DNA from: Halogeometricum sp. S3BR5-2
GTDB taxonomy: Archaea > Halobacteriota > Halobacteria > Halobacteriales > Haloferacaceae
NCBI RefSeq assembly: GCF_031624635.1
Contig: NZ_JAMQOQ010000002.1
Span: 744,001 to 808,000 of the forward strand
Direction: 5' to 3'
Length of the DNA: 64,000 nt
Below, piece after piece: positions 1 to 64,000 of the stretch; the first letter of the stretch is position 1; every line of letters starts with the position of its first letter. Under the pieces are notes generated by a model. That model saw nothing but the letters and a program-made list of their open reading frames with translations, searched no databases and was not told where the DNA came from. The position numbers were made by a program, and so were the translations under genes.

Positions 1-30
1 AAGGTCCTGAAGCGGGCCGACAACGTCTGA
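1..30 (+). CDS. C-terminal end of an unidentified gene (partial)
   Basis: Frame 1 reads nine sense codons ending in a TGA at 28-30, compatible with the last residues (KVLKRADNV) of a plus-strand gene that begins before the window. The basic, lysine- and arginine-bearing tail would fit many proteins, so no function can be given. The reading could also be chance because it is so short. Confidence 0.35.
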   Translation, partial: KVLKRADNV

Positions 31-103
31 ATCGGTTCCGCTCCGACCTCACCCGGCACACTCAAGCAGCGGCGACATAGCCTCGCGGCGCGTCCGTAGC
101 GGT

Positions 104-427
104 GTGAGCTTCCAGAACCGGTTCCAGTACGCGGGGTTGAAGCCGTACGAGGACGAGCGAAGCCGCGCCGAGGCGGGCGAGATGACCCACCACGAGTACG
201 AACTGCTCTCGCGGGACGACACGTACCGGAAACTCGCGGAGTTGCGGTGGCTCGTCTCCGAGTTCGAGCGCGAACTCGGCGGGGACGACGCCGACCTGAC
301 CGAGGAGACGCGGGCTTCGCTCGCGCGCACCGTCGCCGAGGCGGGGGTTCCGCTGTCGGAGGCCGTCGACCGCTACGTCGACCGGTGGCTCGAAACCCAC
401 CGGGCGGCGGAGGCGAGCGAGGTGTGA
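104..427 (+). CDS. small acidic protein of unknown function
   Basis: The 107-residue product is strongly acidic and mostly helical by eye, with no signal peptide or membrane segment. It begins at a GTG that gives MSFQNRFQYAGLKPYEDE; the frame stays open upstream, so the start is not certain. I do not recognise the family. The antisense frames over the same bases encode serine/arginine-rich peptides without haloarchaeal character, so the plus strand is the coding one. It lies 66 nt before another small acidic protein and near an orphan DNA methyltransferase, but nothing in the sequence ties their functions together. Confidence 0.65.
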   Translation: MSFQNRFQYAGLKPYEDERSRAEAGEMTHHEYELLSRDDTYRKLAELRWLVSEFERELGGDDADLTEETRASLARTVAEAGVPLSEAVDRYVDRWLETHRAAEASEV

Positions 428-493
428 GAGCGGCGAGCACGGAGAACGTCGGACATCGGTTGGTTCTTCAGTGCGACTCCGCAACCGACGCGC

Positions 494-694
494 ATGGGCT
501 TCGGAAGCTACGACGAATCCGAGCAGGAGCGTCAACAGTCGAACGACGAGGAGGAAGCGGCCGAGGGCGTCGACGCCCACGAGCACGAACACGACGGGGA
601 GGTCAACGTCGAGAGCGACGTGTCGACGGACGCCCTCGTCGACCGACTGGGCGAGATGAAGGCCGACGCCGAGGCCGACGACGAGGACGCGTAG
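494..694 (+). CDS. DUF5786 family small acidic protein
   Basis: The 66-residue product starts MGFGSYDESEQE, the signature opening of a haloarchaeal-only small protein family (DUF5786). Nearly half of the residues are Asp or Glu, with a His/Asp/Glu-rich middle (AHEHEHDGEVNVE, about residues 28-40) that might bind metal, and a short helical tail. There is no membrane segment. The role is unknown. Family assignment is from memory of the N-terminal motif; coding status is well supported by acidity, a clean ATG and position between genes on the same strand. Confidence 0.8.
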   Translation: MGFGSYDESEQERQQSNDEEEAAEGVDAHEHEHDGEVNVESDVSTDALVDRLGEMKADAEADDEDA

Positions 695-750
695 CGGCCG
701 ACCCGCTCTCGGCCGTCGCTCGACGCGGCGGCGGACGCCGGGAGTGCGAG

Positions 751-758
751 GTTATATC
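751..758 (+). promoter_or_regulatory. TATA-like promoter box of the DNA methyltransferase gene
   Basis: GTTATATC lies 27-34 nt before the GTG at 785, the spacing expected if transcription starts at or very near the start codon. It supports the GTG start. Confidence 0.5.
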
Positions 759-765
759 AGACGCA

Positions 766-780
766 CCGACGTAGCGTCGG
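766..780. repeat. perfect palindrome at the methyltransferase transcription start
   Basis: CCGACG-TAG-CGTCGG is a 6-bp perfect inverted repeat with a 3-nt spacer, placed between the TATA-like box and the GTG start at 785. It could be an operator for a dimeric repressor or a short 5-prime hairpin in the transcript. A six-base match in G+C-rich DNA may be chance, so the functional reading is inference. Confidence 0.35.
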
Positions 781-784
781 CAGC

Positions 785-1933
785 GTGGAGTCTCGACATC
801 GGGCCGTCGTCGGTGACGCGCGGGAGATGAGCGGCCTCACGGACGACGCCGTCGAACTCGTCGTCACCTCGCCGCCGTACCCGATGGTGGAGATGTGGGA
901 CGACCTCTTCTCGAACCTCACAGACGGCGTCGGACCGGCGCTCGAAGACGGCGACGGCGAGGCGGCGTTCGAGGCGATGCACCGCGTTCTGGACGAGGTG
1001 TGGGCCGAACTCCGGCGCGTCCTCGTTCCGGGCGGCATCGCCTGCGTGAACGTCGGCGACGCGACGCGGACGGTCGGCGACAGCTTCCGCGTCTACCCGA
1101 ATCACGCCCGCGTGCTCGACGCGTTCACCGACCTCGGATTCGAGCCGCTCCCGGACGTGCTGTGGCGGAAACCGACCAACAGCGCCGCGAAGTTCATGGG
1201 GAGCGGCATGCTCCCGCCGAACGCCTACGTCACCTTAGAGCACGAGTACGTGCTGGTGTTCCGCAACGGCGCCGGGTCGCGGTCGTTCGACCCCGGCGCG
1301 GACCGACGCTACGAGTCGGCGTACTTCTGGGAGGAGCGGAACGCGTGGTTCACCGACGTCTGGACGGACGTGGCCGGCACCGACCAGCGCGTGACCGAGG
1401 CGGCGAAGCGGTTCGACGCTTCGGGAATTTCGAGCGACGGCGGGGACGCCGAGGGTGCGAGCGCGGGCGCGAACGCGAGCACGAACGCGGGCACCGGCGA
1501 GTCGCCGGACGAGGAACTCAGAGACCGGACGGCGGCGTACCCGTTCGACATCCCCTACCGACTGATAAACATGTACTCCGTCTACGGCGACACCGTCTTG
1601 GACCCCTTTTTCGGCACCGGCACCACCTCCTTGGCCGCGATGGTCGCCGGGCGCGACTCGGTGGGCTACGAACTCGAACGGGCGTTCGTCGAGGCGTTCG
1701 ATACTCGGGCGAGGCGCGCCCCGGCCCTCTCGCGCGCCGTCGTCGCCGACAGACTCGACGCCCACCGGGAGTTCGTCGCGGAGCGACGCGAGCAGGGGAG
1801 TCCACCGGGCTACGAGGCCGAACACTACGACTTTCCCGTCGTGACGAAACAGGAGCGGCGGCTCCGGTTCCGCACCGTCTCCGACGTGCGGCGCGAGGAC
1901 GAGGCGTGGGTCGCCGACCACGAGGCGGTGTGA
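785..1933 (+). CDS. orphan site-specific DNA methyltransferase (amino-methylase, possible CTAG specificity)
   Basis: This 382-residue protein transfers a methyl group from SAM to an exocyclic amino group of DNA (N4-cytosine or N6-adenine). The catalytic motif IV, TSPPY, is at residues 28-32, and the SAM-binding motif DPFFGTGTTS is near residue 273, so motif IV precedes motif I as in beta-class enzymes. Between them, about residues 216-250, is a Gly/Ala/Asn/Ser-rich linker that looks disordered. No restriction endonuclease is adjacent, so it is an orphan (epigenetic) enzyme rather than half of an R-M pair. From memory, haloarchaea carry a conserved orphan methylase for CTAG; the extreme rarity of CTAG in this window makes that specificity plausible but it is inference. 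Confidence 0.88.
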   Translation: MESRHRAVVGDAREMSGLTDDAVELVVTSPPYPMVEMWDDLFSNLTDGVGPALEDGDGEAAFEAMHRVLDEVWAELRRVLVPGGIACVNVGDATRTVGDSFRVYPNHARVLDAFTDLGFEPLPDVLWRKPTNSAAKFMGSGMLPPNAYVTLEHEYVLVFRNGAGSRSFDPGADRRYESAYFWEERNAWFTDVWTDVAGTDQRVTEAAKRFDASGISSDGGDAEGASAGANASTNAGTGESPDEELRDRTAAYPFDIPYRLINMYSVYGDTVLDPFFGTGTTSLAAMVAGRDSVGYELERAFVEAFDTRARRAPALSRAVVADRLDAHREFVAERREQGSPPGYEAEHYDFPVVTKQERRLRFRTVSDVRREDEAWVADHEAV

Positions 1934-1937
1934 CCGC

Positions 1938-3245
1938 TCAGACCGGCTTCCCCTCGAACTCCACCTCGCGGGCGCGGCGGCGGATGTCGTCGGCGTCGGC
2001 GGTCTGGAGGCCGCCGAACGCCTCGTCGTAGACGGCTTCGCCGTCGACCATCGTGAACGTCACGTCGTCGCCGTGGGCGGCGAAGACGAGGTGCGAGAGC
2101 GCGTCGTGCAGCGGCGTCGCGCGGGTGATGTCGGTGTCGAGGGCGACGACGTCCGCCTTCCACCCCTCCCGGAGCGCTCCGACGTCCTCGAACCCGGCGG
2201 CCCGCGCGCCGCCGAGCGTCGCCATCTCGAAGACGGCCCCCGCGGGCGTCGTCGTGGGGTCCATCTCCTCGACCTTCTGGAGGAGGCTGGCCTGCCGCAT
2301 CTCGGTGAACGGGTCCAGCGTGTTGTTGCACGGCGGGCCGTCGTTCCCCAGTGCGACCGTGATTCCCCGGTCGAGGTAGTCGGGTATCGGCGCGACGCCG
2401 GAGGCGAGTTTCATGTTGGAGGACGGGCAGTAGGTGACGTTCGTCTCCGTCTCCGCGAGCAGTTCCCGTTCGGCCTCCGTCGTGTGGACGCAGTGGGCCA
2501 GCACCACGTCCTCGCCCGTCAGTCCGACCTCGTGGAGCCACTCGATGTTTCGCATTCCGGTGTCTTCCTCCACCGTCGCCACCTCGTCCGTGTTCTCGCT
2601 GGCGTGGGTGTGGATGGTGACGCCGTCGTACCGGTCGGCGAGTTCGCGCGCGCCGCGGAGGCAGTCTTCGGTGCAACTGACGGCGAACCGCGGCGTGACG
2701 GCGTACCGAATCCGGTCGTCGAACGACCCGTGGTACGTCTGGATGAGTCGCTCCGTCTCCGCGAGGGCGTCGTCGGTGTCCTCGGTCAGTCCGTCGGGGG
2801 CGCGTTGGTCCATCAGCACCTTCCCGAGTCGGCCCCGGATTCCGAGTTCGCCCGCCGCCTCGAACGCCTCCTCGGCGTGGGCCACCGAGAGGTGGTCTAT
2901 CGCCGTCGTCGTCCCGCTCTCCAGCAGTTCGAGGTAGCCCAACTCCGCGGCCGTCCGCATCCCCTCTGCGTCCAGCGACGCCTCCATCGGGAGGACGTGG
3001 TCGAACAGCCAATCGAGCAGCGAGGTGTCGTCGGCGATGCCGCGTCCGAGGCTCTGGACGGAGTGGACGTGGCCGCCGACGAGTCCCGGCGTCAGGAGGT
3101 CGAACTCCCGCACCTCGTGGTCCGGGTGGTTCTCCGTCAGCGTCGCTCGCTCGCCGACGGCGACGATTCGGTCCGCCTCGACGACGACGGCGCCGTCGTC
3201 GATGAGTGTCGATGAGTCGGCGATGACGGTTCCGGCGAGGAGCAT
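1938..3245 (-). CDS. amidohydrolase, 5-prime-deoxyadenosine/MTA/SAH deaminase type
   Basis: A 435-residue cytosolic metal-dependent deaminase of the ATZ/TRZ amidohydrolase family. The metal-binding GGHVH is near residue 60, followed by THASE, AHCVH and GNDGPP, which match the later metal ligands and catalytic Asp of adenosine-type deaminases. Haloarchaeal homologues are usually called 5-prime-deoxyadenosine deaminases, recycling radical-SAM and methylthioadenosine by-products; the true substrate cannot be read from sequence. I chose the ATG at 3245 (MLLAGTVIAD), preceded by GAGGGA, over an upstream TTG at 3278 that would add eleven residues. It converges on the methyltransferase gene, 4 nt away. 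Confidence 0.9.
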   Translation of the reverse strand: MLLAGTVIADSSTLIDDGAVVVEADRIVAVGERATLTENHPDHEVREFDLLTPGLVGGHVHSVQSLGRGIADDTSLLDWLFDHVLPMEASLDAEGMRTAAELGYLELLESGTTTAIDHLSVAHAEEAFEAAGELGIRGRLGKVLMDQRAPDGLTEDTDDALAETERLIQTYHGSFDDRIRYAVTPRFAVSCTEDCLRGARELADRYDGVTIHTHASENTDEVATVEEDTGMRNIEWLHEVGLTGEDVVLAHCVHTTEAERELLAETETNVTYCPSSNMKLASGVAPIPDYLDRGITVALGNDGPPCNNTLDPFTEMRQASLLQKVEEMDPTTTPAGAVFEMATLGGARAAGFEDVGALREGWKADVVALDTDITRATPLHDALSHLVFAAHGDDVTFTMVDGEAVYDEAFGGLQTADADDIRRRAREVEFEGKPV

Positions 3246-3335
3246 GTTTCCCTCGTACGCCTGACGGTCCGGGGTCAAAGCGGTTGCGGAAGCGACATCG
3301 CGGGGACGGAACCGATTCCGCCTCGGCGTCGCCGC

Positions 3336-4799
3336 TCAGGGGAGGAACGGGGGCGACGCCGTCGGCAGCGAGATGAGCCAGAGGCTGATGGCGGTGTACG
3401 CCATCATCACGAAGACGAACGGATACTGGCTCTCGATGGCCTGCAACCGACTCGGGAACAGGCGGTAGGCGGTGGAGTGCGCCACCCAGATGGCGAGCAG
3501 GTGGCCGCCGAGGACGAACCCGATGTTGAGCGCGCCCACCCACGCCGGCAGCGTGAGGACGAGCGGGTTCGGCGGGACGGACAGCGGCGAGGCGAGGACG
3601 GCGAGGAGCGACGGCGACAGCGAGACGAAGAAGGCGAGGTAGTGCGCGAGGTGGTAGCCGGCCGCGATGGCGAGCAGCGCGGGCGCGAAGCGGACGGCGA
3701 GTTCGCGCGCTTCCCGGTACGTCCGCAGGCGGTCGGCCGACACGCGGGCCGCGAGGACGTACGCGCCGTAGAACGCCGCGAAGCCGGCGAGGAAGAGGCC
3801 GCCGTAGACGACGACGGCCGGGAGGCCGACGCCGACGAGGGCGCGGACGAACGCCCCGCCCTGCGCGGTGGTCACGAACCCGCTGTAGGTGAGTTCCCAG
3901 ACGAGGGCGACGGCGAACGCGACGTCGTCCATCCCCCAGGTCGGGTCGGCGGACTCGCTCCCGCTCTCGTCGCCGTACCCGTCGTCGCCGACGAGTCGCA
4001 TCCCCGGCAGGCGGAGTCGGAGGCGGCCGTCCGCCCGCGAGACGGGGGCGGCGCGCCCGTAGAACGCGAAGAACACCGAGACGGGGTCGACGTTCCGGAA
4101 CCAGTCGTCGACGCCGACGGCGAGGGCGCCGGCGACGGTGAGGACGGAGTAGGCGGCCACGGCCGCGGCGAGCAGCTCCGGGTCGTTCGTCACCGGCGTC
4201 GTCGTCTCCACCCAGACGAGGGCGAGGAGGCCGGCGACGGCGGGCCAGCGACCGAACCGCTCGGGGTAATCGAGGAAGCCGTTCGGCAGTCGCTCGGCGA
4301 CGGTCCGCCACGGGTTCAGCGCGGGCCAGGGGTTACCGACGAGGTACGCGAACATCGTCAGCCCGGCCCGCATCCCGGCGAAGACGACGACGACGGCGAG
4401 GTTGACGGTGGGTATCTGCGGGCCGACGAGCCCCCGGTAGACAACGAGGGCGAGGAGGACGAGGCCGAGGAGCTTCAACGCGCCCGCGGCGACGCAGTAC
4501 GCCGTCTCGGCGTCGGGCAGCGTCTCCTGCCGGCGGTGGATGGAGAGGACGAACCGGCGGTCGGTGACGAAACTGGCGAGGAGGGCGGAGGCGCCGATGG
4601 TGACGCCGCCGGTGGCGACGTAGAGCCACCGCGGGACGCTCAGCGGGTCGCGGGAGGCCTGTCCGAGGCCGACGGCGGCGTTGCTGGCGGCGACGCCGCG
4701 GGCGAGGAGGAGGAGGCCGACGACGGCCAGACAGAGGCTCAGCGCGCGGCCGACGAGGCGGCGGCGAGTGGAGGACCGGGAGGGAGAGGAGGCGCTCAC
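3336..4799 (-). CDS. polytopic membrane protein, last gene of a P19-like lipoprotein cluster
   Basis: The product is 487 residues with roughly ten to twelve hydrophobic segments (first near 15-37), interrupted by a charged cytoplasmic-looking loop around 270-300. It has a GNPWPALNPW motif near residue 155 and a histidine-bearing GHLLAIWVAHSTAYRLFP segment toward the C terminus. Similar proteins are sometimes named fenitrothion hydrolase in databases, a name that says nothing about function. Start chosen at GTG 4799, 7 nt after the upstream zinc-finger gene ends; a longer reading frame upstream encodes arginine-rich shadow sequence. It probably shares a transcript with the zinc-finger protein and P19-like lipoprotein, suggesting a role in metal or small-molecule transport. 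That role is inferred from context only. Confidence 0.82.
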   Translation of the reverse strand: MSASSPSRSSTRRRLVGRALSLCLAVVGLLLLARGVAASNAAVGLGQASRDPLSVPRWLYVATGGVTIGASALLASFVTDRRFVLSIHRRQETLPDAETAYCVAAGALKLLGLVLLALVVYRGLVGPQIPTVNLAVVVVFAGMRAGLTMFAYLVGNPWPALNPWRTVAERLPNGFLDYPERFGRWPAVAGLLALVWVETTTPVTNDPELLAAAVAAYSVLTVAGALAVGVDDWFRNVDPVSVFFAFYGRAAPVSRADGRLRLRLPGMRLVGDDGYGDESGSESADPTWGMDDVAFAVALVWELTYSGFVTTAQGGAFVRALVGVGLPAVVVYGGLFLAGFAAFYGAYVLAARVSADRLRTYREARELAVRFAPALLAIAAGYHLAHYLAFFVSLSPSLLAVLASPLSVPPNPLVLTLPAWVGALNIGFVLGGHLLAIWVAHSTAYRLFPSRLQAIESQYPFVFVMMAYTAISLWLISLPTASPPFLP

Positions 4800-4806
4800 G
4801 TTCGGG

Positions 4807-5139
4807 TCACCCCGCGAAGCCGATGTAGAGGAACAGGACGCCGAAGTAGAGGACGACAAGCACGGCCAGCGCCCGGATGCGGAAGGAGTGCAGCGCGGCC
4901 TCTTCCTCCCGATACGCCTCGACGTAGGCCTCCTTCTCCCCGTCGGTGAGCGCGCCCGCGTGGCGGACGCCGCGGTGGAGGACGAGCAGTTTCGGTTCCG
5001 GGAACGCCCGCCCACACACCCGGCAGGCGTGGCCTCCGGACGCGTTCGAGGCGGCGTCCGGGTCCGGGTCCGCACCCTCGTTCGCGTCCGCGCCCGCACC
5101 CGCCTGCCGGTCCGCCGCGCCGCGCGTCGTCTCCGTCAT
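4807..5139 (-). CDS. C2H2 zinc-finger protein with a C-terminal membrane anchor
   Basis: The 110-residue product has an acidic disordered N terminus, then a single C2H2-type finger with C39, C42, H55 and H60, a charged helix, and one strongly hydrophobic segment at about 87-108 ending the protein. The finger would therefore sit in the cytoplasm next to the membrane if the tail is inserted as a type-II-like anchor. It lies between the lipoprotein gene (82 nt upstream) and the polytopic membrane gene (7 nt downstream), so it may be a small partner of that membrane protein. No named family is recognised. Zinc binding is inferred from the motif alone. Confidence 0.8.
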   Translation of the reverse strand: MTETTRGAADRQAGAGADANEGADPDPDAASNASGGHACRVCGRAFPEPKLLVLHRGVRHAGALTDGEKEAYVEAYREEEAALHSFRIRALAVLVVLYFGVLFLYIGFAG

Positions 5140-5221
5140 GGACTTGCCTCGTGCTTCGTTTCAGACCCGCCTGAGGCTTTCCGTTCCCGTTCCCGCGTTC
5201 GCTCGCTCCGGTGTATCCCCC

Positions 5222-6295
5222 TCATGACGGGACGGTGAACGTCGTCGGTTCCATCTCCACGAACGCCGTCTCGTAGCCGTCGTGGCGCGCCACCTGCGGC
5301 GGCACCGCGACGGCGACGCGCACCTCGTTGCCCGCGTCGAGCGAGTCGACGCTCGTCCCGTAGTGGTATCCGAGTTCGGGGTCGAGCGTTCGGGTCAGGT
5401 CGGTCTCCGTCGTTCCGCTATCGTGCGAGACCGTCGCCGTCAGCCCCATCATCGGCAGGACGATTCCGTTGTGCGGCGTCCGCGGGGAGACGTAGAGGTA
5501 GGTGCCGTCGCCGAAGCGGTCGGCGTCGAGGGCGAACGCGTGGAAGACGGCGTCGCCGCTCGTCGCCCGCCCGAGGTGTCGACCCGGCAGCGACTCGGGG
5601 TCCGGCGCGCGGCCGACGGGGACGTTCGCCATCTCCATCGGGGAGATGGCTCCCCGGGACCCCGGGTTCTCGGGGTTCGTGAGGGGCACGTCGTACAGTT
5701 CGTCCGTGTCGAACTCGATATCGAAGGTCGCCGTCTCGGCCTGCCCGAAGCGCCCCTCGAACGCGCCGGTTCGGCGGAGGGAGACGCCGCCGACGCGGAC
5801 GGTCACCTCGTAGCTCCCTTCGCCGTCCAGCGCGTAGTTCGATCCGTAGTGCAGCCCCATCTGCTGGGAGAGCATCGGGTAGGCTATCTCCTCGCTGACG
5901 AGGTTCCCGTCCCGAAGGATTTCGATGGTGAGACCGGAGTCGACGGGGAGGACCATGCCCGTCTCGGCGTCCCACAGCGACACCATGAGGTGTATCGAGT
6001 CGTCGGACTCGACGACGGTCTTCGAGAACTCCGTGCCCGTGAGCGTCCAGAAGCGGTGCGGGTACGAGTACGTCAGCGCCACGCCGTACGGGCCGGCGGT
6101 CTGCTTTCCGTACATCTTCATCCCCTCGGTGATGGCGGGGACGTAGACGGCGTCCGGGCGGTTCTCGACCAGCGGCGGGTCGCGCCACGCCGACTGCGTC
6201 TCGAACCCGAGCGCGCTCATACAGCCCGCGGTGCTCGCGAGCGCGCCGGTGCCGAGCGTCCCGAGGAGGCGACGGCGAGTGAGTTTCGGAGCCAT
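5222..6295 (-). CDS. Tat lipoprotein with two P19/Tp34-like iron-transport domains
   Basis: The 357-residue product begins with a twin-arginine signal (RRR at 7-9) and lipobox STAGC, so Cys25 should be lipidated outside the membrane. The mature part contains QQMGLHYGSNYAL at 145-155 within a fold resembling the P19/Tp34 family (iron transport-associated, PF10634), where the same MPMVA...HYG motif supplies metal ligands. A second copy of the core (PMMGLTATVS about 281, then GYHYGTSV at 309-316) suggests an internal duplication. Candidate ligands are Met59, Met61, His80, Met146, His149, Met282, Met283 and His311. A copper or ferrous-iron binding role is inferred. It is the first gene of the minus-strand trio 6295 to 3336. 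Confidence 0.82.
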   Translation of the reverse strand: MAPKLTRRRLLGTLGTGALASTAGCMSALGFETQSAWRDPPLVENRPDAVYVPAITEGMKMYGKQTAGPYGVALTYSYPHRFWTLTGTEFSKTVVESDDSIHLMVSLWDAETGMVLPVDSGLTIEILRDGNLVSEEIAYPMLSQQMGLHYGSNYALDGEGSYEVTVRVGGVSLRRTGAFEGRFGQAETATFDIEFDTDELYDVPLTNPENPGSRGAISPMEMANVPVGRAPDPESLPGRHLGRATSGDAVFHAFALDADRFGDGTYLYVSPRTPHNGIVLPMMGLTATVSHDSGTTETDLTRTLDPELGYHYGTSVDSLDAGNEVRVAVAVPPQVARHDGYETAFVEMEPTTFTVPS

Positions 6296-6406
6296 TGGGA
6301 GTACGCTCCCGCCCGGGGTGCGGACGGGCGTCGTTGTCCGCCCTAGCGGTTCGGCGGGGATGACGTTTGCGAACGGGCGGAGGGATTCGACGGGGACTCC
6401 GGGCCG

Positions 6407-7240
6407 TCAGTCCGTCCGCACCTTGTGCTGGAACGCCCGGTAGACGCTGACGCCCGTGTCGGTCAGGACGACGTTCTTCCGCTTGCCCGCGGGTTCGAGC
6501 CGGACGTACCCCTTCTCGACCAAGGGGTCGACGATGGCGGCGTCGAGGCGGCGGTACTCCGACTGCCTGCTCTCCGTCGAGTAGTTCGCGAGGAAGGGGA
6601 GCCCGTAGTCGTTCGCGCGCTGGATGAGACTCCGCTTGTTCAGCGTGTACGGCTTCTCGACGGTCTGTTCGTACAGGTAGCCCATGATGTGCACCTGCTC
6701 GCGCGTCGGCGCCTCGATGGGGTAGTCGGGGACGCGGTCGATGCTGGCGACGCCCCGCGAGAGCGGTTCGGCGTCGACGTCGTGACCGTAGGACTCCGGT
6801 TCGACGCTGTAGGGGAGGGCGGCGGTGGTCATACAGGCGATGGCGGCGCCGACGGCGGCGACGTTCGTCCCCGAGGAGATGTTGACGAACACCTGGTCGT
6901 CGGCGTGCGCGGCGGCGACGGTGGTGGTGACGCCCATCACGTCGTAGACGTTGTGGACGTCGACGGGGACGCCCCGCGCCTCGCAGAGCGAGTCGAGTTC
7001 CTCGCGCACGGCGCGTTGGTACGGCGTCGCGGCCGTCCACGGGACGTTCTCCGCGTCGGGGGAGGACCAGTCGGCGTCGGCGTCCACGTCGCCGCACTCG
7101 GCGTCGGTCCGGTCGGGGTCGTCGACGAGGAGGTAGACCACGTCCGCGGCCTCGGTGCGCACGGGTTCGACGACGCGGTCGCGCTCGTACCCGAGAGGTG
7201 CGATGTGCACCCGTCGGCCGGAGGGGAGTCCGCTGTCCAT
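6407..7240 (-). CDS. HFX_2341/DUF6293-type regulator: CARF-like domain plus winged helix
   Basis: The 277-residue protein has an N-terminal Rossmann-like sensor (about 9-150) with RVHIAPLGYERDR and FVNISSGTN, motifs typical of CARF-like ligand-binding domains, and a C-terminal winged-helix region (about 165-277). The arrangement resembles Csa3-type CRISPR regulators, but no cas gene or CRISPR array lies in the window. In haloarchaea such proteins are annotated as HFX_2341-family transcription regulators. Ligand and targets are unknown. The gene is monocistronic by eye: 112 nt separate it from the lipoprotein gene and 338 nt from the next gene upstream. Confidence 0.82.
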   Translation of the reverse strand: MDSGLPSGRRVHIAPLGYERDRVVEPVRTEAADVVYLLVDDPDRTDAECGDVDADADWSSPDAENVPWTAATPYQRAVREELDSLCEARGVPVDVHNVYDVMGVTTTVAAAHADDQVFVNISSGTNVAAVGAAIACMTTAALPYSVEPESYGHDVDAEPLSRGVASIDRVPDYPIEAPTREQVHIMGYLYEQTVEKPYTLNKRSLIQRANDYGLPFLANYSTESRQSEYRRLDAAIVDPLVEKGYVRLEPAGKRKNVVLTDTGVSVYRAFQHKVRTD

Positions 7241-7578
7241 AGTCGGAGTGGTTCGAAGGCCTACATGAACCTTCGGAAGAGTCGGAGGGCCGAGCGGTCG
7301 GCGGGGGCCGACGCGGAGGGCGTCGGCGGAAGGGGGCCGTCGGAGCGGGCGGACCGAACCGGGCGACTTCGGTCCGTCCGCCGACGACGGCGGGGGCGAG
7401 GGAGGGCCGAACCGTCGGGCCGGGCGGCCCGCGGCGGCGTCGGCGGGGACGTCGGCACGCGCCCGTCACCGGCGGCGCGGACGCGTGCGATTGCACGGTG
7501 TCGCCGCCGTATCGTCCGTATTGACACGAGAGTGTCGTGACTATCGGGACAGTCGGGAGCGGGCGGCGCCGTCGAGAC
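7241..7578. other. intergenic stretch with no supported gene
   Basis: This 338-nt, very G+C-rich stretch separates two minus-strand genes. Its open frames encode Arg/Pro/Ser-rich peptides without haloarchaeal acidity, so I do not call a gene. Near its right end GACAC-GAGA-GTGTC (7523-7536) forms a 5-bp hairpin about 43 nt beyond the stop of the HalOD1 gene; it has no T-run after it on the minus strand and is at best a weak transcript end. Confidence 0.5.
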
Positions 7579-7854
7579 TCAGTTGGCGTCGCAGCGTTTC
7601 ACGGGCGTCGCTTCGAGCACCTGCACGTCGCCGTCGCCGCGGAGGTGGATGCGGTAGCCCGCGTAGTCGAACTCGACTTCGCTCGCGACGGTCTCGTCGG
7701 GTCCGTCGAACAGGGCGACGAGGGCGTCCGGGTCGACGACGGACGCGAGCGGCGGGATGTCGGTGACTGCGACGCCGTCTAACTCCGCGACCAGCGACAC
7801 GATGGCCTCCGGGAGCGAGTCGGGCGTCGCGGGCGTCGTACGGTCGGTCCTCAT
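7579..7854 (-). CDS. HalOD1 output-domain protein
   Basis: The 91-residue product is a stand-alone copy of the haloarchaeal HalOD1 output domain (PF18545): a helix with AIVSLVAELDGVAVTDIPPL, then VVDPDALVALF, then a beta hairpin containing the family-typical FDYAGYRIHL. HalOD1 often ends haloarchaeal signalling proteins; as a single domain it is presumed to act as a regulator or adaptor, mechanism unknown. A TATA-like box lies 21-30 nt upstream of the ATG, suggesting its own leaderless transcript. Confidence 0.85.
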   Translation of the reverse strand: MRTDRTTPATPDSLPEAIVSLVAELDGVAVTDIPPLASVVDPDALVALFDGPDETVASEVEFDYAGYRIHLRGDGDVQVLEATPVKRCDAN

Positions 7855-7874
7855 AGCTCACCAGTAGTAGTTAG

Positions 7875-7884
7875 TATTCTTAAA
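7875..7884 (-). promoter_or_regulatory. TATA-like promoter box of the HalOD1 gene
   Basis: Read on the minus strand, TTTAAGAATA lies 21-30 nt before the ATG at 7854, in a locally A+T-rich patch within very G+C-rich DNA. The spacing fits a leaderless haloarchaeal promoter. Confidence 0.45.
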
Positions 7885-7914
7885 CGTCACATTCGTTCGC
7901 AGCGTCTGAGACTA

Positions 7915-7960
7915 TCAGTGATTCCTGAAACTAATTTTATCATATATACCGTTCGTCCGC
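7915..7960. promoter_or_regulatory. A+T-rich island, candidate promoter without an obvious gene
   Basis: About 40 bases including AACTAATTTTATCATATATA (7931-7950) form the most A+T-rich patch seen in this part of the window. The next plus-strand gene starts at 8141, some 190 nt away, too far for a leaderless transcript, and the minus-strand HalOD1 gene has a nearer box. It could drive a long leader or a non-coding RNA in 7970-8140, or be a secondary promoter. Confidence 0.3.
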
Positions 7961-8140
7961 ACACGGAGTTCGAACGGACGCCGCGCAGTCCGTCGATTTC
8001 TCGGCGGCGACCCGTTCGCCCGCGTCGGCGTTCTCGGTCTCGAATCGTGCGAACGGCCGTTCCGGGCGCGTGCGCCGACTCCAAGCGGTCGCGTTCGCAA
8101 CCGGCGATAGAGACAAGTCCGTCTACCCCTTGGCGCTCCT

Positions 8141-8512
8141 ATGGATTGGCAGGTCGGGTTCGCGCTCTTCCTGTCGGCGTTCTGCATCGTCGCACCCACC
8201 CTGCTGTACGTCGGACTCGTCCGCGGCCTCGAACGCCTCCGCGACGACCCGTTCGTCGAACAGGTGCTGTTGCAGATGGACGAGTACGAGGGCGAGAACG
8301 GGCGCGGGTCGGACGACCGAAAGGGGAACCGACGGTCGAACCGCGGGGCGTGGCGCGCGTTCGCGCCGTCGCTGCCGGGGTCGGACGCCGACGGGAGGGA
8401 CCGACGGGACGGGCGGGCGGTCGGCGGCGGGCCGACGTGCTCTCGGTGCGGCGCGCCGAACCCCGAGTACACCCGCTTCTGCGGCGTCTGTCTGGCGAAG
8501 ATAACGAAGTGA
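8141..8512 (+). CDS. membrane-anchored zinc-ribbon protein (DUF7577-like)
   Basis: The 123-residue product has one N-terminal transmembrane helix (about 5-27), a charged middle segment, and a C-terminal zinc ribbon with C100, C103, C114 and C117 (CSRCGAPNPEYTRFCGVC). The ribbon would face the cytoplasm given the Arg-rich sequence after the helix. Haloarchaea encode many such single-helix zinc-ribbon proteins; their role is not established. It converges on sucD, 75 nt away. Zinc binding and orientation are inferences from the motifs. Confidence 0.85.
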   Translation: MDWQVGFALFLSAFCIVAPTLLYVGLVRGLERLRDDPFVEQVLLQMDEYEGENGRGSDDRKGNRRSNRGAWRAFAPSLPGSDADGRDRRDGRAVGGGPTCSRCGAPNPEYTRFCGVCLAKITK

Positions 8513-8587
8513 GCCGTAGCCGGATTCGAGCGCCGAAAGAAGTGAATCGGTCGAGTCGCGCGGGTCGAGTCGAGATTCCCGAGCGGT

Positions 8588-9457
8588 CTACAGGAAGTCT
8601 TCGACGTGTTCGGCGACTTCGTTCGGCGTGTCGCCGACGGGGACGCCGGCGTCGTTGAGCGCGGAAATCTTCGACTCTGCGGTACCGGTACCGGACCCGG
8701 AGACGATGGCGCCGGCGTGGCCCATGCGCTTGCCCGGCGGCGCGGTGCGGCCCGCGATGAAGCCCGCGACGGGCGTGTCCATGTTCTCGGCGATGTAGTG
8801 GGCGGCCTGCTCCTCGTCCTCGCCGCCGATTTCACCGCACATCACGACGGCGTCGGTGTCCTCGTCGGCCTCGAACAGTTCGAGGGCGTCGACGAACGAC
8901 GTGCCGATGATGGGGTCGCCGCCGATGCCGATGGCCGTCGTCTGGCCGATGCCGCGGTCGGTGAGGTTCGAGACGACCTGGTAGGTGAGCGTCCCCGACC
9001 GGGAGACGAGACCGACGTTACCGGACTCGAAGATGTTGCCGGGCAGGATGCCGAGTTTCGCCTCGTCGGGCGTGATGATGCCGGGGCAGTTCGGTCCGAG
9101 GAGGCGCGTGTCGACCTCCGTCAGCCGTTTGTTCACCTTCGCCATGTCCTGCGTCGGGATGCCCTCGGTGATAGCGACCACGAGGTCGAGGTCCGTGTCG
9201 AGGGCCTCGAAGACGGCGTCGCCCGCGAACGCCGGCGGGACGAAGACGACGGAGGCGTCGGCGTCCTCCTCCTCGACGGCCTCGTCGACCGTGTCGTAGA
9301 CGGGGATGCCGTCGACGTCCTGACCGCCCTTGCCGGGCGAGGTGCCGGCGACGACGTTCGTGCCGTACTCCACCATCTGCTGGGTGTGGAACTTGCCCTC
9401 GCCGCCGGTGATGCCCTGTACAACCACGCGCGTGTCGTCGTCGACCAGTATGCTCAT
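8588..9457 (-). CDS. sucD: succinyl-CoA synthetase (ADP-forming) alpha subunit
   Basis: This 289-residue TCA-cycle subunit binds CoA and carries the phosphorylated histidine in the interconversion of succinyl-CoA and succinate with nucleotide phosphorylation. Visible family marks are [13 protein letters not shown] at the N terminus (CoA-binding Rossmann fold), the [12 protein letters not shown] segment, SRSGTLTYQ, and GHAGAI with the phospho-His near residue 247. It overlaps sucC by 4 nt (ATGA) and has GGAGG eight nt before its ATG inside the end of sucC, so the pair is translated as one operon. Length matches bacterial and archaeal SucD. Confidence 0.97.
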
Positions 9458-10599
9458 TGGTTCGCCTCCTGTGCGTTCTCGACGGCCCGTTGGACCGCGT
9501 CTTCGAGCGTCTTCTCGACCTCCACGAGGTCGGTGTTCAGAATCTCCATGCCCTCCTCCGCGTTGGTGCCCGCCAGTCGGACGACCACCTTCTTCGGTAT
9601 CTCGTCGAACGCTTCGAGCGCCTCGTTGATGCCCTTGGCCACCTCGTCGCCGCGGGTGATACCGCCGAAGATGTTGAACACGACGGCGTCGACGTTCTCG
9701 TCGGAGAACACCATGTCGAGGGCGTTCGTCACGCGTTCGGCCTTCGCGCCGCCGCCGATGTCGAGGAAGTTCGCGGGTTCGCCGCCGTAGTGGTCGACGA
9801 GGTCCAGCGTCGTCATCACGAGACCGGCGCCGTTGCCGATGATGCCGACGTTACCCGACAGGCGGACGTAGTCGAAGCCGTAGTCGTTGGCCTTGCGTTC
9901 GAGGTCGTCCTCCGCCGCCTCGTCCTCCATCTCCGCGAGGTCTGGCTGTCGGAACAGGGCGTCGTCGTCGATGTTCATGACGGCGTCGGCCGCGACGATG
10001 TCGCCGTCCGACGTGATCATGACGGGGTTTATCTCGATGTCGGAGGCGTCCTTCTCCTCGTAGAGGTCGTACAGCGTCGTCAGGATGGACGCCACGTCGT
10101 TCGCCACGTCGCGGTCGATGCCCGCGTCGTAGACGACCTTTCGCGCCTGGTAGGGGTGCAGGCCGAACGCGGGGTCGATGTGCTCGCGCGCGATGGCGTC
10201 GGGGTTCTCTTCTGCGACCTCTTCGATGTTGACGCCGCCCTGCGTCGAGACCATCGCCACGGGTTCGCCCTCGCCGCGGTCCATCGTGACGCCGACGTAC
10301 AGTTCGTTCTCGAAGTCGACGCCGGCCTCGACGAGCACCTTCTCGACGGTGTAGCCCTTGAGGTCCATGCCGAGGATGTCCTCGGCGGCCTCGCGGGCCT
10401 CCTCCTCGCTCGTCGCTATCTTGATGCCGCCCGCCTTGCCGCGGCCGCCGACGTGGACCTGCGCCTTGATCGCGGCGGGGTAACCGATATCCTCGACAGC
10501 CACCATCACTTCGTCGACCGACGCCGCGAGGCGGGACTCGGGCACGGGAATCCCCGCCTCGGCGAAGATATCCTTCGCCTGATACTCGTGGAGTTTCAT
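9454..10599 (-). CDS. sucC: succinyl-CoA synthetase (ADP-forming) beta subunit
   Basis: The 381-residue subunit has an N-terminal ATP-grasp fold beginning [20 protein letters not shown] and a C-terminal CoA-ligase half with [17 protein letters not shown] and VVRLAGTN. It binds the nucleotide and succinate and pairs with SucD in an alpha/beta enzyme. It is the first gene of the sucCD operon, read from a TATA-like box 27-34 nt upstream. Acidic composition is typical of halophilic enzymes. No frameshift or missing motif is seen. Confidence 0.97.
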
Positions 10600-10625
10600 G
10601 CGTTCCTGTGTGCGAATGACGCGCG

Positions 10626-10633
10626 CTTAAATC
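10626..10633 (-). promoter_or_regulatory. TATA-like promoter box of sucCD
   Basis: GATTTAAG on the minus strand lies 27-34 nt before the sucC ATG at 10599, consistent with a leaderless or near-leaderless operon transcript. Confidence 0.45.
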
Positions 10634-10788
10634 CCGTTCATCCGGTACCGATAGGTGGCGCTAACTCCCGCCGAACACCCGCGAGAACTGACCTGTCGGC
10701 GTCGGGCGGGGGCGGTGGGAACGGCGACAAGCGGACAATATCGGGGAGCACTCGAAGGGCTATCACGGGGGCGCCCGCAGGCCGGGGC

Positions 10789-11760
10789 ATGGAGTACACC
10801 ACTCTGGGCGACACGGGGACGAAAGTGTCCAAACTCTGTCTCGGTTGTATGAGCTTCGGCGACCCGGCCGAGGGCGGCGAGATGTTCGAGTGGACCGTCG
10901 GAGAGGAGCGGGCGACGGAGGTCATCGACCGCGCGATAGAGCTCGGAATCAACTTCTTCGACACCGCGAACATCTACTCGAACGGCGACTCCGAACGCAT
11001 CCTCGGCAGCGCGCTCTCCGAGCACGACCGGGACGAGCAGGTGGTCGCGACGAAGGTGTGGGGACAGATGCGCGAGGACGACCCGAACTCCGGCGGCCTC
11101 TCGCGGAAGACCGTCGAGCAGGAGTTGGAGAACTCCCTCGACCGACTCGGGATGGACGCGGTGGACCTCTACCAGATTCACCGGTGGGACCCGCAGACGC
11201 CGATTCGGGAGACGCTGGGCGCCCTCGACGACGCGGTGCGCCGCGGGAAGACGCGTTACGTCGGCGCGAGTTCGATGTGGGCCCACCAGTTCGCGGACGC
11301 CCTCCACACCTCCGAGCGGTTCGGGCTGGAGCGGTTCGCGACGATGCAGAACCACTACAACCTCCTGTACAGGGAAGAGGAGCGCGAGATGCTGCCGCTC
11401 TGCGAGACGGAGGACGTCGGCGTCATCCCGTGGTCGCCGCTGGCCGGGGGGTACCTCGCCCGCCCGCACGAGGAGGCCGACGAGATGCGCGAGCGGACCG
11501 CGGGCCGCTACGACTCCCCGCAGAGCCGCGAGATCAACGGGCGCGTTCAGGAACTCGCCGACGAGAAGGGGGCCTCGATGAGTCAGATCGGACTGGCGTG
11601 GTTGCTCCACAAAGAGGGCGTGACCGCGCCCATCTACGGCACGTCGAGCGTCGAACACCTGGAGGAGGCCGTCGAGGCGGTCGAGATGGACCTCTCCGAT
11701 TCGGACGTGGCGTATCTCGAAGAGCCCTACGAGCCGATGCCCGTCCTCGGACACGAGTAG
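10789..11760 (+). CDS. aldo/keto reductase
   Basis: A 323-residue NAD(P)H-dependent carbonyl reductase with a TIM-barrel fold. The catalytic tetrad is visible: Asp and Tyr in NFFDTANIYSNG (about 53-64), Lys in VVATKVWG, and His in DLYQIHRWD. The opening MEYTTLGDTGTKVSKLCLGCM is typical of AKR13/YajO-like enzymes often annotated as 1-deoxyxylulose-5-phosphate synthase YajO or general aldo/keto reductases. Start chosen at ATG 10789; the same frame is open upstream across sucC but that part is antisense shadow. Substrate unknown. It is followed after 90 nt by an alcohol dehydrogenase gene on the same strand. Confidence 0.92.
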   Translation: MEYTTLGDTGTKVSKLCLGCMSFGDPAEGGEMFEWTVGEERATEVIDRAIELGINFFDTANIYSNGDSERILGSALSEHDRDEQVVATKVWGQMREDDPNSGGLSRKTVEQELENSLDRLGMDAVDLYQIHRWDPQTPIRETLGALDDAVRRGKTRYVGASSMWAHQFADALHTSERFGLERFATMQNHYNLLYREEEREMLPLCETEDVGVIPWSPLAGGYLARPHEEADEMRERTAGRYDSPQSREINGRVQELADEKGASMSQIGLAWLLHKEGVTAPIYGTSSVEHLEEAVEAVEMDLSDSDVAYLEEPYEPMPVLGHE

Positions 11761-11850
11761 TCGCAACCGCGAGGCGGGAACGGAACGGAACCGGGCCGCG
11801 GAGCCGAACCAGCAACCAGCGTTAACGCCCCGGCGTCCGAACCCCGGGTC

Positions 11851-12867
11851 ATGCGCGCCGCAGCATTCGCCGAACTGACCGGACCGGACGGCGTGGAGAT
11901 GGTCGACCGAGCGGACCCCGAACCGGGGCCGGGCGAGGCCGTCGTCGACGTCGACGCGTGTTCCATCAACCGCCACGACCTCTGGATTCTCGACGGCGAC
12001 TCCGCGATGGTCGACGCCGACGACCTCCCGTTCGTCAGCGGTCTCGACGTGGCGGGGACGGTGCGCGCCGTCGCCGACGGCGTGACCGCCGTCGAACCGG
12101 ACGACCGGGTCGTCCTCTGCCCGAACGAGACCTGCGGGACGTGTCGCTTCTGCCGCGAGGGGCCGGAGAACCTCTGTGAGAACTTCTCGCTGTACCACGG
12201 CGGCCTCGCCGAACGGGCGCGCGTGCGGGCGGACAGACTCGTCGCCCTGCCCGACGCCGTCGATACCACGACGGCCGCCGCCCTCCCCACCGCGTACATG
12301 ACCGCCTACCACATGCTCCGGAAAGCGGGGGTGGGGGCGAACGACCTCGTGTTCGTTCCGGGAGCGACGGGCGGCGTCGGCGTCGCGGCCGTCCAACTCG
12401 CGAACGCCCTCGGCGCGCGGAGCGTCGGCACCTCCTCCTCGGCGTCGAAACTCGACCGGATGACGGAGTTGGGCCTCGACCACGCCGTCGAGGGCACCGA
12501 CCCCGACGAACTGCGCGAGGCCGTCGCGGACGTGGGACCGGCCGACGCCGTCGTCAACCATCTCGGCGGCGAGTACACCCAACTCGGCCTCGACGCCCTC
12601 CGCCGCGGGGGTCGGATGACCGTCTGCGGCCGGACGGCGGGGCGCTACTCGGAGATAGACATCCCGCAGTTGTTCTTACAGCACAAAGAGGTGCTCGGCA
12701 GCACGATGGGCACGCAGACGGAGTTGGAGCGACTGGTCGGTCTCGTCGCCGACGGCGAGTTCTCCCCGGAAATAGACGAGACGTATTCCCTAGAAGAGAC
12801 GGGCGAGGCGTTCCGCGCGATGGCGGAACGAGAGAGCGTCGGGAAACTCGTCGTGACGAACGACTAG
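11851..12867 (+). CDS. zinc-dependent alcohol dehydrogenase family protein (MDR)
   Basis: The 338-residue medium-chain dehydrogenase/reductase has an N-terminal GroES-like domain with the four structural zinc cysteines in CGTCRFCREGPENLC (about residues 92-109) and a Rossmann domain with VFVPGATGGVGVAAVQLA (about 168-185). The usual first catalytic zinc ligand Cys is seen in DVDACSINRHDLW near residue 38. It should oxidise an alcohol or reduce an enone with NAD(P)(H); substrate unknown. GTG-free ATG start with GTTAACG sequence upstream. Likely independent of the SDR gene downstream because a palindromic repeat element lies between them. Confidence 0.9.
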   Translation: MRAAAFAELTGPDGVEMVDRADPEPGPGEAVVDVDACSINRHDLWILDGDSAMVDADDLPFVSGLDVAGTVRAVADGVTAVEPDDRVVLCPNETCGTCRFCREGPENLCENFSLYHGGLAERARVRADRLVALPDAVDTTTAAALPTAYMTAYHMLRKAGVGANDLVFVPGATGGVGVAAVQLANALGARSVGTSSSASKLDRMTELGLDHAVEGTDPDELREAVADVGPADAVVNHLGGEYTQLGLDALRRGGRMTVCGRTAGRYSEIDIPQLFLQHKEVLGSTMGTQTELERLVGLVADGEFSPEIDETYSLEETGEAFRAMAERESVGKLVVTND

Positions 12868-12913
12868 GTGTAGCGAACCGAAGCGCGGCGAACCGCAACG
12901 ACGAGAACAGTTC

Positions 12914-13023
12914 GGAAGCCCCCGGTCGCTCGACGGCTGCGACTCGCTGCGGTCCTCGTCGCTCGCTTCGCTCGCTCCTGCGGTCCTTACTTCGTCTCGC
13001 TCGCCGAGCGACCGGCCCCTTCC
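12914..13023. repeat. palindromic intergenic repeat element
   Basis: A 110-nt element bounded by 19-nt inverted repeats: the left arm 12914-12932 and right arm 13005-13023 match at 16 of 19 positions, including a perfect 11-base core CCGGTCGCTCG / CGAGCGACCGG. The interior is built of degenerate GCTCGC-TTCG-type units and two direct copies of CTGCGGTCC. Such elements resemble REP-like or non-autonomous mini-elements scattered in haloarchaeal intergenic regions. It separates two same-strand oxidoreductase genes and may fold into a long stem in RNA. Confidence 0.6.
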
Positions 13024-13114
13024 AGTCCCGCCCGCCGGCGGTTTCTCCGCTCAGCGACACGTGTGAGGGTGTTCGGTTCAGCGGCGTCTCCCCGAACACC
13101 GGCCGACGACGACA

Positions 13115-13122
13115 ACTTATGG
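13115..13122 (+). promoter_or_regulatory. TATA-like promoter box of the SDR gene
   Basis: ACTTATGG lies 23-30 nt before the ATG at 13145, supporting that start and a transcript separate from the upstream alcohol dehydrogenase. Confidence 0.45.
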
Positions 13123-13144
13123 CACCCGCCGTCGACGCCTCGGT

Positions 13145-13924
13145 ATGGGAGTCATCGACAGATTCAGACTCGACGGCGAGACGGCCATCGTGACCGGCGG
13201 CAACCGCGGCATCGGCCGCGCCATCGCGGGGGCCCTCGCGGAGGCGGGCGCCGACGTGGTCGTGGCGAACCGGAACGCCGACGCGGGGGCCGTCGCCGCC
13301 GAGGAGATAGCCGACGCGACGGGCGCGGAGACGCTGGCCGTCCCCGTCGACGTCGCCGACGAGGACTCGGTGCGGTCGATGGTGAACGCGACTTTGGAGG
13401 AGTTCGGCGACGTCGACGTCCTCGTGAACAACGCCGGTATCGTCGTCCACGAGGGCATCGAGGACATGACCTTAGAGGAGTGGAACCGAGTGGTAGAGAC
13501 GAACCTCACGGGCGTCTTCCTCTGCTCGAAGTACGCGGGCGAACCGATGCGCGCCGGCGACGGCGGGAGCATCGTCAGCGTCTCCTCGATGTCGGCGTTC
13601 ATCGCCAACTACCCCCAGCGACAGGTCGCCTACAACGCCTCTAAGGGCGGCGTCGAATCGTTCACCCGGCAACTCGCCTCCGAGTGGGCCGAACACGACG
13701 TGCGCGTGAACACCGTCGCGCCGGGTTACATCCGCACCGACAACACCGACCAGGCCGACGCCATCGACCCCGACATCGACGAGGTGTGGAAGGGCGAGAT
13801 GCTGATGGAGGACATCGCGCCGCCGGAGGACGTGGCGCCGACCGTCGTCTACCTCGCCAGCGACGCCGCGCGGTACGTCACCGGCGCCTCCGTCGTCGTC
13901 GACGGCGGGTACATGGTCCGGTGA
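13145..13924 (+). CDS. short-chain dehydrogenase/reductase (SDR)
   Basis: A 259-residue classical SDR with the dinucleotide motif VTGGNRGIGRAIAG at about 17-30, NNAG near residue 96, and the catalytic Ser (SVSSMSAF about 146) and YNASK (about 161-165). The C terminus ends with the usual TGASVVVDGGY. It reduces or oxidises a carbonyl/alcohol with NAD(P)(H); it could be a 3-oxoacyl-ACP reductase-like or sugar/polyol dehydrogenase. The substrate cannot be told. The gene converges on a tiny zinc-ribbon gene 6 nt away. Confidence 0.93.
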   Translation: MGVIDRFRLDGETAIVTGGNRGIGRAIAGALAEAGADVVVANRNADAGAVAAEEIADATGAETLAVPVDVADEDSVRSMVNATLEEFGDVDVLVNNAGIVVHEGIEDMTLEEWNRVVETNLTGVFLCSKYAGEPMRAGDGGSIVSVSSMSAFIANYPQRQVAYNASKGGVESFTRQLASEWAEHDVRVNTVAPGYIRTDNTDQADAIDPDIDEVWKGEMLMEDIAPPEDVAPTVVYLASDAARYVTGASVVVDGGYMVR

Positions 13925-13930
13925 GCGCCG

Positions 13931-14134
13931 TCACTCCGCGTAGAGGCGCACGAGGCCGCACCCGGGGCAGACGTAGGCCTGCACCTCGTTCCCGTCTCGG
14001 CCGTGCAACCGTTCCCTGCCGCCGGCGTCGACGCGGAGTCCGTTCGCGTCGTTCGTCGTCTCGTGCGTGGCTTCGTCCATGGCGAACTCGCAGTCGGGGC
14101 ACGTTCTGGGGGGCACGGGTTCACTCCGCCGCAC
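13931..14134 (-). CDS. small zinc-ribbon protein
   Basis: The 67-residue product carries two CxxC knuckles, CPDC (about 12-15) and CPGC near the C terminus (YVCPGCGLVRLY), as in a zinc ribbon. The second half reads like the haloarchaeal small proteins that display a CPxCG motif. It starts at GTG 14134; a second GTG six codons later is an alternative start. It is divergent from the quinone reductase gene, whose TATA-like box overlaps this start. Function unknown; perhaps a nucleic-acid or protein-binding adaptor. Confidence 0.75.
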   Translation of the reverse strand: MRRSEPVPPRTCPDCEFAMDEATHETTNDANGLRVDAGGRERLHGRDGNEVQAYVCPGCGLVRLYAE

Positions 14135-14137
14135 TCA

Positions 14138-14143
14138 TTTATC
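14138..14143 (+). promoter_or_regulatory. TATA-like promoter box of the quinone oxidoreductase gene
   Basis: TTTATC lies 26-31 nt before the ATG at 14169 and just beside the divergent zinc-ribbon start, so the two genes share a very short control region. Confidence 0.5.
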
Positions 14144-14168
14144 AAGCCCGGTGTCGAACCGACGGCCG

Positions 14169-15125
14169 ATGCGCGCAGTCAGGTTCCACGAGCACGGAGG
14201 CCCGGACGTACTGACCGTCGACGACGTGGACGAACCCGAACCGGGGTACGGCGAGGTCGTCGTGGAGGTCGGCGCCGCCGGCGTCAACCCGGTGGACACG
14301 TACTTCCGCGAGGGGGCGTACCCGGTCCCGAGTCTCCCGTTCGTCCCCGGGTCGGACCTCGCGGGCACCGTCGTCTCCGTCGGTGACGGCGTCGAGCGAT
14401 TCTCCCTCGGCGACCGGGTGTTCGGCACCGGCCTCGGCAACGGCCGACCGGGCACCTACGCCGAGCAGGTGGCCGCACCCGCCGACTCGCTCGCGCATCT
14501 CTCGGAGGACGCGGAGTTGGCCGACGCGGCCGCACTCGCCCTCGTCGGCACGACGGCGTGGCGCGCCCTCGTCCACCACGCGGCCGTCGAACCCGCCGAG
14601 ACGGTGCTGATACACGGCGGGAGCGGCGGCGTCGGGCACGTCGCCGTCCAACTGGCGGGGGCGATGGGCGCGCGCGTCCTCGCTACGGCCTCTCCCGACC
14701 ACCACGACGCCCTTCGTGACCTCGGCGCCGAGTCCGTCTTCGACTACCGCCGCGACGACCTCTCGTCGGTCATCTCGGAGGCGGGCGCGCCCGACGTCGT
14801 CCTCGACACCCACATGGACCGCTACCTCCAACTGAACGCGAACGTCGCCGCCGACGGCGCCCGCATCGTCGGCGTCGGCAACGACACCGCCGAGGGCGGG
14901 TTCGACGACATCGGCGTCACGAAGTCGAAGGAACTGCGCTACCAGTTCATGTCGATGTTCAACACGCCCGACCCGAGCGAGGTGCTTGCGCGCCTCAACG
15001 AACTCCTCGTCTCCGGGACCGTCGAACCGGTCATCCACGACACCTACACCCTCGAAGCGGCCGGCGACGCCCAGCGCACCGTCCTCAACGACAGTTTCGT
15101 CGGGAAACTCGTGCTCGTCCCCTGA
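14169..15125 (+). CDS. NADPH:quinone reductase-like MDR oxidoreductase
   Basis: A 318-residue zinc-free MDR enzyme: it lacks the structural cysteine cluster seen in the alcohol dehydrogenase at 11851. It starts MRAVRFHEHGGPDVL, the classical quinone oxidoreductase opening, and has the NADPH motif IHGGSGGVGHVAVQLA near residue 145. It probably reduces quinones or enones. Start chosen at ATG 14169, 26 nt after a TATA-like box; the frame is open upstream but antisense to the zinc-ribbon gene. Single-gene transcript by spacing. Confidence 0.92.
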   Translation: MRAVRFHEHGGPDVLTVDDVDEPEPGYGEVVVEVGAAGVNPVDTYFREGAYPVPSLPFVPGSDLAGTVVSVGDGVERFSLGDRVFGTGLGNGRPGTYAEQVAAPADSLAHLSEDAELADAAALALVGTTAWRALVHHAAVEPAETVLIHGGSGGVGHVAVQLAGAMGARVLATASPDHHDALRDLGAESVFDYRRDDLSSVISEAGAPDVVLDTHMDRYLQLNANVAADGARIVGVGNDTAEGGFDDIGVTKSKELRYQFMSMFNTPDPSEVLARLNELLVSGTVEPVIHDTYTLEAAGDAQRTVLNDSFVGKLVLVP

Positions 15126-15155
15126 GCGGGCGTCGACCGTTCGCCCATAACGGAC

Positions 15156-15163
15156 AGATATTT
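15156..15163 (+). promoter_or_regulatory. TATA-like promoter box of the 45-aa zinc-ribbon gene
   Basis: AGATATTT lies 25-32 nt before the ATG at 15188, which helps establish that this very small frame is a real gene. Confidence 0.5.
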
Positions 15164-15187
15164 GTCACTACTGCGGGAACGGCCGTC

Positions 15188-15325
15188 ATGGGTCACTGTC
15201 CCGACTGCGGCGAGGAGCTAGTGGAAGTGGTCGAGAGCGACACGGCGGCGAAGTTCAGCACCGGCAGGGTGTGGGAGTGTTCGGAGTGCGGCGCGATTCT
15301 GGGCGTGACGAAAATCGGAACCTGA
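15188..15325 (+). CDS. 45-aa double CxxCG zinc micro-protein
   Basis: The product is only 45 residues, with CPDCG at residues 4-8 and CSECG at 31-35, the paired knuckles of a zinc ribbon. Between them is a short beta-rich segment (AAKFSTGRVWE). Haloarchaea encode many proteins under 70 residues with two such knuckles; in Haloferax several are expressed and some affect motility or biofilm, but this one has no known role. A well-placed TATA-like box and a clear ATG support it. It is the smallest soluble gene in the window and easily missed by gene finders. Confidence 0.75.
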   Translation: MGHCPDCGEELVEVVESDTAAKFSTGRVWECSECGAILGVTKIGT

Positions 15326-15370
15326 GCGTGCGGCGTCGGGGGCGCAGCGACCGCGTTCGCGTTCGCCGCC

Positions 15371-15766
15371 TCAGCGGTACGCCTCGCGGAGGTACACCAG
15401 CGCCGCGCCGAACATCGCCAGGTTGCCGAAGAACGCGAGTCGCTCGCCGCTGGCGTCGCCCTCCTCGTTCCAGAAGTCGTGCATCGTCGTCGTCACCACC
15501 GCGAGGAACGTGACGACGGCCCCCGTCGCGAGGCGGGGAAGCCGCCAGGCCGCGAGGAGCAGTCCGCTCGTGAACATCATCCCGGAGGCGAACGGGGCCA
15601 TCAGTTCCGGCATCGGCACGCCCGCGGACTCGGCGTACTCTACCTGCCCGTCCATGTCGCGGAAGTCCTCGGAGGCCTGAAGCGCCAGACCGAGGCCGAA
15701 CAGCACGCGGCCGAGCGTCGACAGGGAACGCGTCGCGTCGGGGGTCGTCTCGGAGTCGTCTGCCAT
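15371..15766 (-). CDS. DoxX-like four-helix membrane protein
   Basis: The 131-residue product has an acidic N terminus followed by about four hydrophobic helices, with RVLFGLGLALQASEDFRD in the first and ASGMMFTSGLLLAAW in the second, as in the DoxX family. The family includes quinol oxidase subunits and many uncharacterised membrane proteins; this one is probably of the latter kind. Start chosen at ATG 15766 (MADDSETT) because the upstream extension is not halophilic in composition. It converges on the 45-aa zinc protein. Confidence 0.82.
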   Translation of the reverse strand: MADDSETTPDATRSLSTLGRVLFGLGLALQASEDFRDMDGQVEYAESAGVPMPELMAPFASGMMFTSGLLLAAWRLPRLATGAVVTFLAVVTTTMHDFWNEEGDASGERLAFFGNLAMFGAALVYLREAYR

Positions 15767-15967
15767 ACGGTACCACTGATACGCCGCCGACATAAGCCTA
15801 CGTGCCCGCCCGGCACGAAACGGCGTTCGGTAAGTGGTCTCATCCGACGCGGCACATATAGTCACCCACATCACCGCGGAGCGACAGAAACGGACGAACG
15901 TTTCTTCAGGGGACGGCTACGAGCGAACCCGTCGATTTCTCGGCCGATTTCGGACGCACATCGTGTT

Positions 15968-15975
15968 GTTTATCA
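15968..15975 (+). promoter_or_regulatory. TATA-like promoter box of the first NSS transporter
   Basis: GTTTATCA lies 29-36 nt before the ATG at 16004 in an A+T-rich patch. The preceding 200 nt hold no gene. Confidence 0.45.
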
Positions 15976-16003
15976 CGTTTTCGTCTGGTACGGAGAGACA
16001 GAC

Positions 16004-17386
16004 ATGAGCGAACGAGAGACGTGGGCGACGCGAGCGGGGTTCATCCTCGCGGCCGTCGGTAGCGCCGTCGGCCTCGGGAACATCTGGCAGTTCCCGTTCA
16101 AGACGGCGCAGTACGGCGGCGCGACGTTCCTCGTCGTCTACCTCGTGGCGGCGTTCGGCATCGGGCTTCCGGCGATGCTCTCGGAGTTCGTCATCGGCCG
16201 GAAGAGCAACCTCAACACCATCGGCGCGTTCGAGCGACTCGGCTACCGCAACTGGCGCGTCGTCGGCATCGTCGGCCTGCTGACGGGCTTTTGGATCCTC
16301 TCGTACTACAGCGTCGTCGGCGGGTGGGTGCTCCGCTACATCGGCGGCAGTCTCACCGGCGCGTACTTCGGCGACGCCGCGGCGTACTTCGGCGCCGTCT
16401 CCGCCGGCCTCCCGGCCGTCGCCCTCCACGCCGTCTTCATGGCCCTGGTCGTCGGCATCGTCGCCTTCGGCATCGAGGACGGCATCGAGAGGGCGACGAA
16501 GCTGATGGTGCCGAGCATCCTCGTCATCCTCGTCGCCCTCGCCGTCTGGGCGTTCACGCTCCCCGGGTCCGGTCCCGGCTACGCCTACTTCCTCTCGCCC
16601 GACCTGAGCCAACTTCGGCTCTCGGTGGTCTTCACGAACGCCTTCCCGTTCGTCGCCTTCAGCGGTCCCCTCGCCGAAATCATCCCGTTCGCCGTCTCGC
16701 AGGCGTTCTTCTCGCTGTCGCTCGGCATGGGCGCGATGATAACCTACGCCTCCTACATCGACGGCGACGAGAGCCTGTTCGGCGACAGCGTCACCATCGT
16801 CGTGTTCAACAGCCTCATCGGCATCCTCGCGGGACTCGTCGTCATCCCCCTCCTGTTCGCGCAGGGGGCCGAACCCGGCAGCGGCGGGGCCGGCGCCCTG
16901 TTCGTCAGCGTCGCCGGTGCCTTCGCGACCATCCCGTTCGGCCGCGTCGTCGGCTTCGTCTTCTTCCTCGTCGTCCTCGTGGCCGCCCTGTCGTCGGCCA
17001 TCAGCCTGCTGGAAGTCGTCGTCTCCTACGCCGTCGACAACTACGCCGTCTCCCGACCGCAGGTGGCCGCCGGCCTCGGCGCCGCCATCTTCGTCCTCGG
17101 CCTCCCCTCGGCGTGGGACACCGCGTGGCTGACGTGGTTCGACACCCTCGCCTACCAACTGCTGCTGCCGCTGTCGGTGCTCGGTATCCTCGTCTTCGTC
17201 GGCTGGGTGTTCGGCCGGCCGGCCGTCGAGGAACTCCTCCGCGGCACCGGCTTCGGCGGCGGAATCGGCTCGCTGTGGCTGTGGCTGGTCCGCACCGTCG
17301 TCCTCCTCGGCGTCGTCCTCACCCTGGTGCTCGGACTCATCACGCTGTTCGGTGGTCCCGACCCGGCAATCATCCCGCCGCTCTGA
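16004..17386 (+). CDS. sodium-dependent transporter, NSS (SLC6/LeuT) family
   Basis: The 460-residue membrane protein starts with the hallmark first helix WATRAGFILAAVGSAVGLGNIW, where the unwound TM1 binds substrate and sodium, followed by FPF. About eleven to twelve transmembrane segments follow. NSS carriers import amino acids or amines with sodium. The substrate is unknown. A close paralogue lies 197 nt downstream, sharing the same N-terminal signature with WRFPW in place of WQFPF, so the two probably arose by tandem duplication and diverged in substrate. Confidence 0.93.
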   Translation: MSERETWATRAGFILAAVGSAVGLGNIWQFPFKTAQYGGATFLVVYLVAAFGIGLPAMLSEFVIGRKSNLNTIGAFERLGYRNWRVVGIVGLLTGFWILSYYSVVGGWVLRYIGGSLTGAYFGDAAAYFGAVSAGLPAVALHAVFMALVVGIVAFGIEDGIERATKLMVPSILVILVALAVWAFTLPGSGPGYAYFLSPDLSQLRLSVVFTNAFPFVAFSGPLAEIIPFAVSQAFFSLSLGMGAMITYASYIDGDESLFGDSVTIVVFNSLIGILAGLVVIPLLFAQGAEPGSGGAGALFVSVAGAFATIPFGRVVGFVFFLVVLVAALSSAISLLEVVVSYAVDNYAVSRPQVAAGLGAAIFVLGLPSAWDTAWLTWFDTLAYQLLLPLSVLGILVFVGWVFGRPAVEELLRGTGFGGGIGSLWLWLVRTVVLLGVVLTLVLGLITLFGGPDPAIIPPL

Positions 17387-17553
17387 CGCCGCGCGGGTCG
17401 ACGTCGACTCCGCGGGCGCCGACTCGGCTCGCCCCGCCGTCGAAGAACCGTCACCGAACGGCCGATTTCCGCTCCGATTCTCGACGAATATCGCATTCTG
17501 GCCGCCGTTTATCCGTTACATTTGCCGGTTGACGAATCTTCGGTCCGTAAGCG

Positions 17554-17560
17554 CTTTTAC
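17554..17560 (+). promoter_or_regulatory. TATA-like promoter box of the second NSS transporter
   Basis: CTTTTAC lies 24-30 nt before the ATG at 17584, preceded by a purine-rich CGGTCCGTAAG. The second transporter therefore appears to have its own promoter. Confidence 0.45.
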
Positions 17561-17583
17561 TCCGAGCGGGGGACTGCGAGTCA

Positions 17584-19002
17584 ATGACACGAGAGACGTG
17601 GGCGACACGCGTCGGGTTCATCCTCGCCGCCGTCGGCAGCGCCGTCGGCCTCGGGAACATCTGGCGGTTCCCCTGGGTGACGGCCGAGAACGGCGGCAGC
17701 GCCTTTTTCGCGATGTATCTCGGTATCGTCTTCCTGGTCGGCGTCCCCGGCCTCCTCGCGATGTTCGTCGTCGGGCGGCGCGCCAAGCGCAACCCCGTCG
17801 GCGCCCTGCAACGGCTCTCGGGGTCGGACCGCTGGGGGCTGGCCGGCGGCTTCCTCGTCCTCAGTTCCCTGGTGCTCATCTCCTTCTACAGCGTCGTCGG
17901 CGGCTGGATACTGCGCTACCTCGGCGAGAGCCTCCTCGGCGTCGTCACCGGACGCACCCCCTACTTCGCGAACCCCGGCGCGTCCTTCAGTGCGGCGTCC
18001 GTCGGCGTCGACGCCGTCGCCTTTCACCTCGTCTTCCTGGCGCTGACGGCGTTCGTCGTCGTCGCCGGCATCCGGCGGGGCATCGAAGTCGCCACGAAGT
18101 GGATGATGCCCGCCATCTTCGCCCTGCTCGTCGGCCTCGCGGCGTGGGCCTCGACGCAGTCCGGCGCCGCCGAGGCGTACGCCTTCTACCTCCGGTTCGA
18201 CACGAGCGTCATCCGCGAGAACTTCTTCGGCCTGCTCGGCCCCGCCGCGGGCCAGGCGCTGTTCACCCTCTCGCTCGGCGTCGGCACGATGATAACGTAC
18301 GCCTCCTACCTCGACGAGGACCGCTCGCTCCCGTTCGACGGCGCGAGCGTCGCCGTCCTCAACACCGTCGTCGGCGTCCTCGCCGGCCTCGTCGTCTTCC
18401 CCCTCCTGTTCTCGCTCGGCATCGAACCCGGCGAGACGGGCACCGGCGCGGGCGCGCTGTTCGTCGGCCTCGCCGGGGCGTTCGCGCAGCTTCCCGCCGG
18501 CGCGCTCGTGGCGACGGCCTTCTTCGCCGTCGTCGCCCTCGCGGCGCTCTCCTCGGCCATCAGCATCCTCGAAATCTCCGTCTCCTTCCTCGTCGACGAG
18601 TACGACCTGCCGCGCCGCCGCGCCGCGGCGGCCGTCGGCGGCCTCGTCGCCGTCACCGGCTCCGTCTGCGCGCTCAACGCCGGCGTGTTCGGCTTCGTCG
18701 CGGGCACCCTCGTCGACATCCTGCTCACCATCGGGCTGGCCGTCTGTCTCGTCTTCGTCGGCTGGGTGATGGGTCGGGACGCCCTCGTCGAGTTCCGGAA
18801 GGGCGCCGGACCGGTCGGCCGCGCCGTCGCGACGCCGTGGCTGTTCGCCGTCGGCGTCCTGCTCCCGACGTTCCTCGTCTTCACCCTCCTAACGACGTTC
18901 AACGTCGACGCCGAAATCGGCTTCTGGCCCACCGTCGCCGCCGCCGTCGCCGTCGCCGCCGCCGCCTTCGCGGGCCTGCGCGGCGAGCGCTCGCTCGTCT
19001 GA
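17584..19002 (+). CDS. sodium-dependent transporter, NSS family (second copy)
   Basis: A 472-residue NSS carrier with the conserved TM1 (GFILAAVGSAVGLGNIWRFPW), SFYSVVGGW in TM3 and LSLGVGTMITYASYL in TM6-7, about twelve hydrophobic segments. It is clearly paralogous to the protein encoded at 16004, but the C-terminal third differs and has an extra hydrophobic segment. Likely imports an amino acid or organic amine with sodium; the substrate is unknown. A T-rich GATTTCTTCTCC follows the stop and may end the transcript. Confidence 0.93.
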   Translation: MTRETWATRVGFILAAVGSAVGLGNIWRFPWVTAENGGSAFFAMYLGIVFLVGVPGLLAMFVVGRRAKRNPVGALQRLSGSDRWGLAGGFLVLSSLVLISFYSVVGGWILRYLGESLLGVVTGRTPYFANPGASFSAASVGVDAVAFHLVFLALTAFVVVAGIRRGIEVATKWMMPAIFALLVGLAAWASTQSGAAEAYAFYLRFDTSVIRENFFGLLGPAAGQALFTLSLGVGTMITYASYLDEDRSLPFDGASVAVLNTVVGVLAGLVVFPLLFSLGIEPGETGTGAGALFVGLAGAFAQLPAGALVATAFFAVVALAALSSAISILEISVSFLVDEYDLPRRRAAAAVGGLVAVTGSVCALNAGVFGFVAGTLVDILLTIGLAVCLVFVGWVMGRDALVEFRKGAGPVGRAVATPWLFAVGVLLPTFLVFTLLTTFNVDAEIGFWPTVAAAVAVAAAAFAGLRGERSLV

Positions 19003-19067
19003 TTTCTTCTCCCCGACGCCCCTTCCGCTATCAGCACGCTTTCCCCGCCGCCGACGGACCGACGCAC

Positions 19068-19964
19068 GTGAACGTCTCCGTCCCGCCGCTCGTCCTCCTC
19101 CTCTCGCTCGGCCCCGCGGTGCTCTGGGGGTTCACACCCGTCATCGAGAAACGCGCGCTCTCCGGCGGCGGGCGACCCTTACAGGCGGCGCTGGTGGTGG
19201 TCGTCGTCGACACCCTCCTCTACTCGCTGGCCCTCCTCGCGCGGGGGACCGTCCCGTTCGTCGGCCTCCCGCTCGAAACCGCCGCGGTGTTCGTCGCCGC
19301 CGGCGTCTTCGGCACCGCGCTCGGACGGCTGGCCATCTTCGCCGGCAACGACCGCGTCGGCGCCAGCGTCTCCAGCGCCGTCGTCAGCGCCCGACCGCTG
19401 TTCGCCACCGCCCTCGCCGTCGGGTTCTTGGGAGAGCCGGTCTCGCTCGCGACGGCCGCGGGCGTCCTCGTCCTCGTCGTCGGCCTCGCGGTGCTCTCCC
19501 TGGCGAAGGGCGGCGACATCGCCGGCTGGGACACCCGGGACCTGCTGATGCCGCTCGCCGCCGCCGTCACGTTCGCCATCGGCAACGTCCTCCGCCGGTT
19601 CGGCCTGGGACTGGGGGACACCTCGGCGCTCGAAGCCGTCGCGCTCAACGAGTTCGCGGCGCTCGTCGCCCTCGGCGGCTACGTCCTCGTCGCCGGCCGC
19701 CGCGACGTGCTGGAGGCGCCGCGGCGCACCTACGGCGTCTTCGCCGTCAGCGGGACGATGACCGCCGTCGCGCTCTTGGCGATGTTCACCGCGCTGGCGC
19801 TGCCCGAGGGCCGCGTCGCCGTCGTCGACCCGCTCATCGCCACCGCGCCGCTGTTCACGACGGTGTTCTCGTACTTCCTGCTCTCGGACCTCGAACGCGT
19901 CACCCGCGGCATCGTCGCCGGGGCGGTGCTGGTCGTGGCGGGGGCGGCGCTGGTGGCGGTGTGA
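19068..19964 (+). CDS. EamA/DMT-family transporter
   Basis: The 298-residue product has about ten transmembrane helices in two similar halves, the layout of EamA (drug/metabolite transporter) carriers. The first half starts with PAVLWGFTPVIEKRAL and the second with FAIGNVLRRFGLGLGDTSA. Such proteins export or exchange metabolites. Start chosen at GTG 19068; the frame runs open into the NSS gene as a shadow. It follows the NSS gene by 65 nt on the same strand, so co-transcription is possible. Substrate unknown. Confidence 0.88.
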   Translation: MNVSVPPLVLLLSLGPAVLWGFTPVIEKRALSGGGRPLQAALVVVVVDTLLYSLALLARGTVPFVGLPLETAAVFVAAGVFGTALGRLAIFAGNDRVGASVSSAVVSARPLFATALAVGFLGEPVSLATAAGVLVLVVGLAVLSLAKGGDIAGWDTRDLLMPLAAAVTFAIGNVLRRFGLGLGDTSALEAVALNEFAALVALGGYVLVAGRRDVLEAPRRTYGVFAVSGTMTAVALLAMFTALALPEGRVAVVDPLIATAPLFTTVFSYFLLSDLERVTRGIVAGAVLVVAGAALVAV

Positions 19965-20010
19965 GAGACGGGAAACGAAGTGTGAGAGCCGAGGGAAAGA
20001 AAAGTCCGTA

Positions 20011-20856
20011 TCAGGCGCGCTCGCCCGTGGTCGCCGCCGAATCGGTCGCGTCCAGCGCGGCGACGTCGAAGTACTCGGCCTCCTCGGGGACGACCACCCG
20101 CTGGCTCACCTGCCGGTTGTCGTCGGGCCGGAGGTCGGTCTCGCGGCGTTCGACCCGGAGCACGGGCGCGTCAGACTCGTCGTAGAACGTGAGTCGGACC
20201 GCGCCGTCGCGGGGTTCGCCCTGGTTGACGAGCGTCGCTTCGAGCGTCACCGCCTCGCCGCGGACGGCCTTCGCCGACTCGACGTTCCCGCCGTTGTCGG
20301 TGAGGCCGGCGCCAGAGGCGTGGACGGTCTCGGAGGCGTCGTTCCGCGAGTCGCGGTAGATTTGGAGGCGATTCTCGATGCCCTCCGCCAGCCTGTCGGC
20401 GTCGCCCGAGAGCCGTTCGCGCATCGAGACGACGACGCCGTCGATGTCGTCGACCAGTGACGCCCGCGAGGTGCTGACGTCGTCGCGGTCCTCGTACTCC
20501 GCGAGGAGCGAGCGCGCGCGGTCCAGTTGCTCGGAGACGTCCGCGTCGGCCTCGCGTTCGATGCGGTCCAGCGCGTCCCGCACGTCGAGGATGGGCGGGA
20601 GTTCGCGGTCCGCGGGGCCGTCCGTCTCGTCGGCGTCCGTCTCCGCGGCGGCCACCTCGTCGGCCGTCGAACCGTCATCGGGGTCCGGACTGCTGCCGGC
20701 CTCCGTGCCGGCCCCCGACGCCTCGCGGCTGGTGACGGTCGTGTCGCTGTCGACGTCCTCGCCCGAGCGACGGTCGTCCGAGCGGCGGGACGCGTCCTGA
20801 TCGAACACTTCCGACTCCTCGTCGTCGTCGTCGTCGCCGGTGTAGCGGTGGGACAC
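20011..20856 (-). CDS. acidic coiled-coil protein with C-terminal beta domain, unknown
   Basis: The 281-residue product has three parts: an Asp/Glu/Ser-rich disordered N terminus (about 1-95), a helical, probably coiled-coil region with [16 protein letters not shown] (about 95-180), and a beta-rich C-terminal domain beginning near 195 ([28 protein letters not shown]) that resembles a CARDB/Ig-like fold. No signal peptide or membrane helix is visible, so it is probably cytosolic. I chose GTG 20856 because residues upstream are arginine-rich shadow. It is divergent from pccB. The family is not recognised. Confidence 0.72.
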
Positions 20857-21022
20857 GGACGCCGATACCGACCGGCGTCGCCTAAGCGTGACGGCAGTCC
20901 GCTCGCGGAGCGAAGCGGGGGCGGTACGACGGACGTCGAACCCTCGATTGCCGTATTGCGGAAACCCTTTTGCGCCCCGTCCGGACGTTCGTGATAATGA
21001 GTGTAGGTGGTCCGCTGTGACG

Positions 21023-22567
21023 ATGGACGACCGTATCGACGAACTCCGCGAGAAGCGCGAGCGAGCGCTGAAAGGCGGAGGTGAGGAACGCATCGAGTCC
21101 CAACACGACAAGGGGAAGATGACCGCCAGAGAGCGCATCGACTACTTCCTCGACGACGGGACGTTCAACGAGTTCGACCAGTTCCGAACCCACCGCAACC
21201 ACAAGTTCGGGATGGAGGAGACGAAACTCCCCGGCGACGGCGTCGTCACCGGCTACGGCGACGTCGACGGCCGCAAGACGTTCGTCTTCGCCCACGACTT
21301 CACCGTCTTCGGCGGCTCCCTAGGTGAAGTATTCGCCGAGAAAGTCTCGAAGGTCATGGACAAGGCCGTCGAAGTCGGCGCCCCCGTCATCGGCCTCAAC
21401 GACTCCGCCGGCGCCCGCATTCAGGAGGGCGTCCAGTCGCTCGGCGGGTTCGGCGAGATATTCCGGCGAAATACGGAGGCCTCCGGCGTCGTCCCGCAGA
21501 TTTCGGCCATCATGGGCCCCTGCGCCGGCGGCGCCGTCTACTCGCCCGCCATCACCGACTTCACCTTCATGGTGAAGGACACCAGCCACATGTTCATCAC
21601 CGGCCCCGACGTCATCAAGACCGTCACCGGTGAAGAGGTGACGTTCGAGGAACTCGGCGGCGCGATGACGCACGCCTCCGAATCCGGCGTCGCCCACTTC
21701 GCCTGCGACTCCGAGGAGCAGGCTCTCGACCAGATTCGACTCCTCCTCTCGTACCTCCCGCCGAACAACGTCGAGGACCCCCCGCGCGTCGACCCCTGGG
21801 ACGACCCCGAACGCGCCGACGAGTCGCTCAATTCGGTGGTCCCCGACCAACCCCGCAAACCCTACGACGCCCACGACGTCATCGACGGCGTCCTCGACGA
21901 GGGCTCGTTCTTCGGCGTCCACGAGGAGTTCGCCAAGAACATCGTCGTCGGCTTCGCCCGTCTGGACGGTCACTCCGTGGGCGTCGTCGCCAACCAACCC
22001 CGCGTCAACGCCGGAACGCTGGACATCGAAGCCTCCGAGAAAGCCGCCCGCTTCGTGCGCTTCTGCGACTCGTTCAACGTCCCCATCGTCTCCTTCGTCG
22101 ACGTGCCGGGGTTCCTCCCCGGCACCGACCAGGAACACGGCGGCATCATCCGCCACGGCGCGAAACTGCTGTACGCCTACTCCGAAGCGACCGTCCCGCT
22201 GATGACGGTCATCACGCGGAAGGCCTACGGCGGCGCCTACGACGTGATGGCCTCGAAGCACCTCGGCGCGGACGTCAACTACGCGTGGCCGACGGCCGAA
22301 ATCGCCGTGATGGGCCCGCAGGGCGCGGTCAACATCCTCTACAGCGACGAACTCGACGCGGCGGAGGACCCCGAGGCCCGCCGCGACGAACTCATCGAAG
22401 AGTACAGGGAAGAGTTCGCCAACCCGTACACCGCAGCAGATAGGGGATTCGTCGACGCGGTTCTGGAACCGACGGAGACGCGCGCGCGCCTCGTCGAGGA
22501 CCTGGAGATGCTGCGCTCGAAGCGCAAGTCACTGCCAGACAAGAAACACGGCAACATCCCGATATGA
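21023..22567 (+). CDS. pccB: acyl-CoA (propionyl-CoA) carboxylase carboxyltransferase subunit
   Basis: This 514-residue carboxyltransferase moves CO2 from carboxybiotin to an acyl-CoA, most likely propionyl-CoA and perhaps acetyl-CoA. It has the N-terminal half with [19 protein letters not shown], the oxyanion-hole segments [10 protein letters not shown] and [12 protein letters not shown], and the C-terminal half with [21 protein letters not shown] and [12 protein letters not shown]. Start chosen at ATG 21023; a GTG six nt upstream is possible. It overlaps pccX by 4 nt. The biotin carboxylase/BCCP gene that would complete the enzyme lies about 11 kb away at 33303. Products feed methylmalonyl-CoA and the TCA cycle. 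Confidence 0.95.
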
Positions 22568-22833
22568 CCGTCGAAGACGTGGAATTGTCGATTCCGGAGA
22601 CGGCCGACGAGGAGGAAGCGGCGGCCATCGTCGCCGCCGTCGGCGCGCACCTCCGCGACCGGCGGGCGGCCGCGGCGGCCGCCGCCGCCGCTTCGGACGG
22701 CGAGGAGTCGTGGGACGGCGAGAAGTGGTCGTTCGCGGGGCGACTGGACGGCGTGGGTCGGCCCGCCGCGCGCGTCCCGGACGGCGCCCCGCGCGAGAAG
22801 TGGAGCGCCGCCGGGCGCACCGACCGCTTCTGA
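22564..22833 (+). CDS. pccX: small acyl-CoA carboxylase subunit (PccX / epsilon-like)
   Basis: The 89-residue product begins [20 protein letters not shown], has an alanine-rich helix (about 37-46), and ends with two tryptophan-centred motifs, [12 protein letters not shown] and [13 protein letters not shown]. This matches ACC epsilon-type subunits that bridge carboxyltransferases, and the PccX protein required for propionyl-CoA carboxylase activity in Haloferax mediterranei. Its ATG overlaps the pccB stop (ATGA), so translation is coupled. The homology is my reading of the motif and context rather than an alignment. Confidence 0.82.
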
Positions 22834-22868
22834 GCCCCCACCGCCCACCGCGTCGCGTTCCGACCCGC

Positions 22869-22997
22869 TCAGGCGGTGAGCAGCGCCCACGCGCCGAGTA
22901 GGAGGACGACGGCGACGACGAGGGAGAACAGCTTCCAGACGGGATGCATCCCGTCGAACGCGTCGACCATCGGCTTGCTGGTGGAGTCGTTCGTCAT
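22869..22997 (-). CDS. 42-aa single-helix membrane protein
   Basis: A frame too short for usual gene calling: ATG at 22997 gives MTNDSTSKPMVDAFDGMHPV, then WKLFSLVVAVVLLLGAWALL as one clear transmembrane helix, ending at a TGA. The start is polar, the helix is bounded by Lys, and the frame has haloarchaeal codon use. Function is unknown; such proteins often act as small membrane regulators. It converges on pccX from the other strand, 35 nt away. Confidence 0.62.
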   Translation of the reverse strand: MTNDSTSKPMVDAFDGMHPVWKLFSLVVAVVLLLGAWALLTA

Positions 22998-23080
22998 CGT
23001 CCTCGCTCTGGGGTCGCCGAACAAATGTGTTCTCCCGCGGCGCCGCGGGCGCGGTCGGTCACCGCCGAATCGACGGTGGT

Positions 23081-23087
23081 ACTTATC
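23081..23087 (+). promoter_or_regulatory. TATA-like promoter box of the amphi-Trp gene
   Basis: ACTTATC lies 27-33 nt before the ATG at 23114, which favours that start over the upstream ATG of the same frame. Confidence 0.5.
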
Positions 23088-23113
23088 CGCCTCCGCCTCC
23101 AGTAATCGGACGT

Positions 23114-23398
23114 ATGCCCGAAGAGACGCTCTTCAAATCCGAAAGTACGCAGGATAGAGAAGAAATCGCGTCGTATCTGCGGAAAGTCGCGGATAACCTC
23201 GAAACCGGGAAATCGCTGACGCTGCGCGCGGGCGACCAGACGGTGACGATGGACCCGCCGCCCCGACTGACGTTCGAGGTGAAAGCAGAACGCGAGGGTC
23301 CGACGGGGAGCCCCGGCGAACTGAGCGTGGAGTTCGAGTTGGAGTGGGACGAGGACGGCGGCGACGGGGAGAGCGGCGGCAGCCTCGAAATCGAGTAG
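23114..23398 (+). CDS. amphi-Trp domain protein
   Basis: The 94-residue product matches the small amphi-Trp domain family: EETLFKSESTQDREEIASYL, a helix, then LETGKSLTLRAGDQTVTMDPP and an acidic beta hairpin with FEVKAERE and LSVEFELEW. These domains occur alone or in small acidic proteins in archaea and bacteria and have no assigned biochemical role. The start at ATG 23114 is supported by a TATA-like box 27 nt away; the longer frame adds an unlikely proline run. Confidence 0.87.
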   Translation: MPEETLFKSESTQDREEIASYLRKVADNLETGKSLTLRAGDQTVTMDPPPRLTFEVKAEREGPTGSPGELSVEFELEWDEDGGDGESGGSLEIE

Positions 23399-23453
23399 TT
23401 CCGAAGCGGACCGCTCTCGGCCCGTCGATGTCGCGTCGAGAAAGCGCCCCCGT

Positions 23454-23648
23454 CTACGCCGTCTGCGCCGCGCCGCCCTTCTTTCGCGTGATGTAGCCCG
23501 CGATGCGGTTTCGGACTTCCTTCGACTCGACGTTGGTCAGTTGGCTGACGCTCTCTTTGTTCGTATCGAAGTCGGCGTTGAACGCCTGCGGATACTTCTC
23601 CAGCAGCAGCTTTCCGAGCTGTTTGACGTACTTGGGTTTGATAGCCAT
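23454..23648 (-). CDS. rps17e: 30S ribosomal protein S17e
   Basis: The 64-residue protein is a textbook archaeal S17e: MAIKPKYVKQLGKLLLEKYP, then NKESVSQLTNVESKEVRNRIAGYITR and a short basic tail. It belongs to the small ribosomal subunit and is found in archaea and eukaryotes only. It is a single-gene unit with a TATA-like box 25-31 nt upstream. Its basic residues stand out against the acidic neighbours, as expected for an rRNA-binding protein. Confidence 0.97.
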   Translation of the reverse strand: MAIKPKYVKQLGKLLLEKYPQAFNADFDTNKESVSQLTNVESKEVRNRIAGYITRKKGGAAQTA

Positions 23649-23672
23649 GCCCGACGGTATCCACAGAGCGCA

Positions 23673-23679
23673 CTAAAAC
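23673..23679 (-). promoter_or_regulatory. TATA-like promoter box of rps17e
   Basis: GTTTTAG on the minus strand lies 25-31 nt before the ATG at 23648, fitting a near-leaderless ribosomal-protein transcript. Confidence 0.4.
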
Positions 23680-23761
23680 GATTCGTTCCGCGCCCGCCGG
23701 CGAGAGAGGGCGTGGCACGGGTCGTTCGGACGAGGGCGGCGTCCGTCGACCCCGCCGTCGG

Positions 23762-24376
23762 CTACGGCCGGTCCCGCCAGCCCGATACCGCGTCTATCGT
23801 CTCGAACGCCTCCTTCTCCGCCGGGCCGCCGCACCGTTCGACGGTGTCCGCGAAGTACTCGAGCCGAGAGAGCAGTTCGTCGGTGTCGTACGCCGGCACG
23901 TCGAGGCGCGACGCCGCGACGGTGGCGTCTATCACGGCGGCGAACCCGCGGTTGATGAGGGGAACCGTCTCGGAGACGACGCGCGACTCGGCGGGCCGGA
24001 GTTCCCACTGTTCCCAGCGCGTGCCGCCGCGTTCGCCGCCGTCGACGCGCCGGGCTTCCACTTCGACCCACGCGTGCGCGGCGTCGAGGACCGGGTCGTC
24101 CTCCTCGCGGACGGTCATGGCCGCCGAGACGAACTCGCGGGGGTCCGAGACGAACTGAACGACGCCGCCGCCGCGCCGGTGGAAGTTCCGCCGCGTCCGC
24201 GTGTTCCCCCACGTCGTCGCCGTCACCACGTCTCCCGGTTCCTCGGGGGCGCGCAGGCCGAGGGCGGCGACGTTCCAGCGGTCGTTCGGACCGAGCGTCG
24301 TCACCACCGACTCGGTGACGCCGCGGAGGGCGACGGGCCACCCGTCGGCCGCCCCCTCCGGTTCCGGACCGCTCAC
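23762..24376 (-). CDS. DUF447 family protein (flavin-reductase-like split barrel)
   Basis: The 204-residue product contains the DUF447 core: RGVTESVVTTLGPNDRWNVAALGL, WGNTRTRRNFHRRG, VQFVSDPREFVSAAMT and a C-terminal helical part with INRGFAAVIDATVAASRL. DUF447 proteins are predicted to adopt an FMN-binding split-barrel fold. The gene is last in a four-gene operon, its GTG start overlapping the upstream gene by 4 nt (GTGA). Biochemical role is unknown. From memory, homologues occur beside one-carbon cofactor genes in methylotrophs and methanogens, which suggests cofactor biosynthesis. Confidence 0.87.
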   Translation of the reverse strand: MSGPEPEGAADGWPVALRGVTESVVTTLGPNDRWNVAALGLRAPEEPGDVVTATTWGNTRTRRNFHRRGGGVVQFVSDPREFVSAAMTVREEDDPVLDAAHAWVEVEARRVDGGERGGTRWEQWELRPAESRVVSETVPLINRGFAAVIDATVAASRLDVPAYDTDELLSRLEYFADTVERCGGPAEKEAFETIDAVSGWRDRP

Positions 24377-25230
24377 ACCGACAACCCCCGTTCGAGGGCG
24401 ACGAACGCCGCCGCGCAGACGAGGTCGGCCGTCGTTCCGGGGTTGATACCCTCCGCGACGAACTCCTCGGCCAGTTCGGCCACTCTCCCCTCGTCGCCCC
24501 GGGCCTCGGCCGCCCGGCGGCGCACCTCGGCGGCCGTCTCGGGGCCGTGCTTCGTCCGCACGAGGGTGTCCCCCTCGTCGGCGAGGCGGTCGACGAACGC
24601 GCGCGCGATTCGGTCCGGCGCGGGGCCGTCGTCCGCGCGGATGGCCTCCGCCGTCTCGAACGTGCCGGCGAAGCCGTCCGTCCACTCCGCGGCGTTGCCG
24701 TCGCCCTCGCTGGCGGCCATCACCTCGGACAGGGTCAACCCTCGCTCGCGGAGCGTCGGTACCGCGTCGCTCCCGCGGCGGACGTCGAGGTCCGAGAGGT
24801 CCTCCGGCGGGTCGTCGACGGCCACGTCGACGTGCTCGAACGCCCGGTAGAAGTCCGCGGCGTCCGCGACGGTGGTCGACTCGACGATTTCGGTGACTCC
24901 GTCGGGCGAGAGGTTTCCCGCGGCCGCCGCGCGCACGAGGGGGACGAGGAGCAGCAGACAGCCGAACTGCGTGTTGCCGCCCTCCTGGTGGCGCATCCCG
25001 CGCACGGCGCGTTCGAAGGCGACGCCGACGGGGGCGCCCGCCTCGGCCCGGCGGAGGCCCTCGCCCGACCCCACGGCGCCCGCGAGGAAGTGTTCGAACC
25101 GGAGGTCCGAGAGGTCGCGCGCGCGGTCGACGTTGCCGGGTTTCGGCGTCCCGGCGACGTCCAGTAGGAGCGCGAGTTGGGCGTTCTCGGCGGGGGTGCG
25201 GGGACTCGGACGCTCGGACGCGCCGCTCAC
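24373..25230 (-). CDS. triphosphoribosyl-dephospho-CoA synthase-like protein (CitG/MdcB family)
   Basis: The 285-residue protein belongs to the CitG/MdcB family, whose bacterial members transfer the ribosyl-triphosphate of ATP onto dephospho-CoA to make the citrate or malonate lyase prosthetic group. Family marks are LLLDVAGTPKPGNVDR, FEHFLAGAVGSGEG, HQEGGNTQFGCLLLLVPL and EFVAEGINPGTTADL. No citrate or malonate lyase gene is present here, so the archaeal enzyme probably ribosylates another acceptor. It sits between a DUS-like gene and DUF447, overlapping both by 4 nt (GTGA and TCAC read on the plus strand). Confidence 0.87.
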   Translation of the reverse strand: MSGASERPSPRTPAENAQLALLLDVAGTPKPGNVDRARDLSDLRFEHFLAGAVGSGEGLRRAEAGAPVGVAFERAVRGMRHQEGGNTQFGCLLLLVPLVRAAAAGNLSPDGVTEIVESTTVADAADFYRAFEHVDVAVDDPPEDLSDLDVRRGSDAVPTLRERGLTLSEVMAASEGDGNAAEWTDGFAGTFETAEAIRADDGPAPDRIARAFVDRLADEGDTLVRTKHGPETAAEVRRRAAEARGDEGRVAELAEEFVAEGINPGTTADLVCAAAFVALERGLSV

Positions 25231-26036
25231 GGTCGGCCCTCCGAGGCGTCGGGGGCCGTCTTCGACCCCGACTCGCCCGCTCGCTCCCCGTCGAACCAGC
25301 CGTCGACCGCCCGCCGGACGCGACGGAGGACGCGCGGGTCGGTGCTCGGCCGGCCGACGCTCACCGCGTCCGCGCCGTGCGCGAGGTACTCGTGGACGCT
25401 CTCTCGGCCTCGCACCTCGTTGTTGGCGACGACGAACAGGGGGGTCTCGGCCACCTCGGCGACGACGTCCTCGGAGTCCATCGCGTCGACGTGTATCAGC
25501 GAGGCGCCCGCCTCGGCGAGTCGCGCCGCCGTCTCCGCGAGGTCGACGCCGTCGACTTCGGCGCGGACTTTCGCTCCGACCGTCGCCCCCTCGTCGGCGG
25601 CGGCGGCGACGTACTCGCACAGTCTGTCGGTGTCGCGCAGAAGCGTCTCGCCGCACCCGACGGCGCGGAGTTCGTCCTGCCGGCAGTGGGCGTTCACTTC
25701 GAGGACGGCGCCGCGGTCCGCGCAGAGGCGGGCGGCCTCGCGCACCGGGTCGACCGTCGCGCTTCGGACGTTGACGCCGACCCGTATCTCCGCGTCCGCG
25801 AGGGCGTCGAGTTCCCCGGTGACGAACGCGAGGGGGTCGTCGGGCAGGAACTCGTTGCGGTCGCGCGCGACGAGTTCCCGCGCCGCGTCCCTGCTCTCCT
25901 CGTCCAGACTGACACCGCCGAGGAACGCCATCCCGGCGTGAGAGGCGGCCGCCCGCGCCCACGCGGCGTCGCTCTCGCCGCTGAGGCTGGCGAGGGCGAG
26001 GCGCGGTTCGAAGTCGAAGTTCGCGTCCGAGGTCAT
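25227..26036 (-). CDS. DUS-like TIM-barrel flavoprotein
   Basis: The 269-residue product resembles archaeal dihydrouridine-synthase/DHODH-like FMN proteins: [16 protein letters not shown] at the start, [16 protein letters not shown], and [17 protein letters not shown] with Cys118 in the place of the Dus catalytic Cys (normally within NxGCP). Then [30 protein letters not shown] and [12 protein letters not shown] form the phosphate-binding end of the barrel. The changed motif and short length argue against a normal tRNA-modifying Dus; a cofactor-related reductase is possible. It overlaps cofD and the CitG-like gene by 4 nt each. Confidence 0.82.
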
Positions 26037-27040
26037 CGGGACGCCTCCGCCCCGACGTCCGCCAGCGCCGAGTCGACGGCGCGGGCGACGCGCGCGGCGT
26101 CCTCGGGGCCGTTCATCTCCGTGTCCGTCCTGACGACGGGTCGGTCCAACTCGGTGCCGTCCGCCGAGTCGAGGACGAACGCGTCGGCGAACGGGTAGGC
26201 GTCGGCGACGCCGCGGGTGGAGGGGTCGAGACCCACGCCGTCCATCAGTTTCGCCGCCGGCCCGGAGAACACGCGGTCCTCGACGAACGGCGAGACGGCG
26301 ACGACGGGCGTCGATTCGAGGGCGTTCCGGAAGGCGTCCATCGCCAGCATCGGCCCGAGGCTGGTGACGGGGTTCGACGGGCCGACGACGACGGGGTCGG
26401 CGAGGGCGTCGAGGACGGCCCCGGTGGGTTCGGCGTCGCCCGCCCCGCGGAACTCCACCTCCTCGACGGCGGGTTCGGCGCGGCGGTGGACCCAGTACGC
26501 CTGAAAGTGCATCGTCCCCTCGTCGGTGTGGACGACGGTGGCGACGGGGTCGTCCGACATCGGAAGTAACTCGATTTCGAGACCGAACGCGTCCGCGAGC
26601 GTCCGCGTCACCTCGGTGAGCGCGTCCCCCTCGTCGAGGAGGGACGTGCGGGTGACGTGGACCGCTCGGTCCCGGTCTCCGATTTCCATGAACTCGGCGA
26701 CGCCGGAGAAGCGGCGCCAGCGGGCGATGTCTCTCCCGGAGACCTGCGCCTCGTCGCGGAGGTAGCGCGGGCCGTCGTCGAGGCCGGCGGCGTCGGCGAG
26801 GCGGTGGAGTTCGTCGTCCGTCGCCGTCGTGTCGCCCTCGATGCCCCACCAGCGCTCGGTGTCGAGGACGCCGCCGCCGTGGAACAGGACGGTGTCGACG
26901 TCCGGGCAGACGAGGTGTCCCCCGAGTTCGACGTCGTCGCCGGTGTTGGCGACCACCGTCGTCTCCGCGGGGTCGAACACCTCGCTCGCGCCGTCGAGCA
27001 GTTTCGGGGTGCCCGTCCCCCCGGCGAGAAACGTGACCAT
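26033..27040 (-). CDS. cofD: 2-phospho-L-lactate transferase (coenzyme F420 synthesis)
   Basis: CofD joins a phospholactyl (or phosphoenolpyruvyl) group to the deazaflavin Fo, making F420-0. The 335-residue product starts [17 protein letters not shown], the glycine-rich loop of the family, followed by [19 protein letters not shown] and the end motifs [15 protein letters not shown] and [18 protein letters not shown]. The internal ATG at 27040 is chosen over an upstream one that adds ten residues. It opens a four-gene operon with 4-nt overlaps, so the downstream DUS-like, CitG-like and DUF447 proteins are likely made together with F420. Confidence 0.95.
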
Positions 27041-27132
27041 GTCTCCGTAGAGGCCCACGGGCGGTTTCAAGGTTGCTCACCGCCGCGCGCCGACCGACAA
27101 GGACTATCCGACGCCGGGCCCAAGGCGCGACG

Positions 27133-27816
27133 ATGTCCGACCGCTCATCCGGCGACCGCGTCCGCGTCGCCGCGGCCGCCCTCCTCGCCGTCCTCGCAGT
27201 CGTCGCGCCGGCGTACGGCGTCCTCGTACTCGCGGACGTCTCCGCCGGGGAGTTCCGCTCCTCGACGACCGGTTCGACCACGGCGGCGTCCGCGACGACG
27301 AACGGTTCCGCCCCGGCCGTGGCGAACGCGACCGTGGTGGTCCGCGCGCCCGACTCGGTCCGACCCCGCCTCGAACGGAGCCTCCGCGAGTCGTTCGCAG
27401 AGCGCGGGTTCGACGTGACCGTCGCATCGGAGATTCCCGACGACGGGTCGCCCGTCCTCGTCGTCGCCGTCGACTCGTGGGGCGCGCGGTGGAACCCGGC
27501 GACGCCCTCCGCGACGGTGGAGTGGCGCACCGCCTTCGACGCGAACGGGCACGAAGACCACCTAACGGCGGCACTCGCGGACGAACCCATCCGCTTCGAC
27601 TCGCGAAACGGTTCCGACGTCGTCGTCGCCGGCGACTACCGACTCGACGACCGCGGGACGGGAATCGTCTCGCGGCCGGCGTACGACCGTCGCCTCGCGG
27701 CCGTCGTCGGCGAGGAGACGGCACGACGGACGCTGGAGGCGGTTCGGCGCGAGACGGCGGCGAACGGGTCGACCGCCGCCGCGGTCGCGGAGCGTCGGAC
27801 CCGCTCGGGGAAGTGA
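27133..27816 (+). CDS. membrane-anchored extracytoplasmic protein of unknown function
   Basis: The 227-residue product has one N-terminal hydrophobic helix (about 12-36) and then a Thr/Ser/Ala-rich linker, the usual design of haloarchaeal proteins facing outside. The rest is a mixed alpha/beta domain with VVVRAPDSVRPRLERSLRE and SPVLVVAVDSWGARW. It could be a lipoprotein-like or signal-anchored protein; no lipobox is seen. Family not recognised. It is divergent from cofD, 92 nt away. Confidence 0.72.
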   Translation: MSDRSSGDRVRVAAAALLAVLAVVAPAYGVLVLADVSAGEFRSSTTGSTTAASATTNGSAPAVANATVVVRAPDSVRPRLERSLRESFAERGFDVTVASEIPDDGSPVLVVAVDSWGARWNPATPSATVEWRTAFDANGHEDHLTAALADEPIRFDSRNGSDVVVAGDYRLDDRGTGIVSRPAYDRRLAAVVGEETARRTLEAVRRETAANGSTAAAVAERRTRSGK

Positions 27817-27922
27817 GAACTCGAAAGCGGCTGAATTTCCGGGCGTAACGGACGAGAACGCGGACATTCCGACGGGCCCTCGAACTCGCTTATGGACTGA
27901 GAGGATGTACAGGTAACTGCTG

Positions 27923-28315
27923 ATGAACTACAGAGCCATCCTATACGGTCTCGCCGCGAGCATCGTCATCGGACTGTTGAGCGGGTTGGGACTGCCGTAC
28001 ACCGATGCGAGCCTCCCGATCATCGGAGCCGGACTCTCCGGCCTCCTCGCGGGCGGCATCGCCGGCTACGTCAACCGCGGAACGATGGGCAGCGACGCCC
28101 TGCACGGCGGCATCGCCACCGTCGTCGGCGGCATCATCGTGGCGACGTTCCTGCTCGTGTTCGGGACGCTCGTCGCGGGCGTCTTCGGCCTCGCGGCCGG
28201 CGTCGCGGCGTTCCTCGTCGTCGCCGTGACGGCCGTCCCCGGCGCCCTCGGCGGCGCCCTCGGCGGGATGCTGGCCGATACGGGCGACAGCGAACGGACC
28301 AGGCCGGCCGCCTGA
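27923..28315 (+). CDS. DUF5518 family membrane protein
   Basis: The 130-residue product is four hydrophobic glycine-rich helices with the repeated GAGLSGLLAGGIAGY and GGIIVATFLLVFGTLVAG segments, as in the haloarchaeal DUF5518 family. It ends with a short polar tail. Function is unknown. A CTTATGG box lies 28-34 nt before the ATG. Independent transcript likely. Confidence 0.85.
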   Translation: MNYRAILYGLAASIVIGLLSGLGLPYTDASLPIIGAGLSGLLAGGIAGYVNRGTMGSDALHGGIATVVGGIIVATFLLVFGTLVAGVFGLAAGVAAFLVVAVTAVPGALGGALGGMLADTGDSERTRPAA

Positions 28316-28395
28316 GCCGGTGAGGCGACCACGACCGGGCGCGACCCGACTCTCGCCCCCGACCCCTTTTGTACGATGACGGCCGACAATCCGGT

Positions 28396-29622
28396 ATGAC
28401 GACCATCAAGGACAGCGTCCACGACCACATCGAGGTCGAGGGCGTCGCCGAGGCCCTCCTCGACACGGAGGAGGTGCAACGGCTCCGGCACATCAAGCAG
28501 TTGGGGACGGTGCAACTCGTCTACCCGTCGGCGAACCACACGCGGTTCGAGCACTCGCTGGGCGTCTACCACCTCGCCTCCCGCGCCCTCGACCACCTCG
28601 GCATCGAGGGCGTGCAGGCCGAGCGAATCCGCGCCGCCTCCCTCCTCCACGACGTGGGGCACGGCCCGTACAGCCACAACGTCGAGAGCGTCACCCACCG
28701 CCACACCGGCAAGTACCACGACGACGTGCACGAACTCATCGCCGAGGGCGCGGTGGGGCGGGTCCTCCGCGACCACGACCTGAACCCGGACACCATCGCG
28801 GACCTCGTGGCCGGCGAGGGGAAGTACGGCCAACTGGTGTCGGGGGAGTTGGACGTCGACCGGATGGACTACCTCGTCCGCGACGCCCACCACACCGGCG
28901 TCCCCTACGGCACCATCGACCACGAACGGCTGATTCGGGAACTCACCTTCGTCGACGGCGAACTCGTCCTCGACGAGGGGAACGTCCAGACCGCGGAGTC
29001 GCTCCTCCTCGCCCGCGCGCTGATGAACCCGACCGTCTACCAGCACCACGTCGCTCGCATCTCGAAGGCGATGCTCAGGCGGGCGAGCGAGCGACTCCTG
29101 CGGCAACCCGACCTCACGGCCGACAGACTCCGCCGCATGGACGACCACGACCTCGTCGCCGCCCTCCGCATGACGCCCGAGACGAGCGCGTTCGCCGAGC
29201 GTCTCGCCAGCCGCGACCTGTACAAGCGGGCGGTGTGGGCCGAGATGGACGCCGTCCCCGACGACGTTATCGACGCCGACCACACCGTCTACCGCGACTT
29301 CGAGGCGGCCGTCGCGGACCGCGTCGGAATCGACCCCGGGTCGGTCATCGTCGACGTGCCCCCGCGGCCGTCGATGACCGAGTCGACCACCCGGGTGATG
29401 GTCAGCGGCGAGATACGACGGCTCGGCAAGCAGTCGCCGCTCGTCTCCGCCCTCAGGACCGCGCAGAGCCAGCAGTGGCGCTTCGGCGTCTACGCGCCCG
29501 CGGATGAGACGGCCGCCGTCGGCCGCGCCGCCGTCGAGGAGATGGGCCTCGACATCGACGGCGCCCTCGTCTCGGACGTCCGCCACGGCGTCAACGCGAC
29601 GCTGGACGAGTTCGCGGAGTGA
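28396..29622 (+). CDS. HD-domain phosphohydrolase
   Basis: A 408-residue HD-superfamily metal-dependent phosphohydrolase. The histidine triad-type signature HTRFEHSLGVYHLA (about 54-67) and LLHDVGHGPYSHN with His85-Asp86 form the active site, as in archaeal dNTP triphosphohydrolases of the SAMHD1/YpgQ type. Substrate may be dNTPs or another phosphate ester; not decidable here. It starts at ATG 28396 with a pyrimidine-rich CCTTTT upstream. Single gene, cytosolic. Confidence 0.92.
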   Translation: MTTIKDSVHDHIEVEGVAEALLDTEEVQRLRHIKQLGTVQLVYPSANHTRFEHSLGVYHLASRALDHLGIEGVQAERIRAASLLHDVGHGPYSHNVESVTHRHTGKYHDDVHELIAEGAVGRVLRDHDLNPDTIADLVAGEGKYGQLVSGELDVDRMDYLVRDAHHTGVPYGTIDHERLIRELTFVDGELVLDEGNVQTAESLLLARALMNPTVYQHHVARISKAMLRRASERLLRQPDLTADRLRRMDDHDLVAALRMTPETSAFAERLASRDLYKRAVWAEMDAVPDDVIDADHTVYRDFEAAVADRVGIDPGSVIVDVPPRPSMTESTTRVMVSGEIRRLGKQSPLVSALRTAQSQQWRFGVYAPADETAAVGRAAVEEMGLDIDGALVSDVRHGVNATLDEFAE

Positions 29623-29682
29623 GGCGTCGGCCGAACGGAACGGGTCGGGAGTTTCAAGCCTCGTCCGAGGTGAGTACCGACC

Positions 29683-30696
29683 ATGATCATCGAGGGGACC
29701 ATCCTCCGCGGGCGCGACTTCGAACCGGTCGAGGGACGCGTCGTCGTCGAGGACGGCGAGATTTCGGCCGTCGAGGAGGCGAGCACGGATTCCGAGAACA
29801 TCGTCCTGCCGGCGTTCGTCAACGCGCACACGCACATCGGCGACTCCATCGCCAAGGAGGCGGGGTCGGGGCTGTCGCTGGACGAGTTGGTCGCGCCGCC
29901 GGACGGCCTGAAGCACCGACTGCTCCGCGCGGCGAGTCGCGAGGAGAAAGTCGAGGCGATGCGGCGGTCGCTCCGCATGATGGCGGCGACGGGAACCGCG
30001 ACGTGCATCGAGTTCCGCGAGGGCGGCGTCGAGGGCGTCGAGGCCATCCGCGCGGCCGCGGACGGACTCGACATCGACCCCGTCGTCCTCGGCCGCGAGA
30101 CGGCCGACGCGATGCGCGCGTCCGACGGCTTCGGCGCCTCGGGCGCCCGGGACGCCGAGTTCGCCGACCTCCGCGAGGCGACGCGCGAGGCGGGAAAGCT
30201 GTTCGGCATCCACGCCGGCGAGCGCGATTCGCTCGACATCGACCCCGCCTTGGACCTCGACCCCGACTTCGCCGTCCACATGGTCCACCCCGAACCGTCG
30301 CATCTCGATAGAATCGAAGAGAGCGGGGTGCCCATCGTCCTCTGCCCGCGGTCGAACCTCGTCACGAACGTCGGCGTCGCCCCGGTGCGCGAGTTGGCCG
30401 ACCGGACCACCCTCGCCCTCGGGACGGACAACGTGATGCTCAACTCCCCCTCCATGTTCCGGGAGATGGAGTTCCTCGACAAACTCGCGGACGTCTCCGC
30501 CGCCGAAGTGTTGCGGATGGCGACGGTCAACGGCGCCGAGTTGGCGGGGAAGAACTACGGCGTCGTCGAGGCGGGCCGGGAGGCGAAACTGCTCGTCCTC
30601 GACGGCGACTCGGACAACCTCGCCGGCGTGAAAGACCCCGTCCGCGCCGTCGTCCGGCGCGCGGGGCAGGCGGACGTGCGCGACGTACTGCTCTGA
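29683..30696 (+). CDS. amidohydrolase family protein
   Basis: The 337-residue product is a metal-dependent amidohydrolase of the imidazolonepropionase/chlorohydrolase-like group. Ligand motifs are NAHTHIGD (about 48-55), GIHAGER (about 179-185), VHMVHPE and LGTDNVMLNS. It lacks the long N-terminal extension of larger family members and is cytosolic. It could deaminate or hydrolyse a nucleoside-like or cyclic amide compound; substrate unknown. It follows the HD gene by 60 nt and may share its transcript. Confidence 0.88.
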   Translation: MIIEGTILRGRDFEPVEGRVVVEDGEISAVEEASTDSENIVLPAFVNAHTHIGDSIAKEAGSGLSLDELVAPPDGLKHRLLRAASREEKVEAMRRSLRMMAATGTATCIEFREGGVEGVEAIRAAADGLDIDPVVLGRETADAMRASDGFGASGARDAEFADLREATREAGKLFGIHAGERDSLDIDPALDLDPDFAVHMVHPEPSHLDRIEESGVPIVLCPRSNLVTNVGVAPVRELADRTTLALGTDNVMLNSPSMFREMEFLDKLADVSAAEVLRMATVNGAELAGKNYGVVEAGREAKLLVLDGDSDNLAGVKDPVRAVVRRAGQADVRDVLL

Positions 30697-30794
30697 GCGA
30701 CCCGTCCGCCGTCGCTCGGCACGGACTTTCGATTCGTAACGGTCTTTGGGGATAGAGTTATGCCTCCGAGCCGACTATCGTGCGGTGAGTTAAC

Positions 30795-31334
30795 ATGATG
30801 TACCAGCGTATCCTCGTCCCGACCGACGGTTCGGCCGGGTCCGCGCGCGTCCTCGAACACGCCGTCGGACTCGCGGCCGTCCACGGCGCGACCGTCCACG
30901 CGCTGTACGTCATCAACAGCGGGAGCTTCGCCGGCCTCCCGATGGAGTCCTCGTGGGAGGGGTTGGACGAGATGCTGCGCTCGGACGCCGAAGCGGCGAT
31001 GGAGGAGGTTCGCGCCGTCGCCGCGGACGCGGGCGTCCCCGTCGAGACGACGGTCGCCGAGGGGACGCCGAGCCGCGAGATAGTCCGGTTCGCGGAGCAG
31101 GAGGGCTGCGACCTCGTCGTGATGGGGACGCACGGTCGCGGCGGAATCGACCGCCTGCTCCTCGGCAGCGTCGCGGAGAAGGTCGTCCGCGCCTCGGAGG
31201 TGCCGGTGCTCACCGTACGGGTGGGTGATGTCTCGACGGCGGAGGGGGCGAAAGAGGACGCGGCGGCCGAGTCGGACGTCGAAACGGAGTCCGAGGCCGA
31301 CGCGGACGCCGAGACGGGCGTCGAAGCGGACTAA
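30795..31334 (+). CDS. universal stress protein with long acidic tail
   Basis: A 179-residue UspA-fold protein. The nucleotide-binding features RILVPTDGS (about 4-12) and VMGTHGRGGIDRLLLGSVAEKVV with GxxGxxxxxxxGS type spacing are present, so it probably binds ATP. After residue 145 there is a tail of Ala/Asp/Glu repeats (AESDVETESEADADAETGVE) not shared by ordinary Usp proteins, likely disordered. Two ATGs in a row (30795 and 30798) are possible starts. It converges on birA with a 1-nt gap. Confidence 0.92.
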   Translation: MMYQRILVPTDGSAGSARVLEHAVGLAAVHGATVHALYVINSGSFAGLPMESSWEGLDEMLRSDAEAAMEEVRAVAADAGVPVETTVAEGTPSREIVRFAEQEGCDLVVMGTHGRGGIDRLLLGSVAEKVVRASEVPVLTVRVGDVSTAEGAKEDAAAESDVETESEADADAETGVEAD

Positions 31335-31335
31335 C

Positions 31336-32355
31336 CTACTTCCCCTCGGACCGCGCGGGCCGGAGGTGCTCGCAGTCGCCCGCGTGGACGACGCGTTCGC
31401 CCTCGTCGGTCCGTACGACGAGCGCACCGGGCGTTCGCACGTCGACGGCCTCGCCCTCGACGACGCCGCCCGGCGTCTCGACGCGCACGTACCGCCCGAG
31501 CGTCGCGGCGTGTTCGCGCCACGCCGGGAGGACGGAATCGGGGTCGGCAACCAAGTCCGCGAACGTCTCTAAGACGCGCTGGCAGAACACCCGTAAGTCC
31601 GCGTCGCCGGCCTCCTCGCGGACGCTCGTCGCCCCCGCCGGAAGGTCGGCGGCGTCGACGTTGACGTTCGCGCCGATGCCGACGACGACCCACGACACCC
31701 TGTCCGCTTCCCCCTCCATCTCGGTGAGGACGCCGGCGAGTTTGCGGCCGCCGCGGTCGGATTCGGCGTCGGCCTCGTTCGTTTCACTCACGGGGACTCC
31801 ATCGGACTCGTCCGATGTGTTCTCGTTCACTTCGTTCACGAGAACGTCGTTCGGCCACTTTATCGACGCGTCCACTCCCGCCTCGCGCGCCGCCCGTGTG
31901 ACGGCGACGGCGGCGGCGAGCGTGTAGAGGGGAGCGTGCGCCGGCGGAATCTCGGGTCGGAGGACGAGGCTCGCCCAGAGGCCGCCGGCGGGGGCGGTCC
32001 ACTCGCGGCGGAGTCGACCCCTGCTCCCGGTCTGTTCGCCGGCGACGACGACGACGTCCGAGGCGCCTTCGGGGGCGAGTTCGCGTCCCCGGTCGTTCGT
32101 GCTGCCGATTCGGTCGTGGTACTCCACCGCGTAGGGGGCGTCGAGGCCGAACGCGAGGGCCGCCGCGCCGTACTCGGGCACGTCGGTGACGCGGTAACCC
32201 CCCTCGCCGCTCTCGACGCCGAACCCCTCCTCGCGGAGGGCCTCGACCTGCTTCCAGACGGCGGCGCGGGAGATACCCAACTCCGAGGCGAGGGCCGGCC
32301 CCGTCGTCGGCCCCCCGGCGAGGGCGTCGAGGAGGGCGCGGCGCGTCTCGTTCAT
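31336..32355 (-). CDS. birA: biotin--[acetyl-CoA-carboxylase] ligase, bifunctional with winged helix
   Basis: BirA attaches biotin to the lysine of carboxyl-carrier proteins, here presumably the BCCP part encoded at 33303. The 339-residue protein has an N-terminal winged helix (about 1-60, [21 protein letters not shown]), the catalytic domain with [34 protein letters not shown] (biotin-binding GRGRxxREW-type loop) and KWPNDVLVN, and a C-terminal SH3-like part. An acidic insertion at about 185-205 ([20 protein letters not shown]) is unusual but common in halophiles. Start at ATG 32355; the longer frame upstream is shadow. Confidence 0.93.
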
Positions 32356-32444
32356 GCAGGGGGTGGGGCGAGCGAGGAGAAAAGCGCCGGGGATTCCCGC
32401 GGCGGCGCGCAAGAACGAAGTCGACCGGCGACGAGAGGCGGACG

Positions 32445-33017
32445 ATGCCCTCCGAGACGGAGACGGAGACGGAGAAAGAGAAGATGCTCGCGGGGGAGCC
32501 GTACGACCCGATGGATTCGACGTTGGTCGAAGAGCGCCGCGCGGCGCGTCGGCTGACCGAGGAGTACAACGCGACGGGCGTCGACGAGGACGAGTACCGG
32601 GAGTCAATCCTGAGAGACCTCTTCGGCGCCGTCGGCGAGAACCCGCTCGTCGAACCGACGTTCAAGTGCGACTACGGCTACAACGTCCGCGTCGGCGACC
32701 GCTTCTTCGCCAACTTCGACTGCGTGATACTCGACGTCTGCCCCGTCGAGTTCGGCGACGACTGCATGCTCGCGCCCGGCGTCCACGTCTACACCGCGAC
32801 GCACCCCCTCGACGCCGCCGAACGGGTCGCCGGCGAGGAGTACGGCAAGCCCGTCACCGTCGGCGACAGAGTGTGGTTCGGCGGCCGGGCCGTCGTCAAC
32901 CCCGGCGTCACTATCGGCGACGACAGCGTCGTCGCCTCGGGCGCCGTCGTCACCCGCGACGTGCCCGCGGAGGTTGTCGTGCAGGGCAACCCCGCCGAAG
33001 TCGTCAAGGAACTCTGA
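32445..33017 (+). CDS. NodL/LacA-type sugar O-acetyltransferase
   Basis: The 190-residue product is a hexapeptide-repeat (left-handed beta helix) acetyltransferase: [19 protein letters not shown], then [34 protein letters not shown] and [21 protein letters not shown]. His of THPL is the catalytic residue in maltose/galactoside acetyltransferases. It would acetylate a sugar with acetyl-CoA. The start could also be the ATG thirteen residues later (MLAGEPYD). It is divergent from birA, about 90 nt away. Confidence 0.92.
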
Positions 33018-33067
33018 GTTCGACCGCGGCCGGTGGGCCTTTCCCCGTCGTGGGCGTCGAAACGCCC

Positions 33068-33274
33068 ATGCCTGACTTCGGAAACCCGGCCGGCTTCGAC
33101 ATCGCGACGGTCCTGACCGGTTCGGGAATCACGCTGCTGCTCTCCGCGGGAATCATGCGCTACGGCGAGCGGTTCCAGTACACCGCCGCCGAACTGTACG
33201 GCATCGGCGGCGCGGCGCTCATCGCCGTCGGCGTCGTGTTCGGCCTGATTCTCGTCGTCGCCGGCTACCGCTGA
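33068..33274 (+). CDS. 68-aa two-helix membrane protein
   Basis: The 68-residue product starts MPDFGNPAGFDIATVLTGSG and has two transmembrane helices, LLLSAGIMRYG-adjacent (about 17-33) and YGIGGAALIAVGVVFGLILVV (about 44-66), separated by a short charged loop. Function unknown. Start chosen at ATG 33068 because the longer upstream frame is arginine-rich shadow. It lies between the acetyltransferase and the biotin carboxylase gene, convergent with the latter. Confidence 0.68.
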   Translation: MPDFGNPAGFDIATVLTGSGITLLLSAGIMRYGERFQYTAAELYGIGGAALIAVGVVFGLILVVAGYR

Positions 33275-33302
33275 CCGCCCGAAAGAAGCCGGTTCGCGGT
33301 CG

Positions 33303-35108
33303 CTACTCCAAGACGACCAGCACGTCGCCCATGTCGACGCTCTCGCCCTCGCCGACGAGCACCTGCGCGACGGTGCCGCCGCGTTCGGCGACCACGTCGT
33401 TCTCCATCTTCATCGCCTCCAGGACGCAGACCACGTCGCCGCTCTCGACGTCGTCGCCCTCCTCGACGTCGACGGAGAGGATGGTGCCCTGCATCTCGGC
33501 GGTTATCTGCTCGCCGCCCTCGACGGCGACGGCCTCCTCGTCGTCCCCCTCGGCCTCGTCCGGCCGAGCGCGGGTACCGCTTCCGCCCGCGCTTCCGCCG
33601 TCCGCCGGGACCTGCACGGCGGGCGCGCCGCGTTCTTCGAGGCTGACCTCGAAGCGCTTGCCGTTGACCTCCACCGTGAAGTCGCGTTCGGTGACCTCCT
33701 CGTCCCCGTCGGAGTCGCCTTCCGACTCGGCCGGTCCCCACTTCTCGACGGCCCGCTCGATTCTCGTCCTGTCCAGTTCCTCGTCGAGGTACTTCGTCGT
33801 GTGTTCGCCCGCGCGGAACGTCTCGTCGGTGAGCATCAACCGGTGGAACGGGATGATGGTGTGGAAACCGTCTATCTGGAACTCCTCTAACGCGCGTTCG
33901 GAGCGCGCGAGACACTCCTCTCTGTCCCCGGCGGTGACGATGAGTTTCGCTATCATCGAGTCGTAATCGGTGACGAGGTCGTCGCCCTGCCGGAGGGCGT
34001 CGTCCAGTCGGACGCCGAACCCGCCCGGCGGGTCGTACGTCTCCAGTTCGCCGCCGGGCGCGGGCGCGAAGTCGTTGGCGGCGTTCTCCGCGTTGATGCG
34101 GAACTCCATCGAGTGGCCTTCTATCTCGACGTCGTCCTGCGCGAAGCCGAGTTCCTCGCCGGCGGCGACCCGCAGTTGCCACTTCACCACGTCGATGCCC
34201 GTCACCTGTTCTGTCACCGTGTGCTCGACCTGAATCCGGGTGTTCACCTCCATGAAGTAGAACTCCCCGTCCTCCACCAGAAATTCGACCGTCCCGGCGT
34301 TCGTGTAGTCGGCGGCGTCGACGCCGCGGCGCGCCGCCTCGCCGATTCGCTCACGGAGGTCGTCGTCGAGGGCCGGCGAGGGCGCCTCCTCGATGACCTT
34401 CTGGTGGCGACGCTGGAGCGAGCAGTCACGTTCCCCGAGGTGCCGGACGTTGTCGTGGTGGTCCGCGAGAATCTGCACCTCGATGTGCCGGGGCGCCTCG
34501 AGGTACTTCTCGACGTAGACGGAGGCGTTGTCGAAGTACGCCTCGCCCTCGCGCTGTGCGGTTTCGAGTTGCTCTTCGACCTCCGCCTCGTCGTGGACGA
34601 CCTTCAGACCGCGGCCGCCGCCGCCGCCCTCCGCCTTGATGGCGACGGGGTAGCCGTACTCGTCGGCTATCTCCTTGACCTCGTCGGCGGACTCGACGGG
34701 TTCGGTGGTGCCGGGGACGACGGGCACGTCGGCCTCCTGCATCAGCGCGCGCGCCTTCGTCTTCTCGCCGAGTCGCTCCATTGCCGCCGCGGAGGGGCCG
34801 ACCCACGTCATCTCCGACTCCTCGACTTTGGCGGCGAAGTCGGCGTTCTCCGCGAGGAAGCCGTACCCCGGATGAATCGCGTCGGCGCCGGCCTTCTCGC
34901 CGGCCTCGATGACCGCCTCGTGGTCGAGGTAGGAGTCCGCCGCGCGGGCGGGGCCGACGTTGTACGCCTCGTCGGCGTAGCGCACGTGCCCCGAGTGCTT
35001 GTCGGCGTCGCTGTAGACGGCGACGGTGCGCACGCCCAACTCCTTGCACGCCCGCATCACGCGGACGGCTATCTCTCCGCGGTTGGCGACGAGAACCTTA
35101 CTGAACAT
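33303..35108 (-). CDS. pccA: acyl-CoA carboxylase biotin carboxylase / biotin carboxyl carrier fusion
   Basis: This 601-residue subunit carboxylates biotin with ATP and bicarbonate. Biotin carboxylase comes first ([23 protein letters not shown]-grasp loop [13 protein letters not shown] near 160; [11 protein letters not shown]), and a BCCP domain last (about 525-601) with the biotinyl lysine in EAMKMEND. Between them is an acidic, serine-rich linker around 470-520. With PccB and PccX it makes a propionyl/acetyl-CoA carboxylase; gene symbol is by that association. ATG 35108 is chosen over an upstream start. The gene is separated from pccB by 10.7 kb and opposite in direction. Confidence 0.93.
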
Positions 35109-35275
35109 TTGCGGGAGTATACCCGAACGCGGCACCTCATTCTATCGGTTCGGTGCGGTTCCGGCTTCGACGTCCGTCGAAGCAGTCGCGGCGTCGGAGT
35201 GGACGAACGTCTTCCGAGCGGAAGAATACGGGCTCGAAGGTGAACGTTCGTGAAATACGTCCCGAATCCAAACGG

Positions 35276-35282
35276 CCTTATG
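35276..35282 (+). promoter_or_regulatory. TATA-like promoter box of asd
   Basis: CCTTATG lies 25-31 nt before the ATG at 35307, so the later ATG of the frame is preferred as the start. Confidence 0.4.
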
Positions 35283-35306
35283 GGTGTGCCACGGAAAGCC
35301 ACGGCA

Positions 35307-36344
35307 ATGGCAGTACGAGTCGGCATCCTCGGCGCGACCGGCGCGGTCGGACAGCGATTCATCCAACTCCTCGACGACCACCCGACGTTCGAACTCGCGG
35401 CGCTGACCGCCAGCGAGGAGAGCGCGGGCAAGACGTACGCGGACGCCGCGAAGTGGCGCGTGAACGCCCCCATCCCGGACGACATCGCGGACATGGAGGT
35501 CGGTCCGACGACGCCCGACGCCGTCCTGGACGACGTGGACCTCCTGTTCTCCTCGCTCCCTTCCGGCGTCGCCACCGAGGTCGAACCCGAGTTCCTCCAC
35601 GAGGGCTACGTCGTCTCCTCGAACTCCTCGAACGACCGCATGGCCCCCGACGTGCCGCTCACCATTCCGGAGATAAATCCGGACCATCTCGACCTCATCG
35701 AGGTCCAACGCGACGAACGCGGCTGGGACGGCGCCCTCGTGAAGAACCCGAACTGCTCGACCATCACGATGGTGCCGACGCTGGCCGCCCTCGACGAGTC
35801 GTTCGACCTCGAATCCGTCCGCGTCTCCACCCTCCAGGCAGTCTCCGGGGCGGGCTACTCCGGCGTCTCCTCGATGGAGATAATCGACAACGCCATCCCG
35901 CACATCGGCGGCGAGGAGAACAAGATGGAGACCGAATCGAGAAAGCTCCTCGGCGAGTTCGACGGCACCGACGTCGAACTGCACGGGATGGACGTCGCGG
36001 CCTCCTGCAACCGGATTCCGACCATCGACGGCCACCTCGAGAACGTCTTCGCGGAGACGGCCGAGGAGGCGACGGCCGAGGACGCCGCCGAGGCGATGCG
36101 CTCCTACGAGGGCGTCGACCTGCACAGCGCCCCCGAACAGTTGATTCACGTCTTCGAGGACCCCGTCCGACCCCAGCCTCGTCTGGACCGCGAACGCGGC
36201 GACGGCATGCAGATTTCCGCCGGCGGGATTCAGGAGACGGGCACGGGTCTGAAGTACAACTGCCTCGCGCACAACACGATTCGCGGCGCCGCGGGCGCGT
36301 CGCTGCTGAACGGCGAACTGCTGGTGCAGGAAGGCTGGGTCTAG
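35307..36344 (+). CDS. asd: aspartate-semialdehyde dehydrogenase
   Basis: A 345-residue NADP-dependent enzyme making aspartate-semialdehyde from aspartyl phosphate, for lysine, threonine and methionine synthesis. It starts MAVRVGILGATGAVGQRFI (nucleotide-binding loop), has the active-site Cys150 in NPNCSTITM and the substrate-binding QAVSGAGYSG. The archaeal/fungal type shows the SFFCN-free NPNCST motif as here. The C-terminal dimer region with GLKYNCLAHNT and IRGAAGASLLN is intact. ATG 35307 is preferred over two upstream starts. The gene is monocistronic by eye. Confidence 0.96.
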   Translation: MAVRVGILGATGAVGQRFIQLLDDHPTFELAALTASEESAGKTYADAAKWRVNAPIPDDIADMEVGPTTPDAVLDDVDLLFSSLPSGVATEVEPEFLHEGYVVSSNSSNDRMAPDVPLTIPEINPDHLDLIEVQRDERGWDGALVKNPNCSTITMVPTLAALDESFDLESVRVSTLQAVSGAGYSGVSSMEIIDNAIPHIGGEENKMETESRKLLGEFDGTDVELHGMDVAASCNRIPTIDGHLENVFAETAEEATAEDAAEAMRSYEGVDLHSAPEQLIHVFEDPVRPQPRLDRERGDGMQISAGGIQETGTGLKYNCLAHNTIRGAAGASLLNGELLVQEGWV

Positions 36345-36345
36345 A

Positions 36346-36369
36346 CGACCCCACCGTTTCGCGGGGTCG
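36346..36369 (+). terminator. weak hairpin after asd
   Basis: CGACCCC (36346-36352) pairs with GGGGTCG (36363-36369) just after the asd stop, a 7-bp stem with a ten-nt loop. There is no T-run behind it, which archaeal terminators normally use, so its role as a terminator is doubtful. Confidence 0.3.
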
Positions 36370-36579
36370 GGGTGCGCTCCGCGCGACCGCTCTCGCGAGA
36401 CGCTTTGCGTCACGTGAATATCAAAAGCGCCTCGCCGAGCGGGCGCGGGTCGAAGCGGTATTCTAACTCCGTTTAGCTGCTCCGTCGCTGATAGTTCGTT
36501 GAAACTGTGTTGAACAGAGAGCGTGCATCGGTCACTCAGGTTTCAGATACCGTTTCCATACCGAAGCAGCTTTGGTTGT

Positions 36580-36593
36580 TTAGGCTGGCCTAA
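36580..36593. promoter_or_regulatory. DtxR/SirR (iron)-type operator
   Basis: TTAGGC-TG-GCCTAA is a perfect 6-bp inverted repeat placed 6-19 nt before the ATG of the iron-type substrate-binding protein gene. It matches the TTAGGC/GCCTAA half-sites bound by DtxR/IdeR/SirR-family metal-dependent repressors. Overlapping the expected transcription start of a leaderless gene, it should block transcription when iron is plentiful. Recognised from motif memory; not searched. Confidence 0.7.
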
Positions 36594-36598
36594 GAATT

Positions 36599-37843
36599 AT
36601 GTCCGAAGATATCGGTGGGCGCGGGGCACCGACGCGCAGAGACTACGTGAAGTACGGTGGGACGGTCGTCGGCGGCGGACTGCTCGCCGGGTGTTCAGGG
36701 CAGTCCGGTTCCGGATCGACGCCGGTCGAGACGAACACCGACGCTGGCACGGAGACGACGACCGACGACGGCGGTTACACGGTCGAACTGTTTCCCGTCG
36801 GCGAGGTGGCGTTCGAGTCCGTTCCGGAGTCCGTGACGACGTACAACATGGGCTGGGCGGACATGGTCGTCTCGCTTGGGCAGGCTGACAAGCTACAGAC
36901 GAACAGGCTGAGCGCGCCTACGCTCTTCTACGACCCGTTGGACATCGAGTACGACAACGACTGGCCCCCACTGTGGCAGGAGGGCGGGATGCCCAAGGAG
37001 GTCTTCTACGAACACGACCCGGACGTCTTCCTCGTCGACCCCAACATGATTCAGGCGTGGGACGACAACTGGAAGGATTCCGACGTTGAGGAGATCGAAA
37101 CCAACGTCGCGCCGTTTTTCGGCTGTCACAACCGCCGCATGAGCAGCGATTGGCAGGAGGAGATGGGCTACCCCGACCGGGCGCCGACGATGCTGGAGGC
37201 CTTCGACAAGGTCGGAACTGTCCTCGACGAGCGCGCCAGAACCGATGCGTGGCTCGAACTCCACGAGGAGTTGCAGTCCGAACTGCAGTCACGGCTCCCG
37301 TCCGACGACGACACGCCGTCTTACGGCCTCATCAACTCCGGCTCCAGTCCGGACACCGGGGAGTTCTACGTCATGGACATGACGGACAAGGGCTACGAGA
37401 AAAAGCCCTACCGCGACGTCGGTGTCGTCGAAGACGACGCCTTCCAGCATATCGGGGGTGGCCAGGCCAAGGTAGACTACGAAACGATGCTGGAGGTCGA
37501 TCCCGACGTCATCATCGTCCACTGGGGCATCACGACCGGCTCGGTGACGTTCGACGGCGACGGCGCGTTCGACGCCGAACAGTTCCGTGAGAACTTCGTC
37601 ACGCCGATGGAGGACGACGACGTCGGGAGCCAACTCACCGCGGTTCAAGAGGGGCGCGTCCTCCCCGGACCGACCGCGGAACAGGGGCCGCTCGTCAACG
37701 CCTTCCAGACCGAACTGACCGCACGGCTGTTCTATCCCGAGGTGTTTGGCGAACCCGATCTGGACGCCCCGCTCGACGTACCCGAGGAAGAGCAGTTGTT
37801 CGACCGCCAGCGCGTCCGCGACATCGTCAACGGCGACCTCTGA
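36599..37843 (+). CDS. iron/siderophore-type ABC transporter substrate-binding Tat lipoprotein
   Basis: The 414-residue product has a twin-arginine motif (TRRDYVKYG, residues 12-20) and lipobox LLAGC, then an acidic Thr-rich linker, so it is a lipoprotein outside the cell. The mature part has the periplasmic-binding layout of FhuD/BtuF-type proteins that take up ferric siderophores or haem: DMVVSLGQADKLQ, EHDPDVFLVDPNM, VDPDVIIVHWGI and VQEGRVLPGPTAEQGP. An iron-type palindrome lies directly before its start. No permease or ATPase gene is beside it, so it must use a transporter encoded elsewhere or act alone. Start ATG is at 36599. Confidence 0.9.
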   Translation: MSEDIGGRGAPTRRDYVKYGGTVVGGGLLAGCSGQSGSGSTPVETNTDAGTETTTDDGGYTVELFPVGEVAFESVPESVTTYNMGWADMVVSLGQADKLQTNRLSAPTLFYDPLDIEYDNDWPPLWQEGGMPKEVFYEHDPDVFLVDPNMIQAWDDNWKDSDVEEIETNVAPFFGCHNRRMSSDWQEEMGYPDRAPTMLEAFDKVGTVLDERARTDAWLELHEELQSELQSRLPSDDDTPSYGLINSGSSPDTGEFYVMDMTDKGYEKKPYRDVGVVEDDAFQHIGGGQAKVDYETMLEVDPDVIIVHWGITTGSVTFDGDGAFDAEQFRENFVTPMEDDDVGSQLTAVQEGRVLPGPTAEQGPLVNAFQTELTARLFYPEVFGEPDLDAPLDVPEEEQLFDRQRVRDIVNGDL

Positions 37844-37992
37844 CTGCCGCGAGGCTCTCCTCACCCAGCACGGATATCCACCAGCTTCTAACGTTTCGAC
37901 AGAACGACACCCTCCACGTCGAGGTCCTCGGGCGCGGGTTCGGCGATTCACACCGTAAAACGCGAGAGAACGACCCGAAATCAGTCGACTAC

Positions 37993-38958
37993 CTACACCT
38001 GATTCCGCAGTTCTTCTTCACCGGATTCCAACCGCTCCAGATTCTCCTCGATGATGTCGGTCATGCGCTCCCAGTACTCCGGCGTGTGACCCGCGTTGTG
38101 CGGCGTGATGAGCACGTTGTCGAAGCCCCACAGTTCGTGGTCGTCCGGGAGCGGTTCGGGGTCGGTTACGTCGAGAGCGGCGCCGCGGACGGCGTTGCCG
38201 CGCAGGGCGTCCAGCAGGGCGTCGGTGTCGACGACGGGGCCGCGGCCGACGTTTATCAGCACCGTTTCGGGGTCCATCGTCTTGAACGCGTCCGCGTCGA
38301 GGATACCCCGCGTGGTGTCGGTGAGCGGACAGGCGACGACGACGTAGTCCGAACGGGCGAGGGCGTCGTGGAATCCCGACTCGTCCTCGAAGCCGACGAC
38401 TTCGTCCGTGGGGCCGCCCTTCTCCGGGGAGTAGCGCACGCCGATAGTGTCGACGCCGAACGGTTCCAGACGGTCGACGACGGCCTGTCCGATGGCGCCG
38501 AGTCCGAGCACCGTCACCGTCGAGCCCTGTAGCTCGTAGGTAGGGTACGAGCGCCACTCGTTGCGCTGTTTCTGCCGCCAGCCGACGTGGAAGCGGCGGG
38601 AGAAGGAGAGGATGCCCCCGAGCACTTGCTCGGCGATGTTCGGCCCGTGGACGCCCGAGGCGTTGGTGACGGCGACGCCGCGGTCGTCGAGCGCTTCGAG
38701 GGGGAGGTGGCCCGTTCCCGCGAACACGCAGGCGAACAGTTCGAGGTTCTCCGCCGCTTCGAGTGCGTCCTCCTCGATGGAAAAGCCGGTCGCGACAGGC
38801 ACCCGTTTCAGAAGCTCCCGCTCCTCCGCCGGCGTCCGCGCGAGGGCGATATCCTTCTCGGGAAGCCGCTCTCCGAGCGTCTCCGCGTACTCCTCGGCGG
38901 ACAGTCCGTGAATCTTCTGTCGGAGCACCGCGATGTCGGGGGCGTCGTCTTGACTCAT
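37993..38958 (-). CDS. D-2-hydroxyacid dehydrogenase
   Basis: The 321-residue NAD(P)-dependent dehydrogenase has the Rossmann motif TVLGLGAIGQAVVDRLEPFG (about 145-164), the PLTDTTRGIL motif, an Arg in INVGRGPVVD, Glu in DPEPLP and His in ITPHNAGHTP as catalytic residues. It interconverts 2-oxoacids and D-2-hydroxyacids. It resembles haloarchaeal D-2-hydroxyacid dehydrogenases such as DdhI-like enzymes rather than PGDH with an ACT domain. Start at ATG 38958; the long frame upstream is shadow. Single gene. Confidence 0.94.
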   Translation of the reverse strand: MSQDDAPDIAVLRQKIHGLSAEEYAETLGERLPEKDIALARTPAEERELLKRVPVATGFSIEEDALEAAENLELFACVFAGTGHLPLEALDDRGVAVTNASGVHGPNIAEQVLGGILSFSRRFHVGWRQKQRNEWRSYPTYELQGSTVTVLGLGAIGQAVVDRLEPFGVDTIGVRYSPEKGGPTDEVVGFEDESGFHDALARSDYVVVACPLTDTTRGILDADAFKTMDPETVLINVGRGPVVDTDALLDALRGNAVRGAALDVTDPEPLPDDHELWGFDNVLITPHNAGHTPEYWERMTDIIEENLERLESGEEELRNQV

Positions 38959-39096
38959 CGTTGGCAGTCCCTTCCGAAAGCGGCTACAAAGGACCACCTC
39001 ATCCGGCGGGCGGTGCCGTTTCCGGTGGCGTCCGTCGTGTCGCTCGGCAGACGAATCAATTAAGGACGGACGAGGTGAGAGTTCACCGACAGAGTC

Positions 39097-40842
39097 GTGT
39101 TCGAAGACCCGACGACGGCGTACCTGTTCGCGCACCTCCTCTCGGGTGTGGTCGCGGCGTCGGCCGCCCTGTGGGCGCTCCGTCGGACGGACGTAACCGG
39201 GTCGCGGACGTTCGCCGCGCTGATGGCCGCCGACGCCGCCTGGGTGCTGGCTTCCGGGGTCGAGGTGCTCGCCCGCCGGCCCTCGCTCGTCGTCTCGGCG
39301 GCCGTCACCCGAACGCTGCTCGCCCTGACCGTCGTCGTGGTCTGGTTCCGCTTCGCCTCCGTCTACAGCGGACGGACCCGCGTCCGCCGCGACCCCGCGA
39401 TGCTCGCCGTTCTCGCCGGCTACATCGCCCTCGTCGCGGCGGTGCTGACGGCGCCGGACCCGTTCCTCCTCGCGGACGCTCCGTTCCCGCACACCGTCGC
39501 CCGCGACGACCCGTCCTCGCTCGCCGGACTCGCGTACTCCGGGGTGTGCATCTTCGCCGGTATCGCCCGCCTCGGGTCGCTGTCGCTCCGGTCGCGGCAC
39601 CGCTCCTCCGGCGCCGTCGCCCTGCTGGTCGTCACCGCCGTCGTCGCGACGCTCCCGCGGGCCGCAGAGGAGGCGGGACTGGTGCCCGTCCCGACGTTCG
39701 ACCACACGGCCCTCGGTGTCGGGTTCTTCGTCGTCGGCGCCGCCGTCTCGGTCTTCGGACGCGGCTTCCTCAGCGTCGACCCCGTGGCCCGCGACGTGTT
39801 GTTCGAGGAGTTGAGCGACCCCGTCGTCGTCGTCGACGGGCGCGGCCGGGTCGCGGACTACAACGCCGCGGCCGCGGCGCTCTGCGACCGACTCGCCGAC
39901 GGCGACGCCGTCGGCGACCCCTACGAGACGGCCTGCGCGGAACTCGCCGCCGTGGTTCCGCTTCGACTCGACGAGGGGACGGACGCCGGCGAGACGAGCG
40001 ACGACGACGACGCCGAGGAGGTCAGCCTCCGGGTGGGCGGCGACTGGCGCCACTTCGCCGTCCGCCGTTCGACCCCCTCGACGGGGGCGAGCACCGGCCG
40101 CGCCCTCGTCTTCCAGGACGTGACCGCCCTCGTCGCCTACCGGCGCGAACTGGAGCGACAGAACGAGCAACTCGACCGGTTCGCCCGGACGGTCACCCAC
40201 GACCTGCGGAACCCGCTGAACGTCGCGCAGGGCTATCTCGAACTCGCCGACGGCGACGTGGACGCCGCCGCGACCGGGACCTTGGACCCCGCGCGGGCGG
40301 CGTCCCTCCGGGAGCGATTCGACACCGTCGCCGACACGCACGACCGGATGCGCGACATCGTCGACGACCTGCAGACGCTGGCGCGGAAGGGCAAATCGGT
40401 CGAGGAGACCGAACGCGTCCGCCTCGGGGAGGCGGCGGAGGCGGCGTGGAGCACCGTCCCGACGGCGGGGGCGACGCTGGCCGTCGTCGCCGACGGCGTC
40501 GTCGTCGCGGACCGCTCGCGCCTGCTCAGCGTCTTCGAAAACCTGTTTCGGAACTCGGTGGAGCACGGGTCCGGCGACGGCCGAGGCGTCCGCATCGAGG
40601 TGGCGATAACGGACGACGGCTTCGTCGTCTCCGACGACGGCGAGGGCGTCGACCCCGTCGAACGCGAGCAGGTCTTCGAGTACGGCTACACCACCTCTCG
40701 GCGGGGCACCGGCCTCGGTCTCTCCATCGTCAGGACGATGGCCGAGTCCCACGGGTGGTCGGTGCGCGTCGACGACGCGGACGGCGGCGGGGCGCGGTTC
40801 GTCTTCACCGGCGCCGCGACCGTTCCCGACGGAGGCGAGTGA
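39097..40842 (+). CDS. membrane histidine kinase with 7TM-like sensor and PAS domain
   Basis: The 581-residue protein has an N-terminal membrane sensor of about seven helices (residues 8-215, histidine-kinase 7TM type), a PAS-like region (about 230-340), a HisKA dimerisation helix with the phospho-acceptor His368 in VTHDLRNPLN, and an HATPase domain with ENLFRNSVEHG (about 481), VSDDGEGVD and GTGLGLSIV (about 537). Start GTG 39097 with AATTAAG upstream about 35 nt away. No response regulator is adjacent, as is usual for haloarchaeal kinases. Ligand unknown. Confidence 0.93.
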   Translation: MFEDPTTAYLFAHLLSGVVAASAALWALRRTDVTGSRTFAALMAADAAWVLASGVEVLARRPSLVVSAAVTRTLLALTVVVVWFRFASVYSGRTRVRRDPAMLAVLAGYIALVAAVLTAPDPFLLADAPFPHTVARDDPSSLAGLAYSGVCIFAGIARLGSLSLRSRHRSSGAVALLVVTAVVATLPRAAEEAGLVPVPTFDHTALGVGFFVVGAAVSVFGRGFLSVDPVARDVLFEELSDPVVVVDGRGRVADYNAAAAALCDRLADGDAVGDPYETACAELAAVVPLRLDEGTDAGETSDDDDAEEVSLRVGGDWRHFAVRRSTPSTGASTGRALVFQDVTALVAYRRELERQNEQLDRFARTVTHDLRNPLNVAQGYLELADGDVDAAATGTLDPARAASLRERFDTVADTHDRMRDIVDDLQTLARKGKSVEETERVRLGEAAEAAWSTVPTAGATLAVVADGVVVADRSRLLSVFENLFRNSVEHGSGDGRGVRIEVAITDDGFVVSDDGEGVDPVEREQVFEYGYTTSRRGTGLGLSIVRTMAESHGWSVRVDDADGGGARFVFTGAATVPDGGE

Positions 40843-40866
40843 GGGCGCCGTCGCCGGTTCACCGGG

Positions 40867-40875
40867 TTTAATATC
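40867..40875 (+). promoter_or_regulatory. TATA-like promoter box of the GGR-like flavoprotein gene
   Basis: TTTAATATC lies 22-30 nt before the ATG at 40897 and only 25 nt after the histidine kinase stop, so this gene has its own start point. Confidence 0.5.
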
Positions 40876-40896
40876 GAACCGAGAAGCAGTATCGGC

Positions 40897-42282
40897 ATGG
40901 AGCGATTCGACGTCGTCATCGTCGGCGGCGGCCCCGCGGGGTCGGCCGCCGCGCACGCCGCCGCGGAGTCGGGCGCGTCGGCGGTGGTGCTGGAGAAAGG
41001 GGTGCCGCGGGCGGACCGCCCGGACCGCCTCGGTCCCGACTCGACGGACGCCGCGGGCATCCTCGACTACTGGGTCGACATCATGGGCATCCACCCCGAC
41101 GAGATGCCCGAGGGGGTCGTCCTCTCGACGCTGGACCGCGCGGAGTTCGTCGGGCCGAACGAGTCGATGACGATGCGGACGACCGGGTTCGACGCCTCGT
41201 ACGACCACTTCGGCTTCTGCATGCACCGCGCGCGCTTCGACGACTTCCTCCGCGACAGGGCGGAGGACGCGGGCGCGGAGTACCGCGTGAAGGCCTCCGT
41301 CCGCGACGTGGACACCGAGTTGGGAGCGAGTCCGCGCCACACCGTCCGCCTCGCGAACGGCGACGACGTGGCGGGCGAGTTCCTCGTCCTCGCGGACGGT
41401 CCGCAGCGACAGGTGACCAACCGGGTGCTCGACCGCTATCTCGACTTCGACGTCACCGACCGACTGGCGACGACGAAGGTGAACCACATCGCCTACCAGG
41501 AACACCGTCGCCTGCCGGAGGAAGTCGCCCGCGAGGTGGAGGGCGCCATCAAATTCTGGTGGGGGTACATGCCCGGCCACACGGCCTATCCGTGGATATT
41601 CCCGAACGACGACAACGTCGCCCGCATCGGGTTGACGATGCCCATCGGCATCGACCTCTCGGAGGTAGAGGCCAGAGAGAAGTACAAGCTTCTGCGCGAC
41701 TCCGACGAGCGAGTCCCGCAGGGCAAGGAGTACGTCCGGCGACTGCTCGAACAGGAGTACGGCGACGAGTACGACATCGAGGAGGACTTCCCGCTCGTCG
41801 AGGACCGCGGGAAGACGAAGGGAACCGAGACGTACGCGATATCGTCGACCCGGCCAATCGAATCGCCGACGGCGGCCGGTATCGCCGTCACCGGCGGCGC
41901 GATGGGCGCCACCTCGGCGTTCCACGAGGGCGGCGACCACGTCGCCGTGCGCACGGGCGCCATCGCGGGCGAACTCGCCGCCTCGGGCGACCTCTCGGCG
42001 TACAACGACCGCTGGAAGGACGCCATCGGCGACGAGGTGCGGCGCAACGTCGCTTTCGCGGACATCGTCCGGGGGTACGGCCCCGACGACTGGGACGACG
42101 CGTTCGCCGCCGCGCGGAAGATGATGGCGGCGAGTTCGCCGGGGGAACTGTTCGACCTGAGCGCGAGCACCCTCAAGATGGGCCTCACCGTCGGCCGGTT
42201 CGCCACCCGGTACAAACGGGCCAAGCGCAAGTTCCGCGGCGACCGCTACGTCCAGCTATCGGAGGAGGAGTACGCGCTCTGA
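40897..42282 (+). CDS. geranylgeranyl-reductase-type FAD-dependent oxidoreductase
   Basis: The 461-residue flavoprotein starts with the FAD-binding Rossmann fold VVIVGGGPAGSAAAHAAA (about 6-23) and has the geranylgeranyl reductase family layout: YPWIFPNDDNVARIGLTMP and ISSTRPIESPTAAGIAVTGGAMGATSAFHEGGDH. Some family members saturate the isoprenoid chains of archaeal lipids, others reduce quinones or carotenoids; which applies here cannot be told. It does not have the short archaeal GGR length, being slightly longer with a C-terminal helical tail. Single-gene unit. Another family member lies at 56512. Confidence 0.88.
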   Translation: MERFDVVIVGGGPAGSAAAHAAAESGASAVVLEKGVPRADRPDRLGPDSTDAAGILDYWVDIMGIHPDEMPEGVVLSTLDRAEFVGPNESMTMRTTGFDASYDHFGFCMHRARFDDFLRDRAEDAGAEYRVKASVRDVDTELGASPRHTVRLANGDDVAGEFLVLADGPQRQVTNRVLDRYLDFDVTDRLATTKVNHIAYQEHRRLPEEVAREVEGAIKFWWGYMPGHTAYPWIFPNDDNVARIGLTMPIGIDLSEVEAREKYKLLRDSDERVPQGKEYVRRLLEQEYGDEYDIEEDFPLVEDRGKTKGTETYAISSTRPIESPTAAGIAVTGGAMGATSAFHEGGDHVAVRTGAIAGELAASGDLSAYNDRWKDAIGDEVRRNVAFADIVRGYGPDDWDDAFAAARKMMAASSPGELFDLSASTLKMGLTVGRFATRYKRAKRKFRGDRYVQLSEEEYAL

Positions 42283-42777
42283 GCGAGTCGGAACGCCCTT
42301 TATCCTCAGCGTCGTACCCTCGGGTGCGCGCCGTTAGTCCCCGCCCGAGTTGTCCCGTCACGGGAGCGATGAACAGGCGGAGAACCCAGGTGCGCGACAG
42401 TTCCGGACCGTCCGCGCCGCAAAGACGGACCGCCTGACACGAGGGTTTCCCGGTCGACGCGGCACGCCGCCTCGGGATGAGACCGGCCGTTAGTGTCTCG
42501 GGCGACACTTTCCGTATCCGAGCGACACCCGCGAACGCGCTCTCCGACTACTCGACGAGCAGTCGATACGCCGGAGTCACTCCCAGTCGTCGCCCTCCGA
42601 AACGCAGGTCTGGTCTCGGTTCGGAGAATTTCCCGGGAGTATGCCAACGTGTGGGAGAAAACGTATCCGTTAGTTGGCTCAGAAGTAGTCAATAGGTCGT
42701 ATTATCCAGATCGGGTCGCAAAACTCGCACAAACGGGCATTTACATCCACTTCCTGACACTTCGAGAGAACGTAGCA
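42283..42777. other. 495-nt intergenic region with little coding signal
   Basis: No gene with haloarchaeal character is seen on either strand; the open frames are serine/arginine-rich shadows. Base composition drops near the right end (42670-42770), where promoter elements for the acetamidase gene are expected. A 6-bp hairpin AGTGTC-TCGGGC-GACACT spans 42492-42509. No tRNA cloverleaf or rRNA-like sequence is visible. The long, less G+C-rich end before a Tat-exported enzyme may hold regulatory sites. Confidence 0.5.
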
Positions 42778-43965
42778 ATGAAGAGACGAACCATGATGAA
42801 GGCGGCGAGCGCGTTGGGAATCACGGGTGCCGGGGCGGCCACCTTGGGAGAGAACGTCGACGTGACGGCGGCACAGGAGACCGAAACGGCGGAGGGAACC
42901 GAAACGGCGACCGACGGGGAAGACGAGGACTCCGAGGGCACCTACGAGGCCGACTACGTCGTGGAGTCGACACCCGAGAACGTCGTCTGGGGGGCAATCG
43001 ACCCGACGAAAGAGCCGGTGCAGCGGGTGTCGTCGGGTTCCACCGTTCGAATCGAGACGATTTCGCACGAGGGAATCTTGGAGGACCAACCCGACCCCGA
43101 GGAGTTCTTCACGAACCGGGGCATCCCGGAGTCGGAGATTCTGGAGGACCAGGTCCGGGTGCACGACGAGGTTCCGCACGACGGAGCGGGACCCCACGTC
43201 GTCACCGGCCCGGTGTACGTCGAGGGCGCAGAACCGGGGGACGTCTTGGAGGTGGAAGTGCTCGATATCGAATTCCGCGTCCCGTACGGTGCGAACACCT
43301 TCCGGCAGGGGAAGGGAGGGTTGCCCTCCGAGTTCACGTGGAACGACAGCGAGGTCATCGAGTTCGACATAGAGCGCGGCGTGGCGTTGCTCGGCGACGA
43401 CATCGAAATCCCGCTGACCCCGTTTCAGGGAATCATGGCGGTCGGCCCGAGTCCCACGACGGGGCGGGTGAACTCCGTCCCACCGGGTCCGTTCGGCGGT
43501 AACATCGACATTCAAGGGACGGGCACCGGGACGACGCTCTACTTCCCCGTGTTCACCGAGGGTGCCCTGTTCTTCACCGGCGACGGCCACGCGCTGCAGG
43601 GGAACGGCGAGGTGGACCTCACGGCGCTGGAGACGTCGCTGACGTCGACGTTCCGGTTCACCCTTCACAAGGACGCCGAGCAGATGGACTGGCCCGTCGC
43701 GGAGACGGACGAGGACGTGCTGGTGATGGGCATCGACGAGGACCTCGACCAGGCGATGGAACAGGCCCTTCGGGAGGCTATCTCCGTCCTCGTCCACCAG
43801 AAGGGGATGACGCCGACGGAGGCCTACCGCCTGTGCAGTCTGGCGGCCGACTTCAACGTTTCACAGATAGTCGACATCAACAAGGGAATCCACGGGAAGA
43901 TTCCGAAGGGCGTCTTCGAGGCCGGATTCGAGGTGGACCCGACGAGCCTCGGCGAGAGTTTCTAA
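42778..43965 (+). CDS. Tat-exported acetamidase/formamidase family protein
   Basis: The 395-residue product belongs to the acetamidase/formamidase (FmdA/AmdA) family that hydrolyses short amides to acid and ammonia. Visible marks are HDEVPHDGAGPHVVTGPVYV, the metal-binding region near residues 120-160 and VGPSPTTGRVNSVPPGPFGGNIDI. Unusually for this normally cytosolic family, it has a twin-arginine signal peptide (MKRRTMMKAASALGI, residues 1-15) and an acidic linker (about 33-60). It should therefore act outside the cell. No amide transporter is near. It converges on the molybdenum hydroxylase operon, 15 nt away. Confidence 0.9.
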   Translation: MKRRTMMKAASALGITGAGAATLGENVDVTAAQETETAEGTETATDGEDEDSEGTYEADYVVESTPENVVWGAIDPTKEPVQRVSSGSTVRIETISHEGILEDQPDPEEFFTNRGIPESEILEDQVRVHDEVPHDGAGPHVVTGPVYVEGAEPGDVLEVEVLDIEFRVPYGANTFRQGKGGLPSEFTWNDSEVIEFDIERGVALLGDDIEIPLTPFQGIMAVGPSPTTGRVNSVPPGPFGGNIDIQGTGTGTTLYFPVFTEGALFFTGDGHALQGNGEVDLTALETSLTSTFRFTLHKDAEQMDWPVAETDEDVLVMGIDEDLDQAMEQALREAISVLVHQKGMTPTEAYRLCSLAADFNVSQIVDINKGIHGKIPKGVFEAGFEVDPTSLGESF

Positions 43966-43980
43966 CGGAGCGCCGCGTCC

Positions 43981-46380
43981 TCACGCGCCGTCGGTCTCGC
44001 GTATCGCGTCGAGGACGTTCTCCTCGGTCAGCGGCATGTCGACGTGCCGGATTCCGAGGGGCGAGAGCGCGTCGACGACGGCGTTCACCACCGTCGGCGG
44101 CGCGGCGATGGTGCCCGCCTCGCCGATGCCCTTGACGCCGATGGGGTTGCGCGGACTCGGCGTCACCGTCGCGCGCGTCTCGATGTCCGGGACGGAGGTG
44201 GCCCGCGGCAGGGCGTACGACAGCATCGAGTCGGTCAAGAGCGTCCCGTCGTCGCCGTACGCCGCGCCCTCGGAGCGCGCCTGTCCGATGCCCTGCGCGA
44301 CGCCGCCGTGCACCTGCCCCTCGACGATGGTCGGGTTGACGCGTTCGCCGCAGTCGTCGACGGCGACGTACCGCTCTACTTCCACCGCGCCCGTCTCGGC
44401 GTCGACGGCGACGCGGGCGGCGTGCGTTCCGAACGCGTACGCCGTGCCGTCCGGTTCGTAGCGCGTCGACGCCTCGAAGGCGACGGCGGCGTCGCCGTCC
44501 GCGTCGCTCCCGTTCTCGCTCCTCGCCTCCCCCTCTTCGGATTCGACGGCGGCGCGCGCGACGGCCGCGAACGACACCGAACGCTCGGGCCGGCCGACGA
44601 CGCGGAACGCGCCGGCCTCCGAGACGACGTCGGCGGCGTCGACGCCCAAGCGGCCGGCCGCGACGCTCCGGGCCTCCCGCAGCACGTCTCGCGCGCTCTC
44701 GACGACGGCGCTCCCGCCCGTAATCGTGCTTCGACTGCCGAACGTGCCCGTGCCGTCGGGCGTGTCGTCGGTGTCGCCCTCGACCACCTCGACGTCGTCG
44801 TACGGGACGCCGAGTTCGTCGGCGACGAGTTGGGCGTACGTCGTCTCGTGGCCCTGTCCGTGCGAGTGGGTGCCCGCGAAGACGACGACGCTCCCGTCGG
44901 GGCGGACGCGGACGACGCCGCGTTCGAAACCGCCGCCCGTCGACTCGGTGAAGCAGGCGACGCCGACGCCGCGGTAGCGGCCGTCGTCGGCCGGTTCGCC
45001 CGCCCGGTCGCGCGCCTCGTCGTACCCGATTGCGTCCAGCGCCTCGTCCAAGGCCGTCTCGTAGTCGCCGCTGTCGTAGGAGGCGCCGACGGCCGTCTCG
45101 TACGGGAACTCCTCGGGTCCGACGAGGTTCCGCCGCCGGAGTTCGACGGGGTCGATGCCGAGTTCGTCCGCGACGACGTCCATCAGTCGCTCGGTCACGT
45201 AGATGGCTTCCGGGCGGCCCGCGCCGCGGTAGGAGTGCACCGGCGCGGTGTTCGTGAAGACGGCGCGCGTCCGGCAGTGAATCGCGGGGATGCGGTACTG
45301 ACTCGACAGGAGACGGCCGTACCACGCCGGCATCGAGGCGCCGCCGCCGAGGCCGTAGCCGCCGACGGCGGCGCGCGTGTCGACGCGCAGACCCCGTACC
45401 GAACCGTCGTCGTCGACGGCCAGTTCCGCGCTCGTCCGGTGGTCGCGGGCGTGCGCCCCCTCGCGGTAGTTCTCCGAACGGGTCGCCGTCCACTTGACCG
45501 GCCGGTAGAGTTCGCGGGCGCACCACGCGGCCATCGCCTCGCCCGGGTGGTGGTGTCCCTTGTGCCCGAACCCGCCGCCGACGCGCGGAACGACGACCCG
45601 GACCCGCCCCTCGTCGACGCCGAGCGTCTCCGAAAGCTTGCGCCGGTGGCCGTGCGGCGACTGACTCGTCATCTCGACGGTGAACTGCCCCCTGTCGGCG
45701 TCGTAGCGCGCGAGGGCCGCCCGCGGTTCGAGGGCGCTGGCGATCAGGCGGTTGTTCACTAACTCCAGTTCCACCACCCGGTCGGCGGCCGCGAACGCCT
45801 CCTCGGTCGCCGCCTCGTCCCCGAGTTCGGCGTCGAGGGCGACGTTGTTCGGAACCCCGTCGTACAGCGTCGGCGCCCCCGCTTCGGTCGCCTCGGCTGG
45901 GTCGACGACGGCCGGACGCGTCTCGTATCTCACGTCCACCGCCTCGACGGCGTCGCGGGCGACGTAGCGGTCCTCGGCGACGACGGCGGCGACGGGTTGG
46001 CCCTCGTAGCGAATCCGGTCGCGGGCGAGCACCGGGTGTCCCGGTACCTCGCAGTCCAGCGACTCGGTCCGGATGGGCAGGACGCCGGGCGACGGCGAGG
46101 CGTCGATATCGTCCCACTCGTAGACGCCGAGGACGTCTCCCATCCCCTCGGCCTCGCTCGCGTCTATCGACTCGATTCGGCCGTGACCGACCGGACTCCG
46201 GACGAACGCGAGGTGCGCCGCGTCCGCCGAGAGGTCGTCGGTGTACGTCGCCCGCCCGGTGAGCAGTTCGGCGTCCTCGCGGCGGTCGATTCTCCGCCCG
46301 ACGAGTCGGTCCTCCGAGGACGACCCGGCCGACACGTCGGACGCGTCACCGCCGACCCGCCCGTCGCGCGCGTCGCTCAC
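43981..46380 (-). CDS. molybdenum hydroxylase large subunit (xanthine/aldehyde oxidase, CoxL type)
   Basis: The 799-residue subunit binds the molybdenum cofactor and substrate in a three-part hydroxylase. It has VGRRIDRREDAELLTGRATYTDDL at the start, GGGFGHKGH, SYRGAGRPEA (matching form-II AYRGAGR, not form-I CO dehydrogenase AYxCSFR), GTHSHGQGHETTYAQL and the catalytic Glu in GVKGIGEAGT. So it hydroxylates an aldehyde or N-heterocycle rather than CO. Its GTG start overlaps the FAD-subunit stop by 4 nt. It is last of three genes in the order iron-sulfur, FAD, Mo. Substrate unknown. Confidence 0.92.
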   Translation of the reverse strand: MSDARDGRVGGDASDVSAGSSSEDRLVGRRIDRREDAELLTGRATYTDDLSADAAHLAFVRSPVGHGRIESIDASEAEGMGDVLGVYEWDDIDASPSPGVLPIRTESLDCEVPGHPVLARDRIRYEGQPVAAVVAEDRYVARDAVEAVDVRYETRPAVVDPAEATEAGAPTLYDGVPNNVALDAELGDEAATEEAFAAADRVVELELVNNRLIASALEPRAALARYDADRGQFTVEMTSQSPHGHRRKLSETLGVDEGRVRVVVPRVGGGFGHKGHHHPGEAMAAWCARELYRPVKWTATRSENYREGAHARDHRTSAELAVDDDGSVRGLRVDTRAAVGGYGLGGGASMPAWYGRLLSSQYRIPAIHCRTRAVFTNTAPVHSYRGAGRPEAIYVTERLMDVVADELGIDPVELRRRNLVGPEEFPYETAVGASYDSGDYETALDEALDAIGYDEARDRAGEPADDGRYRGVGVACFTESTGGGFERGVVRVRPDGSVVVFAGTHSHGQGHETTYAQLVADELGVPYDDVEVVEGDTDDTPDGTGTFGSRSTITGGSAVVESARDVLREARSVAAGRLGVDAADVVSEAGAFRVVGRPERSVSFAAVARAAVESEEGEARSENGSDADGDAAVAFEASTRYEPDGTAYAFGTHAARVAVDAETGAVEVERYVAVDDCGERVNPTIVEGQVHGGVAQGIGQARSEGAAYGDDGTLLTDSMLSYALPRATSVPDIETRATVTPSPRNPIGVKGIGEAGTIAAPPTVVNAVVDALSPLGIRHVDMPLTEENVLDAIRETDGA

Positions 46381-47336
46381 CGGCGGTCACCTCCGTCGGC
46401 CGCGGCGGAGCGATGCGGCGGTCCGGTCGGCGTCGCCGCCGCGCCCGTCGCCCGGTCCAGCGCCGTCTCCAACGCTCGGCGAACGTGGACGGAGAGCACC
46501 TCGACGCGGTACGCGCCGGAGGCGTACGCGTCCGAGACGGCCGCCTCCGGGTCGACGCCCTCGGCCGCCCGGTCGGCGGCGGAGTCGACGCTGTCGGCGT
46601 CCGCCGACTCGCCTTCGAGGGCGCTCTCGACGGGCGCGAGTCGCCGCGGCGGGTCGGTCACGCCGTCGACGGCGACGCGGGCGTCGGTGACACGCCCGTC
46701 TTCGACGGTTACGACGGCGGCGACGCCGACCAGCGCGTACCCCGACGCGGGGTGCGTTTTCTTGACATAGGCCCCGCCGACGGCCGCCTCGCGCTTCTCG
46801 GCTCCGTCCGCGGTCGGAAGTCGAACCTCGGTCAGAATCTCCCCGTCGCGCAGGGCCGTCCCGCCACCGCCCGCGAAGAACTTCGCGGCGTCGACCTCCC
46901 GTACTCCGTCCGGACCGCGAGCGACGAGCGTCGCCTCCGAGGCGAGGGCCGCCGCGGGCGGGTCGGCCGACGGGTCGGCCTGCGCGAGGTTGCCGCCGAC
47001 GGTGCCGCGGTTGCGTATCTGCACGTCGCCGACGCGCGAGACGGCCTCCGCGAACGCCGTCGCGCGGGACCACAGCGCCTCGCTCTCCACCGCGTCGGCG
47101 TACGTCGTCAGCGCCCCGACGGCGACCGCTCCGTCGCCCGCCTCGACGTACCGCAGGTCGTCGATACCGCCGATATCGACGAGCACGTCGGGGGCCTCGC
47201 GGCCGGCCTTCAGGTCCGGCAGCAGACCGTGGCCGCCGGCCAGCACCCGCACGTCCCGGTCGGAGAACTCCGCAAGGAGGTCCACCGCCTCCGCGACGCT
47301 CCCCGCCCGCCGGTAGCCGAACTGCGGCGGAAACAT
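46377..47336 (-). CDS. molybdenum hydroxylase FAD-binding subunit
   Basis: A 319-residue flavin subunit (CoxM/XdhB type) that passes electrons from the Mo/Fe-S centres to an acceptor. The FAD-binding VRVLAGGHGLLPDLKAGRE (about 28-46) and TVGGNLAQADPSAD segments are intact. ATG 47336 (MFPPQFGYRRAG) is preferred over an earlier start; GGAGG lies about nine nt upstream. Overlap with the Mo-subunit gene is 4 nt, so the three subunits are translated together. Confidence 0.93.
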   Translation of the reverse strand: MFPPQFGYRRAGSVAEAVDLLAEFSDRDVRVLAGGHGLLPDLKAGREAPDVLVDIGGIDDLRYVEAGDGAVAVGALTTYADAVESEALWSRATAFAEAVSRVGDVQIRNRGTVGGNLAQADPSADPPAAALASEATLVARGPDGVREVDAAKFFAGGGGTALRDGEILTEVRLPTADGAEKREAAVGGAYVKKTHPASGYALVGVAAVVTVEDGRVTDARVAVDGVTDPPRRLAPVESALEGESADADSVDSAADRAAEGVDPEAAVSDAYASGAYRVEVLSVHVRRALETALDRATGAAATPTGPPHRSAAADGGDRR

Positions 47337-47337
47337 C

Positions 47338-47868
47338 TCACCGGCCTCCCGTCGGGGCATCGAGGTTCCGCAGCGAGTCGGCGGCCGACTCGACGGCGTT
47401 CACGACGTTGTGGTAGCCCGTACAGCGGCAGATGTTTCCCTTCAGCGACGCGCGAATCGCCTCGCGCGAGGGGTCCGGGTTCTCTTCGAGCACCTGCGCC
47501 GCCGTCATCACCATCCCCGGGGTGCAGTAGCCGCACTGGAGGCCGTGCTCCTCGTGGAACGCGCGCTGGATGGGGTGGAGGGCGTCCGCGGGGTCGTCGA
47601 CGCCGGCGGTTCCTCCTTTCTCCCCGGCCAACCCCTCGACCGTCGTCACCTCCCCGCCGTCCGCCTGCACGGCCAAGAGCGTGCAGGACTTGACCGCCTC
47701 GCCGTCGAGGTGGACCGTGCAGACGCCGCACTTCCCGCTCTCACAACCGACGTTCGGGCCGGTGTAGTCCAGTCCGTCGCGCAGGGCGTGGACGAGCAGC
47801 GTGCGCGACTCGACCGTCAGTTCCTCCGTCGCACCGTTCACCGTCAGCGTGATGTCGTGTTCGTACAT
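47338..47868 (-). CDS. molybdenum hydroxylase [2Fe-2S] subunit
   Basis: The 176-residue subunit carries two [2Fe-2S] clusters: plant-ferredoxin type CESGKCGVC plus C at KSC (about 43-68), and the C-terminal pair [12 protein letters not shown] and [12 protein letters not shown] (about 108-152). It starts [20 protein letters not shown]. It is first of three genes, 1 nt before the FAD subunit. No cytoplasmic maturation gene (XdhC/CoxF-like) is found nearby. Confidence 0.93.
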
Positions 47869-48065
47869 GGGAGCGTGGGGCGCGGTCCTCGTCCGCGGAC
47901 GGGTCGCGGCGTCGACGGGGGCGCCCCCGCTCGGCGGCGACGACGGGCGACCCGAACCGTGCTGTCGAATCCCACGGAGGCGACTCCCATTATCGTTTGG
48001 TCGGCCGGCGAGCGACGCTGGCCGACACGCGCCGACTGTCCGACTGCCCCTCCGCCCGCGCCGCC

Positions 48066-49034
48066 TCAGGCCTCGACGGCCCGGCGAATCCCGGCGGCGA
48101 TGCGCTCCTCGTCCGGGAGGTAGGCGTCCTCGCGGGCGAACATCGGCACCGGCACGTCGTAGCCGGTGACCCGTTCGGGCGGCGCTTCGAGGTGGTAGAA
48201 CGCCGTCTCGGTGAGGCGCGAGACGATTTCGGCGCCGAAGCCGGCCGTCCCCGGCGCCTCGTGGACGACGACGCACCGTCCCGTCTTCTTCACCGACTCG
48301 GTGATGGTGTCCGTGTCGAGTGGGTAGATGGTTCGCGGGTCGACGACTTCCACGTCCGCGTCGACGTCGTCGACGGCGCTCAGCGTCCGTTGGAGCATCG
48401 ACCCCCACGCGACGACGGTCACGTCCGCTCCCTCCTCGGCCACCGTCGCCTCGCCCAGCGGAACCACGTGGTCGCCGTCGGGGACGGACTCGCGGAGCGA
48501 CCGGTACAGCCGCGTCGGTTCCATGAACACGACCGGGTCGGGGTCCCGAATCGACGCCGCGAGCAGGCCCTTGCCGTCGGCGGGCGAGGAGGGAATCACC
48601 ACCTTCAGTCCGGGAACGTGGGCGAACCCGGCCTCGAAGCTCTCGGAGTGGTGTTCGAGCGCGTGGATGCCGCCGCCGTACGGCGTCCGAATCGTCATCG
48701 GACAGGCGAACCCGCCGCGCGAGCGACTCCGGAGGCGGGCGGCGTGCTGCTGTAACTGCGCGAACCCCTGGTAGAGGAACGACTGGAACTGTATCTCCGC
48801 GACGGGCCGCATCCCGGCGGCGGCGAGGCCGACGCCGGTGCCGACGATGCCCGATTCGCCGAGCGGGGAGTCGTACACGCGGTTCGGGAACTCGTCCAGC
48901 AGGCCGTCCGTCGCGCGGAAGACGCCGCCCGCGACGCCGACGTCCTCGCCGTAGAGGACGACCGAGTCGTCGCGCGCCATCTCCTCGCCGAGCGTCGCCT
49001 TCACCGCCTCGACCAGTCGCAGGTCACTCGCCAT
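48066..49034 (-). CDS. 2-oxoacid dehydrogenase E1 beta subunit
   Basis: The 322-residue subunit pairs with the alpha gene upstream to form the ThDP-dependent E1 of a pyruvate/branched-chain 2-oxoacid dehydrogenase. Marks are VLYGEDVGVAGGVFRATDGL, PLGESGIVGTGVGLAAAG and VVVHEAPGTAGFGAEI. ATG 49034 is chosen because of the strong GGAGGTGAG seven nt upstream, within the alpha gene. It overlaps the alpha stop by 11 nt. No E2 or E3 gene is adjacent in the window, so it must borrow those from elsewhere or work as a free decarboxylase; both are inference. Confidence 0.93.
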   Translation of the reverse strand: MASDLRLVEAVKATLGEEMARDDSVVLYGEDVGVAGGVFRATDGLLDEFPNRVYDSPLGESGIVGTGVGLAAAGMRPVAEIQFQSFLYQGFAQLQQHAARLRSRSRGGFACPMTIRTPYGGGIHALEHHSESFEAGFAHVPGLKVVIPSSPADGKGLLAASIRDPDPVVFMEPTRLYRSLRESVPDGDHVVPLGEATVAEEGADVTVVAWGSMLQRTLSAVDDVDADVEVVDPRTIYPLDTDTITESVKKTGRCVVVHEAPGTAGFGAEIVSRLTETAFYHLEAPPERVTGYDVPVPMFAREDAYLPDEERIAAGIRRAVEA

Positions 49035-50103
49035 CGGCCTCACCTCCCTCGAACGCGGCCGCCTGACGCTTCAGCCACGGCGGCGTCTCCGCGTAGGCGT
49101 ACTCGAACATGTCGGCGGGGTCGGCCTCGGCTGCCGTCCCCTTCGCGGCCGCGATAGCGTCCTCGAGTTCGGCCTCTATCTCCGCCGCGAGTTCCTCGAC
49201 CCGTTCGTCGGTGAGTATCCCGCGCCCGCGGAGGTACGCCTCGAACCGGGCGATGGGGTCTCTGCGGTCCCAGTCGACCTCCTCTTCCTCCTCGCGGTAC
49301 TTCCGCGGGTCGTCGGAGGTAGTGTGCATCGACCGGCGGTACGTCAGCGCCTCGACCAACACGGGGTCGCCCTCGCGCGCGCGTTCCAGCGCCAACCGCG
49401 TCGCCTCGTACACCGCCAGGGCGTCGTTGCCGTCCACCTGAATCCCGTCGATACCGGCCGCGACGGCCTTCTGCGCCAGCGTCTCCGCGCGCGTCTGGTT
49501 CTCTCTGGGCGTCGAGATGGCGTACTGGTTGTTCTGACAGAGGAAGACGGTGTGCGCGCCGTAGGCGCCCGCGGAGTTCAGCGCCTCGTACACGTCGCCC
49601 GTCGACGTGGCGCCGTCGCCGAAGTACGCGATGGCGGCGGCGTCCTCGTCGCGTATCGCCTGCGCCCAGCCGATGCCGACGGCGTGCAGCGCCTGCGACC
49701 CGACCGGAATCGCCGGCGGGAGCGCCCGGTCTTCGGCCGAACTCTCGGCGCCCTCTTCGAGCCCCATCGCGTAGGCGAGGACGTTCTCCATCGACGCGCC
49801 GCGCGTCAGCAGGGCCGCCTGCTCTCTGAACGCCGGGACGACCCAGTCGTCCTCGGCGAGGGCGGCGGCGCTGGCCACCTGCGCGGCCTCCTGTCCGACG
49901 CCGGGCGCGTACGTCCCCAACTCCCCCCGTCGCTGGAGGGCGACGGCGCGTTCGTCGAGTCGGCGCGCGCGCCGCATCGTCCGGTAGATGTCGAACAGCG
50001 TCTCCTCGGAGAGCGAGGGCTCCAACTCCTCGTCGACGCTCCCGTCGGGGGCGAGGATTTCGAGCGACTCCACGGAGAACTCGGCGATAGTCGTCCTTGG
50101 CAT
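49024..50103 (-). CDS. 2-oxoacid dehydrogenase E1 alpha subunit
   Basis: A 359-residue E1 alpha subunit with the ThDP-binding motif GDGATSTGDVYEALNSAG ending QNN (about 163-194) and ALHAVGIGWAQAI before it. The phosphorylation-loop-like HTTSDDPRKYREEEEEVDWD and RDPIARFEAYLR mark pyruvate/branched-chain type enzymes. Substrate may be pyruvate or a branched 2-oxoacid; haloarchaea oxidise pyruvate with ferredoxin oxidoreductase, so a branched-chain role is possible. It is first in a two-gene unit. Confidence 0.93.
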   Translation of the reverse strand: MPRTTIAEFSVESLEILAPDGSVDEELEPSLSEETLFDIYRTMRRARRLDERAVALQRRGELGTYAPGVGQEAAQVASAAALAEDDWVVPAFREQAALLTRGASMENVLAYAMGLEEGAESSAEDRALPPAIPVGSQALHAVGIGWAQAIRDEDAAAIAYFGDGATSTGDVYEALNSAGAYGAHTVFLCQNNQYAISTPRENQTRAETLAQKAVAAGIDGIQVDGNDALAVYEATRLALERAREGDPVLVEALTYRRSMHTTSDDPRKYREEEEEVDWDRRDPIARFEAYLRGRGILTDERVEELAAEIEAELEDAIAAAKGTAAEADPADMFEYAYAETPPWLKRQAAAFEGGEADGE

Positions 50104-50189
50104 ACGCGGGGACTCTCACCCCGTCGAGTTGAATCCTCGCCCCGACGCGGTCGGCCGCTCTCGGTCACCGGGTCGGCGGGGCCGGACGG

Positions 50190-50196
50190 CTATATC
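50190..50196 (+). promoter_or_regulatory. TATA-like promoter box of the small lipoprotein gene
   Basis: CTATATC lies 26-32 nt before the GTG at 50222, supporting that codon as the start and a leaderless transcript. Confidence 0.5.
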
Positions 50197-50221
50197 TGCT
50201 CGGCGAGCGAACGGAACCGGC

Positions 50222-50635
50222 GTGCATCCGAGATTTCTCTTCGCCCTCGCGGTCGCCGTGTCGGCGGTGTTCGCGGGCTGTCTGGGCGGACTGACGGGCG
50301 GCGACGCCGTCGAACCGCGCGAGTACCCCGAACGACCCCCGACGCTCGACGCCGAGACGGTCGGCCCGTACGCCGCCGCGCACGAGGAGGTGTACCGCCA
50401 CAACGCCATCGTCGAAGAAGAGACCGAGGAGTTGCGGGAGATAGTCGTCGGCGCCGGCGTGCAGTCGGTCGAAGAACGCGGCGACGGCTACGAGGTGGTC
50501 GTCTCCGTCGGCTTCTACTACACCTTCGGCGACGACGGGAGCGGACGGCCCACCGGCATCGCCGACGGTCGCCCGTACGAGGCGACCTACTTCGTCAACG
50601 AGACGGCGACCGAACGCCTCGGAGACACGCTCTGA
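50222..50635 (+). CDS. small predicted lipoprotein of unknown function
   Basis: The 137-residue product has a short basic start, a hydrophobic stretch (FLFALAVAVSAVFAGC) ending in a lipobox with Cys about residue 20, then a mostly helical and beta domain with EEVYRHNAIVEEETEELREIV and YEVVVSVGFYYTFGDD. The lipobox suggests attachment to the outer face of the membrane, Sec-type as no twin arginine is present. No family recognised. GTG 50222 is chosen over upstream in-frame starts because of the TATA-like box. Confidence 0.75.
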   Translation: MHPRFLFALAVAVSAVFAGCLGGLTGGDAVEPREYPERPPTLDAETVGPYAAAHEEVYRHNAIVEEETEELREIVVGAGVQSVEERGDGYEVVVSVGFYYTFGDDGSGRPTGIADGRPYEATYFVNETATERLGDTL

Positions 50636-50711
50636 GCGGGAGGTTCTCGGCATTTTCGGAGGCCGCTCGGGCCACAAGCGTATTCCGGCGCACGCCACTG
50701 TACGCATCCGC

Positions 50712-51200
50712 ATGTCTGTCGCGAACGCGGACGAACTGTTCGAGCACGAACTGCAAGACATCTACTTCGCCGCCCACGAACTCACCACCGCGTACGAGCG
50801 GATGGCGGAGTCGAGCGAGGACGAGGAAGTCGAAGAACTGTTCCGCTCGCACCTCGACGAGACGGCGACGCACATCGACCGACTGGTCGAGGTGTTCGAG
50901 GAGTCCGGCGAACCGCCGCAGACCGAGGAGTGCGAGGGAATCGAGGGTCTCCTGACCGAGTGGGAGGAGTTCCTCGAGGAGGGCGACTCCGGTCCCCTTC
51001 TGGACTACTACAACCTCGTCACCGCGACGAAGACCGAACGGTACGAGCAGTCGGCGTACGAGAGCCTCGTCGCCCTCGCCCGCGAGAGCGGCCGCGAAGA
51101 CGCGGCGGAACTGCTGCAGCAGAACCTCGACGAGGACAAGGCGGCGCTGGAGGAGTTCTCCGAGGCGACGTCGAACTACGACTACGACTCGCTGTCCTGA
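50712..51200 (+). CDS. DUF892 (YciE/YciF-like) ferritin-fold protein
   Basis: The 162-residue product reads as a four-helix ferritin-like bundle: ADELFEHELQDIYFAAHELT, then HLDETATHIDRLVEVFEESG, a third and fourth helix with EQSAYESLVALARESGRED. This matches the DUF892 family of YciE/YciF stress proteins, some of which bind di-iron centres through Glu/His helices as here (E12, H28-like positions). Role is unknown but often tied to stress. It follows the small lipoprotein gene by 76 nt. Confidence 0.88.
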   Translation: MSVANADELFEHELQDIYFAAHELTTAYERMAESSEDEEVEELFRSHLDETATHIDRLVEVFEESGEPPQTEECEGIEGLLTEWEEFLEEGDSGPLLDYYNLVTATKTERYEQSAYESLVALARESGREDAAELLQQNLDEDKAALEEFSEATSNYDYDSLS

Positions 51201-51228
51201 ATCCCGTTCCGGGCGGCCGACCGCTCCC

Positions 51229-51906
51229 CTACCGAACACACCCGTTTTCGCCCCCGTCGAGCGACTCCCGCGACGTGAACTCGTCGACCAGCGCCGCCTC
51301 CGCGCGGCGGAGCAGTTCGCCCGCGGTGCTCTTCGCGCAGTCGAGTTCGGCCGCGACGTCCGCGACGGTGCCCGTCCGAGGAACGTCGTAGTACCCGACC
51401 GCCGACGCCGCCGCCACCGCCTCGCGCCGCCGGTCGGTGAGCGCCGGCGTCGACCCGCCCCGCCGGAAGTCGCGGACGCGTTCGACCCGCACGTCGACCA
51501 ACTCGTCGAGCGTCTCGTAGAACTCGCTCAGCGCCGCGCGCTCGCCGACCGCTTCGACCGTCGCCGTCCCGTCCCCGCGGAACGTCACCGGCGGGAGGAA
51601 CGCCACTCGCGCCCCCGCGACGGCGGCCAACAGGGCGTCGTCGAACTCGAAGCGCGTCTGGCGGACGAAGGCGTAGGTGCCGCCGTCCTCCGCAACGAGA
51701 GCGGTCGTCGCCGCCGACTCCACCGCCGCGAGCAGTCCGCGCGTCGTCTCGGGCGAGGTGTCGAACCACGACAGCGTCGTCACCTCGTCCGTCGGCCCCC
51801 ACGCGAGCAGTTCCATCCGCGAGGCGTCGTCGACCCGCGTCAGTCGGCGGTGGAGCGGGTGGATTCGCTCCGGCGGGTAGGTGACGCCGAACGCGACTCG
51901 GTTCAC
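51229..51906 (-). CDS. HTH-10 (bacterio-opsin activator type) regulator
   Basis: The 225-residue product has an N-terminal sensory region (about 1-160; LLAWGPTDEVTTLSWFD) and the C-terminal HTH-10 domain TDRRREAVAAASAVGYYDVP followed by ELDCAKSTAGELLRRAEAALV (about 165-215), the family of Bat/bacterio-opsin activators. Such proteins regulate specific haloarchaeal genes. It starts at GTG 51906 with a strong TATA-like box upstream and is divergent from an alpha/beta-hydrolase gene, which may be its target. That link is inference. Confidence 0.88.
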   Translation of the reverse strand: MNRVAFGVTYPPERIHPLHRRLTRVDDASRMELLAWGPTDEVTTLSWFDTSPETTRGLLAAVESAATTALVAEDGGTYAFVRQTRFEFDDALLAAVAGARVAFLPPVTFRGDGTATVEAVGERAALSEFYETLDELVDVRVERVRDFRRGGSTPALTDRRREAVAAASAVGYYDVPRTGTVADVAAELDCAKSTAGELLRRAEAALVDEFTSRESLDGGENGCVR

Positions 51907-51930
51907 GCCGGAGACGCGGGAACGGGAGAG

Positions 51931-51940
51931 TATAAAACGC
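51931..51940 (-). promoter_or_regulatory. TATA-like promoter box of the HTH-10 regulator
   Basis: GCGTTTTATA on the minus strand is 25-34 nt before the GTG at 51906. It lies within the short divergent region to the hydrolase gene. Confidence 0.5.
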
Positions 51941-51991
51941 CGCACTGGTCCGGGAGTACCGACTCCCTCCTCGCGGACGAACCTCCGAGCG

Positions 51992-52948
51992 ATGAACGAG
52001 GGTCGCGGCGGTACGGCGGACGGGGAGGCGGCGTCTCGGACGGCGACGGGACCGACGGAAACGAATTGCCCGACCGACGGCGAGTCGTCGGCGGCCGACG
52101 GGCCGGCCCCCCGGTCGGTCCGCCTGCCGGACGGTCGCCGCGTCGCGTACGCCGAGTACGGCGACCCCGAGGGCGTCCCGGTCTGTTTCCTCCACGGAAC
52201 CCCCGGGTCGCGCCTCCTCGGCGGCCTGCTGGCGGACCGGGCGTCCGAGGCGGGCGTCCGCCTCCTCGCCCCCGACAGGCCGGGATACGGTCGTTCGGAC
52301 GCCGAACCGGCCCGGACGCCGGCGGACGCCGGGCGAGTCGTCGCCGCGGTGGCGGACGAGGCGGGCGCCTCGCGCGTCGGCCTCGTCGGCTTCTCCGGCG
52401 GCGGCCCGCGCGCCCTCGCCGCGGCGGCGACGCGCGCCGACCGCGTGCGTCGCGTCGACGTCGTCGCCGGCGCCGTCCCCCCGTCCCTCCGTTCGTCGCC
52501 CCCGCGGACGCTCCGCCTCCTGGAGACGCTCTGCGAGCGAGCGCCGTCGCTGGCGGCGCGACTGGTCGGCGCACAGGCCCGACTCGCGCGGCGCGCCCCG
52601 CCGTCGCTCGTCGCCTCGCAGTACACCTCCGTCGACGGGGACCTCCCGAACGGCGTCGCCGACCTGGTCGCGCGCGACTTCGCGGCGGCGTTCGCCCGTC
52701 ACCGGCGCGGATTCGTCGCAGAGACGCGTCTGCTCGCCCGACCGTGGGAGTTCTCACCGGAAGACGTCGCCGCGCCGGTCGGTCTGTGGCACGGGGACGA
52801 GGACGCGAACGTTTCCGTCGGCGGCGCGCGCCGCCTCGTGGCGCGGCTTCCGGACATGGACCTGACCGTCCTCGACGGCGCCGACCACCTGCGCTCGCTT
52901 CTCCGGAGTCGCGTCCCCGTCCTCGAACGGCACGCGGCGGGCAGGTGA
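51992..52948 (+). CDS. alpha/beta-hydrolase
   Basis: The 318-residue product has a disordered acidic start (about 1-38) and an alpha/beta-hydrolase fold: PVCFLHGTPGSRLLG (oxyanion hole), nucleophile Ser in GFSGGG (about 136-141), catalytic Asp in LWHGDEDANV and His in DGADHLRSLL. It could be an esterase, lipase or haloperoxidase-like enzyme; no substrate is evident. ATG 51992 is chosen; in-frame codons upstream would overlap the divergent promoter. Confidence 0.9.
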   Translation: MNEGRGGTADGEAASRTATGPTETNCPTDGESSAADGPAPRSVRLPDGRRVAYAEYGDPEGVPVCFLHGTPGSRLLGGLLADRASEAGVRLLAPDRPGYGRSDAEPARTPADAGRVVAAVADEAGASRVGLVGFSGGGPRALAAAATRADRVRRVDVVAGAVPPSLRSSPPRTLRLLETLCERAPSLAARLVGAQARLARRAPPSLVASQYTSVDGDLPNGVADLVARDFAAAFARHRRGFVAETRLLARPWEFSPEDVAAPVGLWHGDEDANVSVGGARRLVARLPDMDLTVLDGADHLRSLLRSRVPVLERHAAGR

Positions 52949-52989
52949 GAGCGGAGGCGACCGATCCGCGCCGCGCCGCACCCGCCGCC

Positions 52990-53709
52990 TCAGAGCACCT
53001 CGGACGGATAGACGGCCACGTCCGACCCCTCCGCGAAGATGGTGTGTCTCGGCTCCGCGTCGTTCAGGAACGCCCACTTCTCGCCGTACAGGACGCCGTA
53101 GTCGAGGTCCAAGGAGACGTCCACCGGGTCGTACGTCGCCCACTGCGGGTGGTCGACGCGGTAGCGCCTCGTCGCGCCGCGGTGGCCCTCGCCGAACCCC
53201 CACTCGTGCTCTTTGAAGAAGTACGCGGGCGTGTCCTCGGACGGAACCGACGGCGAGGCGTCGTTCGTCTCGACGGTGAACGAGTGCGTCTCGCCGCCGC
53301 GTCGGATTCCGAGCCAGTACGACCGGCGGCCCTCGCCGATTCGCTCGGCGCGCTTCATCGGCGCGTAGGTGTACGGTTCGTTGTAGATGCCGCGGGCCAT
53401 CCACGCGACGAGGCGCTTCGGGACGTACTCCCCGACGAAGACGACGCCGCGTTCGCCCTCGTAGCGCACGTAGAAGCGGAGGTTCAGTTCGGGGAAGTGG
53501 CGGTAGCCGGGCCACGGGACGCCGAAGACGCGGGTGTCCTCGAAGTCGAAGCCGACCAGGCTGACGAAGCTCTCGCCGTCCTGCACCTCCAGTTCGACGC
53601 CGTCCGGGCAGTGCGGTTCCAGCGTCTCCGGCGGGACGGCGTAGGTGAGGTTGAGGAGGTTGCGCCAGCGGGCGGTGAGGAACGGTCGGGGCATCGGGAG
53701 ACGGTTCAC
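52990..53709 (-). CDS. DUF2071 (YqjF-like) family protein
   Basis: The 239-residue product matches DUF2071: MPRPFLTARWRNLLNLTYAV near the start, VSLVGFDFEDTRVFGVPWPGYRHFPELNLRFYV in the middle and the YNEPYTYAPMKR segment. The family has an acetoacetate-decarboxylase-like fold and unknown role. GTG 53709 is used as the start. It is monocistronic and divergent from the FNR-like gene by 83 nt. Confidence 0.87.
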   Translation of the reverse strand: MNRLPMPRPFLTARWRNLLNLTYAVPPETLEPHCPDGVELEVQDGESFVSLVGFDFEDTRVFGVPWPGYRHFPELNLRFYVRYEGERGVVFVGEYVPKRLVAWMARGIYNEPYTYAPMKRAERIGEGRRSYWLGIRRGGETHSFTVETNDASPSVPSEDTPAYFFKEHEWGFGEGHRGATRRYRVDHPQWATYDPVDVSLDLDYGVLYGEKWAFLNDAEPRHTIFAEGSDVAVYPSEVL

Positions 53710-53792
53710 GGAGGAGGCTGATAGTTCTGTGTTCGGTGACCGTCCGACGGCCCGCCAGCACGCCTTTGCGCGTTCACTCCTAAGCCGGGAAT

Positions 53793-54509
53793 ATGACGCT
53801 CACGGTCACCGTCGCGGACGTACACCGGATGACGCCGGACGTCAAACAGTTCCGCCTGGTCGCGGACGACCACGCTTTCGAGTACGACCCGGGCCAGCAC
53901 ACGATGGTCCACTTCGAGGCCGACGGCGAGGAGGAGGCGCGTCCCTACACGGCGGCGAACCTGCCGGGGACGAACCAACTCGTCCTCGCCATCAAGCGCT
54001 ACGACGACGGCACCGGCTCCGTCTTCATGCACGAGCGAACGCCGGGCGACGAGATAGAGGTAGAGGAGGTCGACGGCAACCTCCACGTGCGCGACTTCGA
54101 CCGCGACGCCGTCTTCCTCGCCACGGGAACGGGCATCACGCCGCTGTATCCGATGGTCAAGCAGTACGCCCGCGAGGGCGAGGGCGACGCCCGCCTCGTG
54201 TTCGGCGAACGCGACCAGGAGCACCTCATCTTCCGCGAGAGCCTCGACCAACTCCGCGCGGAGGAGACGAACCTCGACGTCGACTACGTTCTCTCGGACG
54301 CCGAGAGCGAGACGTGGAACGGTCTGACCGGCCACGTGCAGGACCACCTCCCGGACGCGCTTGACGAGATGGACCTCGAAGAGACGGACTTCTACGTCTG
54401 CGGCGTCCCCGAGATGGTCGTCGAGACGGAGGACCTGCTGGTCGAGGCGGGTGCCGACGAGGACCGCGTCTTCACCGAGGGATGGGAGTCCGACGCCGCC
54501 GAGGAGTAG
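53793..54509 (+). CDS. ferredoxin-NADP reductase-like FAD/NAD-binding oxidoreductase
   Basis: The 238-residue product is an FNR-superfamily flavoprotein: RPYTAANLP (RxYT FAD-binding site about 47-55) and the NAD-binding LATGTGITPLYPM (about 109-121), ending with CGVPEMV. It lacks a ferredoxin or oxygenase domain, so it probably moves electrons between NAD(P)H and a ferredoxin or another partner. Partner unknown. Start at ATG 53793. Confidence 0.9.
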   Translation: MTLTVTVADVHRMTPDVKQFRLVADDHAFEYDPGQHTMVHFEADGEEEARPYTAANLPGTNQLVLAIKRYDDGTGSVFMHERTPGDEIEVEEVDGNLHVRDFDRDAVFLATGTGITPLYPMVKQYAREGEGDARLVFGERDQEHLIFRESLDQLRAEETNLDVDYVLSDAESETWNGLTGHVQDHLPDALDEMDLEETDFYVCGVPEMVVETEDLLVEAGADEDRVFTEGWESDAAEE

Positions 54510-54652
54510 CGTCGGAGAGATAGCCGTCCGAGGAGGTACGTTCTGCGATTCCCCGGGTGTAGAGAGTGTCTGACTTCGGTATCATTTCTCGGACGGTAGG
54601 AAGCATCGTCGACGGCTATCCGCTTTTCCCGCGTCTAGTCAACCGACCGACG

Positions 54653-55354
54653 ATGGCTACCACGACCACACGGACAGGCGACTACGAGAACGAAACCGGA
54701 ACCGAGTCCGAGTACGGCTACGACCGGCGCCGCTCCCTCGGCGGCGCCCTCCTGTTCGCCTTCGGCGTCGTCGCCCTCATGGGCATCATCACCGCCGAGG
54801 CGTTCTACCCCGGCTACAACGCCGGCGTGCAGGAGATAAGCGACCTCGGAGCGACGGTTCCGCCGGACAGCATCATCCTCCAACCCTCGGCGACCATCTT
54901 CAACGTCACCATGATGGTCTCCGGCGCGTTGGTGCTGGCGGCGACGTACCTGCTCCGACCGACCCTCCGCGACCGGGCGTTCACCGTCGCCCTCGGCCTC
55001 CTCGGACTCGGCGTCCTCGGCGTCGGCGTCTTCGACGGGAGCGAGGCGCCCATGCACGGCCTGTTCGCCCTGCTGACGTTCTTCGCGGGCGGCGTCACCG
55101 CCGCCCTCGCGTACCGCGTCGTCGAGACGCCGTTCCGGTACGTCTCCCTCGGCATCGGCGCGTTCGTCCTCGCCCTGCTGGTGAGCATCTTCGCGTTCGG
55201 CCTCGCCGGCCTCGCGCACCCGCTGGCGTTCCTCGGACTGGGTGGGATGGAGCGCTACGTCGCCTACCCCGTTCTCCTCTGGACGCTCGGGTTCGGCGGG
55301 TACCTGATGGGGGCCTCTACGACCCCCGCCGAGAACGCCGCGACGGTCGAGTGA
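54653..55354 (+). CDS. DUF998 family membrane protein
   Basis: The 233-residue product has a polar N terminus and about six transmembrane helices in the DUF998 pattern: LLFAFGVVALMGIITAEAFYPGYNAG, ISDLGAT, LVLAATYLL and DGSEAPMHGLFALLTF. Function unknown. ATG 54653 is chosen over an upstream in-frame start. The stop at 55354 is followed by 232 nt without a gene, before cspA. Confidence 0.87.
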   Translation: MATTTTRTGDYENETGTESEYGYDRRRSLGGALLFAFGVVALMGIITAEAFYPGYNAGVQEISDLGATVPPDSIILQPSATIFNVTMMVSGALVLAATYLLRPTLRDRAFTVALGLLGLGVLGVGVFDGSEAPMHGLFALLTFFAGGVTAALAYRVVETPFRYVSLGIGAFVLALLVSIFAFGLAGLAHPLAFLGLGGMERYVAYPVLLWTLGFGGYLMGASTTPAENAATVE

Positions 55355-55553
55355 GCGCGTCGAGCAGGAATCGCGGCCTCGTCCCCGATTCGGAACCTCG
55401 GAACCTCCGATTCGGCAGAAGTACCCGTCGGAGCGACGGTTACTGCCGTCGATACCGTCGCTGAACCGACGAATCAGAACATTTGTCAGCGTTTTCGCGC
55501 TTTCGAAAGACGTGTGTCTACGAATCCCGCGTGGTAGATGATGCCTCGGAAGT

Positions 55554-55559
55554 CTTATC
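55554..55559 (+). promoter_or_regulatory. TATA-like promoter box of cspA
   Basis: CTTATC lies 28-33 nt before the cspA ATG at 55587, with a purine-rich CGGAAG just upstream, the usual BRE/TATA order. Confidence 0.5.
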
Positions 55560-55586
55560 CGTACAACTCCGTTGTGTTGAAACGCA

Positions 55587-55781
55587 ATGGCGAAAGGAAA
55601 CGTTGATTTCTTCAACGACACTGGCGGTTACGGTTTCATCTCGACGGACGACGCTGACGAAGACGTGTTCTTCCACATGGAAGACATCGGCGGCCCGGAC
55701 CTCGAAGAGGGAACAGACGTAGAGTTTACCATCGAAGACGCCCCCAAGGGTCCGCGCGCGGCGAACCTGACGCGGCAGTAA
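55587..55781 (+). CDS. cspA: cold-shock domain protein
   Basis: The 64-residue product is a single cold-shock domain: MAKGNVDFFNDTGGYGFIST with RNP1-like GGYGFI and RNP2-like VFFHMED. It binds single-stranded nucleic acids and probably acts as an RNA chaperone. The length and the two RNA-binding motifs are canonical. It has its own TATA-like box and a short leader. Confidence 0.97.
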   Translation: MAKGNVDFFNDTGGYGFISTDDADEDVFFHMEDIGGPDLEEGTDVEFTIEDAPKGPRAANLTRQ

Positions 55782-55849
55782 TTCGGTTCTCGACGCCGCA
55801 TCCCGCGGCCGAACGAACGCGAATCTTCTCTCCGATTTTACGACCGAGT

Positions 55850-55879
55850 ACGACTGGCTAGACTACGACTGACTAGATT
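55850..55879 (+). repeat. tandem 15-bp repeat over a promoter
   Basis: ACGACTGGCTAGACT (55850-55864) and ACGACTGACTAGATT (55865-55879) are two adjacent near-identical copies differing at 2 of 15 bases. Each holds a CTAG, two of the very few in the window. They end 27 nt before the ATG at 55907, and the second overlaps a TATA-like GATTATC, so the repeat would cover the promoter of the DUF6069 gene, like an operator. Confidence 0.5.
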
Positions 55880-55906
55880 ATCTCCTCGGCGCGCGTACGA
55901 GGAGTC

Positions 55907-56335
55907 ATGCAATTCACCACTTCCGGAGCGGTTGCGCCGACGACGGCGGGTGACCTCGCCCGACAGACCGCGTTCGGCGTTCTGACCGCCCTCGTTCTCG
56001 TGTTCGCCGCCCGACTCGTCGTCGAACTCCTCGGCGTGAACGTCGGCGCGGCGGGGGCGATGAACCCCTTCGCCGCGGCCCCGATACTCGGGAGCGTCGT
56101 CGTCGCCGGCGTACTCGCCGCCGTCGCGTACGCGGCCCTCGACCGCTTCACCGCGCGTCCGACCCGGAACTTCGCCGCCCTCGCGGCCGTCGTCTTCGCG
56201 GCGATGCTCGTCCCGGTGCTGACCGTCGCCCCGTCGATGGGCGTCACGGCCGCCGGGCAGGTCGTCCTCGCGGTCTTCCACGTCCTCGTCGCCCTTCCGT
56301 TGGTGGCGTTCGTCGCGGGCACGGTCCGCCTCTGA
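55907..56335 (+). CDS. DUF6069 family membrane protein
   Basis: The 142-residue product has four hydrophobic helices (about 22-45, 58-78, 90-107, 115-138) with the DUF6069 features AARLVVELLGV, APILGSVVVAGVLAAVAYAALDR and FHVLVALPLVAFV. Function unknown. A GATTATC box ends about 25 nt before the ATG and is embedded in a tandem repeat that may regulate it. Confidence 0.83.
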   Translation: MQFTTSGAVAPTTAGDLARQTAFGVLTALVLVFAARLVVELLGVNVGAAGAMNPFAAAPILGSVVVAGVLAAVAYAALDRFTARPTRNFAALAAVVFAAMLVPVLTVAPSMGVTAAGQVVLAVFHVLVALPLVAFVAGTVRL

Positions 56336-56511
56336 GACCGACCGCGCGACTTCCGCGTCTTCTCGACTCCCGGTTCGTACTGACATCCGGAGCGACCCGT
56401 TTCCGGCGGGCGCGGCCCGTCCGGCGCGTCGTCGGTCGCCATCGAATCGCGGTACACCGACCAGGTCGCCGCCTCAGTGTCCTTTTTGCGCTTTCGAGTC
56501 TACGGTCGGAC

Positions 56512-57762
56512 ATGAGCGACTTCGACGAGTCGGACCCGTTCGTCTCCCGACTCGACCCCGCGACGCTCCGCGCCGCCCGCGAACGCGGCGGGTCGGCCGC
56601 CGTCGTCGGCGGGGCGATGGCCGGACTCGCCGCCGCGCACGCCCTCCGAGCGCTGGGGTGGGAGGTAACGCTGTACGAGCGGCAGTCCTACGCCAACAAG
56701 CGCGTCAACTGCGGCGAGGCGATGACCGACGCCGGGTCGATTCCGCTGCCCAAAGAACCCGCGCACGGCTTCGTCAACGGTCCGCCCGCCTTCGAGGTGG
56801 ACATCTACACCGGCGACACCGACTCGCGGATTCTCGCCGGGCGGGGAGTGTTTCCCTCCGAGGACGCCTACGTGACCGACCGAAACCTCGTCGAGCGGTC
56901 GTGGGCCGAACTGCTGGCCGAACGCGGCGTCGACGTGCGCGAGTCGACGAGCGTGACCAAAGCCGAGTTCCGCGACCTCTCGACGGAGTTCGACCTCGTG
57001 GTGGACGCGACGGGTCAGCCGTCGATGACGAGCAAGGCCGAGGGGACGACCGACGAGTACGCCGGCCGGATGACGGCGCTGAACGCCGACGTGGAGGGGG
57101 ATTTCTCCGACCGCTACCCGAACGCGCACATCCTGTTCGAGAACTACCTCGGCTACGCGTGGGCGTTTCCGAAGTCGGAGACGCGCGCGAACGTCGGCAT
57201 CGGATGGGCGCAGGGGAATCTCCCCGAGGACTACTACGCCTCGTTCGTCGCGGCCTGCGAGCGCAACGGCTGGCCCGTCCCCGACCGCTCGGCGGCGAAC
57301 GTCTACACCATTCCGCGCGGGCCGAGCCTCGACCCGGCGCGGACGTGGGACTCGGAGACCCGAACCGCCCGCGTCGGCGACGCCGCCGGCGTCGCCAACC
57401 GCTTCACGGGCAAGGGCATCTCGCAGGCCGTCGAGTCGTCCTACTTGCTCGCCGAACTCGTCGCCGAGGGACGGGTCGGAGAGTACCCCGAGGAACTGTA
57501 CGACCGGATGAAAAACGAGTACCGACTGGCCTACGTCGTCCGCGGCGCCCTGGAGGACGGCCGGCCGGACATCCTCGGCGGCGTGATGGACGCCGTCTCC
57601 GGCATCGACGTGGAGTCGGTGGACCGCGACCCGAAGCGGGCGTTCTCTCGCCTCGCGCGCCGCCCCCTCCTCCTCGCCAAACTCGCCGCGAACCCGACGA
57701 TGCGTTCGCGTCTGGTCGACGCCTACGCCGACGACTGGGAGTTCCGGCGGCGGGGTGCCTGA
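56512..57762 (+). CDS. geranylgeranyl-reductase-type FAD-dependent oxidoreductase (second copy)
   Basis: The 416-residue flavoprotein has the FAD-binding loop AAVVGGAMAGLAAAHALRALG (about 29-48) and ERQSYANKRVNCGEAMTDAG, then VVDATGQPS, and a terminal VGDAAGVANRFTGKGISQAVES. The layout is that of geranylgeranyl reductases or related lipid/quinone-acting enzymes. It differs from the protein at 40897 in the CGEAM motif, which is the better match to archaeal GGRs. CCTTTTTGCG lies about 30 nt before the ATG. Substrate not decidable. Confidence 0.88.
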   Translation: MSDFDESDPFVSRLDPATLRAARERGGSAAVVGGAMAGLAAAHALRALGWEVTLYERQSYANKRVNCGEAMTDAGSIPLPKEPAHGFVNGPPAFEVDIYTGDTDSRILAGRGVFPSEDAYVTDRNLVERSWAELLAERGVDVRESTSVTKAEFRDLSTEFDLVVDATGQPSMTSKAEGTTDEYAGRMTALNADVEGDFSDRYPNAHILFENYLGYAWAFPKSETRANVGIGWAQGNLPEDYYASFVAACERNGWPVPDRSAANVYTIPRGPSLDPARTWDSETRTARVGDAAGVANRFTGKGISQAVESSYLLAELVAEGRVGEYPEELYDRMKNEYRLAYVVRGALEDGRPDILGGVMDAVSGIDVESVDRDPKRAFSRLARRPLLLAKLAANPTMRSRLVDAYADDWEFRRRGA

Positions 57763-57806
57763 GTCGCTCCCTTCGCTTCTCCTCGCCTCCGCTCCGCTCT
57801 CCCCCG

Positions 57807-58589
57807 CTACTGCGGCACCACGTCGGCCGCGATGGGGAAGTGATCCGAGGGGTAGGAGTCGTCGTCGATGCGGTCGGCGAGCGTCGCGCTCAGTTTCACG
57901 TCGCAGTCGCGGACGAACACGTAGTCGATGCGCTCCTTCGGTTCGCCCGTGAAGCGGTGCATCGTCTTGTCCGGGCCGTGGTGGCCGTGTTCGGCCACCT
58001 GTTTGGCGTCGTCGAAGTACTCCGTGAACGCGGCGATGGGGTCGGAGTCGGGCGTGTCGTTGCAGTCGCCCGCCAGAATCACGGGGTCGTCGAGTTCGCG
58101 CAGGCGTTCGCGGGCGAGTTTCGCGCCTTCGAGGCGCGCCTCCGGCCCCTTGTTGTCGAGGTGGACGCTGGCGACGTGGAAGCGGTCGCCCGACTCGTCT
58201 TCGAGCGTCGCGCGCGTGAGGATGCGCGGCAGGTCGGCGTCCCACCCGACGCTGCCCACCTCCTCGGGCGTCTCCGACAGCCAGAACGTCTCGTCGTCGA
58301 CCAGGGAGAACCGGTCGGCGTCGTAGCCGACGGGGACGTGTTCGTCGGTCACGTCCTCGATGTCCTTCTCGCCCGTGCGCGGCACGTCCACCCACTCGTA
58401 CCCCTCCAACGCCTCGCGGAAGGCGTCCAGTTGGTGTTCGAGCGGTTCCTGCAGGCAGACCACGTCGGGACGGTGATAGCGCACGAGGCGGACGGCGTCC
58501 TCGCGGCGGTTCGGCCACGCGTCGGGGCCGTCGTGGTCGGTGTCGTACCGGACGTTGAAGCTGAGCACGCGAACCGGGTCGGTGGTCAT
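57807..58589 (-). CDS. endonuclease/exonuclease/phosphatase family protein
   Basis: The 260-residue product has the EEP fold: VLSFNVRYDTDHDG, VVCLQEPLEHQLD with the metal-binding Glu, LAGDCNDTPDS and SDHFPIAADV at the end. It could cleave a phosphodiester in nucleic acid or a phospholipid headgroup; no signal peptide is seen, so the protein is cytosolic. It is divergent from hisD with 138 nt between. Confidence 0.9.
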   Translation of the reverse strand: MTTDPVRVLSFNVRYDTDHDGPDAWPNRREDAVRLVRYHRPDVVCLQEPLEHQLDAFREALEGYEWVDVPRTGEKDIEDVTDEHVPVGYDADRFSLVDDETFWLSETPEEVGSVGWDADLPRILTRATLEDESGDRFHVASVHLDNKGPEARLEGAKLARERLRELDDPVILAGDCNDTPDSDPIAAFTEYFDDAKQVAEHGHHGPDKTMHRFTGEPKERIDYVFVRDCDVKLSATLADRIDDDSYPSDHFPIAADVVPQ

Positions 58590-58727
58590 CGACCGAGGTA
58601 TCTCGCGGGAGACACAAGAGAGCGACGGCGGAGCGCGGATGAAGGGGCGGAACGGGCGGAGAGCGGAGGCGAGGAGGGAGACCGCGGTTCCGGAACGTCC
58701 TTACCCGACGCCGCCGAACCGCGGAGC

Positions 58728-60041
58728 ATGCAACTCGACGTTCGGGAGGTGGCGGAACTCTCGCCGGCCGAACGCGCCGCGTTCTTCGAACGGGACGCCG
58801 GCGTCGCGGAGGCGCGGTCGGACGCGCGGGACATCGTCTCCAGCGTCCGCGAGGAGGGCGACGTGGCGGTGCGGAACTTCTGCCGCGAGTTCGACGGCGT
58901 CGAAGTGGGGAATCTGGACGTGACCGACGACGCCGAACGCGCCTACGAGGAGATAGGCGACGACGTGCGTGAGGCCGTCGAGGCGGCCGCCGAGAACGTC
59001 CGCGAGTTCCACGAACGGCAGATGCCCGAGGACTGGCGCGAGTCGTTCGATAAGGGTCGAGAACTCGGCCGCCGGTTCCGACCCCTCGACAGGGTCGGCG
59101 TCTACGCCCCCGGCGGGACGGCCGCCTACCCCTCCAGCGTGCTGATGGGCGTCGTCCCCGCGAAGGTGGCCGGCGTCGAACACGTCGCCGTCGCCACGCC
59201 GCCGGGCGACCCGGTGAACCCCATCACCCTCGCGGCGGCGCACGTCGCCGGCGCCGACCGAATCTACGGCGCCGGCGGCGCGCAGGGCATCGCCGCCCTC
59301 GCCTACGGCACGGAGACGGTCAAGGCCGTCCAGAAGGTGGTCGGGCCGGGCAACAAGTGGGTGACGGCGGCGAAGGCCGAGGTGCGCGGCGACGTCGATA
59401 TCGACTTCCTGGCCGGTCCCTCCGAGGTGCTGGTGCTCGCCGACGACACCTGCGAACCGGAGTACGTCGCCGCGGACCTGGTGGCGCAGGCCGAACACGA
59501 CGAGAACGCCTCCGTCGTCGCCGTCACCGACGACGCCGAGACGGCCGAGGCCATCGCCGACGCGGTCGGACGGCGGGTCGACGGGCGGGAACGAGCCGAG
59601 ACGATTCGCGGCGCCTTGGAGAACGACGCTTCGGGCGTCCTCCTCGCGCGGTCGATGTCCGAGGCGGTGCTGTTCGCCGAGGAGTACGCCGCCGAACACC
59701 TCTCGATTCAGGCCGACGACGACGAGGCCCTTCTGGACAGAATCACCAACGCCGGGAGCGTCTTCCTCGGGCCGTACACGCCCGTCGCGGCCGGCGACTA
59801 CGCCTCCGGGACGAACCACGTCCTCCCCACCTCCGGCGGGGCGAAGCGCTACGGCGGCCTCTCCGCGGAGACGTTCCTCCGCTCGTCGACCGTCCAGCGA
59901 CTCGACGAGGGTGCGCTGTCGGACCTCTCCGGGACCGTCGAGACGCTGGCCGGCGCCGAAGGACTGGAGGCGCACGCCGAGAGCGTCCGCGCGCGGTTCG
60001 AGGGCGGGAACGGGGACACCGACGCCGCTGACGGCGAGTAA
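58728..60041 (+). CDS. hisD: histidinol dehydrogenase
   Basis: HisD makes the last two oxidations of histidine synthesis, histidinol to histidine with NAD. The 437-residue product contains [59 protein letters not shown] and [16 protein letters not shown], with [22 protein letters not shown] near 340. All family landmarks are intact. It is not next to other his genes here, as is common in haloarchaea. ATG 58728 is chosen; the longer frame upstream is shadow. Confidence 0.97.
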
Positions 60042-60047
60042 CCCGAG

Positions 60048-60830
60048 ATGCCGCCCCGCCCGCGTCCCCCGTCGTTCGCGGACGCCTGCGCCCGCGTGGT
60101 CGAGAACCCCGGCGCAGACCACTCGCTGACGACGACGCTGGCGCCCGTCCGCGCGCGGATAGACGTCTCCGAGGCGGCGTCCGCCCGGACGGATACGCGC
60201 GAAAGACTCCTCGCGGCGCGTCTCCCCGCGGACGTCGACCGGGTCGCCGAACTCGGATGCGGCACGGGGACGCTGCTGGACCGCCTGCGGGAGGAGTACG
60301 ACGCCGTCGGCGTCGACCGCTTCCCCGCGTTCCTCGCGTTCGCCGCCGCGCGCGGCGCGCCCGTCGTCCGCGGCGACCCGGCGGCCCCGCCCCTTCGCGC
60401 CGCGTTCGACGCCGTCTGCTCGTTCGACGCGGTCGGCGCGTCCCGACGGGCCTCGCTCTCGGCGTTCCTCGCGGGGGCGTACGCGACGCTCAGACCGGGA
60501 GGTATCCTCGTCGTCGGCGCGTGCTCCGACCCGCGGGCGGTCGCGGAGTCGGGCGTCGAGACGTACCGCGGCGCGCGCTACGTGCTCGAACGCGCCGTCG
60601 ACGTGGCGCCCGGCGAGTCGGTGGTCCACGCCGACTACCGCGTCACCGACCGCCGGACGGGCGAGACGGGCGTCACCTCCGAGGAGACGCCGTTCCGCGT
60701 CGTCGACGCGGGCGAGGTTCGCGCCGCCCTCGACGACGCCGGGTTCGCGGACGCGAGCGTCGCGGCCGACGCGGGCGTCGAGGGCGAAGTCGTGGCGACG
60801 GCGGTGCGGCCCGTCGAGACGGGCGGATGA
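60048..60830 (+). CDS. SAM-dependent methyltransferase
   Basis: The 260-residue product is a class-I SAM methyltransferase with the nucleotide-binding loop VAELGCGTGTLLDRL (about 67-81) and GVDRFPAFLAFA after it; FDAVCSFDAVGA gives the acidic loop. The C-terminal half is a mixed sheet and helices. The target is unknown. It starts 6 nt after hisD and is probably on the same transcript; a link to histidine or its derivatives is possible but not shown. Confidence 0.87.
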   Translation: MPPRPRPPSFADACARVVENPGADHSLTTTLAPVRARIDVSEAASARTDTRERLLAARLPADVDRVAELGCGTGTLLDRLREEYDAVGVDRFPAFLAFAAARGAPVVRGDPAAPPLRAAFDAVCSFDAVGASRRASLSAFLAGAYATLRPGGILVVGACSDPRAVAESGVETYRGARYVLERAVDVAPGESVVHADYRVTDRRTGETGVTSEETPFRVVDAGEVRAALDDAGFADASVAADAGVEGEVVATAVRPVETGG

Positions 60831-60935
60831 GCCTCGATTCGGTCGCCGGCCGGCCGGTCGGCGGGGCTCCGAGCGGCCCCGGCGGGAACCGGGACCGGCG
60901 TCAACGTTAACAGGGTGTACCGGGTACGTTCCCCC

Positions 60936-61301
60936 ATGAGTACCGAGACGGTCGACGGCGGGACCGACGCGGCCGTGACGGTGACGGAATCGGCGGCCTC
61001 ACAAGCCCTGCAACTGATGGAGTCCGAGGGGATGGACACCGACGTGTCCGGACTACGGCTGTTCGTCCAGCAGGGCGGCTGTGCGGGGCTCTCGTACGGG
61101 ATGCGCTTCGACCACGAACCCGAAGAGGACGACGCGATCATCGAGCAGAACGGCCTGCGGGTGTTCGTCGACCCGGCGAGTCAGAACTACATCGGCGGGT
61201 CCACCCTCCAGTTCGAGGGCGGCCTGCAGGGCGCCGGCTTCCACGTCCAGAACCCGAACGTCGTCAGCGAGTGCGGGTGCGGCGAGTCGTTCCGGACGTA
61301 G
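60936..61301 (+). CDS. IscA/HesB-type iron-sulfur cluster carrier
   Basis: The 121-residue product is an A-type carrier protein. It has the cluster-binding cysteines in QQGGCAGLSYGM (about 48-59) and CGCGESF at the C terminus (about 114-120), and the conserved SQNYIGGSTLQFEGGLQGAGF. It receives a [2Fe-2S] or [4Fe-4S] cluster and passes it to target enzymes. An acidic N-terminal extension of about twelve residues is haloarchaeal. ATG 60936 (MSTETV) is chosen over an upstream start. Single gene. Confidence 0.94.
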   Translation: MSTETVDGGTDAAVTVTESAASQALQLMESEGMDTDVSGLRLFVQQGGCAGLSYGMRFDHEPEEDDAIIEQNGLRVFVDPASQNYIGGSTLQFEGGLQGAGFHVQNPNVVSECGCGESFRT

Positions 61302-61343
61302 GGGAACGACAGGGTAAACCGCCCGGGGGCCGAACGACGGTCC

Positions 61344-61595
61344 ATGGCTGCCGAACTCGAAGGTCGAGAGACCGAGGACGGACGGACCGTGTACGTCGAC
61401 CGCGAGGAGGCCGAACGCGGTGCGCAGGGTCCGTTCTTCGTCGTCTTCGTCACCGAGGACCGCGAGACGCGGTGGGGCTACTTCTGCGGCAACTGCGACA
61501 CCCTCGACACCGCGATGGACACGATGGGCCGCATCCAGTGCAACGTCTGCGGTAACATCAGAAAACCCGACGAGTGGGACGCCGCCCACGAGTAG
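61344..61595 (+). CDS. DUF5816 family zinc-ribbon protein
   Basis: The 83-residue product has a beta-rich start with GPFFVVFVTEDRETRWGYFCGNC and CNVCGN, so two CxxC pairs (about 49-52 and 66-69) likely bind zinc. It matches the haloarchaeal DUF5816 family. Function unknown. It lies 42 nt after the IscA gene and may share its transcript, consistent with a metal-handling role, but that is guesswork. Confidence 0.82.
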   Translation: MAAELEGRETEDGRTVYVDREEAERGAQGPFFVVFVTEDRETRWGYFCGNCDTLDTAMDTMGRIQCNVCGNIRKPDEWDAAHE

Positions 61596-61679
61596 ACTCC
61601 TCCCGGCGCCGCCCCCTCGAAGCGACCTCGGAGACACGTCGCTCGCCGGACATTCTCGCGTGTGACAAGCTGTGCCAAA

Positions 61680-61686
61680 CTTTATC
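61680..61686 (+). promoter_or_regulatory. TATA-like promoter box of the DUF7116-like gene
   Basis: CTTTATC lies 27-33 nt before the ATG at 61713, supporting that start over the upstream in-frame codon. Confidence 0.5.
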
Positions 61687-61712
61687 TGGTGAGCCGTGGT
61701 ATCGTTCGGTAC

Positions 61713-62057
61713 ATGCCCCCTGTCAGCATGCCTCCGTCGGAGGAAGCCCGGTCGATATTCAGTCGACTCGGATACACCGTCTCGGGCGACGGCCCGGAGT
61801 TCGTCGCAGAGCGCAAGTGGCGGACCGTGCAGGTGACCGTCCTCGACGCCGACTCGAAGTTGCGCGGCCGGCGCGCAGTCGCGGACGGCGGCGAGACACG
61901 GGAGTATCCGCTCCGATGTTTCGTCACCTGGAAGGAGGCCGCAGGGGATTTGCGAGGGCAGTTGAGCGAGGTCGACCCGGCCTACGAGTGGGCCGTCATC
62001 GGCGTCGACGGCCGGGACTCGGAGGAGTACGACGTGGTGCTCCCGGAGGCGCGCTGA
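61713..62057 (+). CDS. small protein, DUF7116-like
   Basis: The 114-residue product begins MPPVSMPPSEEARSIFSRLG and has a mixed alpha/beta fold with FVAERKWRTVQVTVLDAD, CFVTWKEAAGDLRGQL and YEWAVIGVDG. It fits a haloarchaeal-only family (DUF7116-like, from memory). No membrane segment. The second Met six residues in is an alternative start. Role unknown. Confidence 0.78.
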   Translation: MPPVSMPPSEEARSIFSRLGYTVSGDGPEFVAERKWRTVQVTVLDADSKLRGRRAVADGGETREYPLRCFVTWKEAAGDLRGQLSEVDPAYEWAVIGVDGRDSEEYDVVLPEAR

Positions 62058-62154
62058 GCGGCCCCGTTCTCAGTCCCGACGCCGGCACCGGCCAGACGTA
62101 CCGACGCCGCGACCGTCGCGAACCGTTTTTGTTCCGTCCAACCTACGTATCCGT

Positions 62155-62841
62155 ATGTCGCAGACAGGGCTGCGTAGCGTCGTCGAGAGTCAGCGGGTCA
62201 ACACGATCCTCTCGTGGCTTCTCGTCAGCTTTCTGCTCGTCGCCGCCGCGGGTCAGTTCGCCGACGGCGAACTCCAGTGGGCGGGGTTCACCCTCGCCGT
62301 CGCCGCCGTCGCCCTCGTTCCGGCGATAGCGCTCAGAAACCCCACGTCGATGCTGCCGTGGGAGGTGCTGTTCCTCGCCGCCCTCCCCATCATCGCCCGC
62401 GCCCTCGTCACCGGCGAGACGGTGGGCGGGATGACGTTCACCGGGCGCGTCGCCACCTACCTCGCCGTCGCCGCCGTCGCCCTCATCGTCGCCGTCGAAC
62501 TGGACGTGTTCACCTCCATCCGGATGAACCACTCCTTCGCCGTCGCGTTCGTCGTCGTCACGACGATGGCCGCCGCGGGCGTCTGGGCCGTCGTCCGCTG
62601 GGCCTCCGACACGCTGGTCGGCACCGCGTTCCTCTACGACGGCCGGGCCGAGGCGGTCATCGAGGAGGCGCTGATGTGGGACTTCGTCGCCGCCACCGTC
62701 GCCGGCGTCTTCGCGGGCGTCCTCTTCGAGTACTACTTCCGGCGCCTCGCCCGCCTGCACAGTCGCCTTCCCGAGGGGGACGCGGGAGCGCGCCCCGCCG
62801 CGGAGGCGTCGAACGAGAGGGAAACGGAGGCGCGACGGTGA
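62155..62841 (+). CDS. polytopic membrane protein, paired (DUF2238-like)
   Basis: The 228-residue product has about six transmembrane helices: TILSWLLVSFLLVAAAGQF near the start, then FTLAVAAVALVPAIAL and VATYLAVAAVALIVAVELDVF, and a C-terminal EEALMWDFVAATVAGVFAGV followed by YYFRR. The last motif resembles the equivalent region of the protein encoded by the overlapping downstream gene (GDTMMDLLFNTLGAVVVAVW), suggesting they are paralogues. Function unknown. Confidence 0.8.
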   Translation: MSQTGLRSVVESQRVNTILSWLLVSFLLVAAAGQFADGELQWAGFTLAVAAVALVPAIALRNPTSMLPWEVLFLAALPIIARALVTGETVGGMTFTGRVATYLAVAAVALIVAVELDVFTSIRMNHSFAVAFVVVTTMAAAGVWAVVRWASDTLVGTAFLYDGRAEAVIEEALMWDFVAATVAGVFAGVLFEYYFRRLARLHSRLPEGDAGARPAAEASNERETEARR

Positions 62842-63494
62842 AGCTCAGAGACGCCCTCCACATCTCCGCGAAGCGACAGCGACAGGCGAGCCGAGTCATG
62901 CAGGCGCTGTTGGGGCTGATGGTCGTCGTCGGTCTGGTCTCGCGGAACGGGGGCGTCGTCGTCAACGCCCTCGTCGCCTTCGCCGTCACCTTCCTGCCCG
63001 GCGTCCTCGAACACGACTACGACATCCCGATGGACGCCGGGTTGACGCTGTGGCTGACGCTGGCCGTCTTCCTGCACGGCCTCGGCACCGTCGCCCTCCC
63101 GTTCGTCGGGACTCCCTACGCCGACGTCTGGTGGTGGGACCACCTCACGCACGCCCTCTCGGCGAGCATCGTCGCCGCCGTCGGCTACGCCACCGCCCGC
63201 GCGTTCGACCTGCACAGCGAGGCGGTGTCTCTCCCGTCCCGATTCATGTTCGTGTTCATCCTCACGTTCACCATCGCGTTCGGCGTGTTCTGGGAGGTCA
63301 TCGAGTTCCTCATCTCGCTGGCGGCGGCGGCGTTCGGCGTCGGCACCGTCCTCACCCAGTACGGCCTCGGCGACACGATGATGGACCTCCTGTTCAACAC
63401 CCTCGGCGCCGTCGTCGTCGCGGTGTGGGGCGGCGGGCAGTTGAGCGGCGTGGTGACGGCGCTGACGACGCGGTTCGACCGGTCGCGGGTGTGA
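62838..63494 (+). CDS. polytopic membrane protein, paired (DUF2238-like, second)
   Basis: The 218-residue product has six helices with WWWDHLTHALSASIVAAVGYA (about 99-119), FVFILTFTIAFGVFWEVIEF (about 139-158) and GDTMMDLLFNTLGAVV, the DUF2238/YjdF-type pattern with a His and Glu in the membrane region. GTG 62838 overlaps the upstream stop by 4 nt (GTGA), so the two are co-translated and may form a heteromeric membrane complex. Role unknown. Confidence 0.82.
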   Translation: MKLRDALHISAKRQRQASRVMQALLGLMVVVGLVSRNGGVVVNALVAFAVTFLPGVLEHDYDIPMDAGLTLWLTLAVFLHGLGTVALPFVGTPYADVWWWDHLTHALSASIVAAVGYATARAFDLHSEAVSLPSRFMFVFILTFTIAFGVFWEVIEFLISLAAAAFGVGTVLTQYGLGDTMMDLLFNTLGAVVVAVWGGGQLSGVVTALTTRFDRSRV

Positions 63495-63600
63495 GCCGTC
63501 CCCCTCCCCGTCGCCGCCGCCAACTACATGATAATTCGGGCCCTCGTCCCCGTACGGGCAATTCGCGGACGAAGACTGCCCGCAACAGCGGACTATCCCA

Positions 63601-63807
63601 ATGGTATACAAGAAGATCACACTCATCGGGCACAGCGACGAGAGTTTCGACGCGGCCGTCGACAACGCCGCCGACCGCGCCGAGGAGACGCTCGACAACG
63701 TCCACTGGATCGAAGTCGAGAGCATGGGAATGGAGATAGCCAGCGTCGAGGGACGCCAGTACCAGGCCGAAGTGGAAGTCGCCTTCCAACTCGAAGACGA
63801 CGAGTAA
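63601..63807 (+). CDS. dodecin (flavin storage protein)
   Basis: The 68-residue product is a dodecin: [20 protein letters not shown], the aromatic [13 protein letters not shown] segment with the flavin-sandwiching Trp (W36) and [17 protein letters not shown]. Twelve subunits form a shell that stores riboflavin or its degradation products; archaeal dodecins are best known from Halobacterium. The Trp is in place. It is a single gene. Confidence 0.95.
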
Positions 63808-63854
63808 CCACCGGACCGACGGGTTCATCTTCTCCGCGGCGTCACGACCGGTGT

Positions 63855-64000
63855 ATGCCGCGTCTCCTCCACTACTCCGACATCGAGAACGTCTACGACG
63901 ACCCCAGCCGCGCGGGGCGTCTCGCGGGCCTCCTCCGCGCACTCGACGGCGACGACGCCCTCGTCTGCGGCACGGGCGACACCACCGCGCCGGGCGTCCT
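63855..64000 (+). CDS. metallophosphatase / 5-prime-nucleotidase N-terminus (partial)
   Basis: The frame starts at ATG 63855 and runs off the window. It reads MPRLLHYSDIENVYDDPSRA, then LLRALDGDDALVCGTGDTT, matching the start of haloarchaeal calcineurin-like metallophosphatases of the 5-prime-nucleotidase type, where the D in YSDIEN and GTGD hold the metal ions. Only about 49 residues are visible, so length, secretion and the C-terminal domain are unknown. Confidence 0.82.
   Translation, partial: MPRLLHYSDIENVYDDPSRAGRLAGLLRALDGDDALVCGTGDTTAPGV

Follow-up and report, generated by a model that had tools for sequence, protein, structure and literature searches.

Two haloarchaeal genes behind cofD, CitG-like and DUF447, may serve the synthesis of a tetrahydromethanopterin-type cofactor

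The closest described counterpart of the genes considered here is the synthesis of tetrahydromethanopterin (H4MPT) or dephospho-H4MPT in methanogens, methylotrophs and planctomycetes, where RFAP synthase, a CitG-like protein and a DUF447 protein likewise co-occur; in the bacteria, these genes sit with pABA, DHPS-like and mch genes. Methanopterin has an alpha-linked ribose on ribitol, its 5-phosphate becoming a diester, and RFAP must be opened and reduced to an aryl-deoxyribitol. Older chemical work on halobacteria is said to have reported folates, not methanopterin. In the published view, haloarchaea have no methanopterin-specific enzymes, and HVO_2628, a homologue of RFAP synthase, is unlikely to form RFAP (PMC8305020). 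The haloarchaeal genes depart from the H4MPT systems in that CitG-like and DUF447 stand behind cofD, the RFAP-synthase gene is unlinked to that operon and folate is the accepted carrier of these organisms. We propose that the CitG-like and DUF447 proteins are probably enzymes of tetrahydromethanopterin-type synthesis, and that most haloarchaea make such a carrier beside folate, to be used by Mer, their homologue of F420-dependent methylene-H4MPT reductase.

The window, a stretch of 64,000 nucleotides from Halogeometricum sp. S3BR5-2, contains the four genes listed in Table 1. The original prediction described them as an operon in which each gene overlaps the next by 4 nt, and the coordinates bear this out at all three junctions (ATGA, GTGA and GTGA). 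A check across the Halobacteria found no break-up of the operon in most relatives: in the loci that were read from families f1, f2, f3, f6, f7, f8 and f9, the genes follow one another as cofD-dus-citG-DUF447 on a single strand, and gene order and strand are conserved among haloarchaeal relatives far above chance expectation. The exact 4-nt overlaps are not general, and the spacing differs among relatives, reaching about 560 nt. In G021 (family f5), dus-citG-DUF447 is present and cofD does not adjoin it. The dus gene is sometimes elsewhere in family f4, as judged from match coordinates, the f4 loci not being among those read. A promoter and terminator scan gave no signal exceeding that of shuffled sequences. 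The short gene immediately 3' of DUF447 (window 23462-23649, minus strand) resembles ribosomal protein S17e, judged by eye.

Table 1. Positions in the window of the four genes of the operon.
Gene	Position	Strand	Remark	Family model
cofD	27040-26033	minus	operon gene 1	TIGR01819
DUS-like (TIM barrel with NAHCRQ motif)	26036-25227	minus		nearest is the MJ0144 family, TIGR00736
CitG-like	25230-24373	minus	GTG start	PF01874
DUF447	24376-23762	minus	GTG start	PF04289 + PF20766

The four genes had also been thought to form one pathway. This part of the prediction does not hold, and the operon as a whole is not a single pathway. CofD passes the TIGR01819 equivalog (374 bits, cut-off 257), and each of the 22 genomes tested has cofD, among them the three that are without CitG-like and DUF447. 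In those three, cofD and dus are still adjacent, with citG and DUF447 cleanly gone. CofD is a 2-phospho-L-lactate transferase that makes F420, and it stands outside the co-lost module. The DUS-like gene is present in 114 of the 116 Halobacteria, and in the two exceptions, G002 and G069 (loci L149 and L154), the cofD-citG-DUF447 operon is otherwise intact, so the gene is dispensable for the rest of the operon. Kept without the module and twice lost alone, the DUS-like protein was ruled out as a module member; it is separable from CitG-like and DUF447 and is left outside the proposed pathway.

The DUS-like protein scores 29 bits with Pfam Dus and 120 bits with its closest NCBIfam model, TIGR00736 of the MJ0144 family, which is below the cut-off of 219; the same model is the best match for all 16 haloarchaeal orthologues. 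It shares the TIM barrel and the cysteine of the GCP motif with the tRNA-dihydrouridine synthases and the MJ0144 family, but it has 269 aa where the matched DUS structures have 305-317, and HCR replaces GCP. The altered catalytic motif that had been read in it, NAHCRQ, is confirmed and invariant across the 16 orthologues. Its structural model (pLDDT 88) has tRNA-dihydrouridine synthases as top matches, followed closely by dihydropyrimidine and dihydroorotate dehydrogenases.

The retention of cofD without the module also counts against the modified flavin or deazaflavin that had been guessed, beside a pterin, as the product. A single route to such a compound from all four genes would agree with the conserved operon with cofD and with the FMN-binding fold of DUF447, but cofD and the DUS-like gene persist in the genomes without CitG-like and DUF447. 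The bacterial neighbours of DUF447 are RFAP synthase and pABA genes, no CofD relative being found in the fetched DUF447 stretches. We consider this route very improbable.

Of 116 Halobacteria genomes, 113 have CitG-like, DUF447, a member of the RFAP-synthase family and Mer, and the remaining three, G001, G007 and G018, have none of the four. G001 and G007 belong to one genus and G018 to another, whose six other sampled members retain everything; the co-loss represents at least two independent losses, and only two were seen. With random placement, a second gene would be missing from the same three of the 116 genomes once in 253,460 cases, and a conservative count of two losses in 46 genera gives 1 in 1,035 for each added gene, the tree being modelled in neither figure.

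Such a co-absence could simply reflect the shrinking of genomes in small anaerobes, with no functional link between the genes. At 2.1-2.4 Mb, the three genomes are indeed small, and losses are few, but G021, G093, G010 and G066 (1.9-2.5 Mb) keep the module, and the same families are joined in independent bacterial clusters. As a base-rate test, 14 conserved neighbourhood genes were searched for in 1.6 of the 2.09 Mb (77%) of G007. In this part, four of the 14 have no match, namely RFAP synthase, CitG-like, DUF447 and a BirA-like protein, whereas 10 of the 11 conserved genes that do not belong to the module were found. The sample is small, but the absence of the module from G007 is specific and not general decay, and we regard genome reduction as an improbable explanation.

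In bacteria, a single scan with a DUF447 alignment headed by Rhodopirellula yielded 80 loci, 77 of which have a clustered DUF447 reading frame. Among Planctomycetes, Acidobacteria and Gemmatimonadetes, the DUF447 gene stands directly before RFAP synthase; the RFAP-synthase family is present in 65 of the 77 loci, and in 64 of them it lies immediately downstream of DUF447 on the same strand. PabA is just upstream of DUF447 in 52 loci. PabB, an SDR gene and a DHPS-like gene (TIGR00284) turn up repeatedly nearby, and DUF447 often follows PabA/PabB and the DHPS-like gene. CitG-like is in the fetched stretch of seven loci, and in one acidobacterium it adjoins mch. In 30 of 30 bacterial genomes from this set, all chosen for having DUF447, there is a single CitG-like protein (its gene split over contigs in one case). 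The original guess of a cofactor pathway with a pterin link stands for CitG-like and DUF447, which travel with RFAP synthase and Mer in haloarchaea and with methanopterin genes in bacteria; it does not stand for cofD and the DUS-like gene.

With ATP as the donor, CitG attaches a triphosphoribosyl group to a ribose hydroxyl, with release of adenine and formation of an alpha-linkage. The protein in the window belongs to the same Pfam family (PF01874, 207 bits) and conserves KPGNV and NPGTTAD-type motifs, as do CitG and MdcB. This membership would allow it to be a true triphosphoribosyl-dephospho-CoA synthase for an enzyme of the citrate or malonate lyase type. However, it scores 15-18 bits with the CitG and MdcB equivalog models, far under their cut-offs of 272-282, and its context is one of methanopterin-type genes and not a lyase operon, which makes that function extremely improbable. 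We give about an even chance to its being an ATP-dependent alpha-(triphospho)ribosyl transferase in methanopterin-type synthesis. In genus g2, the CitG-like match is split into two to three pieces near residues 180-190 and 245-250, a pattern that suggests putative lineage-specific insertions.

The DUF447 protein scores above the cut-off with both of its domain models (DUF447_N, PF04289, 75 bits; DUF447_C, PF20766, 67 bits). The flavin-reductase-like fold that had been predicted for it is supported by its structural model (pLDDT 91), which matches the FMN-bound DUF447 crystal structures 2iml, 2nr4 and 2ptf and then general flavin reductases. It shares family and fold with the DUF447 proteins in the PDB (2iml, 2nr4, 2ptf and 3b5m), whose structures contain FMN, but identity is just 23-29% in structural alignments, and the PDB titles name no function for them. 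DUF447 proteins have been tied to the cannulae of Pyrodictiaceae (PMC13140500), which is a poor fit to an FMN enzyme encoded next to RFAP synthase. As an FMN protein whose gene adjoins that of RFAP synthase in bacteria, DUF447 is a natural candidate for the opening and reduction of RFAP, and we tentatively suggest that with FMN it is the reductase of the RFAP C-riboside. DUF447 relatives sought in viral contigs were not found.

The genome of the window encodes a beta-RFAP-synthase homologue that passes TIGR00144 (161 bits, cut-off 113.5). With the RFAP-synthase equivalog NF040726, the haloarchaeal protein reaches 170 bits against 328, and a planctomycete enzyme from a full cluster is also below, with 143. 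For Mer, matches to TIGR03555 with E values up to 1e-40 were taken; the best haloarchaeal score is 334 against a cut-off of 348.7, and none of the 116 genomes passes. On these profile scores, the putative Mer and RFAP synthase of haloarchaea both diverge from the family models. In MTH0830, R26 is important for pABA binding, and the D19N variant keeps partial activity (PMC6787355). The arginine matching R26 is kept in all of the haloarchaeal homologues in which the motif is fully shown, D19 is replaced by asparagine in 19 of 20, and bacterial homologues are often without both residues. Among the conserved genes around RFAP synthase in haloarchaea, none hinted at a pathway.

The replacement of D19 would suit a module that makes some other aryl-riboside cofactor or modifies folate, with Mer still requiring a carrier other than methanopterin. 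The co-loss pattern would be identical, and folate is the accepted carrier (PMC8305020). The presence of the same three families together in bacterial methanopterin clusters, however, speaks for ordinary intermediates, and we consider this alternative unlikely, though more probable than those discussed above.

The reactions of the methanopterin-type pathway that we propose, their order and the final product would be as follows. The unlinked RFAP-synthase homologue would form an aryl C-riboside 5-phosphate, which DUF447 with FMN would open and reduce to an aryl-deoxyribitol. The CitG-like protein would then move a (triphospho)ribosyl group from ATP onto a hydroxyl of the ribitol with inversion, and the alpha-riboside that characterises methanopterin would result; starting from the beta-configured ATP, a CitG-type step would obtain the alpha-linkage by this inversion and leave over an activated phosphate. 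In methanogens, the proposed ribosyl donor is reportedly PRPP, not ATP. From the co-loss we infer that the product serves Mer, and Mer would use F420 in its reduced form. That CofD makes the F420 that Mer uses would explain why cofD shares an operon with CitG-like and DUF447. Mch was considered as a user of the cofactor and ruled out: it is present in all of the 116 Halobacteria, including the three without the module. Its retention there counts against the pathway as proposed, as one methanopterin-type enzyme, at least, does not depend on the module.

A methanopterin-type carrier in haloarchaea would contradict the published view (PMC8305020); the evidence is genomic and is no proof of the contrary. 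It does put in doubt the premise of the original prediction that haloarchaea do not use such a cofactor, given the evidence from CitG-like, DUF447, RFAP synthase and Mer. In its widest form, in which most haloarchaea have both folate and this carrier and employ the latter in the methyl branch from Mer to methionine, with CitG-like and DUF447 filling two as yet unassigned steps of methanopterin synthesis in every organism that makes the cofactor, the proposal has, in our opinion, slightly less than an even chance. If it is true, the accepted replacement of methanopterin by folate in haloarchaea is wrong or incomplete, DUF447 and the CitG-like protein, whose annotation is unknown or doubtful, gain places in methanopterin synthesis, and the question becomes testable in the genetically tractable Haloferax volcanii. 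In the open literature, a scope outside which the subscription papers on Methylobacterium lie, no paper was found linking DUF447, this CitG family or triphosphoribosyl-dephospho-CoA to methanopterin; some of the assignment may have been published before.

Of the three module-less genomes, G001 and G007 have two MTHFR-family matches each, and one of those in G007 is a protein of 518 aa with a DUF5981 C-terminal domain. As judged from their domains, these two genomes carry a predicted acetogen-type folate reductase, of the kind with a DUF5981 C-terminus, in place of Mer. Such an enzyme likewise performs the methylene reduction step and stands where Mer is missing, but it is unrelated to Mer and folate-dependent, and it is present in only two of the three module-less genomes. 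Halodesulfurarchaeum formicicum, an anaerobic haloarchaeon of small size, has the whole folate pathway as well as the folate-type reductases HTSR_1746 and HTSR_1220 (PMC5437934); the positions of the two reductases in G007 resemble the order of these genes, and G007 may come from the same lineage. G018 is the sole genome of the 116 without a match to MetE-type methionine synthase. A simple reading is that the module is dispensable where folate-dependent reduction has replaced Mer or where the methyl branch has been lost. Other genomes with PF02219 have one match each, in most cases a short one (about profile positions 67-225). Such a short, partial MTHFR match lies in a protein of some 300 aa at G000:C4:378226-378684 and in 23 other genomes, about one fifth of the Halobacteria, all with Mer kept.
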